Below, in pieces: positions 1-34,093 of a stretch of 34,093 nucleotides of DNA. Position numbers and translations under genes: made by a program. Under the pieces are notes generated by a model. The model worked only from the letters and a program-made list of their open reading frames with translations, was not told where the DNA came from and made no database searches. The DNA is from Chloroflexota bacterium (lineage in GTDB: Bacteria; Chloroflexota; Anaerolineae; Promineifilales; Promineifilaceae). Numbering within the stretch: position 1 is the stretch's first letter; each line of letters starts with the position of its first letter. The stretch lies in contig JAGNBF010000073.1 in the NCBI GenBank assembly GCA_018004935.1, positions 1-34,093 of the forward strand, given 5' to 3'.

Positions 1-37
1 CTCTCGCTCTAAACTCCAGTAACCAATAACTGATCCA

Positions 38-832
38 TTACGGCGCGGCCGCGACGAAATCAATCTCCAACAACACTTCCTCATCCACATCGGCCACATT
101 GGGCACACTGGGAATCTCCAGACCAAAATCAGCCCGGTTGACAATGGTCGAAGCGGAGCCTTCCAGTTGTGTGGCACTGATAACTGTCACGGTAGCGGTA
201 AAGGTCACACTTTGCGTCACATCACGGATGGTCAGGTCGCCAACGATCTCGAAAGTGATGCTGTCACCGACTGCGGCCGCGGCCGGTAGACCTGTAAGGC
301 TGGTGGGGGCAAAGGTGATAAACGGGTAAGTATCCGTTTGCAAAATAAACTCACGAATAGAACCATTACGGAAGTTATTATCGGTCGCAAATGTACCAGC
401 GTTGATCTGAATGACCCCCAATTGTGCCGTACTAAGATCGTTTATATCTACCAGAAGTTCCCCGGCCAATTCTGAGGTGGTACCGACAACCGTTTTGGGG
501 TTGCCCGCCAGGATTTCACCCAGGCTGAAGCGTACTTCTGACTCGTCCGGGACAATCAGGAAAGTGATGGGGTTAGAGACAGGGGCGGGAGTAACTGTAG
601 GTTCAGTGGTTGGCTCGACCATTGGCTCCACAGCGGTTGTTTCAGTGGTTGCGGCAGGGGTCGGTTCTGTGGTTGGTTCGGATGGGGCGGATGTTGTAGC
701 GGTACTAATCGGAATGGCGGTCAGTTCTGCTGGTTCATTGTTGCCGCCACAGGCGACCAGTAATAGAACTAGTATAAGAGCCAGGATTGCGGCCGCAATT
801 CGGTTGGCTCGGTTAATTATAAATGGGTACAT
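38..832 (-). CDS. YceI-like domain lipoprotein
   Basis: The 264-residue protein starts with a hydrophobic signal (residues 11-27) ending in a lipobox LVAC with Cys28, so it should be lipid-anchored outside the cytoplasmic membrane. Residues 30-90 are a low-complexity Thr/Pro/Glu linker. The remaining ~175 residues resemble the YceI lipocalin-like beta-barrel fold, with typical phrases such as FILQTDTYPFITF and GDLTIRDVTQSVTF. YceI proteins bind isoprenoid or other amphiphilic ligands in the periplasm; the ligand here is unknown. The ATG at 832 is supported by an AAGGAGC Shine-Dalgarno sequence about 8 nt upstream. It is divergent from nuoN and its stop is only 37 bp from the window edge. Three GCGGCCGC octamers lie in the gene. 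The family call is fairly secure; the role is not. Confidence 0.85.
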   Translation of the reverse strand: MYPFIINRANRIAAAILALILVLLLVACGGNNEPAELTAIPISTATTSAPSEPTTEPTPAATTETTAVEPMVEPTTEPTVTPAPVSNPITFLIVPDESEVRFSLGEILAGNPKTVVGTTSELAGELLVDINDLSTAQLGVIQINAGTFATDNNFRNGSIREFILQTDTYPFITFAPTSLTGLPAAAAVGDSITFEIVGDLTIRDVTQSVTFTATVTVISATQLEGSASTIVNRADFGLEIPSVPNVADVDEEVLLEIDFVAAAP

Positions 833-866
833 ATTTTCTTGCTCCTTCTTTTTGGCTTTGTGAAAT

Positions 867-984
867 AAATATAGCTTTTAAGAAAAAGATTTTGACTGTA
901 CGGGCAACCCTTGTGGTTGCCCCAGTGCAGGGCAGGCACAAGGCCAGCCCCTACTCAAAATCATTATCTTAAGGTCTATAGCAA
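867..984. repeat. AT-rich hairpin repeat interrupted by a 59-bp element (copy 1)
   Basis: The flanks 867-896 (ending AAGAAAAAGATTTTGAC) and 956-984 (starting CAAAATCATTATCTT) match an uninterrupted copy at 27641-27697 on the same strand. In the uninterrupted copy the two halves face each other as an imperfect inverted repeat, so the 59-bp segment 897-955 sits at the hairpin tip. Nothing in it looks coding. Confidence 0.75.
897..955 (+). repeat. 59-bp palindromic insertion element, copy 1
   Basis: The segment contains GGGCAACC (902-909) and GGTTGCCC (915-922) as perfect arms, then GGCAGGCACAAGGCCA. A closely similar copy lies on the opposite strand at about 21076-21140. Because the flanking sequence occurs elsewhere without it, it behaves as a small non-coding mobile repeat (REP or MITE-like). 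No encoded enzyme is present. Confidence 0.65.
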
Positions 985-1401
985 GGTTGATTGTAAAAGG
1001 AACTTATGTTTTTCTGTAGCGACTAAAGTCGGATCTCTGACCAGACCAAAGCCTAAACCCTTTTTCCACCACTGGTACAATCAACCTCCCACCTTATTGT
1101 TATACTCATCTGGCAGAGGCAAAAGGAAGGAACGTCCCGCACCCTATCATCTTCTCCTCATTCCCTCTTTACATTTTCTGAACATTTTATCTTGCTGAGT
1201 GGCGCAGGGTCTCACCGAGTGGGATATGAAGCACCCCATTCGGCCCTTTTGGAGAACGCCCTGGCTCGGGGAATGAGGTTGAGGAGTGGGGAAAAACCAA
1301 CCAGGCAATGCCCTGGTTCACTGCCCTGATTGGGCAAAACCATAGCAACGTGATACGATTGTGAAGTTTAGAGCGAACCAATTACACGAGGTCATCTGGC
1401 G

Positions 1402-2874
1402 ATGGAATTTCAAATCCCCACGCTTAATCTAACCATAATTCTGCCTGTACTGCTGGTCATTGGTTGGGGTGTAGCCCTGATGGTGCTAGACCTTTTCCTG
1501 GCCGAAGATAAGAAAAAATGGCTGGCCTGGCTTTCCCTCATTGGGTTAGTTTTGGCCTTGGGGCAATCCATTGCCCTTTGGGGTGACAGTTACGAAACAT
1601 TTATCCCCGTGGGCGGCACGGCTATGATTGTTGTAGACAACTATGCCACCTTCCTAAATGTGCTGTATCTGCTCACCGGTATTCTAACCATTCTCCTGGC
1701 TGTGAATTACCTGGATAAGGCCCGCTTGAGTCAGGGTGAGTTTTATCTCCTGATTCTCTTCTCCATCAGTGGCATGATGCTCATGGGTATGTCCAACGAT
1801 TTGATCATGGTCTTCCTGGCCCTAGAACTGCTTTCCATTCCTTTGTACATTCTCTCCGGCTATGACCGCAAACGGAATGCTTCTGAAGAATCCGCCCTAA
1901 AATATTTCCTTTTAGGCGCTTTCTCCTCAGGTTTCTTCATGTTTGGTATTGTGCTGATGTATGGGGCGACCGGTTCTACGGCGTTGCCTGTCATCGCGGC
2001 CAATATTGGCGAGGGTGGGGCGTTGAGTATGGGGGCGATGGCCTTGTTGTTGGTTGGGTTTGGTTTTAAGGTGGCGGCTGTGCCTTTCCATATGTGGACA
2101 CCTGATGTGTATCAGGGTGCGCCCACGGCGGTGACGGCGTTCATGAGCGTGGGAGCCAAAATTGGTGGGTTTGCCGCCATGATTCGCCTGTTTATGGGGG
2201 TTTTGCCCCAGATGGGCGACATCTGGGTTCCGGTGATAGCGGTACTGGCCGCATTGACGATGATTGTAGGAAATGTTGTGGCCCTGGCTCAGCAAAACAT
2301 TAAACGTATGCTGGCCTATTCCAGTATTGCCCATGCCGGTTATATTTTGATGGCCGTAGCCTCAAACACCGATCAAGGGGTTAGCGCGGCGCTGTTTTAC
2401 ATGATGTCTTACCTGTTTACCAATCTGGGGGCGTTTGCTATTGTCATTGCTATTGAACGGCAGGGCAATCAGGGGTTGAGCCTGGATGATTACAAAGGAT
2501 TGGCCAAACGGAGTCCGGGACTGGCGTTGATTTTGGCATATTTTATGCTTTCGTTGACCGGTGTACCCCCAACGGGTGGTTTTTCGGGTAAATTCTTTGT
2601 GTTTCGTTCGTTGATGGATGCTAACCCTGACCTGCTCTGGCTGATGATTGTTGGGGTGTTGACAAGTGTGGTGTCTGGTTATTTCTACTTGCGGATTGTC
2701 TACTATGCCTTCATGGTAGATGGTGAAGGGCAAGCGGAGATGAAACCGGCTCTTAATACGGCTGTGACCCTGGCTTTGGTGGCAACGGTTATTTTGGGCT
2801 TCTTGCCATCCTATTGGTTTGAATTGACACAAGCGGCCGCGTTCCGTGTGTCCCAGATTGTGGCGGGCGGCTAG
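1402..2874 (+). CDS. nuoN: NADH-quinone oxidoreductase subunit N
   Basis: The 490-residue polytopic protein has about 14 predicted membrane segments and matches NuoN, an antiporter-like proton-pumping subunit of respiratory complex I. Conserved charged residues of the channel are visible: Glu142 in LALELLSIPLYILSGY, Lys223 in GFKVAAVPFHMW, Lys253 in GAKIGGFAAM and Lys397 in PPTGGFSGKFF. NQQNIK-like and LAYSSIAHAGY motifs (about 298-314) are also present. Length is normal for the family. The ATG at 1402 follows a GAGG at 1388-1391. nuoN is usually the last gene of a nuo operon, but here the upstream neighbour is divergent and unrelated and a strong terminator follows, so the gene stands alone in this window. 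One GCGGCCGC lies near the 3' end (2833). Confidence 0.96.
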   Translation: MEFQIPTLNLTIILPVLLVIGWGVALMVLDLFLAEDKKKWLAWLSLIGLVLALGQSIALWGDSYETFIPVGGTAMIVVDNYATFLNVLYLLTGILTILLAVNYLDKARLSQGEFYLLILFSISGMMLMGMSNDLIMVFLALELLSIPLYILSGYDRKRNASEESALKYFLLGAFSSGFFMFGIVLMYGATGSTALPVIAANIGEGGALSMGAMALLLVGFGFKVAAVPFHMWTPDVYQGAPTAVTAFMSVGAKIGGFAAMIRLFMGVLPQMGDIWVPVIAVLAALTMIVGNVVALAQQNIKRMLAYSSIAHAGYILMAVASNTDQGVSAALFYMMSYLFTNLGAFAIVIAIERQGNQGLSLDDYKGLAKRSPGLALILAYFMLSLTGVPPTGGFSGKFFVFRSLMDANPDLLWLMIVGVLTSVVSGYFYLRIVYYAFMVDGEGQAEMKPALNTAVTLALVATVILGFLPSYWFELTQAAAFRVSQIVAGG

Positions 2875-2903
2875 AAGATAGTGAGCCGTGAATAGTTTTT
2901 TAG

Positions 2904-2940
2904 GCCCCTGGCATTCATGCCAGGGGCTTTTTTGTTTTTA
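2904..2940 (+). terminator. Intrinsic terminator after nuoN
   Basis: Eleven-base arms 2904-2914 (GCCCCTGGCAT) and 2917-2927 (ATGCCAGGGGC) are perfectly complementary and followed by TTTTTTGTTTTT. It lies 30 bp past the nuoN stop. There is no A-tract on the other side, so it works in the plus direction only. Confidence 0.93.
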
Positions 2941-3086
2941 AAATAGCCTTTCCAGGTAAGCGTTCCGTATACCCTTTTCGCCCTCATATGATTTGCGCTA
3001 GACGTTCAGAAATGATGCTGACCGTGTCACTCAATTTAATCTTGAGCGAACCCTTTCCCCTAACGATTCCGGGAGGAAAGGGGGAC

Positions 3087-4127
3087 TTAGCGGCGCGATT
3101 TTGGGGAACTTTGCCCCAAAAAACCGCGCCTGGAAAAGTTCTCCGCCCTTGAGGTTGAAGGAATGGGAGGGGTGGGAGAATGTTTTGACTCTGAAGGGGC
3201 AATGACTGGTGTCTCAGCGAGCGCGGCCGCACCCAATAGCACCATTACCAACCAAAACGCATCCGCCATGATGAGGTGAATCATCTGTATGGCAATAGGG
3301 GCGTTCAGGATGGCATTGGTTGTGCCTAAGAGAAATTCGGTGATGAAGAGAGCAATGACTACTCGGCTCAGGCGGTAGGTGTAGGGGGTGGGACGTTGGG
3401 TGGCTACCGTGTTTGCAATGCTTACCAAAATTAAACCGGCTAACGCGGCCGCGATTGGATGCCATATTCTCAGTTTGACGAAAAATGGTGCCCCGGCACT
3501 AAAATCTTGTTGCACTCCAGCGGCAAATGATTCTGCCGGGAACAGGTGGCTGGCTAATGAGGCAAAGGTTCCCGTAGTGCCTACAAGAAGCAAGGCGACA
3601 TAACCTACCAGGAGCAGGCGCAGAACTGACCCTTGTTGGCGTAGGCGCAAAGGAGCGCCTCCAGAAGCCCACCAGGCTGTCAGGGCCAGTGAGGCCAAAA
3701 GAAGGAAGGTATTTACCAGGTGGAGTGGTTGGGTAAAAACACGGGCGATGGCGTCGCTGTCGGCTACCCAGCGCATGAGGACGATGAGGGCACCCACGAG
3801 AGATTCGGTGAACATGAAGAAGAGGCTGATTGCGGCCGCATGTCGAAGCAAATGACCTTTCGTGTAGCGACGAAAAGACGAGATTGTTAATCCCACTACA
3901 GCCAGAAAGGCCAAACCACTGCTGAGCCGGTGAGAAACCTCAACGAATGTTTTAAGAGGTGTGGTGGTGAGATCTTGAAACTGTTCACAATGGGGCCAGC
4001 TTGCGCCACATCCATCACCAGAGCCACTGGCACTGACGTAACCACCCCAGAGGATAACCAGCAGGTTTAGGGCTAACACGGCCCAGGCATATTGAGCAAA
4101 GCGGTTTTGTTTAATCTGTGAGCGCAT
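3087..4127 (-). CDS. ctaA: Heme A synthase (CtaA/Cox15 family)
   Basis: The 346-residue membrane protein matches heme A synthase, which oxidises the C8 methyl of heme O to make heme A for aa3-type oxidases. The hallmark loop after the first membrane segment contains Cys40 and Cys47 in CGASWPHC. It is followed by the catalytic Glu63 and heme ligand His66 in FVEVSHRLSSG. Further His residues occur in QPLHLVNTF, RIWHPIAAALAG and MIHLIMADAF, matching the paired heme-binding helices. The last ~30 residues are a Ser/Pro/Arg-rich tail beyond the usual core. A TACAAT lies only 6 nt before the ATG and no Shine-Dalgarno is visible, so the message may be leaderless. It lies about 90 bp downstream of the MBL hydrolase gene on the same strand. 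With nuoN it points to aerobic respiration. Confidence 0.93.
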   Translation of the reverse strand: MRSQIKQNRFAQYAWAVLALNLLVILWGGYVSASGSGDGCGASWPHCEQFQDLTTTPLKTFVEVSHRLSSGLAFLAVVGLTISSFRRYTKGHLLRHAAAISLFFMFTESLVGALIVLMRWVADSDAIARVFTQPLHLVNTFLLLASLALTAWWASGGAPLRLRQQGSVLRLLLVGYVALLLVGTTGTFASLASHLFPAESFAAGVQQDFSAGAPFFVKLRIWHPIAAALAGLILVSIANTVATQRPTPYTYRLSRVVIALFITEFLLGTTNAILNAPIAIQMIHLIMADAFWLVMVLLGAAALAETPVIAPSESKHSPTPPIPSTSRAENFSRRGFLGQSSPKSRR

Positions 4128-4133
4128 AAATAT

Positions 4134-4139
4134 ATTGTA
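4134..4139 (-). promoter_or_regulatory. Possible -10 box immediately upstream of ctaA (leaderless start)
   Basis: On the minus strand TACAAT ends 6 nt before the ctaA ATG. A transcript initiated from it would begin at or within a base or two of the start codon. No good -35 is seen 16-18 nt upstream, so support is partial. Confidence 0.4.
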
Positions 4140-4216
4140 ACCTGTAGGCAGTGCTTTTTCCTCATTTCCATGCTTGATTGTTTCCGCCTTCCTGTGAAAT
4201 TCCCAAGCCCCATTTT

Positions 4217-4927
4217 TTATTGCCCGTTGATTTTTTGGGCGAACTGGCGCAGGGTCGCGGCCGCGTTCTCTTGTAAAGGTTGGCCGTGACCAAAACAGAC
4301 AAGCCGGGGCTGTAAGGCCACAATTTTCTGGAGGGAGCGTTTGTTTTCGGCCATGTTACTGGTGAAGGCGGCGAAAGGTAAACGATAACCGGGAAAACGC
4401 ATGAGCACATCTCCGCAAAACAAGATGCCTTTTTCGGCTTGCCAGTAAGCTGTATGACCGGGGGAATGGCCGGGCGTCCAGAGGGCTTGCAGTCCCCCCA
4501 TGACATCGGGCATGATTTCGCCTTCAAGAAGGGGGCGATCTACCTTGACGGGATGAGTCACTGGGGTAGCCTGACCATTGCCGACCATCAGACGATCCAG
4601 GCCGTGTAATTGCTCTTTGGGGGCACGGGGTACAGGTTTTTGGCCCTCAATGTAGGGCTGTTCTTCGACTAAAGCGACGACTGTGGCCCCAGTGGCTTGC
4701 TTCAGCGCTGACAACCCATCTACATGATCAGGGTGGGCGTGGGTAATGAGGATACGTTTTACGTCTTGAGGTGTGCGACCCGCCTGACGGATTTGGCGGA
4801 GAATTTTCGCGGCCGCGAGGGCCAGTCCCGTATCTATCAAGGTTAGCCCATCTGCATCCTCAATACAGTAAACACGCCCCACCAATAAACCTGTAAACAT
4901 AGAAAGACCAGGAATGATTTGTTTCAT
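4217..4927 (-). CDS. MBL-fold metallo-hydrolase
   Basis: The 236-residue cytosolic protein has the metallo-beta-lactamase fold signature. The metal motif H63-A-H65-P-D67-H68 (THAHPDHVDG) is intact. Asp32 in LIDTG, His in TPGHSPGHTAYW, Asp in LFCGDVL and a late His in CFGHGQPL complete the dinuclear site. The subgroup is the glyoxalase II-like/general hydrolase type; the substrate cannot be read from sequence. The start ATG at 4927 is preceded by AGGATAAC (AGGA about 9 nt away). It is upstream of ctaA on the same strand, with a gap of about 90 bp, so co-transcription is possible. Two GCGGCCGC octamers occur in the gene. Confidence 0.9.
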   Translation of the reverse strand: MKQIIPGLSMFTGLLVGRVYCIEDADGLTLIDTGLALAAAKILRQIRQAGRTPQDVKRILITHAHPDHVDGLSALKQATGATVVALVEEQPYIEGQKPVPRAPKEQLHGLDRLMVGNGQATPVTHPVKVDRPLLEGEIMPDVMGGLQALWTPGHSPGHTAYWQAEKGILFCGDVLMRFPGYRLPFAAFTSNMAENKRSLQKIVALQPRLVCFGHGQPLQENAAATLRQFAQKINGQ

Positions 4928-5080
4928 CGCATGTTATCCTGTGGTGACAAATAGTGACCAATAAGGAACGAGAATTAAATAACTTACAAGAGTCTGAAGA
5001 CGAGCCGCTCATGACGAAAGTCAGACTGCCGTTTTGATGACAATTATCACCCTCGGTTTGTCGCCAGAACCCTCATTCAT

Positions 5081-5107
5081 AAAAAACGCCCAGCAGTGCC
5101 GGGCGTT
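5081..5107 (-). terminator. Intrinsic terminator, minus strand
   Basis: Arms 5085-5091 (AACGCCC) and 5101-5107 (GGGCGTT) flank a 9-nt loop. On the minus strand the stem is followed by a run of T (the plus-strand A run 5081-5086). It lies about 350 bp downstream of the alpha-oxoamine synthase stop, with the repeat modules in between. Confidence 0.8.
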
Positions 5108-5275
5108 ATCGTGTCAGGAACCAACAGAAATGGGTTTTTACCTGTAAAGATATACTGTTCGCGGTCAGTTGTTGCGCTTTTATACTATGGCCGGTTGCCT
5201 GACTGCGCTACCAATCTGTGACCATGCTGAGTATAAAGGTATCAATTCTGTGAAATCCTAAAGACTTAGGAATGA

Positions 5276-5348
5276 GAACTAAATAACTTGTTCGCTGGGA
5301 GTGGCACGGTCAGGAGACCAGCCACAGCAAATGTTCAAGTTATTTAAT
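5276..5348 (+). repeat. A-module repeat, copy 1 (terminal inverted repeats)
   Basis: Perfect 11-bp terminal inverted repeats TAAATAACTTG (5280-5290) and CAAGTTATTTA (5336-5346) bound a core containing GTGGCACGGTCAGGAGACC and GCCAC, itself partly self-complementary. Related copies are at 10035-10100, 10212-10277 and, inverted, 22190-22245. It is small and non-coding, MITE-like in form. Confidence 0.75.
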
Positions 5349-5366
5349 CGTTAATCCTTAGTGAAC

Positions 5367-5440
5367 ATCTAAAAATAACTTCCCGATTTAGACCTGACAG
5401 GTTTCCGAAAACCTGTCAGGTCTGTGCGGAACTTATTTTT
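5367..5440 (+). repeat. B-module covarying hairpin, copy 1
   Basis: A perfect 14-bp stem, 5391-5404 (GACCTGACAGGTTT) with 5409-5422, has a 4-nt loop. It is flanked by an outer imperfect stem AAATAACTTCC / GGAACTTATTT. It lies just past the stop of the alpha-oxoamine synthase gene. Other copies are at 10114-10190, 18740-18800 and 22090-22165. Confidence 0.85.
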
Positions 5441-5461
5441 GGACGATTACTTAGTGCTTTT

Positions 5462-6655
5462 TTAAGCAGGAATCAGACCTAACTGTTTTCCTGTTACGGC
5501 CAGAATATCCAATGCCCGATCTAGTTGTTCGCTGGTATGAGTCGCCATGTAACTGGTACGGAGCAAAGATTGACCTGTTGGTACGGCGGGGGAAACGACA
5601 GGGTTGGTATATAGGCCACGTTCAAACAACATTTTCCAGGTTAACAGGGTGGGGTTGTCTTCACCAATAATGATGGGAATGATGGGCGAATTCGCATGAC
5701 CGGTATTAAAGCCGAGGTCTTTTAGCCCCTTGGCCATTTTGGCTGTGTTGTCCCATAGTTGTTCCACATGTTCTGGTTCATTTTCCATGATGTCTAGGGC
5801 GGCCATGACGGACATGACATTGTGGGCGGGCAGGCTGGCACTAAAAATGAGGGAACGGGCATGATGTTGGATGTAATGGATGACATCTCGATCCCCGGCC
5901 ACAAACCCACCGATGGAAGCGAAGGATTTGCTGAATGTACCCATAATCAAATCCACATCTTGGGTGAGGTTAAAGTGTGCGGCCGCGCCCCGGCCATTGC
6001 CGAGTACCCCTACCGCATGGGCATCATCCACATAAAGCCGTGCTCCATGCTTCTTGCAAATGGCCACAATCTGGTCTAGAGGGGCAATTTCGCCGCTCAT
6101 GCTGTATAGCCCATCCACAATAACCAGTTTTCCTGACTCTTCGGAAATATTTTTCAACACCGTATCCAGATGTTTCATGTCATTGTGGCGGAATCGTTTG
6201 AAGGTGCCTAGTCCCAGGCGGCAGGCATCTACAATACTGGCGTGATTCTCTTTATCACAGACAACAACATCATTTGGCCCTATCAGGCTGGAAATCGCCC
6301 CTAAATTGGCTTGCATACCAGTACTGAATACCAGGGCGGCTTCTTTGCCGACGAAATTCGCCAGCCGTGTTTCCAATTCTTGATGTAGACGCAGGGTGCC
6401 ATTCAAGAAACGGGAGCCGGTACAACTGGTACCGTACTGATCAACCGCTTTTTTAGTTGCTTCACGAACTTTGGGATGAGTGGTCAAACCAAGATAGTTG
6501 TTTGAGCCAATCATCAATATTGAGCGACCATTAACCATCACTTCAGTTCCTTCTGTGCCCTCAAGGGGTAAGAAGTAAGGATACAGCCCCATAGACCTGG
6601 CGTCTCTTTCACGCGTCAGGTTGGGATTGTCGTAGCACTTGGCAAAGATATCCAT
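5462..6655 (-). CDS. PLP-dependent alpha-oxoamine synthase (KBL / serine palmitoyltransferase-like)
   Basis: The 397-residue protein belongs to the alpha-oxoamine synthase family, which condenses an amino acid with an acyl-CoA (glycine C-acetyltransferase, BioF, ALAS, SPT). The PLP Lys243 is in GTFSKSFASIGGF. His138 in KENHASI stacks on the cofactor, and Asp210 and His213 in YVDDAHAVG bind it. The N-terminal phrases GLYPYFLPLEG and MIGSNNYLGLT, plus NPVVSPAVP near the C-terminus, recall the bacterial SPT-like branch as much as Kbl. Which acyl-CoA is used is therefore open. A GAGGAGA Shine-Dalgarno and a strong promoter precede the ATG. No bio, tdh or sphingolipid gene is adjacent, so context does not decide. 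Confidence 0.88.
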   Translation of the reverse strand: MDIFAKCYDNPNLTRERDARSMGLYPYFLPLEGTEGTEVMVNGRSILMIGSNNYLGLTTHPKVREATKKAVDQYGTSCTGSRFLNGTLRLHQELETRLANFVGKEAALVFSTGMQANLGAISSLIGPNDVVVCDKENHASIVDACRLGLGTFKRFRHNDMKHLDTVLKNISEESGKLVIVDGLYSMSGEIAPLDQIVAICKKHGARLYVDDAHAVGVLGNGRGAAAHFNLTQDVDLIMGTFSKSFASIGGFVAGDRDVIHYIQHHARSLIFSASLPAHNVMSVMAALDIMENEPEHVEQLWDNTAKMAKGLKDLGFNTGHANSPIIPIIIGEDNPTLLTWKMLFERGLYTNPVVSPAVPTGQSLLRTSYMATHTSEQLDRALDILAVTGKQLGLIPA

Positions 6656-6688
6656 AATTTTCTCCTCGGCTTGGAACGTGACGAGCGG

Positions 6689-6717
6689 ATTGTATGCTTT
6701 GCCTTATCTCAAGTCAA
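6689..6717 (-). promoter_or_regulatory. Sigma70-type promoter of the alpha-oxoamine synthase gene
   Basis: On the minus strand a -35 TTGACT (plus 6712-6717) is separated by exactly 17 nt from a -10 TACAAT (plus 6689-6694). Transcription would begin near 6682, giving a leader of about 27 nt that includes the GAGGAGA ribosome site before the ATG at 6655. Confidence 0.78.
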
Positions 6718-6768
6718 GGTAACGGAAGGGATGGAGAGATGAGGAAGGAGCGGTATGAAACTGGTCTG

Positions 6769-7911
6769 TCAAGGTTTGCCTGAGGTGGTGTTTGGTTTGA
6801 GGAAGCGGTATACCTGGACGGTTTTGGTGGCGATCTGGTCTTGGGTGTAATGGTGTAGAACCCGTTCGCGGCCGCGGGTTTTTAGTTGTTGGCGTAACGA
6901 ACTATCCGTCAGTAAGGCCAGAAGGTGTGCCCGCAGGTGAGGAGCGGAGTCCTCGGGGAAGATTAGCCCGGCTTCTCCAATAACATGAGGGATTTCGCCA
7001 CTATCTGAGCCAATGACAGGAACCCCACAGGCCATGGCCTCTTGGATAACACGCCCAAATTGCTCTTTCCAGTTGGGTAATGTGCGCGAGGGCAAAATGA
7101 CGACATCCATCTGGTGCAGGTAGCCAGGCATCTGGATTGAAGAGATGAGGCCATCAAATATGACTCGTTCATAGATACCCAATTGTTGGGCTAATTGCGC
7201 CAGATGGTCTCGTTCGGGACCTTCACCGGCGATACGGATGCGCCAATCACCGGGCAGGGTCGCGGCCGCACGGAGTACCAGATCTACCCCTTTTTCGGGC
7301 ACAATACGACGACCTACCACACCCAGAGTAAACGGCCGTTCTGGAGAGGGAGTCTCTACTGGATGGAATAGTGTGGGACTGACGCCAAATTGGGGAATAA
7401 TCTGGTATGGGCCGAGGTACCCTTTGCGTTGCCATACTTCTGCCGCGGCCGCGTTGCCCATAATGGCATAATCTACTCCCTTTAGCACCTGTTGTTCCAT
7501 TATATTAAAAGGAAAGGGATAGTGGTTATAAAGGTTTTGCCACGAGAAAAAGAGGGTTTTGGCACCTATGGCCCGGGAATGTTTCCATCCCAGCCAGGTC
7601 GCCAGGTTATACGGTTCTTCATCTAAATGGACAATGTGCGGCCGCAGTTCGGCGAGCCTTTGTTTTAATGTGGGGTAGTAATGAATGTGAAAATGCCCAT
7701 TCCAACGAATGGGATCGACAATCAACCGATAGCCAGTGGTGTGTACTTTTTCCAGGGGTACCGTCCCGGCACGGTCGCGCCATTCGGGTGGTACGATGAC
7801 TGTCAGATCAATATCAGAATGACGCGCAATCGCTTCCAATTTTGTTTGGTAGGCCCCTACCAGGCAGGCCTTAGAAATCATCAGCACACGCCGTTTTTCA
7901 ACCGTTGACAT
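6769..7911 (-). CDS. Glycosyltransferase family 4
   Basis: The protein is a GT-B fold retaining glycosyltransferase of family GT4, transferring a sugar from a nucleotide-sugar donor onto a lipid or glycan acceptor. Seen in sequence are the N-terminal Rossmann half (VLMISKACLVGAYQTKLE), the inter-domain QFGVSPTLFHP, the donor-site GRRIVPEKGVDLVLRA, and the EX7E motif in EQFGRVIQEAMACGVPVIG. I chose the ATG at 7911 (380 residues). The open frame extends nine codons further to a TTG at 7938, but that has no ribosome site. It is divergent from the GT39-like gene, and the pair may act in the same glycan pathway (inference). Four GCGGCCGC octamers are in the gene. The sugar specificity is unknown. 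Confidence 0.88.
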   Translation of the reverse strand: MSTVEKRRVLMISKACLVGAYQTKLEAIARHSDIDLTVIVPPEWRDRAGTVPLEKVHTTGYRLIVDPIRWNGHFHIHYYPTLKQRLAELRPHIVHLDEEPYNLATWLGWKHSRAIGAKTLFFSWQNLYNHYPFPFNIMEQQVLKGVDYAIMGNAAAAEVWQRKGYLGPYQIIPQFGVSPTLFHPVETPSPERPFTLGVVGRRIVPEKGVDLVLRAAATLPGDWRIRIAGEGPERDHLAQLAQQLGIYERVIFDGLISSIQMPGYLHQMDVVILPSRTLPNWKEQFGRVIQEAMACGVPVIGSDSGEIPHVIGEAGLIFPEDSAPHLRAHLLALLTDSSLRQQLKTRGRERVLHHYTQDQIATKTVQVYRFLKPNTTSGKP

Positions 7912-8037
7912 GGGGTGGCTCACTAGAGGAACAGACAAAAGATGAACAACACAAGAGCAACGGCCACAGATAGGTCAGGGTTGTTTGGTGTCTATTTGAG
8001 GGTTTCATTTTTGCTTCTTGGTGTAATAAGGTACAGA

Positions 8038-8065
8038 TTGACACGGGAGGCTATTTTGCTATACT
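8038..8065 (+). promoter_or_regulatory. Sigma70-type promoter of the GT39-like gene
   Basis: TTGACA (8038-8043, perfect consensus) and TATACT (8060-8065) are separated by 16 nt. The expected start site, near 8072, is only a few bases before the TTG chosen as start codon, so the message may be leaderless or nearly so. Confidence 0.7.
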
Positions 8066-8074
8066 TGCCCTGCT

Positions 8075-10027
8075 TTGGCAACTGAACGGCAAGAGAAGCC
8101 CACTCAATTATCTCAAATTAGCCCATCTCCTTACCCGAGATGGGCTTTGTTGCTCCTGGTCTTCCTGGTGGCCGCGTTACTCCGTTTTTGGCAGTTAGGT
8201 GATTTACCCCCTGGTTTATATCGGGATGAAGCCTGGAACGGTTTGGACGCGCTGAAGGTGCTAGAAGGGGAGCTATCCCTCTACTTTTTTAGTAATAATG
8301 GCCGTGAACCAACCTATATTTACCTGGTAGCTCTGTCTATCTGGCTTTTGGGGCGTTCGGCCCTGGCTTTGCGGTTGGGAGCGGCTGTTGTCAGCACGTT
8401 GACAACGCTTACCACTTACCAACTAGGCAAAGTCTGGTTTGGGTGGCGGACAGGATTGTTGGCCGCCTGGTTATGGGCGACAACGGTCTGGCCACTTCAC
8501 CTGGGACGGATTGGCTTGCGGGCGGTATTATTACCTTTTTATCTCTCGCTCAGCTTTTGGTTAGGCACGTGGGCGTATCGTAAACCGGCCTGGTGGCGTT
8601 GGTTGATTGTGGGTGTGGTATATGGGCTGAGTTTTTATACGTATCTGGCGGTGCGTTTTACTCCGGTTATCCTTGTGGGGGTAGGGGTTTATGGGTGGTG
8701 GCGCGGCCGCAGAATGGCTTTGCGGCTGGCTGTGCCCTGGTTCACACTGGGCGCCGGGTTGACTCTGGTTCCTTTGTTCGTTTTGTCCTTACAACACCCC
8801 GAAATTATTAGCGGCCGCGCCGGTCAAGTCTCTCTTCTCAGTCCGGCTATTAATCAGGGCGACCTGTGGGGAACCCTGGCTTTACATATCTGGCAGGCGT
8901 TGGGACTCTTCTTTGGCCAAGGTGATACCATCTTGCGCCATAATCCCCCGGGCCGACCCCTATTCGATCTTTTTATGGTGGGGCCATTCCTTATTGGGAT
9001 GTGGGTGTGTTGGCAGAAACGACATCGTGGAGTAGTCGTTGTCTTGTGGCTGTGGTTATTTCTCATGCTTTGGCCCACCATTTTAGCGGAAGACACGCCC
9101 CATTTTTTGCGTGGCGTGGGCATTTTGCCTGTCGCTCTCCTGGTTCCGGCTATCGGGTTGTCGCAATTATCATCGTGGAATAAACTACATTCTCGTTTAC
9201 GCCTGGGATTTGTTGTCGCCTTGTGTGGGGCGAGTGCGCTGGTTAGTGTATACGATTATTTCTGGGTATACGCCAGACAACCGGATACAGCTTACCTTTT
9301 TGAAGCGGCCGCCCGTGATATGGCGGAAGCCGTACAAGCGGAATCAGAGGAGACAACCGTTTTCATCGATCAACGTTTGTGGGAAGGTTGGCCCTCTATA
9401 CCATTCTTATTAGAGGGAACACGCGCCATTTATCTGTTCCATCCAGAAGAGGGATTACCGATTGCGCCAGGCAATGAATTCGTTATTTATCTCTGGCCTT
9501 ATGCACCGCGCGATTTCCTGACGGCCATTTTTCCCCCTACGGCTACCTTAACTATTGAACAAGGAAGTCTGGCCCGTGGTGATTTAGATCCCACGCCCTT
9601 GCCCTTTGCTGTTCGTTACCAGGTTCAACCCACCAAGTCTAATCTCCCGGTGTTGGCTCAGTTTGGGGGACAATTACTTCTTCATGAAGCCCACTACCGT
9701 CCCCTTTCCATGAACCAACTGGAAGTGACCCTGGCCTGGACTGTGACTCGCCCCATTACCCAGGAATTAAAATTGTTTGTACATCTGTTGGCGGATGATA
9801 CGATTATTGGTCAATGGGATGGGCCGCCGGGGCAGGGGTATTGGTTGAATGAAGCCTGGCCCCCGGAATTGGTCTTGCGGGATCGGATTGTGATTCCGGT
9901 TACAGTGCCGCTGGATATGGCCGAACAGGCTATTTACATTGGTGTATATGATAACCAAACATTGGTGCGTCTCCCTGTTGTGGGTGAAGATGAGGACATC
10001 AGTGAGGATAGATGGCGATTACGCTAA
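8075..10027 (+). CDS. GT39-like polytopic membrane glycosyltransferase
   Basis: About 11 membrane helices in residues 25-400 are followed by a soluble C-terminal domain (400-650) that reads as beta-rich. The first outer loop carries Asp-Glu in PPGLYRDEAWNG, the catalytic-type acidic pair of GT-C enzymes (PMT/ArnT/GT39), which use polyprenyl-phosphate sugars at the outer membrane face. GREPTYIYLVALSIWLLG and LAAWLWATTVWPLHLGRIGLR are typical of the family. No ATG is available before the first helix and an in-frame TGA lies at 8039, so the start must be TTG 8075 or a later rare codon. Acceptor and donor are unknown. It is divergent from the GT4 gene. Confidence 0.82.
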   Translation: MATERQEKPTQLSQISPSPYPRWALLLLVFLVAALLRFWQLGDLPPGLYRDEAWNGLDALKVLEGELSLYFFSNNGREPTYIYLVALSIWLLGRSALALRLGAAVVSTLTTLTTYQLGKVWFGWRTGLLAAWLWATTVWPLHLGRIGLRAVLLPFYLSLSFWLGTWAYRKPAWWRWLIVGVVYGLSFYTYLAVRFTPVILVGVGVYGWWRGRRMALRLAVPWFTLGAGLTLVPLFVLSLQHPEIISGRAGQVSLLSPAINQGDLWGTLALHIWQALGLFFGQGDTILRHNPPGRPLFDLFMVGPFLIGMWVCWQKRHRGVVVVLWLWLFLMLWPTILAEDTPHFLRGVGILPVALLVPAIGLSQLSSWNKLHSRLRLGFVVALCGASALVSVYDYFWVYARQPDTAYLFEAAARDMAEAVQAESEETTVFIDQRLWEGWPSIPFLLEGTRAIYLFHPEEGLPIAPGNEFVIYLWPYAPRDFLTAIFPPTATLTIEQGSLARGDLDPTPLPFAVRYQVQPTKSNLPVLAQFGGQLLLHEAHYRPLSMNQLEVTLAWTVTRPITQELKLFVHLLADDTIIGQWDGPPGQGYWLNEAWPPELVLRDRIVIPVTVPLDMAEQAIYIGVYDNQTLVRLPVVGEDEDISEDRWRLR

Positions 10028-10034
10028 GGGTTCA

Positions 10035-10100
10035 CTCGAAATTAAGTTGGGTGGCTCGGTCGGGAGACCGGCCACAACAAACTCAAAAGTTATTTGCGAG
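10035..10100 (+). repeat. A-module repeat, copy 2
   Basis: The core GTGGCTCGGTCGGGAGACC followed by GGCCACAACAAACTC and AAGTTATTT matches copy 1 and, on the opposite strand, 22190-22245 very closely. The core GGTCGGGAGACC is a near-perfect palindrome. Confidence 0.7.
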
Positions 10101-10113
10101 CGAACCCTAAGGG

Positions 10114-10190
10114 TTCGTAAAAATATAACTTCCCAGTTTAGACGTGACAGGTTTCCGAAAACCTGTCACGTCTTGATGGAACTTAATCTT
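10114..10190 (+). repeat. B-module covarying hairpin, copy 2
   Basis: A 14-bp perfect stem (10141-10154 with 10159-10172) begins GACGTG where copy 1 has GACCTG, and the partner arm changes from CAGGTC to CACGTC, keeping the pairing. The flanks AATATAACTTCCCAGTTTA and GGAACTTAAT match the copy at 22090-22165. Confidence 0.85.
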
Positions 10191-10211
10191 TTACAGGCCC
10201 TAAGGAATGAG

Positions 10212-10277
10212 AACTAAATAACTTGTTCGCTGGGAGTGGCACGGTCAGGAGACTGGCCACAGCAAAAAGGGAAGTTA
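10212..10277 (+). repeat. A-module repeat, copy 3
   Basis: From AACTAAATAACTTGTTCGC through GTGGCACGGTCAGGAGACT to GAAGTTATTC it is nearly identical to copy 1 at 5276-5348, with a short divergent stretch before the right end. Confidence 0.75.
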
Positions 10278-10399
10278 TTCTTAGACAGTTCCTAAGATAT
10301 GGTGATGAAATTGAGTGAACATTCCTTGTGTAGAATGATTTTGTCAATACACTGTGTGTGATTCAGGAAAGCACGCTACACAGGGGCAGGAAAAAGATT

Positions 10400-11437
10400 A
10401 TGGGTATGAGTCGCTTAGGGCGGATGATAGGGATGGGAGGAATCGCGGCCGCGTTGTGGCTGACCCTCATTTCCTTCTCCGCTATGCCTGTGGCGGCAAC
10501 CAATGGGGCAAATTTAATGATGGGACAGGTTGAGGCCACCGCAACCCCTGCCCCATCGTTTACCCCCACCTTCTTACCCCCAACCCCAACTCCTAACGCT
10601 GAAGGGCTTATTTTGATAACCGTTCAGGCGAATGATACTTTGTGGTCAATTGCCGCTCGTGCTGGTCTTACCCTGGAGCAGTTGTTGGAATACAACGATC
10701 TGACACGGGATACCTTCATTCAGCCGGGACAGCAGTTGATTATTGGGTTTGCAGAAACCGGGGCAACGCCTACTCTCACCGCAACCATGACGGTTACGGT
10801 TGTCTCAACGCTCACCGTAACGCTGACAGGTTCCCTTACCCCGGAACCAACGGCCACCTCTGTGCCAACGCCCACTGTTACCCCCACCCCTGAGACTGAG
10901 AATCAAGGTGGGTCTCTTTGCCTGACGGCATTTGATGACGCCAATCAGAACGGGTTATATGATGCGGGTGAAGCATTGCGGGCGGCCGTCGCCTTTACTG
11001 TTACTCATGCGGATAACCAAACCGTTACCAGTAATTATGTGACGGATGGTGTCACTGAGACATACTGCCTTGAAGGTCTGGAACCAGGCAATTACCTGGT
11101 TACCCGCTCTAAAGTAACGAATGAACAGGTGACAACGCCCGATAACTGGGCGGTTGCGATGGTAAATGGGGCGGTGACTAACCTGGTTTTTGGCAGTTAT
11201 ATCGAAGATGTATCTGTGGTTGTGGCCGAAGGGGAAACAGACGCGAACACGGAAGGGAACGAGACAGCCGCAACCGGCACAGGTTCGCTTAATGAAGCGG
11301 AAACGACGGTTACCCCTGAAGAAGATGGGGGGGGACGTGTGGTGACGGGTATTGTCATTGTTGTTGTAGTTCTGGCCGTGTTGTTACTGGTAGGTGTTTT
11401 GGCGGTCATTCTTAGTGCCCGCCGCAATACTGTATAA
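10400..11437 (+). CDS. Secreted LysM and B-repeat domain protein with C-terminal membrane anchor
   Basis: The ATG at 10400 has an AGGAAAAAG ribosome site; an upstream GTG at 10358 extends the frame but has none. A signal peptide (about 1-34) is followed by a Thr/Pro linker and a LysM domain (about 72-116: VQANDTLWSIAARAGLT, IQPGQQLIIG), which binds GlcNAc-containing glycan. A second Thr/Pro linker leads to a SdrD/CNA-B-like beta domain (about 170-266) with the Ca-type motif FDDANQNGLYDAGE, then a membrane helix (about 310-338) and a short Arg tail. It is probably an envelope protein held at the surface. The next gene has the same rear architecture, so the two look like related surface proteins. 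One GCGGCCGC lies in the signal-peptide codons. Confidence 0.85.
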   Translation: MGMSRLGRMIGMGGIAAALWLTLISFSAMPVAATNGANLMMGQVEATATPAPSFTPTFLPPTPTPNAEGLILITVQANDTLWSIAARAGLTLEQLLEYNDLTRDTFIQPGQQLIIGFAETGATPTLTATMTVTVVSTLTVTLTGSLTPEPTATSVPTPTVTPTPETENQGGSLCLTAFDDANQNGLYDAGEALRAAVAFTVTHADNQTVTSNYVTDGVTETYCLEGLEPGNYLVTRSKVTNEQVTTPDNWAVAMVNGAVTNLVFGSYIEDVSVVVAEGETDANTEGNETAATGTGSLNEAETTVTPEEDGGGRVVTGIVIVVVVLAVLLLVGVLAVILSARRNTV

Positions 11438-11514
11438 AATGGGACTGACATGCCAACTTGAGCCGGTCTCCTGAGCGTGTTTGTTGGTGTGGGTTCTATA
11501 AAAGTCAAAAAATG

Positions 11515-11606
11515 TATCTATACCGGTGGGGTATGGCTCTGCCTGAGCTTGGCGAAGGTGGAGCCGGGCTTCGACAAGCTCAGCCCTCGAGGACGTGTAT
11601 CGTTAC
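11515..11606 (+). repeat. REP-like hairpin repeat, copy 1
   Basis: From TATCTATACCGGTGGGG to GAGGACGTGTATCGTTAC this ~92-bp block matches 31776-31866. Arms CTGAGCTTGGCGAAG (11543-11557) and CTTCGACAAGCTCAG (11569-11583) pair with one mismatch. It lies just upstream of the jelly-roll surface protein gene. Confidence 0.75.
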
Positions 11607-11648
11607 AAAGAATTTGACTTAACACATTCTAGGGCAGGAAATCAATTT

Positions 11649-12953
11649 ATGCGCCAATTAACGAAACTCCTTTTTTTATGTGCTGTGTTGCTTTTTTGGG
11701 GACGGATGATGCCAACCGCGGCCGCGCCCCAGCAACAAACCAATCTCCTGACTAATCCGGGTTTTGAAGAACCCTATAGCAACGGTTATGCCAATGGCTG
11801 GGCTGGATGGCATAAAGAAGTAACCAAAGTGCCAGATTGCACCGCTTATTACGCCGTCAGACCGAAGTGGGGCCTGGAACTGAATAGTGACCTCATTCAT
11901 GGGGGCCAACGTTCCCAGGCCGTGGGCAATCAGTTCGATACCTGGAATGGCGGCGTATTCCAGACAGTGAATAATGCCAAAGTAGGGTCGCGTTATCGGT
12001 TCACATTTTGGGCCCGCGGCCGCGCTTCCAATGAACAACATCCCCAACCCTCAAATACCGAAGTGAACATGGGGGTTCGGGCTGGTATTGATCCTAACGG
12101 TAATGGGGTGTGGAATGATACCGATGTGCAATGGAGCGGATCTGGCTCGCCCCATGATACCTGGCAACAATTTAGTATTGAAGCTGTAGCTACCGGCACG
12201 AAACTAACCCTGTTTGTTGCGGCCGATTTTGGTGGTGCCAATCAATGTCGGGCGCATCTGGATATGTGGTTTGACGATGCCGAACTGGTAGAAATTGCCC
12301 CGCCACCGACGAATACACCACCCCCAGCTCCAACCCAGCCCCCGGCTACGAATACCCCTATTGTGCCCACAGCAACCTTTACACCCGAAGTTACGGCAAC
12401 GAATACCCCAGAACCCGTACCCACGTCTACAGCCACCCCTGAGCCGCCTAAGGGGGGCAAAGTATGCTTGAATGCCTTTGCTGATGATAATGCCAATGGT
12501 TTTCATGATGCCACTGAAGGTTACATGGGGCGAGTTACTCTAACGATAGGCCAGGGTAACACCATTGTTGCCACAGGACTGGCCAATGGCACCGCCACTC
12601 CGGTGTGTTTTGAAAACATTCCTTCTGGTGAATATCAGGTTGCCCAAATCATTCCTGCCGGGTTGGAAACAACAACCGCACCCACAACCAATATTACTGT
12701 CCAAGAGGGTAGTACTGTTGGTGTCGAATTTGGGAGCCGTATTCAGCCTACAGCCCAACCACCCGCCCCAGCTACTGAAGTGGCGGTTAATCAGTCAACA
12801 CCGTCTGCCAGTGCCACGACAACAAATGACCCAGATGCGGCCGCAGACGAGAGTCCCGGCACGCTGGCTTTTGCTGGTCTGGCTGTGATTGGTGTGGCAG
12901 TCATATTATTAGGTGTACTCATCTTCCTGGTATTACGCCAACAATCTCGTTAA
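11649..12953 (+). CDS. Secreted jelly-roll (CBM-like) and B-repeat surface protein, membrane-anchored
   Basis: The ATG at 11649 follows AGGAA by about 8 nt; the open frame extends 18 codons further upstream into the repeat and was not used. The 434-residue protein has a signal peptide ending near AAAPQ. A jelly-roll domain (about 30-215) starts LLTNPGFEEP, which is typical of CBM4/9-like and related ligand-binding folds. It is followed by a Thr/Pro linker, a SdrD/CNA-B-like domain (about 272-365, with ADDNANGFHDATEG), another linker and a C-terminal helix (about 405-430). The jelly-roll is clearly homologous to the one in the 21164-22009 product (shared GVxQxVxNAxxxxG and RxGIDPxGN). Ligand unknown; carbohydrate is likely. 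Confidence 0.83.
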   Translation: MRQLTKLLFLCAVLLFWGRMMPTAAAPQQQTNLLTNPGFEEPYSNGYANGWAGWHKEVTKVPDCTAYYAVRPKWGLELNSDLIHGGQRSQAVGNQFDTWNGGVFQTVNNAKVGSRYRFTFWARGRASNEQHPQPSNTEVNMGVRAGIDPNGNGVWNDTDVQWSGSGSPHDTWQQFSIEAVATGTKLTLFVAADFGGANQCRAHLDMWFDDAELVEIAPPPTNTPPPAPTQPPATNTPIVPTATFTPEVTATNTPEPVPTSTATPEPPKGGKVCLNAFADDNANGFHDATEGYMGRVTLTIGQGNTIVATGLANGTATPVCFENIPSGEYQVAQIIPAGLETTTAPTTNITVQEGSTVGVEFGSRIQPTAQPPAPATEVAVNQSTPSASATTTNDPDAAADESPGTLAFAGLAVIGVAVILLGVLIFLVLRQQSR

Positions 12954-13020
12954 ATCTATTGCGGGATTAGCAAGCAAATTCGTACTACTATTTGTTTGTT
13001 ATTCCCGAATTGCCGGTTGT

Positions 13021-13064
13021 CAGTGACCCATTATCCAGGCTTATAACCGGGTGATGGGTCACTG
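13021..13064. repeat. Inverted repeat upstream of recJ
   Basis: Perfect 11-bp arms CAGTGACCCAT (13021-13031) and ATGGGTCACTG (13054-13064) flank a 22-nt loop, 22 bp before the recJ start. There is no T tract, so it is not a classical terminator. It could be a repeat remnant or a regulatory stem. Confidence 0.5.
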
Positions 13065-13085
13065 GTTACTACCCATTGTTCACTG

Positions 13086-14828
13086 ATGACCATTCGCCCA
13101 GCCTCACTCCCGTTCAAACGGTGGCAAGTCGCCCCTACGATTCCCCCTACGCTACGCCAGCATCTTAGCAATATCCCCCCGGTTCTGGCGCAAATACTTT
13201 TTAACCGGGGACTCACCGATAAAGCCCATATTCAGGCTTTTCTGGAGGGGCGTTACCTGGAAAGTGATGATCCCTTTCGCTTAAAGGATATGGACAAAGC
13301 TGTCGCTCGTATTGAACAGGCAATCCAGCGCGAAGAAAGTATCGTCGTTTATGGAGATTTTGATGCCGATGGAGTCACTTCTACGGTGTTGCTGGTCGAG
13401 GCGCTACGGGGGTTGGGTCTGTCACGCACTCAGGTGCAACCCTATATTCCGGATCGTGTGGATGAGGGTTATGGTCTAAACAAAGAAGCCCTGACCACCC
13501 TCAAACAGAAGGGAGTTGGCCTGGTTATCTCGGTGGATTGTGGCATTCGCTCAGTGGCTGAGGTTGTTCATGCGAATCAGATGGGGTTGGATATGATTGT
13601 GACAGATCATCACAGCCTGGGAACGGAATTGCCCCCAGCTGTGGCCGTTATTAACCCCAAAAGACCTGATTCGGAGTATGCAGAGACGATGCTGGCGGGT
13701 GTAGGGATCGCTTTTAAGCTGGCGCAGGCATTGCGGTTAGCTATGCCCAATAGGGCAATGTATGCAGATCATGATTTATTGGATCTGGTGGCGATTGGGA
13801 CTGTTGCTGACCTGGCGCCTCTGCTGGGGGAAAATCGGCGATTGGTCATACAAGGCCTGGAAGTGCTTAACCATTCTAAACGGATGGGTGTGCAAGCATT
13901 GGTGCATATTTGTGGCTACCAGATGGGGCAATTGTCGGCAGAATCTATTGGTTTTGGCCTGGGGCCTCGGATTAATGCGGCGGGGCGATTGGCTCATGCT
14001 TACACGGCGGCAAAATTACTTTCGACAGGGGATCCCAAACAGGCGGGGCAATTGGCGGATGAGCTAAATGAATTGAATCGGCAACGGCAAACGCTGACGG
14101 CCCGGCTTAGTGAACGGGCCGAGCACCTGGTGGAACCGGGGGCACCCTTACTGTTCGCGGCCGCGACCGATTTCGTCAGTGGTGTGGTGGGTTTGGTTGC
14201 CAGCCGCCTGGCCGAACAATATTATCGCCCCGCCATTATTGTGGAGCAGGGTGAAGAAGAAAGCCGAGGTTCTTGCCGTTCCATTCCCGAATTGCATATT
14301 ACTGAATTATTAGATGAATGTGCCGACCTCTTAGTTCGTTATGGGGGTCACGCCCAGGCCGCTGGCCTTACTGTACGCAATGAAAATATGCCCGCCTTGC
14401 AGGAACGGCTCATAACCCGTACCCAACAAAAATTAGATGGCCTGGAATTGATCCCTTCGCTCAGCATTGATATGGAGCTAGATCTGGATGAGGTGGATTA
14501 TGCCTTGTACGGTCATTTGCAGGGGTTGGAACCCACCGGGTATGCCAACGCTACACCCATCTTCCTGAGTCGGAATGTGATGGTGCAGAGTCATCGGGCC
14601 GTAGGTACAGATCAAGCCCATTTGCAAATGGCTTTGGGAACATCTGGGCGCAATGTTATCGGGTGTATTGCCTTTCGGCAGGGGGCCTGGGCCGGTCGTC
14701 TACCAGAGTGTATTGATGTGGTTTACACAATTGGGGTGAATGAATTCCGAGGCCAACGCAAGTTGCAGTTGCAGGTGCAGGACATCCGTCCGGCGCAAGC
14801 CCGAGAAAATCTGACTGAAAAAAGGTAG
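13086..14828 (+). CDS. recJ: Single-stranded-DNA-specific exonuclease RecJ
   Basis: The 580-residue protein is RecJ, the 5'-3' ssDNA exonuclease of recombination and mismatch/base-excision repair. DHH phosphoesterase motifs are in order: YGDFDADGVTST (Asp91, Asp93, Asp95), SVDCGIRS (Asp151), VTDHHSLG (Asp174-His175-His176) and VAIGTVADLAPL. The DHHA1 signature GGHAQAAGLTV lies near residue 425, followed by the OB-fold. Length equals that of typical RecJ. No Shine-Dalgarno precedes the ATG at 13086. It starts about 130 bp after the surface-protein gene and is probably its own unit. One GCGGCCGC at 14157. Confidence 0.96.
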   Translation: MTIRPASLPFKRWQVAPTIPPTLRQHLSNIPPVLAQILFNRGLTDKAHIQAFLEGRYLESDDPFRLKDMDKAVARIEQAIQREESIVVYGDFDADGVTSTVLLVEALRGLGLSRTQVQPYIPDRVDEGYGLNKEALTTLKQKGVGLVISVDCGIRSVAEVVHANQMGLDMIVTDHHSLGTELPPAVAVINPKRPDSEYAETMLAGVGIAFKLAQALRLAMPNRAMYADHDLLDLVAIGTVADLAPLLGENRRLVIQGLEVLNHSKRMGVQALVHICGYQMGQLSAESIGFGLGPRINAAGRLAHAYTAAKLLSTGDPKQAGQLADELNELNRQRQTLTARLSERAEHLVEPGAPLLFAAATDFVSGVVGLVASRLAEQYYRPAIIVEQGEEESRGSCRSIPELHITELLDECADLLVRYGGHAQAAGLTVRNENMPALQERLITRTQQKLDGLELIPSLSIDMELDLDEVDYALYGHLQGLEPTGYANATPIFLSRNVMVQSHRAVGTDQAHLQMALGTSGRNVIGCIAFRQGAWAGRLPECIDVVYTIGVNEFRGQRKLQLQVQDIRPAQARENLTEKR

Positions 14829-14861
14829 AACGATCAGCATAATCAGCCCACATTGGTTTTT

Positions 14862-14980
14862 GGGGAACTCTGTGAGCGAACCCTAAGGAGTTCCCCATGA
14901 ACGGGCACTCCCCAAGATGAATGAAAACCTGTAGAACGATTTTGTAAATCGTCCACCGGGCGATTTACAAAATCGCCCTA
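14862..14980 (+). repeat. Double-hairpin intergenic repeat, copy 1
   Basis: The first hairpin has arms GGGGAACTC (14862-14870) and GAGTTCCCC (14888-14896). The second has perfect 15-bp arms CGATTTTGTAAATCG (14937-14951) and its complement 14961-14975. The part from GAGTTCCCC to GTAAATCG recurs at the right edge of the window (34029-34093). It ends 20 bp before the epimerase start, so it may also act as a leader structure. Confidence 0.75.
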
Positions 14981-14999
14981 CATTTTCGTAGGAGTACTT

Positions 15000-15974
15000 A
15001 TGAAAGTTCTTGTCACTGGTGCGGCGGGTTTTATTGGTAGTAATTTGGCCGCGAAGTTGGCCCGGCGGGGTGATATTGTGGTGGGGCTGGATAATTTTAA
15101 TGACTATTATGATCCAGCCCGGAAGCGACGGAATGAACAATACCTTGCGACGCATGCCAACTTTCGTATGGTGGAAGCGGATATTCGGGATCGGCAGACG
15201 TTGTTTGACTTGTTTGAGCAGGAAAAATTTGACGCGGTGGCTCATCTGGCGGCAATGGCCGGGGTACGCCGGGCGATTGCTGATCCAGAGTTATATGTGC
15301 AAGTGGATTATAACGGCACACAAAATTTGCTGGATGCGGCCAGAGCCTGGTCTGTAGGGAATTTTGTTTTTGCTTCGACTTCATCGGTGTATGGTAATAC
15401 CAGGCAGATTCCTTTTGTGGAAACAGATGCTTGTGATAGACCTTTACAACCGTATGCGGCCGCAAAACGGGCCGCTGAGATGTTGGGTTTTACCTACCAG
15501 CACCTTTTTGGCCTTAACTTTACGGCTATTCGCTTTTTTACGGTTTATGGGCCGAATGGTCGGCCAGATATGATGGCGTATCTGGTGGCTGATAGTATTA
15601 CCAAAGGCACGCCGGTCCCCCTCTATGAAGGGGGCGAGATGTGGCGTGATTGGACTTTTGTTGAAGATATTACGGATGGGGTCGCGGCCGCGCTGGATCG
15701 GCCATTGGGGTATGAGATCATCAATGTAGGGCGGGGAGAACCGGTTTTGCTCAAAGATTTTGTGGGGATTTTACAGGAATTGGCCGGACAGGAAGCCAAT
15801 TTACTGCCTGCCCCCAAATTGTCCGCTGATGTTATACGTACTTATGCCGACATTAGCAAAGCCCGCCGTTTACTTGATTATCAGCCTAAAGTATCGGTAC
15901 GTGAAGGAGTAGAAATCTTTTGGCAATGGTATCAACAGCAGGATGGCAATTCTCCATTTGGCCTGAGCCGCTAA
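15000..15974 (+). CDS. NAD-dependent epimerase, UDP-glucuronate 4-epimerase-like
   Basis: The 324-residue protein is an extended short-chain dehydrogenase/reductase. The NAD-binding GAAGFIGSN (7-15) is at the N-terminus; the active-site elements STSSVYG and YAAAK carry Ser, Tyr and Lys. The phrase FTVYGPNGRPDMM and the early DNFNDYYDPARKR are characteristic of UDP-glucuronate 4-epimerases, which supply UDP-galacturonate for surface polysaccharide. A related UDP-sugar epimerase remains possible. The start has GGAG about 8 nt upstream. It is convergent with the CoA-transferase gene. Two GCGGCCGC octamers are inside, one coding the Ala residues of the YAAAK motif. Confidence 0.88.
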   Translation: MKVLVTGAAGFIGSNLAAKLARRGDIVVGLDNFNDYYDPARKRRNEQYLATHANFRMVEADIRDRQTLFDLFEQEKFDAVAHLAAMAGVRRAIADPELYVQVDYNGTQNLLDAARAWSVGNFVFASTSSVYGNTRQIPFVETDACDRPLQPYAAAKRAAEMLGFTYQHLFGLNFTAIRFFTVYGPNGRPDMMAYLVADSITKGTPVPLYEGGEMWRDWTFVEDITDGVAAALDRPLGYEIINVGRGEPVLLKDFVGILQELAGQEANLLPAPKLSADVIRTYADISKARRLLDYQPKVSVREGVEIFWQWYQQQDGNSPFGLSR

Positions 15975-16054
15975 AAATGGAGAAATGGGCCGGGCTATTG
16001 CTACGAAGGGCGTTGGCCTGTAATAGATACAAGATAGGATTTACGGGGGTTGTT

Positions 16055-16079
16055 CGAGCCGGTCTTCCGACCGTGCTCG
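16055..16079. repeat. Hairpin between convergent genes
   Basis: Arms CGAGCCGGTC (16055-16064) and GACCGTGCTCG (16069-16079) pair with a single bulged T around a TTCC loop. It lies between the convergent epimerase and CoA-transferase genes and shares the GGTC/GACC core with the A-module repeats. No T tract follows. Confidence 0.5.
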
Positions 16080-16140
16080 TTGTGGTTCGGTGGGGACACT
16101 GGCCACAGCACGTAAGTCCTAAAGAATTCAGGTGTTGACC

Positions 16141-16923
16141 CTATTCACCATGAATATAAGCCTCTAGCTGGTTGTCGTGGCAAGCGGTGATATAACGCAT
16201 AATCTCTTCACCGTCCAGGGGGTAGAGAGGATAACAAGACGTGGGCCAGGCTCCTTTGGGCAGAGGAACGACTCCGGTTATGGGCAGACCGGGCAGGTCA
16301 ATGGGAGCCTCCAGTCGGTCCACCAATTCTTCCGTGGTCAGAATGACTGTTTTGGCGCTCAGACTAAGTTCTAGATCGATGGTTGGATTGCCGCCCAGGA
16401 TGGCATTCCCCATTTTATCTGCCTTAAGGACATGGATAATGGCGACATCACAGGGGATGGCGGGAAAGGCGACGACTGTTTCACCGGTGTAGGGGTCGGT
16501 AATTGTTTTGACATCAGGACGAACGGCCAGCATATCTGTGCCTAACCAGGCACGACCGGGCATAAAGCCTACACCTCCGATCTGGGCGCGTAAACCGGCG
16601 GCTAAACTAAATTCGCTTTCTTCGCAAATGTGGATGCGCTCTTCACTGGCGGCCGCGGTAAACATGGGTGCCAGCCCAAAGGTTTCCAGGCCAAAATAGC
16701 AGGTACGAACACGAGTTACTGCCCCCGTACCTACCAGCATGTCTGACTCTAGACCGGCGGTAAAAGCCAGAAGGGTGAGGTTTTGCGGCCGCGGAACGCG
16801 TTGCAGTAGTGCCCGCACAAATCCCACTGGTCGTCGGTAAACCGTCATCCCCCCTAAACCTAGCGTTTGTCCATCCTGAACAAAATGTACTGCTTCTTGA
16901 AGTGAAATGATTTTAGTGGCCAT
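16141..16923 (-). CDS. CoA-transferase subunit A (GctA/IpdA-like), without subunit B
   Basis: The 260-residue protein matches the alpha subunit of family I CoA-transferases of the glutaconate/IpdA type. Glycine-rich motifs are seen at GQTLGLGGM (18-26) and FTAGLESDMLVG (54-65), with GGVGFMPG near 116-123 and TDPYTGETVVAFPAIPCDVAIIHV in the CoA-binding region. The catalytic Glu of this enzyme class is normally on the beta subunit, which is usually encoded just downstream. Here the next gene downstream is the convergent epimerase, so no beta subunit is present nearby. Activity therefore needs a partner encoded elsewhere. No clear ribosome site precedes the ATG. Confidence 0.82.
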   Translation of the reverse strand: MATKIISLQEAVHFVQDGQTLGLGGMTVYRRPVGFVRALLQRVPRPQNLTLLAFTAGLESDMLVGTGAVTRVRTCYFGLETFGLAPMFTAAASEERIHICEESEFSLAAGLRAQIGGVGFMPGRAWLGTDMLAVRPDVKTITDPYTGETVVAFPAIPCDVAIIHVLKADKMGNAILGGNPTIDLELSLSAKTVILTTEELVDRLEAPIDLPGLPITGVVPLPKGAWPTSCYPLYPLDGEEIMRYITACHDNQLEAYIHGE

Positions 16924-16969
16924 AAAAGGGGACGGCTTTCGCTTTTGGGGTAAGTGTTCAGTTACCCTG

Positions 16970-17070
16970 CCCGGCGGTCAAACCGCCGGGTTAAATAGAC
17001 GAAGCCCTATGGGCTAAAACGCCAGGCCAACAGCCTTTGTACCGATAGCCCGGTCGTAAAACAACCGGGC
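16970..17070. repeat. G+C-rich REP-like hairpin cluster
   Basis: CCCGGCGGT (16970-16978) and ACCGCCGGG (16982-16990) form a 9-bp stem with a 3-nt loop. GCCCGGT (17048-17054) pairs with ACCGGGC (17064-17070). A small AGCCC/GGGCT stem lies between. The cluster fills the 197-bp space between the phosphatase and CoA-transferase genes and is much richer in G+C than the AT-rich repeats elsewhere. Confidence 0.7.
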
Positions 17071-17120
17071 GGGCGGGCGGATGAATTGACACAACTGAAC
17101 GGTTATCTTTTGGGTCCAAA

Positions 17121-18584
17121 TTAAGGGATAACTGTTTCTCTCGAGTCTGGTAAGATAGGCGGCTCTGGTGAGGCTGTGGGAGGGATTCCCCCGCCGCCGC
17201 CGCCACCTCCACCATCCGTGGTTGGTTGGGCGGTGACTGTGTAGGGCAGGGTCAGGGTGGGCATGGCCGTAGCTGTTGCGGTAGGGATTCTACGGGTTGG
17301 CGTATTGGTATTGGTGGGAATGGCGGCAATGGTTGGTTCCACGGCGGCGTCTGTGGCAATTATCTCAGGGGTTGCCACGTTGTCCTGACCGGTTTGTGTA
17401 AGATTAATGATCGGTACGGTGGCCGCTTCCTGGTGTTGGATTCCTTCAGGGATGGGTGTCTGGCCAGAAACAGTTTCTACTGCATCTACGGCATCTGGTG
17501 TAGCTACTTCTGAGTAGTTATTGAGCAACCCCAAACCGGTAACGGCGATAACAATCATTACCACTAAGAATAAAATTGCGGCCAGACCGAGAAAAATCCA
17601 GGGCCAACGAGTCCGTCTGTTTTGCTCAACGACTGGGGGTTGGTTTATGGGACGTGGGGGGGTGGGGGTGGCTGGAATTGCGGCCGCAACAGGAGCCGTG
17701 TAAACCGGTAAGGTAGCCGTTGGCATTTTGGGCAACCGCCCCGTTGTCAGTAAGGACGCTTTTGGTTTACCGGGAACTTGGAGTAAAAGCGCGGTAATGT
17801 TGTCGCGGCCGCCGCCCTGATTTGCCTTATTAATGAGATCATGAGCGGCTGATTGTAATTGCGACTGATATACCTGTATGGAATTCTCAATGATGTCATC
17901 CTCAATCATATCACTCAACCCATCACTGCATAATAAAACAATATCACCGGGTTGGAGAGGATGTCCCTGGTTTTTCTTGGTGTCATCGCCAATATGCTCT
18001 CTGTCTAATACCAGCCGATGATCAACTTCAACCTCAGGAAATCCACCTAAAAAGCGTTTGATGACATTACGATTGGGATGTGTTTTCGCTTGCTCTTTGG
18101 TCAGTAGCCCTACCTGGATGGCTTCTTGCGCCCAGGTGTGATCAACCGTTATTTGCCTGAGCTGGCCGTTGCGAAAGAGATAAATGCGGCTGTCACCCAC
18201 ATAAGCGGTATAAAGGTTCTGCTCGAAAATGGCAACCAGGACCATGGTTGTGCCCATACCGGACACTTCACGATGAGATTGGCTGTACTCATAGACGGCT
18301 TTATTGGCGGCCAGAATAGCTCGCTCCAAATGGCCGTTGATATTGCCATTGATTTGCTTTTGTTGGCGAAAATAGTTTTGAATGGCTTCTACAGCCAGGG
18401 AACTGGCTACTTCGCCCGCTGTTTGCCCACCTACCCCATCCGCAACTACCCCAATGTAGAGGGGTACACCATCGCCATTGTTCCAGGCGAAGAAACCATA
18501 GGAATCTTCGTTATGTTTACCACTCATTCCTTCGTGGGTGCCGTGTCCGATGAGGAGTTCTTCGATTTTTTCAATGGCTTCCAT
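17121..18584 (-). CDS. Membrane-anchored PP2C-type protein phosphatase
   Basis: Residues 10-270 are a complete PP2C (Stp/PstP-type) phospho-Ser/Thr phosphatase. Metal-site motifs are NEDSYG (Glu26-Asp27), VADGVGGQTAG (Asp49-Gly50), GMGTTMV, YVGDSRIYL (Asp131), LLCSDGLSD (Asp221) and GGGRDNIT (Asp261-Asn262). A Pro-rich juxtamembrane stretch leads to one helix (about 327-354). Beyond it is a ~130-residue outer region rich in Thr/Pro/Val, with a run of nine glycines near the end and no recognisable domain. The catalytic part should be cytoplasmic. It is the last gene in a same-strand run with three FHA-domain genes, which makes their phosphothreonine ligands likely substrates (inference). No kinase is adjacent. 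Confidence 0.92.
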   Translation of the reverse strand: MEAIEKIEELLIGHGTHEGMSGKHNEDSYGFFAWNNGDGVPLYIGVVADGVGGQTAGEVASSLAVEAIQNYFRQQKQINGNINGHLERAILAANKAVYEYSQSHREVSGMGTTMVLVAIFEQNLYTAYVGDSRIYLFRNGQLRQITVDHTWAQEAIQVGLLTKEQAKTHPNRNVIKRFLGGFPEVEVDHRLVLDREHIGDDTKKNQGHPLQPGDIVLLCSDGLSDMIEDDIIENSIQVYQSQLQSAAHDLINKANQGGGRDNITALLLQVPGKPKASLLTTGRLPKMPTATLPVYTAPVAAAIPATPTPPRPINQPPVVEQNRRTRWPWIFLGLAAILFLVVMIVIAVTGLGLLNNYSEVATPDAVDAVETVSGQTPIPEGIQHQEAATVPIINLTQTGQDNVATPEIIATDAAVEPTIAAIPTNTNTPTRRIPTATATAMPTLTLPYTVTAQPTTDGGGGGGGGGIPPTASPEPPILPDSRETVIP

Positions 18585-18739
18585 GGCCGTATCCGTTTGT
18601 ACTCATTGCAGTGTGTCTAGACCCTGATGCGCTTTGTTGGGACTATGAGAGGGTGTGAGTACAGGTAATTGTGGTTGTTATGTCAATCGTTGTCAATCCC
18701 AGACCTGGAGATGGTTATTGATGAGGCTTTGTGGGCGTC

Positions 18740-18800
18740 TAAAAATAACGGTCTGATGTAGACGCGAAAGGTTTGACTAAACCTTTCGCGTCTGGGTTCT
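18740..18800 (+). repeat. B-module covarying hairpin, divergent copy
   Basis: The stem 18761-18774 (GACGCGAAAGGTTT) with 18779-18792 is perfect and keeps the frame GAC-N6-GGTTT of the other copies. Four of the six inner bases differ from copy 1 and are compensated in the partner arm. The AAAAATAAC flank is retained on the left. It lies just past the VWA-FHA gene stop on the minus strand. Confidence 0.75.
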
Positions 18801-18803
18801 GAA

Positions 18804-21047
18804 TTATCGTTTAGGTTGATGAGGCATATAAGGTTGTGTGGACACATCATCGGGGTCTGAATTACCGGATGAACGTGATGGCGGCTGTTGTTGGGGCGGC
18901 TGCGGCCGCGCCTGGGGCTGTTGTTGCGGTGGTTGCGGCCGCATTTGAGGTTGCTGTTGTGGTGGTTGCGGCCGCGCCTGGGGTGGTTGTTGCGGTTGTC
19001 GGGGTACGCCCGGCTGATTTTGTGGCATGTAATACTCTGTGTTGACATTCTCATCAACCGGCGGTGATGCCTGCGGTGACGGTTGGGCCGGATTCCAGGC
19101 CATCGTATGTTCAAGATCCGGACCAGGTTGAGCGGCAGGTGTGAGTTTTTCTGCCAGGGCAAAACGAACATGCACCTGACCGAAATGAATCTCATCGTTG
19201 TTACGCAATACTTGCGGTGTCAAGCCAACTCGTTCAAAGTTGATGTAGGTTCCACTGGCACTCCCCTCATCTATAAGAAGGAATTGCCCCTTTTCCTGAC
19301 GAATAGTCGCATGAAGTCGTGAAACACTTTTATCATTGAAGACAATTTGGGCATGAGTGCGATCACGACCAATTTTGACTTCATTTGTGGTAATGGCAAT
19401 GGGGCTGGTGTATTCAGCGGCATGTTCCAGCGGTTGCAGGGTGGCTTTGGAAGCGATAAAGGCGGGCATAATAATCTGCGTCGCATCGGCGTTATCCACT
19501 GCCATGCCGGTTACGGGGGCAGGGGGTGGCACGGGCACCGGTTGAGGTTCTGCCCGTCTGCGCCGACCGATGAAAACAAGGACCAACACACCCATAAAGA
19601 TGAAAGCACCAAACGCCAACAGCCCGCCTCCAACTGCCAAAACGGTCTTGTTTTCGGCCAGGAAGTCGCTACCACTGGTTCCTTCCGTTTCACCGTTTGC
19701 GGTGGCTTCATTTGTGGTGTCAGGGGCGGTGGTGGTTTCAGGAACGGTAGTAGACGCGGCCGCAACGGCCGGTTTCTCAATCGTAATGCTTAACGCTAAC
19801 GCGTCACTTTCACTGGTCAGGTTAAGTTCATCAACCAGTTCAACTCCCAGATTGTATTCGCCCGCATCCAGTTCACTGATATCCCAGGCAAATTGTAGCA
19901 ATCCATTGGCATCAAGGGTGGGTGACTCGAGCGTGATTTGCTCTTTACCATTGACCAACAAGGTCGCGGCCGCGAGGGAACGGGGGTGATTGTCTGGCCA
20001 GATAACCTGGGCTGGGACTGGTTGGCTCAGCGGTTCCATCTCTGTCAATGGCGTATCGGCCGCTTCTGCTACCCGCACAATCGTCTGACTGTTGTCTAAC
20101 AAGATTTGCACGGTGGGTGGTTCAACCGTTAAATTAACTAATTCATTAGCCGTCTGACCATTTAAGCTCACCTGTAACATATGCTCCCCACTGCGGGCTA
20201 TTTGGGAACGATAGCGGACTTCCGTTTGTTGCCCAAAAGTTGCTATGGTTGTGAGCAAAGGGGTGGCATCGGCCGCAGTGGGCATGTGCAAGTACGACCC
20301 GCCAGTTGGTTGGGTTAAATTATTGACGTTTTCAATTTCATTGTTGTCGGCCCGACTACCCAGAAGATAGGCATAATAAGCGATACCGTTTTGTTGAGCA
20401 GAAGAGAGCAGAGCCGCAAAATCCAATTGGTTATCTAATTCACCCCCATCTGTAAAGAGGACAATGGCGCGGAACCGCTGACCATCACTGGCGGCCAATT
20501 TACTGGTTGCCGCATCTAACATCGCTTGCAAAGGGGTCGCTTTTGGGGCATCTGGAACATAGAAGTTGATGGCATTGATAAGTTCATTGGGGAAAACCGC
20601 ATTTTCCAACAAGAATTTGGCACCATCATAAGCTTCGTTGGGTACGATGACATGAATCCGGTCAAGCTGTGACTTATTCATTAAATTTTGGGCAAACGCC
20701 ACAAGCGCATCCCGTACCTGTTCGCGGCGACTTAACTGGCTGTTATCTCTGGTGTTGATGCTGGTATTCGCATCTATAACAAACACGACTTCAATGCCAG
20801 TGTTAACAGGGCTGGTCTGTAAGTTGGTAATAGCCGTTCCATTTTCAGTTAATTGCAGAGAAGAGAAATCGGTGACAGGTGTGCCATCGGCCGCGGCCGC
20901 GAATAGTTGCACCTTCATTTCCGGGAAAGCCGACGCATCTACCTGGGTAATGCGGGTAATGGCTGTCCCCTGAGCCAATACAGCCCCGGCCAGACTCAGC
21001 AATACTATCCCAAGAATGACGTTAATCCATTGTCGCCAATGTTTCAT
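18804..21047 (-). CDS. VWA-TM-FHA membrane protein
   Basis: The ATG at 21047 has AAAGGAAAC upstream; an in-frame GTG 24 codons earlier lies in a repeat and was not used. The 747-residue protein has a signal peptide (to about residue 25) and a von Willebrand A domain (about 85-275) with MIDAS-type D92-x-N-T-S96 and FTDGG (Asp200). An Ig-like region (about 300-425) and a Thr/Glu linker follow. After the single helix (about 468-494) comes an RRRR stop-transfer. A cytoplasmic FHA domain (about 550-630) has Gly560-Arg561, SRLH (576-579) and SGTYIN. The 110-residue tail is rich in Pro and Gln and contains three 11-residue repeats. VWA outside and a phosphothreonine reader inside suggest signal-dependent assembly or adhesion. 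Confidence 0.9.
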   Translation of the reverse strand: MKHWRQWINVILGIVLLSLAGAVLAQGTAITRITQVDASAFPEMKVQLFAAAADGTPVTDFSSLQLTENGTAITNLQTSPVNTGIEVVFVIDANTSINTRDNSQLSRREQVRDALVAFAQNLMNKSQLDRIHVIVPNEAYDGAKFLLENAVFPNELINAINFYVPDAPKATPLQAMLDAATSKLAASDGQRFRAIVLFTDGGELDNQLDFAALLSSAQQNGIAYYAYLLGSRADNNEIENVNNLTQPTGGSYLHMPTAADATPLLTTIATFGQQTEVRYRSQIARSGEHMLQVSLNGQTANELVNLTVEPPTVQILLDNSQTIVRVAEAADTPLTEMEPLSQPVPAQVIWPDNHPRSLAAATLLVNGKEQITLESPTLDANGLLQFAWDISELDAGEYNLGVELVDELNLTSESDALALSITIEKPAVAAASTTVPETTTAPDTTNEATANGETEGTSGSDFLAENKTVLAVGGGLLAFGAFIFMGVLVLVFIGRRRRAEPQPVPVPPPAPVTGMAVDNADATQIIMPAFIASKATLQPLEHAAEYTSPIAITTNEVKIGRDRTHAQIVFNDKSVSRLHATIRQEKGQFLLIDEGSASGTYINFERVGLTPQVLRNNDEIHFGQVHVRFALAEKLTPAAQPGPDLEHTMAWNPAQPSPQASPPVDENVNTEYYMPQNQPGVPRQPQQPPQARPQPPQQQPQMRPQPPQQQPQARPQPPQQQPPSRSSGNSDPDDVSTQPYMPHQPKR
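18895..18993. repeat. Three 33-bp tandem repeats, each with a GCGGCCGC
   Basis: Units 18895-18927, 18928-18960 and 18961-18993 encode the Pro/Gln-rich 11-residue repeats in the tail of the VWA-FHA protein. The octamer is at the same place in each (18902, 18935, 18968). Other positions differ between units. Confidence 0.85.
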
Positions 21048-21075
21048 TGGATTGTTTCCTTTTTGGTTCTTCAAA

Positions 21076-21140
21076 AGAGCCTGTGTTGGCCTTGTGCCTG
21101 CCTCGTGTGGGGCAATCACAAGGGTTGCCCGTACCCCACG
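21076..21140 (-). repeat. 59-bp palindromic element, copy 2
   Basis: Read on the minus strand, GTACGGGCAACCCTTGTG, then ATTGCCCCAC, then GGCAGGCACAAGGCCA match the 897-955 element with few changes. It occupies most of the spacer upstream of the VWA-FHA start codon. Confidence 0.7.
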
Positions 21141-21163
21141 AAATCCCCAAGAACCACATAATT

Positions 21164-22009
21164 CTAGGGCAAGATCACTAAAGCCCCATCGTCCCAGAAT
21201 GTTTCCTGTTGCAAACGTACCTTATCTGGTGATGACCAGGTGAAAACCGTGATTTTACCGGATGAAGCGACAGCATCCACACATTTAATTTGATACCCAT
21301 CTATTGGGTTAAAATAACTAGACCACCTGACAGTTCCGGCATTGGGATCAAGATTGCCGGTGGGATCAATTCCTACCCGCATGAACATATTTGCCGGATC
21401 CACCGATAATCCCTGATTACAATCCGCTCCCTCCGCGCACGAAAAACCCTGCCCCCAAATACTAAATTGCACATGTGTACCCGCTGTGATCTGGGCATTC
21501 TCCACAATCTGATAAACCCCACCCTGGTATTGGGCCTGCCGCTTGTAGAGTTGCTGGGCCGAGCCGCCACTATGCACCCGATTACCGCTGGTAGCTTGTT
21601 GATAATCCGGTTGTTGGCTGGTGGCGGAGCCACGTAACCACCAGGCTATCCACCCATCGGCTACAATAATCGCATCATTTCCCTGAGCGCGAAAATTGCC
21701 TTCAAAACTGGGGTTGACCAATAAATTATTTCCCCCTGCCGGGCAGGCGATAGCTCCAGGGATGAGTGGCTCTGGTGTGGGGGTATCCGTTGGCGTCGGA
21801 CGACGGGTAGGCATGGTAATAGGTTCAGTCGTGCTGGTTGGCGTTGTAATGACAGATATTGCGCCTAATGTCGGTGTGGCAGGGGCAACCGTGGGGGCAA
21901 TAGTGGCCAATGGGACTGGTGTTTCACCTAGGAGAGTGGCACATGATAATGTGCCAAACCATAAAATAACTAGAAGCAGGTGGAGACGACGATTTGTAAC
22001 TGAGGCCAT
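21164..22009 (-). CDS. Secreted jelly-roll (CBM-like) protein, possible lipoprotein
   Basis: The 281-residue protein starts with a signal of 22 residues ending TLSC; Cys23 could be a lipobox cysteine, though Thr at -3 is not ideal. A Thr/Pro linker (about 30-85) leads to a jelly-roll domain (about 90-281) starting LLVNPSFEG and containing GVYQIVENAQITAGTHV and MRVGIDPTGN. This is clearly related to the domain in the 11649-12953 protein. The last residues WDDGALVIL form the closing strand. It lies between the FHA-glycosidase and VWA-FHA genes on the same strand. The ligand is unknown. No ribosome site is evident before the ATG, so the start is less certain. Confidence 0.78.
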   Translation of the reverse strand: MASVTNRRLHLLLVILWFGTLSCATLLGETPVPLATIAPTVAPATPTLGAISVITTPTSTTEPITMPTRRPTPTDTPTPEPLIPGAIACPAGGNNLLVNPSFEGNFRAQGNDAIIVADGWIAWWLRGSATSQQPDYQQATSGNRVHSGGSAQQLYKRQAQYQGGVYQIVENAQITAGTHVQFSIWGQGFSCAEGADCNQGLSVDPANMFMRVGIDPTGNLDPNAGTVRWSSYFNPIDGYQIKCVDAVASSGKITVFTWSSPDKVRLQQETFWDDGALVILP

Positions 22010-22089
22010 AGGTTGTTGCTATCTTCTCCATATATTTCACGAACTCTCAGAAGGTTCGCTCGTACAGCTTTACACAAATCCTTGGGGTT

Positions 22090-22165
22090 CGTAAAAATAT
22101 AACTTCCCAGTTTAGACCTGACAGGTTTCCCAAAACCTGTCAGGTCTTGACGGAACTTAATCTCT
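22090..22165 (+). repeat. B-module covarying hairpin, copy 3
   Basis: The stem 22115-22128 (GACCTGACAGGTTT) with 22133-22146 is perfect with a CCCA loop. About 90 bp from GGGTTCGTAAAAATATAAC to TTACAGGCCC match 10109-10205 directly. Confidence 0.85.
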
Positions 22166-22189
22166 TACAGGCCCTTAGGGTTCGCTCAC

Positions 22190-22245
22190 AAATAACTTTT
22201 GAGTTTGCTGTGGCTGGTCTCCTGACCGTACCACTTCACATCCGC
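22190..22245 (-). repeat. A-module repeat, copy 4 (inverted)
   Basis: On the minus strand it reads GTGG then ACGGTCAGGAGACCAGCCAC and AGCAAACTCAAAAGTTATTTG, nearly the same as 10035-10100. Its orientation relative to the neighbouring B module is the reverse of that at 10 kb. Confidence 0.72.
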
Positions 22246-22264
22246 CAAAGTGATATGCCTGCCA

Positions 22265-24799
22265 TCAGGCCTCGCAAGATCGGAAAACGGCGGAATTGAG
22301 ATTATCACATACAGGGCATTTGTCGTCTGGCCGGAGAATGGCATAACCCGCTTGTGGATCTCGGCTGTATTCCTCAAAGTCAATATTCCACACAATGAAC
22401 ATTTGAACCATGCCGGAACAGCGAGCACGGATTAAGGAATCTTCTAACCAGATGCCCATTTCCCGTTCATCGGTTCCTTCGGCCCATAAGAAACCTGTGG
22501 CACCTACCTGTGCCAGTGTCTGATCAAAACCATCGGCGCTAAGGAAGCCTATTTCGGTAAAACAAAGGGGCATGATATTGCCGCTGGCTATTTCGTCCGG
22601 GGTGTTAAAGGAATTCCAGTAGAGTTCGACTAAAGGCCAGAAGTACCAGGAATAATGTCCCGCTCCATTATCAGCCGGATGACCGGTGCGTTCATTGGGG
22701 GGAGTAGCCCCAGAATTGAAGTGCATCCCCAGGCAGTCCATAAATTGTTCGGCACCAGCGGCCTGCATGTCTAACAAAAAGCGGCTGTCGTCACAACCCT
22801 GGGCTGTACAACCGCCGCCATAGGCACCTGTGGGGCCTAAGGCGCCACTAACCACCATAACACCAGGGTTGACGGCTTTAATCGCTTCATAGGAAAGGCG
22901 TAATAGAGTGGTGTATTCTGCACCACTTACCTGACCATCGGGCCAGTGTGTAGTCAGGTTGGGTTCGTTCCAGACCTCAATGGCATCTACAGTTCCGGCC
23001 AAAATGCTGACAAACTGGGCATATTGTTGAAAATAGCCGCGGCCGCCAGCCGCCACTTCTTCTTTATTGCCCACTACCGAAGCAATCACCTTAAACCCCT
23101 CATCCTTTATCTTTTTTAAATCCGCGGCCGCTGAAACAGCATCAGCACCCGGAGAATATTGAATTTGCTTCTTGATCCAGGTCATCCCGGCATCGTCGGC
23201 CACGGTTAGATTGGCGATGTCATTGATGTGACCGCCAAAGGCAAAATTAGCGATGGGGGTTGGTTTTGGAGTAGAGGTTGGCTCAAATGTACAGGGATCC
23301 GTATCAGCCAGATCGTTGATACCATCGCCATCGGTATCGGCCCGGTTGGGCTGGGTGCACCCTTCCAGAGCTTCCTGACCATCGGTCAACCCATCGGCAT
23401 CAGAGTCCAGATCCTTGGGGCGGGTATTCCATACATTCACTTCATCGCCATCGCTTAAGGCATCTCCATCTGTATCTGGGTCGAGAGGTTCGGTTCCCAG
23501 GTCAGTTTCCTCGCCATTGGTCAGGCCGTCTCTGTCATCATCTAATTCGCGCCAGGTGGCGGTTTCGGTCAGGGAGAGTTCGGCGGTCGCGGTAGCGGTG
23601 GCGGTGGCGGTAGCGGTGGGTGTGGGTGTGGGTGTATCAAATTTGCCTAGCTTGTTGAAACTATCGAAGGTGAAAAAGGCAAACAGGGGGACCAAAAAAC
23701 AGCAGAGGACGAGCAGAATGACAGGAATCCAGATAGGGATGATATTTAGCTGGTTATAAATTAGCGCCGCATCTGGGCTGAAGGAGCGTTGGTTGGTGGT
23801 GACGGTGACGTTGAGGGTGTGTCGTTTACTCTGGCCGATCCAGATGCGTTTGTAAGGACGAACGGTGATGAAATTTTCCCGGTTTTGTTGGGGGGCTACC
23901 TGCGCGGTGCGCGGTTCCACCTGAATCTCCAGGGTATTGCTGGGGTCTACAACATCTAGCCGATAGTCAGTGCGGGCGTTGCCCTGGTTTTCGATGTTCA
24001 GGTTGAATGTGCCCCCAGAGCGACTTACGAGAGGATTGGGCTGAACGGAAAGGATGAGTTGATCAAAGGGGGTGACTTCTAGTTCGGCCTGGGCTTCGGC
24101 GACCATTTCCTGTCTTTCGTTAAAGACAGCAATGCTGATAGGATGGATGCCTGCGGCGGTGCGGGTGCTGATGGGGGGATGGAAATCTAGGGTGAGATTT
24201 TTGCTATCACGCGGGAACAGTTCGATGTTGCCGCGTGGTAGAGTTACCCAGGTGTTGGGGACGCCCGATATGGATAGTTTGTAATGGTCTACGATACGAC
24301 CTTCGTTGGTGATTTTGAAGGGGAGAGAGGCGCGGCCGCCTGGGGTGACAGTCACGCGATGCTCTATCAGTTCAATGCCAGCATCAGATGAGGCGGGGGG
24401 GCGCTTCTGGATAGGGGCACTGCCACGTCCCCCATTTCGACCGGATTGGGCCGGGTTGAAGACTTCAGACTCAACATCATTGGAGAAGTCAGTTGGCGGC
24501 CGCATACTGACATTTTTTAATTGGGCCGGGCCTACGTGAATGATTCCATCGGGGGGAACGGGTTCGCGCACATTTGCCAACAACTGTTTGGTGTTTAGCC
24601 AGGTGCCATTATTTCCCCCTAAATCAGTAACATACACCTGTCCATTACTGATTTCCACGACGCAATGTTGACGCGAAATACGATTATCGGCGATATGAAT
24701 ATCTGCGTCAGAAGTTCGCCCAATAATATATTGGTTCTTGATTAACTCCAGAGTATCTACTCGGCCATCCGGGTAACGAATTTCCAGCGTAGGACGCAT
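22265..24799 (-). CDS. FHA - beta domains - TM - TSP3 repeats - clan-A glycoside hydrolase fusion
   Basis: The 844-residue protein begins with a cytoplasmic FHA domain (about 1-95: Gly27-Arg28, ISRQH 41-45, NNGTWLN 63-69). Two Ig/NEW3-like beta domains follow (about 140-345), then a helix (about 353-378) and a Thr/Pro/Ala linker. Next are thrombospondin-3/EF-type calcium repeats (about 418-505, DxDxDG forms). The (beta/alpha)8-type glycosidase module (about 515-844) has acid/base Glu612 in EVWNEPN and likely nucleophile Glu749 in LCFTEIGF, as in GH5/GH39-type clan A. The enzyme should face outward. AAAGGAAT precedes the ATG. The substrate is unknown. The beta domains between FHA and helix would be cytoplasmic, which is unusual for such folds. 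Confidence 0.9.
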   Translation of the reverse strand: MRPTLEIRYPDGRVDTLELIKNQYIIGRTSDADIHIADNRISRQHCVVEISNGQVYVTDLGGNNGTWLNTKQLLANVREPVPPDGIIHVGPAQLKNVSMRPPTDFSNDVESEVFNPAQSGRNGGRGSAPIQKRPPASSDAGIELIEHRVTVTPGGRASLPFKITNEGRIVDHYKLSISGVPNTWVTLPRGNIELFPRDSKNLTLDFHPPISTRTAAGIHPISIAVFNERQEMVAEAQAELEVTPFDQLILSVQPNPLVSRSGGTFNLNIENQGNARTDYRLDVVDPSNTLEIQVEPRTAQVAPQQNRENFITVRPYKRIWIGQSKRHTLNVTVTTNQRSFSPDAALIYNQLNIIPIWIPVILLVLCCFLVPLFAFFTFDSFNKLGKFDTPTPTPTATATATATATAELSLTETATWRELDDDRDGLTNGEETDLGTEPLDPDTDGDALSDGDEVNVWNTRPKDLDSDADGLTDGQEALEGCTQPNRADTDGDGINDLADTDPCTFEPTSTPKPTPIANFAFGGHINDIANLTVADDAGMTWIKKQIQYSPGADAVSAAADLKKIKDEGFKVIASVVGNKEEVAAGGRGYFQQYAQFVSILAGTVDAIEVWNEPNLTTHWPDGQVSGAEYTTLLRLSYEAIKAVNPGVMVVSGALGPTGAYGGGCTAQGCDDSRFLLDMQAAGAEQFMDCLGMHFNSGATPPNERTGHPADNGAGHYSWYFWPLVELYWNSFNTPDEIASGNIMPLCFTEIGFLSADGFDQTLAQVGATGFLWAEGTDEREMGIWLEDSLIRARCSGMVQMFIVWNIDFEEYSRDPQAGYAILRPDDKCPVCDNLNSAVFRSCEA

Positions 24800-24870
24800 A
24801 CCATTATTCCTTTTGGGTCTTGGGGGCAGTTATAGCGAATAAACTGGTTTATGAAGCCTGCTCCATAGGG

Positions 24871-27312
24871 TTAAGGTTCATCACCGAGGATTGTGAAACG
24901 GAATTGTTTTATGGGTTGCTCTATATTGTTCATCGAATCTTCGGCAATTGCAAGAAGCAAAAAGTCGTCGGGACCTAACTGAATTCCCTGGCCGACACCA
25001 TCTGTACCACAGGTGTGAGGTGACTCATTGGTTAGGGTGAAACTTCCTTCATATACCTGCCAGGTCTGTCCACAATCCAGACTATATTGTATCTCTTTAA
25101 TGGTAGAACGTAATGATCCACGTTCCAGACCCCGCAGGGAGATAGTGACCAACCCTTGATACACATTATCACCCACCTTATTGCCTTGTACACGTACCTC
25201 CGTAAAGGGGGGCGTACAGTCCCGGTTGTTGGGGGCCACTAGTATGTATTGGCCTGTGCCGCGCACTTCAGCTTCGTAGATTAACTTGCCATCACTATCT
25301 TCGGTGCGGATAGTGGGTACGGCAATCCCCACCGGATTATTATTGCCATAGGCGATGAACTGGAAAACTGCGTCTTCAGGATCGTTGCAGACCAGGGTTT
25401 CGGGTCTGACTGTTACCTGGCGGCCGCGTGGCGGTCCTTCCACAATGGGCACGTCTTCGCTATTGCGGGCCACGTAGTTGAAGCCCGGGTGGATAACGGA
25501 CCAGTCTACAATTGGGTAGAGGTCTACTTTGACTTCTGTTTGAGGCAGGCAGGCATCTGCTTCTTCTTCCACGGCTACCAGGGGGTGAATCCAGAGATAT
25601 TGGCTGATAATGCCGTCACGTTCTTTGCCGGTACGGTCTACCCAGGGTTGTGACCAGGGATCCAGGGGGTATTTTTCGCTGGGGAAGTAGCCGTAAGGGT
25701 CTATTTTTTCATAAATGGTGAAGAGGCCATCGGAGTTGAGATCTTGCCGGACCTCAAAATGGAGATGAATACCGGTACTGCGGCCCGTGGTTCCCATTGT
25801 GCCGATGCGGGTTCCGGCGCTAATTTCCGCGCCTTCTTCCATCGCCATCATGTTACGAAAAAATTCATCATCGGCCAGGTGGAAGTAGAGGGTGGCATAG
25901 TTGCCTTCTGCGCCCCGGTCATGGCTCAGCCAGACCATATGGTTGCCGTCGTCGTCTATGGTGGCTGTGTGGAGGAAGCCGTCCGCGGCCGCGAATACGG
26001 GTGTTTGCGGGGTGCGTGGGTCGCCTACGGCGGCCGGAGCAAAATCTATGCCTGCATGACCACTGTAATAATCAAATTGGGCATCGGATCCGGCGGTCGT
26101 TTGGTCCTGGCTAAAGGCATCAAAACTGAGCGAACCATCAAAAATAAGCATTGTGGTAGCGACATCATCTGCTTCTATCCCGCCAAAGGCAGGGGGATAA
26201 ATGGGGTATTGGTGATCAAAGAAGCTGTTGATGCGGCCGCCTACACGGCTCCGCTGGGAAATCAAACGGAAGTCATCCCCATTGCCCCCAAATTGTGGCT
26301 CAATGCCGGTATAAGGGAAGGGGAGTTCTAGCCAGCCACTGCCTTCTTCGGTTGCGGTCGCAACGGCACATTCATCATTGTTGGCTGTCTCGTCAATTGT
26401 TTCTTGGGTGGGGAGTTCGTTTATGGGGAGGGTGGCAATGATGGGGCGGGAAGCAGTGGGAGAGATGAAGGGGGCCAATGTGGGTGTCGCTGGACCATTA
26501 TCGCCAATGGTGGTGTTGCCCGGTGTCTCATCGTTGTTGGCCCACATGGCCATGAAGACAATGACGGTAATACAAAGGGTAAGGATGGTTCCCATGCCTA
26601 CCAGGGCCACTAACCAACGACTCATTCCGGAGCCGGTGCTGGCCGCGGCCGCGTCTGGCTTTTGCGCCTGTCCAAGTGTGTAGTACAACCGGGCATAACT
26701 TACTTCCAGGGCCTGAGCTTGATCCCAGAGTTGGGGCTGGTTTAGGGGAAGAGGGACACCCGCAATTTTGGCCGGGTTTTTTTGGCTCAGATTAATCACC
26801 TGCACCCGGTTTCCCTGTAGTGATAGGCGACAATGTTCCGGTTCGACTTCGCCTACCATCGGGCGAATATCACAACGAACACCAGAACCAATGAGCGCAA
26901 ACCCTTGTTGTAAGGTGTATTTTGTGGGTAGGGCTTCGCGGCAGGTGATGTTTGCTACCAGTTCAGTAAGGGGAGTCGGAATTTCTTCCGGTGGTGGCGG
27001 TGGTTCTGGTTTGGTTTCGGTTTGTTGTTGATGGATGGTGAACGGCCCGATAGTTAAGGCTTCATCAGGCGGCCATACGGTGGTGGTGCGAGGGGTAAGT
27101 TTGCGGCCGCGAAAGATCGTGCCATTGGTACTCCCTAAATCCATAACCGCCACAGTTCCATTGGCGACTGTAATCTGCAAATGCTGGCGTGATAAATGAT
27201 TACTGGCAACCACCAGATCATTATCCTGGGTACGCCCCAATTGGTACTGCCCTTCTGCTAATGTGCGGCGGAGTCGCTCTTGGCCCGCTTCTTGAATAAT
27301 TAATTCAACCAT
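24871..27312 (-). CDS. FHA - degenerate FHA - TM - M23 (LytM) peptidase fusion
   Basis: I used the ATG at 27312 (813 residues); an in-frame GTG six codons earlier is possible. Residue numbers here count from that GTG. FHA1 (about 8-100) has Gly32-Arg33, LSRQH (46-50) and STNGT (67-71). FHA2 (about 125-218) has lost the Arg and Ser of the binding site (IGSG, EPEHC) and may only be structural. A helix (about 238-262) leads to an outer linker and an M23 domain with Zn ligands His425 and Asp429 (GHAGID) and His522/His524 (IHLHFEV), typical of glycyl or cross-link endopeptidases. The last ~250 residues are beta-rich. The gene starts the same-strand run, 71 bp before the FHA-glycosidase gene. Confidence 0.9.
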   Translation of the reverse strand: MVELIIQEAGQERLRRTLAEGQYQLGRTQDNDLVVASNHLSRQHLQITVANGTVAVMDLGSTNGTIFRGRKLTPRTTTVWPPDEALTIGPFTIHQQQTETKPEPPPPPEEIPTPLTELVANITCREALPTKYTLQQGFALIGSGVRCDIRPMVGEVEPEHCRLSLQGNRVQVINLSQKNPAKIAGVPLPLNQPQLWDQAQALEVSYARLYYTLGQAQKPDAAAASTGSGMSRWLVALVGMGTILTLCITVIVFMAMWANNDETPGNTTIGDNGPATPTLAPFISPTASRPIIATLPINELPTQETIDETANNDECAVATATEEGSGWLELPFPYTGIEPQFGGNGDDFRLISQRSRVGGRINSFFDHQYPIYPPAFGGIEADDVATTMLIFDGSLSFDAFSQDQTTAGSDAQFDYYSGHAGIDFAPAAVGDPRTPQTPVFAAADGFLHTATIDDDGNHMVWLSHDRGAEGNYATLYFHLADDEFFRNMMAMEEGAEISAGTRIGTMGTTGRSTGIHLHFEVRQDLNSDGLFTIYEKIDPYGYFPSEKYPLDPWSQPWVDRTGKERDGIISQYLWIHPLVAVEEEADACLPQTEVKVDLYPIVDWSVIHPGFNYVARNSEDVPIVEGPPRGRQVTVRPETLVCNDPEDAVFQFIAYGNNNPVGIAVPTIRTEDSDGKLIYEAEVRGTGQYILVAPNNRDCTPPFTEVRVQGNKVGDNVYQGLVTISLRGLERGSLRSTIKEIQYSLDCGQTWQVYEGSFTLTNESPHTCGTDGVGQGIQLGPDDFLLLAIAEDSMNNIEQPIKQFRFTILGDEP

Positions 27313-27640
27313 TATGTTCTTTATGAGCACAACACGGCTACACGCATAATTCAGGCTGGCCCGTGATCCTTTGTCATCCGCAAATGTTCCTTATCCTGGT
27401 CCAAATGATAAGCGTTCAGTTGAGTTACTTCAACGGATTAAGAATTTGAGTTTAGAGTTCAGAGCTAGAGCTAGAGCGAGAGCGAGAGGGTTTTCCAGAG
27501 TAATTCCCTCTCGCTCTCGCCTCCAGTTTCTAAATCCACTGAAGTAATCCAAAATGGCCTAAAATCGTCTCTGAACTGAACGGTTATGTCCAAATGATAA
27601 AGGTTGTACAGAGCAAACACGATAAACAGGCATAACCCAA

Positions 27641-27697
27641 AATATAGCCATTAAGAAAAAGATTTTGACCAAATCATTTTCTTAAAATCTATAATAA
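27641..27697 (+). repeat. AT-rich hairpin repeat, uninterrupted copy
   Basis: The left half AAGAAAAAGATTTTG faces CAAATCATTTTCTT as an imperfect inverted repeat. The copy at 867-984 has the same halves separated by a 59-bp element. Confidence 0.75.
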
Positions 27698-27877
27698 CAC
27701 CAGACATGTTTCCCTGTAACCGTTTAGCCTTACGAAGGTTTGTCCCACTGGTCAACATCTACACAGAAACCTTCGCAAGGTTCATTTTCTCAGGGAACTG
27801 AACGCTTACGTTTCCCTGGTAAAAACTATTTAGCCCATGTAAATTGCCTAACCTCTCTTATTCATAACCATTTCCTC

Positions 27878-27886
27878 TGATACAAT
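27878..27886 (+). promoter_or_regulatory. Extended -10 promoter of the second VWA-FHA gene
   Basis: TGATACAAT fits the extended -10 consensus TGNTATAAT with one difference. The -35 region is poor (TTATTC), as is common for extended -10 promoters. The leader to the ATG at 27954 would be about 60 nt. Confidence 0.5.
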
Positions 27887-27953
27887 AGGGAACAGGTTGA
27901 GAATATCGGTTACGAACCATTATCATTATAACACGAGTGATGGGGCACGAACG

Positions 27954-29921
27954 ATGAACAAAAAACTTCTCTTGATGCGAACACCAACTCTAGATAGAAA
28001 GACAGTTTCTTTGGCACGATTCCGTTTGAGTCGTTATGGAATCTTGTGGCTGTTGTGGCTGGCGGCGTGGTGGTTCACGGGCCAGTTCGCGGCCGCGCAA
28101 CCAACTGCCAGCCGTCTGATCATCAGCAGTGCCAATGCCGACAGTGCCCCCACGATTGAAATGAGCCTCCTGGCTATTGATGGAGGGGGGAACCTGCTCG
28201 ACCTGTCTACCCAAACCCTGACTATTTTACACAATGGACAACCCATTCCTCCCGAAAATATTCAGGTTACTGGCACCAAAGAAGTGGGAACCTTCATCTT
28301 ATTGGTTTTGGATATCCCACCCGGGGTACAAGGGGAACTGACCGCCATTCAGGCGGCCGTCGAGCAACTGGCCTCGGAACAGAATATGCGTGAAGGAATT
28401 GATTACGTGGCGGCATATCGTGTTGATGAAGCGGCCGCGACGCCTTTGTTAGAGCCAGCAAATTTCCGCAACAGCGTACTCAATCTTTTTGCGACACCCC
28501 TTACCCCTACCGGTGGGGCCACAGCTTTATTAGACAGCCTCATGGGGCTGGTCAACAACCTGGAAAGCCTGAAGCCCGATAGCGGCATGGCCGCGGCCAT
28601 CGTTCTCATGTCTGATGGTACAGATACGGTCAGTACCCAATATACCCAGCCCGATGTTCCCATCCGAGCCGCAGAATTGGGAGTGCCCATACATACCATC
28701 TGGCTAGATAACGTCAATGTCCAGGAGAACAAAGAAGCCGGACGTACTTATATGGGTCAACTGGCTCAGGGAACCGGTGGCGTTGCCACCACTGTAGATA
28801 ACCTGGAAGAGATTCAAACGATCTGGACCCGAATTGCCGCCTTCCGTACTCACACCATTGTTCAGTACACCGTTCCTGGTATTGCTGGGGGCACATACCC
28901 GGTTATCGTCGGTTTACAAGGCTCACCCGGGGTACAGGCCAGCACCTCCGTGACCGTCCCTGCCGGTGCGCCCAGCGTGGTGATTGACTTGCCCGCCGAA
29001 AGCCGCACCCTCACCCTCGTAGACTTAAATCAGCCGGTAGAACTTTCCTTTGCCACAACAGTTACCTGGCTCGATGGGGTAGAACGTTCCCTGACCAAAG
29101 CCCAACTCATTGTAAATGGCATTAGTGTTCAGGAGTTGGATGTGACGACATTGGATCGGTTCACTGTAGCCATTAATAATTTCGCCTTTGGCACGAACCG
29201 GGTACAAATTGCTGTCACTGACAGCGAAGGCAATCGTGCTACCAGTCCAGAGATAGCCTTGACCATTAACCAGGGAGCGGAAGAAGTAATTCCTGAAGCG
29301 GTGCAACCCCCAGGAGCACTTGCCAGTGTCTGGGAAAAAGTGGCCAGTGTACAAACCTACCTGATTGGTTGTGTTATCGTTATCGTTCTGTTCTTTGTTT
29401 TTGCCGGATTGCTGATTCTCTTACGCAAGTTTCCCATCTTGCGCCTGCTTCGTTTGGATACAACCTTGCGCAAAATTCCCTGGTTGCGCCCGTATATTGC
29501 CAATCTCCAATATGCCCAATCTGCCGGACGACAGGCCCAGCATTATGGGGGCAAATTAAGCCGGTACACACCAGAGGTTCGCGGCCGCACGGCCAAAGAT
29601 GAAGCCGCCATTCGTCCTGATCCCTTCCTGGAAGTGTTAGAATCAGTGAGCCGGGTCAATAAACGAATTGACCTGGACAAACCAGAAATGAAGATGGGAC
29701 GCTCACCAAAGCAGGCAGATATTGCCTTTGAAGATGATGCCACCGTATCTCGTCACCACTGCACCATTGTTAAAGAAGGGGGCGATTATCGGGTTTATGA
29801 TGATAAAAGCACCAGCGGTACTTTTGTCAATGATCAGCGGGTTCCAGAATATGGTCTGCAATTGGTAGATAGTGACGAAATCCGTATGGGTGCGGTCAAA
29901 CTGCGCTTCCGCCAGCCCTGA
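27954..29921 (+). CDS. Second VWA-TM-FHA membrane protein
   Basis: The ATG at 27954 (655 residues) was chosen over a TTG at 27897 because the signal segment (about 28-48) follows it at a normal distance. The outer part has a VWA-like domain (about 110-300). Its MIDAS motif is broken: LDIPPG stands where DxSxS is expected, though LMSDGTDT remains. Ig-like beta regions follow. A helix (about 469-492) precedes a basic juxtamembrane stretch and a C-terminal cytoplasmic FHA domain (about 570-655) with MGRSP, VSRHHC and TSGTFVN. The order is the same as in the 18804-21047 protein, and the two look paralogous. It is divergent from the five-gene run, and the holB start is 13 nt past its stop. Confidence 0.9.
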   Translation: MNKKLLLMRTPTLDRKTVSLARFRLSRYGILWLLWLAAWWFTGQFAAAQPTASRLIISSANADSAPTIEMSLLAIDGGGNLLDLSTQTLTILHNGQPIPPENIQVTGTKEVGTFILLVLDIPPGVQGELTAIQAAVEQLASEQNMREGIDYVAAYRVDEAAATPLLEPANFRNSVLNLFATPLTPTGGATALLDSLMGLVNNLESLKPDSGMAAAIVLMSDGTDTVSTQYTQPDVPIRAAELGVPIHTIWLDNVNVQENKEAGRTYMGQLAQGTGGVATTVDNLEEIQTIWTRIAAFRTHTIVQYTVPGIAGGTYPVIVGLQGSPGVQASTSVTVPAGAPSVVIDLPAESRTLTLVDLNQPVELSFATTVTWLDGVERSLTKAQLIVNGISVQELDVTTLDRFTVAINNFAFGTNRVQIAVTDSEGNRATSPEIALTINQGAEEVIPEAVQPPGALASVWEKVASVQTYLIGCVIVIVLFFVFAGLLILLRKFPILRLLRLDTTLRKIPWLRPYIANLQYAQSAGRQAQHYGGKLSRYTPEVRGRTAKDEAAIRPDPFLEVLESVSRVNKRIDLDKPEMKMGRSPKQADIAFEDDATVSRHHCTIVKEGGDYRVYDDKSTSGTFVNDQRVPEYGLQLVDSDEIRMGAVKLRFRQP

Positions 29922-29934
29922 TCCCCATCTCCTT

Positions 29935-30969
29935 ATGATTGCTTCTCATCCAAAAATAACCGGCTGGCAACAGATTGTAGGCCATGAATGGGCGGTGGAG
30001 ATCCTCTCTGCGGCGATTTATCATGAGCGAATTGGTCATGCCTATCTGATAACTGGCCCGGCGCAAATCGGTAAAACGACATTAGCCCGACTTTTTGCCC
30101 AGGCCTTGAACTGTACCCATGAAGAGGTGGCCCAACGCCCTTGCGGTCAATGCCGGTCTTGCACCCTGATTGCCCGAGATCATCACCCGGATGTACGTGT
30201 TGTGTTAGGAGAAGTGAGCGGCCGCGGCCGCATGACACTTAAAATTGATCAGATCCGAGAGTTACAACAGGCCCTCAGCCTTACCGCCACAGAAGCCCAT
30301 TACAAAATTGCCATTCTCAAACGGTTTGATAGTGCCACCATTGGCGCGGCCAATGCGTTCCTCAAAACGTTAGAGGAACCGCCCAGCAACGTTATCCTCA
30401 TCCTCACCGCCGCCGATTCAGATACCCTCTTGCCCACGATTCGCTCCCGTTGTCGGACAATTCCCTTGCGGCCGCTCCCCTTTGCCCTGGTACAAGACGC
30501 CCTACAAACGCGCTGGGCTATCCCCTCAGAGCGGGCGGAGCATCTGGCCCACCTGGCCGATGGACGGTTGGGGTGGGCGGTGAACGCGGCCGCGAATACC
30601 GCTCCGCTAGAAGAACGCGAAAGCCACATAGTCGCCTTACACACCGCCCTTCAAGGCAACCGTGCCCAGCGTTTCCAACAGGCCGACAAACTCGCCAACG
30701 ATGCCGAAGCCCTGCCCGATCTCCTCCGTACCTGGCTCAGTTGGTGGCGCGATCTCGTTCTGCTTTCCTGGGGAAACAACAAAACTGCCCGCCTCACCAA
30801 TATAGACGAACAAACCACCCTGATGCGCCTGCTGGATAAGTGGTCCCCGCCCCAAATCCTGGCTTGCCTGCAACGAACCAATGACGCCCTCTGGCAACTG
30901 GAACGCAACGCCAACACCCGCCTCGTCGTCGAAAACCTGCTCCTCACTTATCCGTTGATGCGGCCATAG
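29935..30969 (+). CDS. holB: DNA polymerase III subunit delta' (clamp loader)
   Basis: The 344-residue protein matches clamp-loader AAA+ ATPases of the delta'/DnaX group. It has a Walker A GPAQIGKTT (about 41-49), a four-Cys zinc site (Cys60, Cys70, Cys73, Cys76 in CGQCRSC), the FLKTLEEPP motif and the sensor/arginine-finger SRC in TIRSRCRTI. Size and the non-canonical Walker A fit delta' (HolB) better than tau/gamma, which is longer. The ATG at 29935 is 13 nt past the VWA-FHA stop; a GTG at 29872 would overlap that gene and gives a poor N-terminus. No ribosome site is evident, so translational coupling to the upstream gene is plausible. Two overlapping GCGGCCGC lie at 30218-30231. Confidence 0.9.
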   Translation: MIASHPKITGWQQIVGHEWAVEILSAAIYHERIGHAYLITGPAQIGKTTLARLFAQALNCTHEEVAQRPCGQCRSCTLIARDHHPDVRVVLGEVSGRGRMTLKIDQIRELQQALSLTATEAHYKIAILKRFDSATIGAANAFLKTLEEPPSNVILILTAADSDTLLPTIRSRCRTIPLRPLPFALVQDALQTRWAIPSERAEHLAHLADGRLGWAVNAAANTAPLEERESHIVALHTALQGNRAQRFQQADKLANDAEALPDLLRTWLSWWRDLVLLSWGNNKTARLTNIDEQTTLMRLLDKWSPPQILACLQRTNDALWQLERNANTRLVVENLLLTYPLMRP

Positions 30970-31043
30970 GCAACAGATTGGGTAAGACCAGGCTGAAGCC
31001 CCATCCCCCATCCCCTTCCCAGCGGGAAGAGAGAAATCCCATT

Positions 31044-31084
31044 CGTGTTATTTTTCGCGGCAGATGCCCGCGAAAAATAACACG
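31044..31084. repeat. Perfect 17-bp stem hairpin
   Basis: CGTGTTATTTTTCGCGG (31044-31060) pairs perfectly with 31068-31084 around a 7-nt loop. It lies between convergent genes immediately before a bidirectional terminator. It has no T tract of its own. Confidence 0.75.
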
Positions 31085-31122
31085 AAAAAAAATTCCCCGA
31101 CCCTGGGGGCGGGGAGTTTTTT
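31085..31122. terminator. Bidirectional intrinsic terminator between convergent genes
   Basis: An A run (31085-31092) and a T run (31117-31122) flank a stem TTCCCCG / CGGGGAG. In both directions a G+C stem is followed by T residues. It serves holB (+) and the hypothetical gene at 31161-31685 (-). Confidence 0.8.
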
Positions 31123-31160
31123 AAGGCGGGCAAAAGCGGGGGTGATTGTTGATTAAATGA

Positions 31161-31685
31161 TTAATCGGGCAATGAGTTGATTCGCTCATCCCCCGGCGAT
31201 TTCCGGTGGGAAGGGGAAACACATGGCTCAGTTCCTTCCCCGTCCCGTAACGTATTAAAGGCACGATCCACATAGTACCCGCCATCTAGCAACAAATCAT
31301 TGATTTCTACCGCCTCGCGGAAACGATCCCAGGTGGTGTGGATAAAGGTGACCCGCCGCCATTGCAGGCTGATAATCGGCTGTTCCAATTTAACCAATTT
31401 CCCTAACTGTACCTTGTAATACCATTCCTCGGCGCGAGGATGATCTGGTTCATGGGGCAAAATCATGCGCCGGGTAGCTAATTCATGCCCCAGATTTTCG
31501 GCGTAATAATGAATCGCCCATTTTTCGGCCCCAAAATTCTGCCCAAAATAAAAGGCAAAATATTCCGCATAAAGACCTTTGGGCGCGGCCGCGTGGGGTA
31601 TACGATACCAATGTTCTCGCTGAATATGCTGAAAATCAGCCGGTGTGGGTACGTAGGTGATGAGAATACGATCTTCAGGGTACAT
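31161..31685 (-). CDS. Conserved hypothetical protein
   Basis: I do not recognise a functional family. The 174-residue protein has no signal or membrane segment and is rich in aromatic residues (AEYFAFYFGQNFGAEKWA, YYAENLGHELATRR). Regular spacing of WRRVTFIHTTWDRF and AVEINDLLLDG suggests a folded, conserved alpha/beta domain. I recall similar proteins from other Chloroflexota, but this is from memory. The C-terminal ~25 residues are low complexity. One GCGGCCGC encodes Ala-Ala-Ala at 31585. It is convergent with holB and divergent from the M29 aminopeptidase gene. Confidence 0.75.
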   Translation of the reverse strand: MYPEDRILITYVPTPADFQHIQREHWYRIPHAAAPKGLYAEYFAFYFGQNFGAEKWAIHYYAENLGHELATRRMILPHEPDHPRAEEWYYKVQLGKLVKLEQPIISLQWRRVTFIHTTWDRFREAVEINDLLLDGGYYVDRAFNTLRDGEGTEPCVSPSHRKSPGDERINSLPD

Positions 31686-31775
31686 AGGTGGTATGTAAGA
31701 CGTAAAAAATTGCCTGATGAAATACGCGAATGAGTGAATCAGGTTATAATTGGTCGTGAATGGTTCACTAAAAGC

Positions 31776-31866
31776 ATCTATACAGGTGGGGCACGGCGAT
31801 GCCTGAGCTTGTCGAAGGCAGAGCCGGGCTTCGGCAAGCTCAGCCCTCGAGGACGTGTATAGTTAC
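31776..31866 (+). repeat. REP-like hairpin repeat, copy 2
   Basis: It matches 11515-11606. Arms CTGAGCTTGTCGAAG (31803-31817) and CTTCGGCAAGCTCAG (31829-31843) pair with one G-T wobble. It lies about 65 bp before the M29 aminopeptidase start, as the other copy lies before a gene start. Confidence 0.75.
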
Positions 31867-31929
31867 CACTAAAATTGTATTGTGACCAGCCCATTTGCCC
31901 AAGGGTCTAATTCTTCCTAGGATAATGTC

Positions 31930-33033
31930 ATGTCTGATCCACGCATCCAACGCTTAGCCAGTCTGTTGGCCCATTATTGTGTCGCTGTTCGCCCCGGTGA
32001 TCGGGTGGCTCTACAAGCGAATGTGCAGGCCATGCCATTGGTGCAAGAGACTTATCGGGAAATACTACGGGCTGGGGGCCATCCCCTGGTTATGTTGCAG
32101 GGGGATGAATTAATGGAAATATTGCTCAAAGAAGGGAATGATGAGCAACTCCAATATATCTCGGAGCCGACGCGGTTGGTGACGGAGAAATATGAGGCCA
32201 GCATTCGTATCGCGGCCGCGGAAAATACCCGTGCCCTGGCCAATGTAGACCCGGCCCGGCAAAAATTGATGCGCTCCGCAATGGGCGAATTGATGGGCAC
32301 GATGATGCGCCGTTCTGCCAGTGGCGAACATCGCTGGGTGGCAACGATTTACCCCACTCAGGCCTACGCCCAAGAAGCAGATATGTCTCTGAGTGATTAC
32401 GAAGATTTTGTTTACGGTGCCTGTTTTGCGGATAAAGATGACCCGGTGGCCGAATGGCAAAAACTCTCAGTAACCCAACAAAAACTGGTAGACTGGCTCA
32501 AAGGGAAAAAACACATACGAGTTCAGGGTCCCCATGTGGACCTGACCCTCACCATTGCCGGACGTACCTTCATCAACTCCGATGGGCACCGTAATATGCC
32601 CAGCGGTGAAATTTTTACCGGCCCAGTGGAAAATTCGGTCAACGGTTGGGTGCGCTTCACGTATCCCGCCATTTATAGCGGCCGCGAAGTAGAAGGCGTC
32701 GAGTTGCAATTTCAGGATGGCAAAGTGGTTTCCGCCCAGGCTCAAAAAAATGAAGCCTTCCTCCACAGTGTCCTGGAAAGTGATCCGGGGGCCAGCTATC
32801 TGGGTGAATTCGCCATTGGCACCAATGAGGGTATCAACCGGTTCACCAAATCCATCCTGTTTGATGAAAAAATTGGGGGTACGATTCACATGGCGGTAGG
32901 AGCAGGCTACCCGGAAACAGGCAGTACCAACCTTTCGACTGTCCATTGGGATATGATTTGTGACATGCGCGACGGGGGCCAGATTTGGGTAGATGATGAG
33001 TTGTTTTATGAGAGTGGACGTTTTCTGGTGTAA
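31930..33033 (+). CDS. M29-family aminopeptidase
   Basis: The 367-residue cytosolic protein matches peptidase family M29 (AmpS/AmpT, thermophilic-type aminopeptidases), which release N-terminal residues from peptides using two metal ions. The metal-ligand regions are visible: Glu in NMPSGEIFTGP, Glu in LGEFAIGTN, His in GGTIHMAVGAGYPE, and HWDMICDM with His and Asp near the C-terminus. The N-terminal half (VRPGDRVALQAN) is also typical. Length is slightly below the usual ~400. CTAGGATAA precedes the ATG with good spacing. The gene is probably monocistronic. Confidence 0.92.
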   Translation: MSDPRIQRLASLLAHYCVAVRPGDRVALQANVQAMPLVQETYREILRAGGHPLVMLQGDELMEILLKEGNDEQLQYISEPTRLVTEKYEASIRIAAAENTRALANVDPARQKLMRSAMGELMGTMMRRSASGEHRWVATIYPTQAYAQEADMSLSDYEDFVYGACFADKDDPVAEWQKLSVTQQKLVDWLKGKKHIRVQGPHVDLTLTIAGRTFINSDGHRNMPSGEIFTGPVENSVNGWVRFTYPAIYSGREVEGVELQFQDGKVVSAQAQKNEAFLHSVLESDPGASYLGEFAIGTNEGINRFTKSILFDEKIGGTIHMAVGAGYPETGSTNLSTVHWDMICDMRDGGQIWVDDELFYESGRFLV

Positions 33034-33061
33034 GGAAGGGGAATAAAATAATGTGTTGGTT

Positions 33062-33095
33062 GAAAGTGGCACGGTCTCTTGGCCGTGCCACTTTC
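33062..33095. repeat. 13-bp perfect stem after the aminopeptidase gene
   Basis: GAAAGTGGCACGG (33062-33074) pairs with CCGTGCCACTTTC (33083-33095) with an 8-nt loop. The GTGGCACGGTC core is shared with the A-module repeats, so it looks like a reduced member of that family. No T tract follows. Confidence 0.65.
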
Positions 33096-33147
33096 GGGAA
33101 GCAGGTTATTTAAAATTCCATTTCTAAGGTTGGCGTGAGAACGAGAG

Positions 33148-33960
33148 ATGCCTGAATTGCCTGAAGTGGAAACGGTTGTGCGGGCGTTGCGGCCGCAACT
33201 TGTAGGCCGTACCATTCAAACGGTACGTAACCAGTGGCCGCGCCACATTGCCACCCCGGATTTCCCGGAAATGCAGATCCGCTTGCAGGGGCAACAAATC
33301 ATCGCCATGCACCGCCGGGCCAAATATATTGTCTGCCACCTGGCTACAGGTGATTTTTTACTTTTTCACCTGAAAATGACCGGTCATTTAGCCGTGGTAA
33401 ATGCGGCTTTACCCCCAGACAAACATAGCCACACCATTTTCGCTCTCGACCAGAACGAAGAATTACGCTTCACCGACCCACGTAAGTTCGGCCGTGTCTA
33501 TCTGGTGCAACAGTTAGAGGATATTGTGGGGGGATTGGGGCCAGAGCCACTGGAACCGGCCTTTACGCCCACCCTCTTGCAGATGCGTTTGCAAACACAT
33601 AAGCGGGCGATTAAACCCACCTTGTTAGATCAGACGGTGTTGGCCGGTATTGGTAATATTTATGCCGATGAAGCGTTGCATGAGGCGGGTATTCACCCCC
33701 GCCGTCCGGCCAATTCCCTTAGCGAAACTGAAGTCACTGCATTGCATGCGGGTATTCGCATGGTATTGCAGACAGGCATTGAACGAGAAGGTGCCAGCAT
33801 TAGCAGTTATGTGAAACCAGACGGTAGTAAAGGCGATATGCAGAATGCCGTGGCTGTTTTTCGCCGCACAGGGATGAATTGTTACCGTTGCGGCCGCATT
33901 ATTGAACGCATTGTTCTTGGCGGCCGCAGTACCCACTTCTGCCCTGGCTGTCAAGTCTGA
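33148..33960 (+). CDS. mutM: Formamidopyrimidine-DNA glycosylase
   Basis: The 270-residue protein is Fpg/MutM, a bifunctional glycosylase/AP lyase removing 8-oxoguanine. The N-terminal catalytic MPELPEVE (Pro2 nucleophile after Met removal, Glu3), Lys59 in HRRAKYIV, TDPRKFG, GIGNIYADEAL and the C-terminal zinc finger (Cys245, Cys248, Cys265, Cys268) with Arg260 in GGRSTHFCP are all present. Length is standard and the gene is complete. GAGA about 5 nt upstream supports the ATG. Three GCGGCCGC octamers occur, two of them in the zinc-finger codons. Confidence 0.96.
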   Translation: MPELPEVETVVRALRPQLVGRTIQTVRNQWPRHIATPDFPEMQIRLQGQQIIAMHRRAKYIVCHLATGDFLLFHLKMTGHLAVVNAALPPDKHSHTIFALDQNEELRFTDPRKFGRVYLVQQLEDIVGGLGPEPLEPAFTPTLLQMRLQTHKRAIKPTLLDQTVLAGIGNIYADEALHEAGIHPRRPANSLSETEVTALHAGIRMVLQTGIEREGASISSYVKPDGSKGDMQNAVAVFRRTGMNCYRCGRIIERIVLGGRSTHFCPGCQV

Positions 33961-34023
33961 CTCTAACAAAGCCGTCAATTTATTTCACTTTGTGTCTAAC
34001 CCCGTTAATCCGTGTCCTATTTT

Positions 34024-34093
34024 CACAGGAGTTCCCCATGTGCCTGCGGCGCACCAAGATGGATGAAAACCTGTAGGACGATTTGGTAAATCG
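34024..34093 (+). repeat. Double-hairpin intergenic repeat, copy 2 (cut by window end)
   Basis: GAGTTCCCCATG, then AAGATGGATGAAAACCTGTA and GGACGATTTGGTAAATCG match 14888-14951. The complementary second arm of the second hairpin would lie beyond the window. Confidence 0.7.

Follow-up and report, generated by a model that had tools for sequence, protein, structure and literature searches.

Palindromic MITE-type shells and the REP dimers at their apices are copied together in a Chloroflexota genome

The element at 870–980 and its surroundings

The window, by which we mean the whole stretch of 34,093 nucleotides that was analysed, is part of contig 46 in a 7.98-Mb assembly of 229 contigs (96.6% complete, 3.1% contamination). 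It contains a 111-bp element at 870–980, in which TATAG...CTATA arms enclose a core. An initial annotation had placed an insert at the tip of a hairpin repeat in this region, and that is where it lies, the insert proper being the 57 bp of 898–954. The two halves of the interrupted hairpin, 870–897 and 955–980, are the same repeat as the uninterrupted hairpin that had been noted at 27.6 kb, which is present at 27643–27693. With DNA parameters the composite folds as one long hairpin (z –5.3) and so does the uninterrupted copy (z about –5.0); in each case none of 200 shuffles was as good. A search of the window against Rfam gave no match.

We call the arms of this element shell S1 and its core, a pair of REP sequences set head to head, core a. 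The features are collected in Table 1. A second copy of the insert had been reported on the other strand near 21 kb. The core is indeed there (about 21083–21134, minus strand), and 27 nt of the insert recur at 21108–21134 with 96% complementarity, but they are enclosed by a different and damaged shell, S2.

Table 1. Repeat features of the window. Positions are numbered from its first nucleotide.
Feature	Position	Strand	Description
Left arm, shell S1	870–897	+	MITE terminal inverted repeat starting TATAG; at least 40 arm + core copies in the genome, flank statistics, TA target
Core	898–954	+	Head-to-head REP dimer (REPIN-like), GTAC...CTAC
REP half A	898–922	+	GTACGGGCAACCCTTGTGGTTGCCC; part of core
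Core spacer	923–929	+	CAGTGCA, between halves A and B
REP half B	930–954	+	GGGCAGGCACAAGGCCAGCCCCTAC; part of core
Right arm, shell S1	955–980	+	CTATA end; same arm + core copies, flank statistics
Degenerate shell S2 copy	21065–21155	–	GGTTCTTGGGGATTTC ends; same core type; S2L class, right arm damaged
Uninterrupted S1-type hairpin	27643–27693	+	No core; sole such copy found; fold z –4.95
Shell S1 end motif			TATAG[CT]TTT[TC]AAGAAAAAGATTTTG
End motif of shells with 8-bp duplications			GGGTCTTCGGGATTTC

The window is rich in other repeats. The octamer GCGGCCGC occurs at 56 sites within it (e.g. 45, 273 and 789), and 2920 times in 1.97 Mb (1.5 per kb), where about 46 are expected from base composition. 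Its one-mismatch neighbours number at most 89 each, and in loci of relatives the octamer itself is found at about 0.1 per kb. This abundance recalls that of the cyanobacterial HIP1, which has a different sequence; we found no paper in the literature linking the two. Further dispersed repeats at 5266–5455, 10044–10279, 18727–18794 and 22077–22235 belong to families around GACCTGACAGGTTT...AAACCTGTCAGGTC and AGTGGCACGGTCAGGAGACC hairpins, and these are targets of elements with shells S1 to S3.

Shell and core transpose as one unit

How widespread is the composite? Both of its component repeats are present beyond chance: the arm motif matches the genome at 126 places with up to two mismatches and the reversed control at none, and the exact core hairpin (half A) has 344 genomic copies against two in the control. 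The 113-bp composite itself gives at least 40 full or near-full matches at 87–100% identity (40 of 673 first-look candidates scored). S1 with its core has the character of a MITE, being short and non-coding, with inverted terminal repeats, many copies and unrelated flanks. A census was taken over 1.97 of the 7.98 Mb, about a quarter of a single fragmented assembly and partly picked for these repeats; its proportions are approximate, and its counts are lower bounds as contigs break at repeats (C16 and C99, for example). It holds 171 cores with paired halves A and B, of which 46 are in S1, 61 in S2, 31 in S3 and 2 in S4. About 31 others are damaged, chimeric or nested; no more than three lack a recognised shell. 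The search for the two elements alone and nested thus gave many composites but a single empty shell, and among the 171 paired cores of the 1.97 Mb no clearly free copy of core a in which an insertion of IS200/IS605 type, made by a Y1 transposase and leaving no target duplication, might be seen; the core of the window moves inside its shell.

The flanks of the elements show what is inserted. Exact target duplications of 8 bp border 24 of 51 S2 copies (mean identity 0.76, against 0.36 for shuffled flanks) and 14 of 29 S3 copies (0.81 against 0.34), and none of the other widths between 2 and 12 gives more than four exact duplications. The flanks of S1 reveal a palindromic W-n-TA-n-W target, the duplicated bases being the TA inside TATAG/CTATA. 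Unoccupied paralogous sites agree with this. For S1 nine align ungapped when one TA is kept, compared with three when none is kept, two with T and none with TATA; for S2 17 do so after removal of 8 bp and two without removal, and for S3 the numbers are nine and zero. From the target duplications and the occupied and unoccupied sites it follows that the moving unit is the arms plus the core. Thus shell and core are copied and inserted jointly, with a TA duplication in S1 and an 8-bp duplication in two other shells that carry the same core type.

Core a is central in at least four different shells, with its own variant in each. The spacer is CAGTGCA or a close variant in 22 of 22 copies of the window's S1 subfamily, TCTCGTGGCA-like in a second S1 subfamily, CACACN in S2 and TCGGCG-like in S3. 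These shell-specific variants and spacers indicate a separate founder for the spread of every subfamily, and we conclude that each shell subfamily has its own core variant and its own founder.

The fillings of S1 in the 1.97-Mb sample are core a (53 copies), a second and unrelated REP dimer that we designate core b (10 copies) and, once, nothing at all. That one empty copy is the hairpin at 27.6 kb. It is the single place in the whole genome where the arms are separated by 0–30 bases, and no second uninterrupted copy came from a fuzzy search over 1.97 Mb. Its right arm reads AGAAAATGATTT, against AGATAATGATTTT in the filled family, and its junction is GATTTTG-ACC-AAATC, in which no remnant of the core is seen. 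Since the right arm differs, the copy at 867–984 was not formed from it, and with a remnant-free junction as well there is no clear sign that it was formed from that copy by deletion. It is a lone empty shell with arms of another lineage. The proposal that the window captures the empty and filled site of one insertion is therefore not upheld: there are at least 40 jointly moving composites, and the empty copy is of the other lineage. The 27.6-kb hairpin could alternatively be a filled element that lost its core, perhaps when replication slipped across the hairpin. This is possible, though we lean against it. Of the 65 short S1 elements that have either a recognised filling or no filling, it alone is empty, and chimeric and internally deleted copies reveal recombination at the core, yet an arm unlike that of the core-a subfamily and a junction without core remnant both speak against it.

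S2 or S3 copies are nested within S1 at three loci (L074, L085 and L065), and in three chimeras (L083, L101 and L105) the arms are exchanged at the core. Both classes would be expected if shells and cores were exchanged solely by homologous recombination between nested elements, without any REP dimer itself having been inserted at the apex. We think it improbable that this is the whole explanation, for such exchange swaps single arms, and could not alone place the unrelated core b between both arms of one shell.

Two REP families and their RAYT genes

Core a has the properties of a GTAG-type REP or REPIN, with a GTAG-foot hairpin, head-to-head pairing and high copy number. The feet are GTAG...CTAC in about half of the S3 cores (14 of 30), and in S1 cores one foot is GTAC; this frequent replacement of the outer GTAG in S1 is counted against the explanation that we favour below. 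Exact half A with a GTAG foot is found in at least 114 stretches from many phyla, in a scan that may omit the window's own genome. It lies inside or adjoining genes that match the RAYT model NF047646 in Gammaproteobacteria (L243), Poribacteria (L270), Chitinophaga (L279) and Chloroflexi (L258), with scores of 48–62 bits that are under the 80-bit cut-off. The RAYT-type genes of the first three are interrupted by the REPs themselves, and the dimer within the gammaproteobacterial gene is the same A/B pair as the window core. A relative of the same family (G008) has a RAYT above the cut-off, with the same REP-a heterodimer no more than about 0.4 kb after it. The occurrence of REP-a in and near RAYT genes of other genomes thus identifies core a as a RAYT-linked REP class.

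The interrupting dimers are in frame (L243 483–728, L270 2385–3497 and L279 2701–3249) and sit between MPNHxH and GDVIGAFKS-like motifs (GDMMDAFKS in L279). They encode peptides such as ATTRVAPT and VGAGLVPAQ. A home-made RAYT profile built from relatives gave no matches among the GTDB loci; the matches came from a motif search and NCBIfam.

A RAYT is also resident in the genome of the window. Pfam Y1_Tnp had suggested that there was none, which the NCBIfam model NF047646 overturned. The gene (C98, 19793–20185) scores 86.5 bits, over the cut-off, and its NHYH motif is intact. On each side of it lies a head-to-head dimer of REP-b, GGTTCGTAGTAAC...GTTACTACGAAC; in the coordinates of locus L357 the dimers are at about 1343–1392 and 2012–2061, around an ORF at 1399–1995. 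The RAYTs of relatives (L352 and L353) also have REP-b-like dimers on their flanks. Core b is therefore a REPIN, a head-to-head dimer beside the RAYT of the same genome. In the 1.97 Mb it is present in 10 S1 shells, where it occupies the GATTTTG/CAAAATC apex that in other copies holds core a; it is further found in another palindromic setting and free. Thus core a and core b, which are unrelated, share one apex of S1, and core b is also the dimer beside the resident RAYT. The link to REP elements drawn in the initial annotation is borne out by the RAYT genes elsewhere and by core b at the same apex; its suggestion of a RAYT with matching sites is borne out in part, by the one genuine RAYT with REP-b flanks, while no RAYT of this genome was found flanked by REP-a and so cognate to the insert.

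The Pfam Y1_Tnp match at L124 (646–1812, G000 C65) is not taken for a RAYT: in this protein of about 390 aa a divergent Y1-like domain is joined to an N-terminus that resembles a response regulator. Many genomes of the family have ORFs of comparable length that give this weak Y1 match too.

These results bear on whether the core is independently mobile, having been inserted repeatedly by a RAYT or other Y1 transposase into existing hairpin apices on single-stranded DNA, the window showing one such event. The variety of shells around core a, the two different cores between GATTTTG and CAAAATC, the presence of a RAYT, and REP-b copies that are free or beside their RAYT would all be accommodated. 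We nevertheless regard repeated independent insertion as unlikely, because shell and core are both highly similar from one composite to the next and target duplications surround the whole unit, the spacer is shell-specific, there is essentially one empty shell, and the genome has no RAYT cognate to core a. Such insertion may account for the founding events, but not for the window's copies.

Origin of the composites and relation to known elements

We conclude that the element at 870–980 is very probably a composite non-autonomous transposon, a MITE-type shell with a GTAG-type REP dimer (REPIN) at its apex, the two moving together. We propose that it arose by a founding capture, in which a REP dimer would have entered the apex of a shell on few occasions, either through recombination or through single-strand insertion of RAYT type. 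The composite would then have been multiplied by a DDE-type transposase that recognised the ends of the shell, so that the core-a REP would no longer depend on its own RAYT.

It counts against this account that the 1.97 Mb gave neither an autonomous element ending like S1, S2 or S3 nor a long pair of terminal inverted repeats with a matching transposase. Genome-wide there are two DDE_3/IS630-type loci, whose ends are different or unrecognised; neither has recognised S1 ends of its own. One IS630 element (L126) was considered as the parent of S1 and rejected, as its own ends are TTGAAC and it is itself inserted in a REP-b hairpin loop. At no fewer than two loci (L126, about 868–2064, and L163, about 12560) the tip of a REP-b hairpin holds an IS630-family element with TTGAAC/TTGAGC ends, itself a hairpin-apex insertion. 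S1 shares with IS630/Tc1-type MITEs the TATAG...CTATA palindrome, the TA target, palindromic flanks and the lack of an ORF; it differs in that no matching IS630 element was found and that its interior is a REP dimer, not remnant IS sequence. Shells S2 and S3, with 8-bp AT-rich target duplications and GGxTCTT ends, we take to resemble ISL3-like MITEs. Unlike these they have no ISL3 parent here, the transposase model PF01610 giving no matches in the genome.

The relation to REPINs and REPtrons (Bertels and Rainey 2011, PMC3116915; Nunvar et al. 2010, PMC2817692) is clear from the head-to-head REPs, the outer GTAG feet, the high copy number and the flanking of the resident RAYT by core b. Core a departs from them, having no RAYT of its own in the genome and being seen, in the 1.97 Mb, solely in MITE-type shells or remnants. 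REP dimers within palindromes have been known since 2013: in Anabaena variabilis GTAG-15 REP dimers lie inside TATAGGA...TCCTATA palindromes, and palindromes lacking the REPs were not found (Di Nocera et al. 2013, PMC3733652). Those palindromes are similar in having a GTAG-type REP dimer at the middle and TATAG/CTATA ends; they differ in sequence and phylum, and the present genome has two cores in combination with a number of shells. The study of A. variabilis (PMC3733652) did not deal with target duplications or joint transposition. What is new here is joint transposition, the occupation of one apex by two unrelated REPINs, and the spread of an orphan REP without its RAYT.

It is tempting, if speculative, to suppose that REP dimers target the hairpin apices of DDE-type MITEs, trading dependence on a RAYT for dependence on the MITE transposase, and that such REPIN–MITE hybrids explain RAYT-less REP families generally. 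REPs are thought to depend on RAYTs, and there are REP families with no matching RAYT in the same genome. In the genome studied here one REP family has spread inside target-duplicating transposons, and the same shell also holds a second, which is linked to the resident RAYT. This provides a concrete and testable route by which a REP can persist without a transposase of its own, and it may explain why REP dimers are at times found solely in palindromes.
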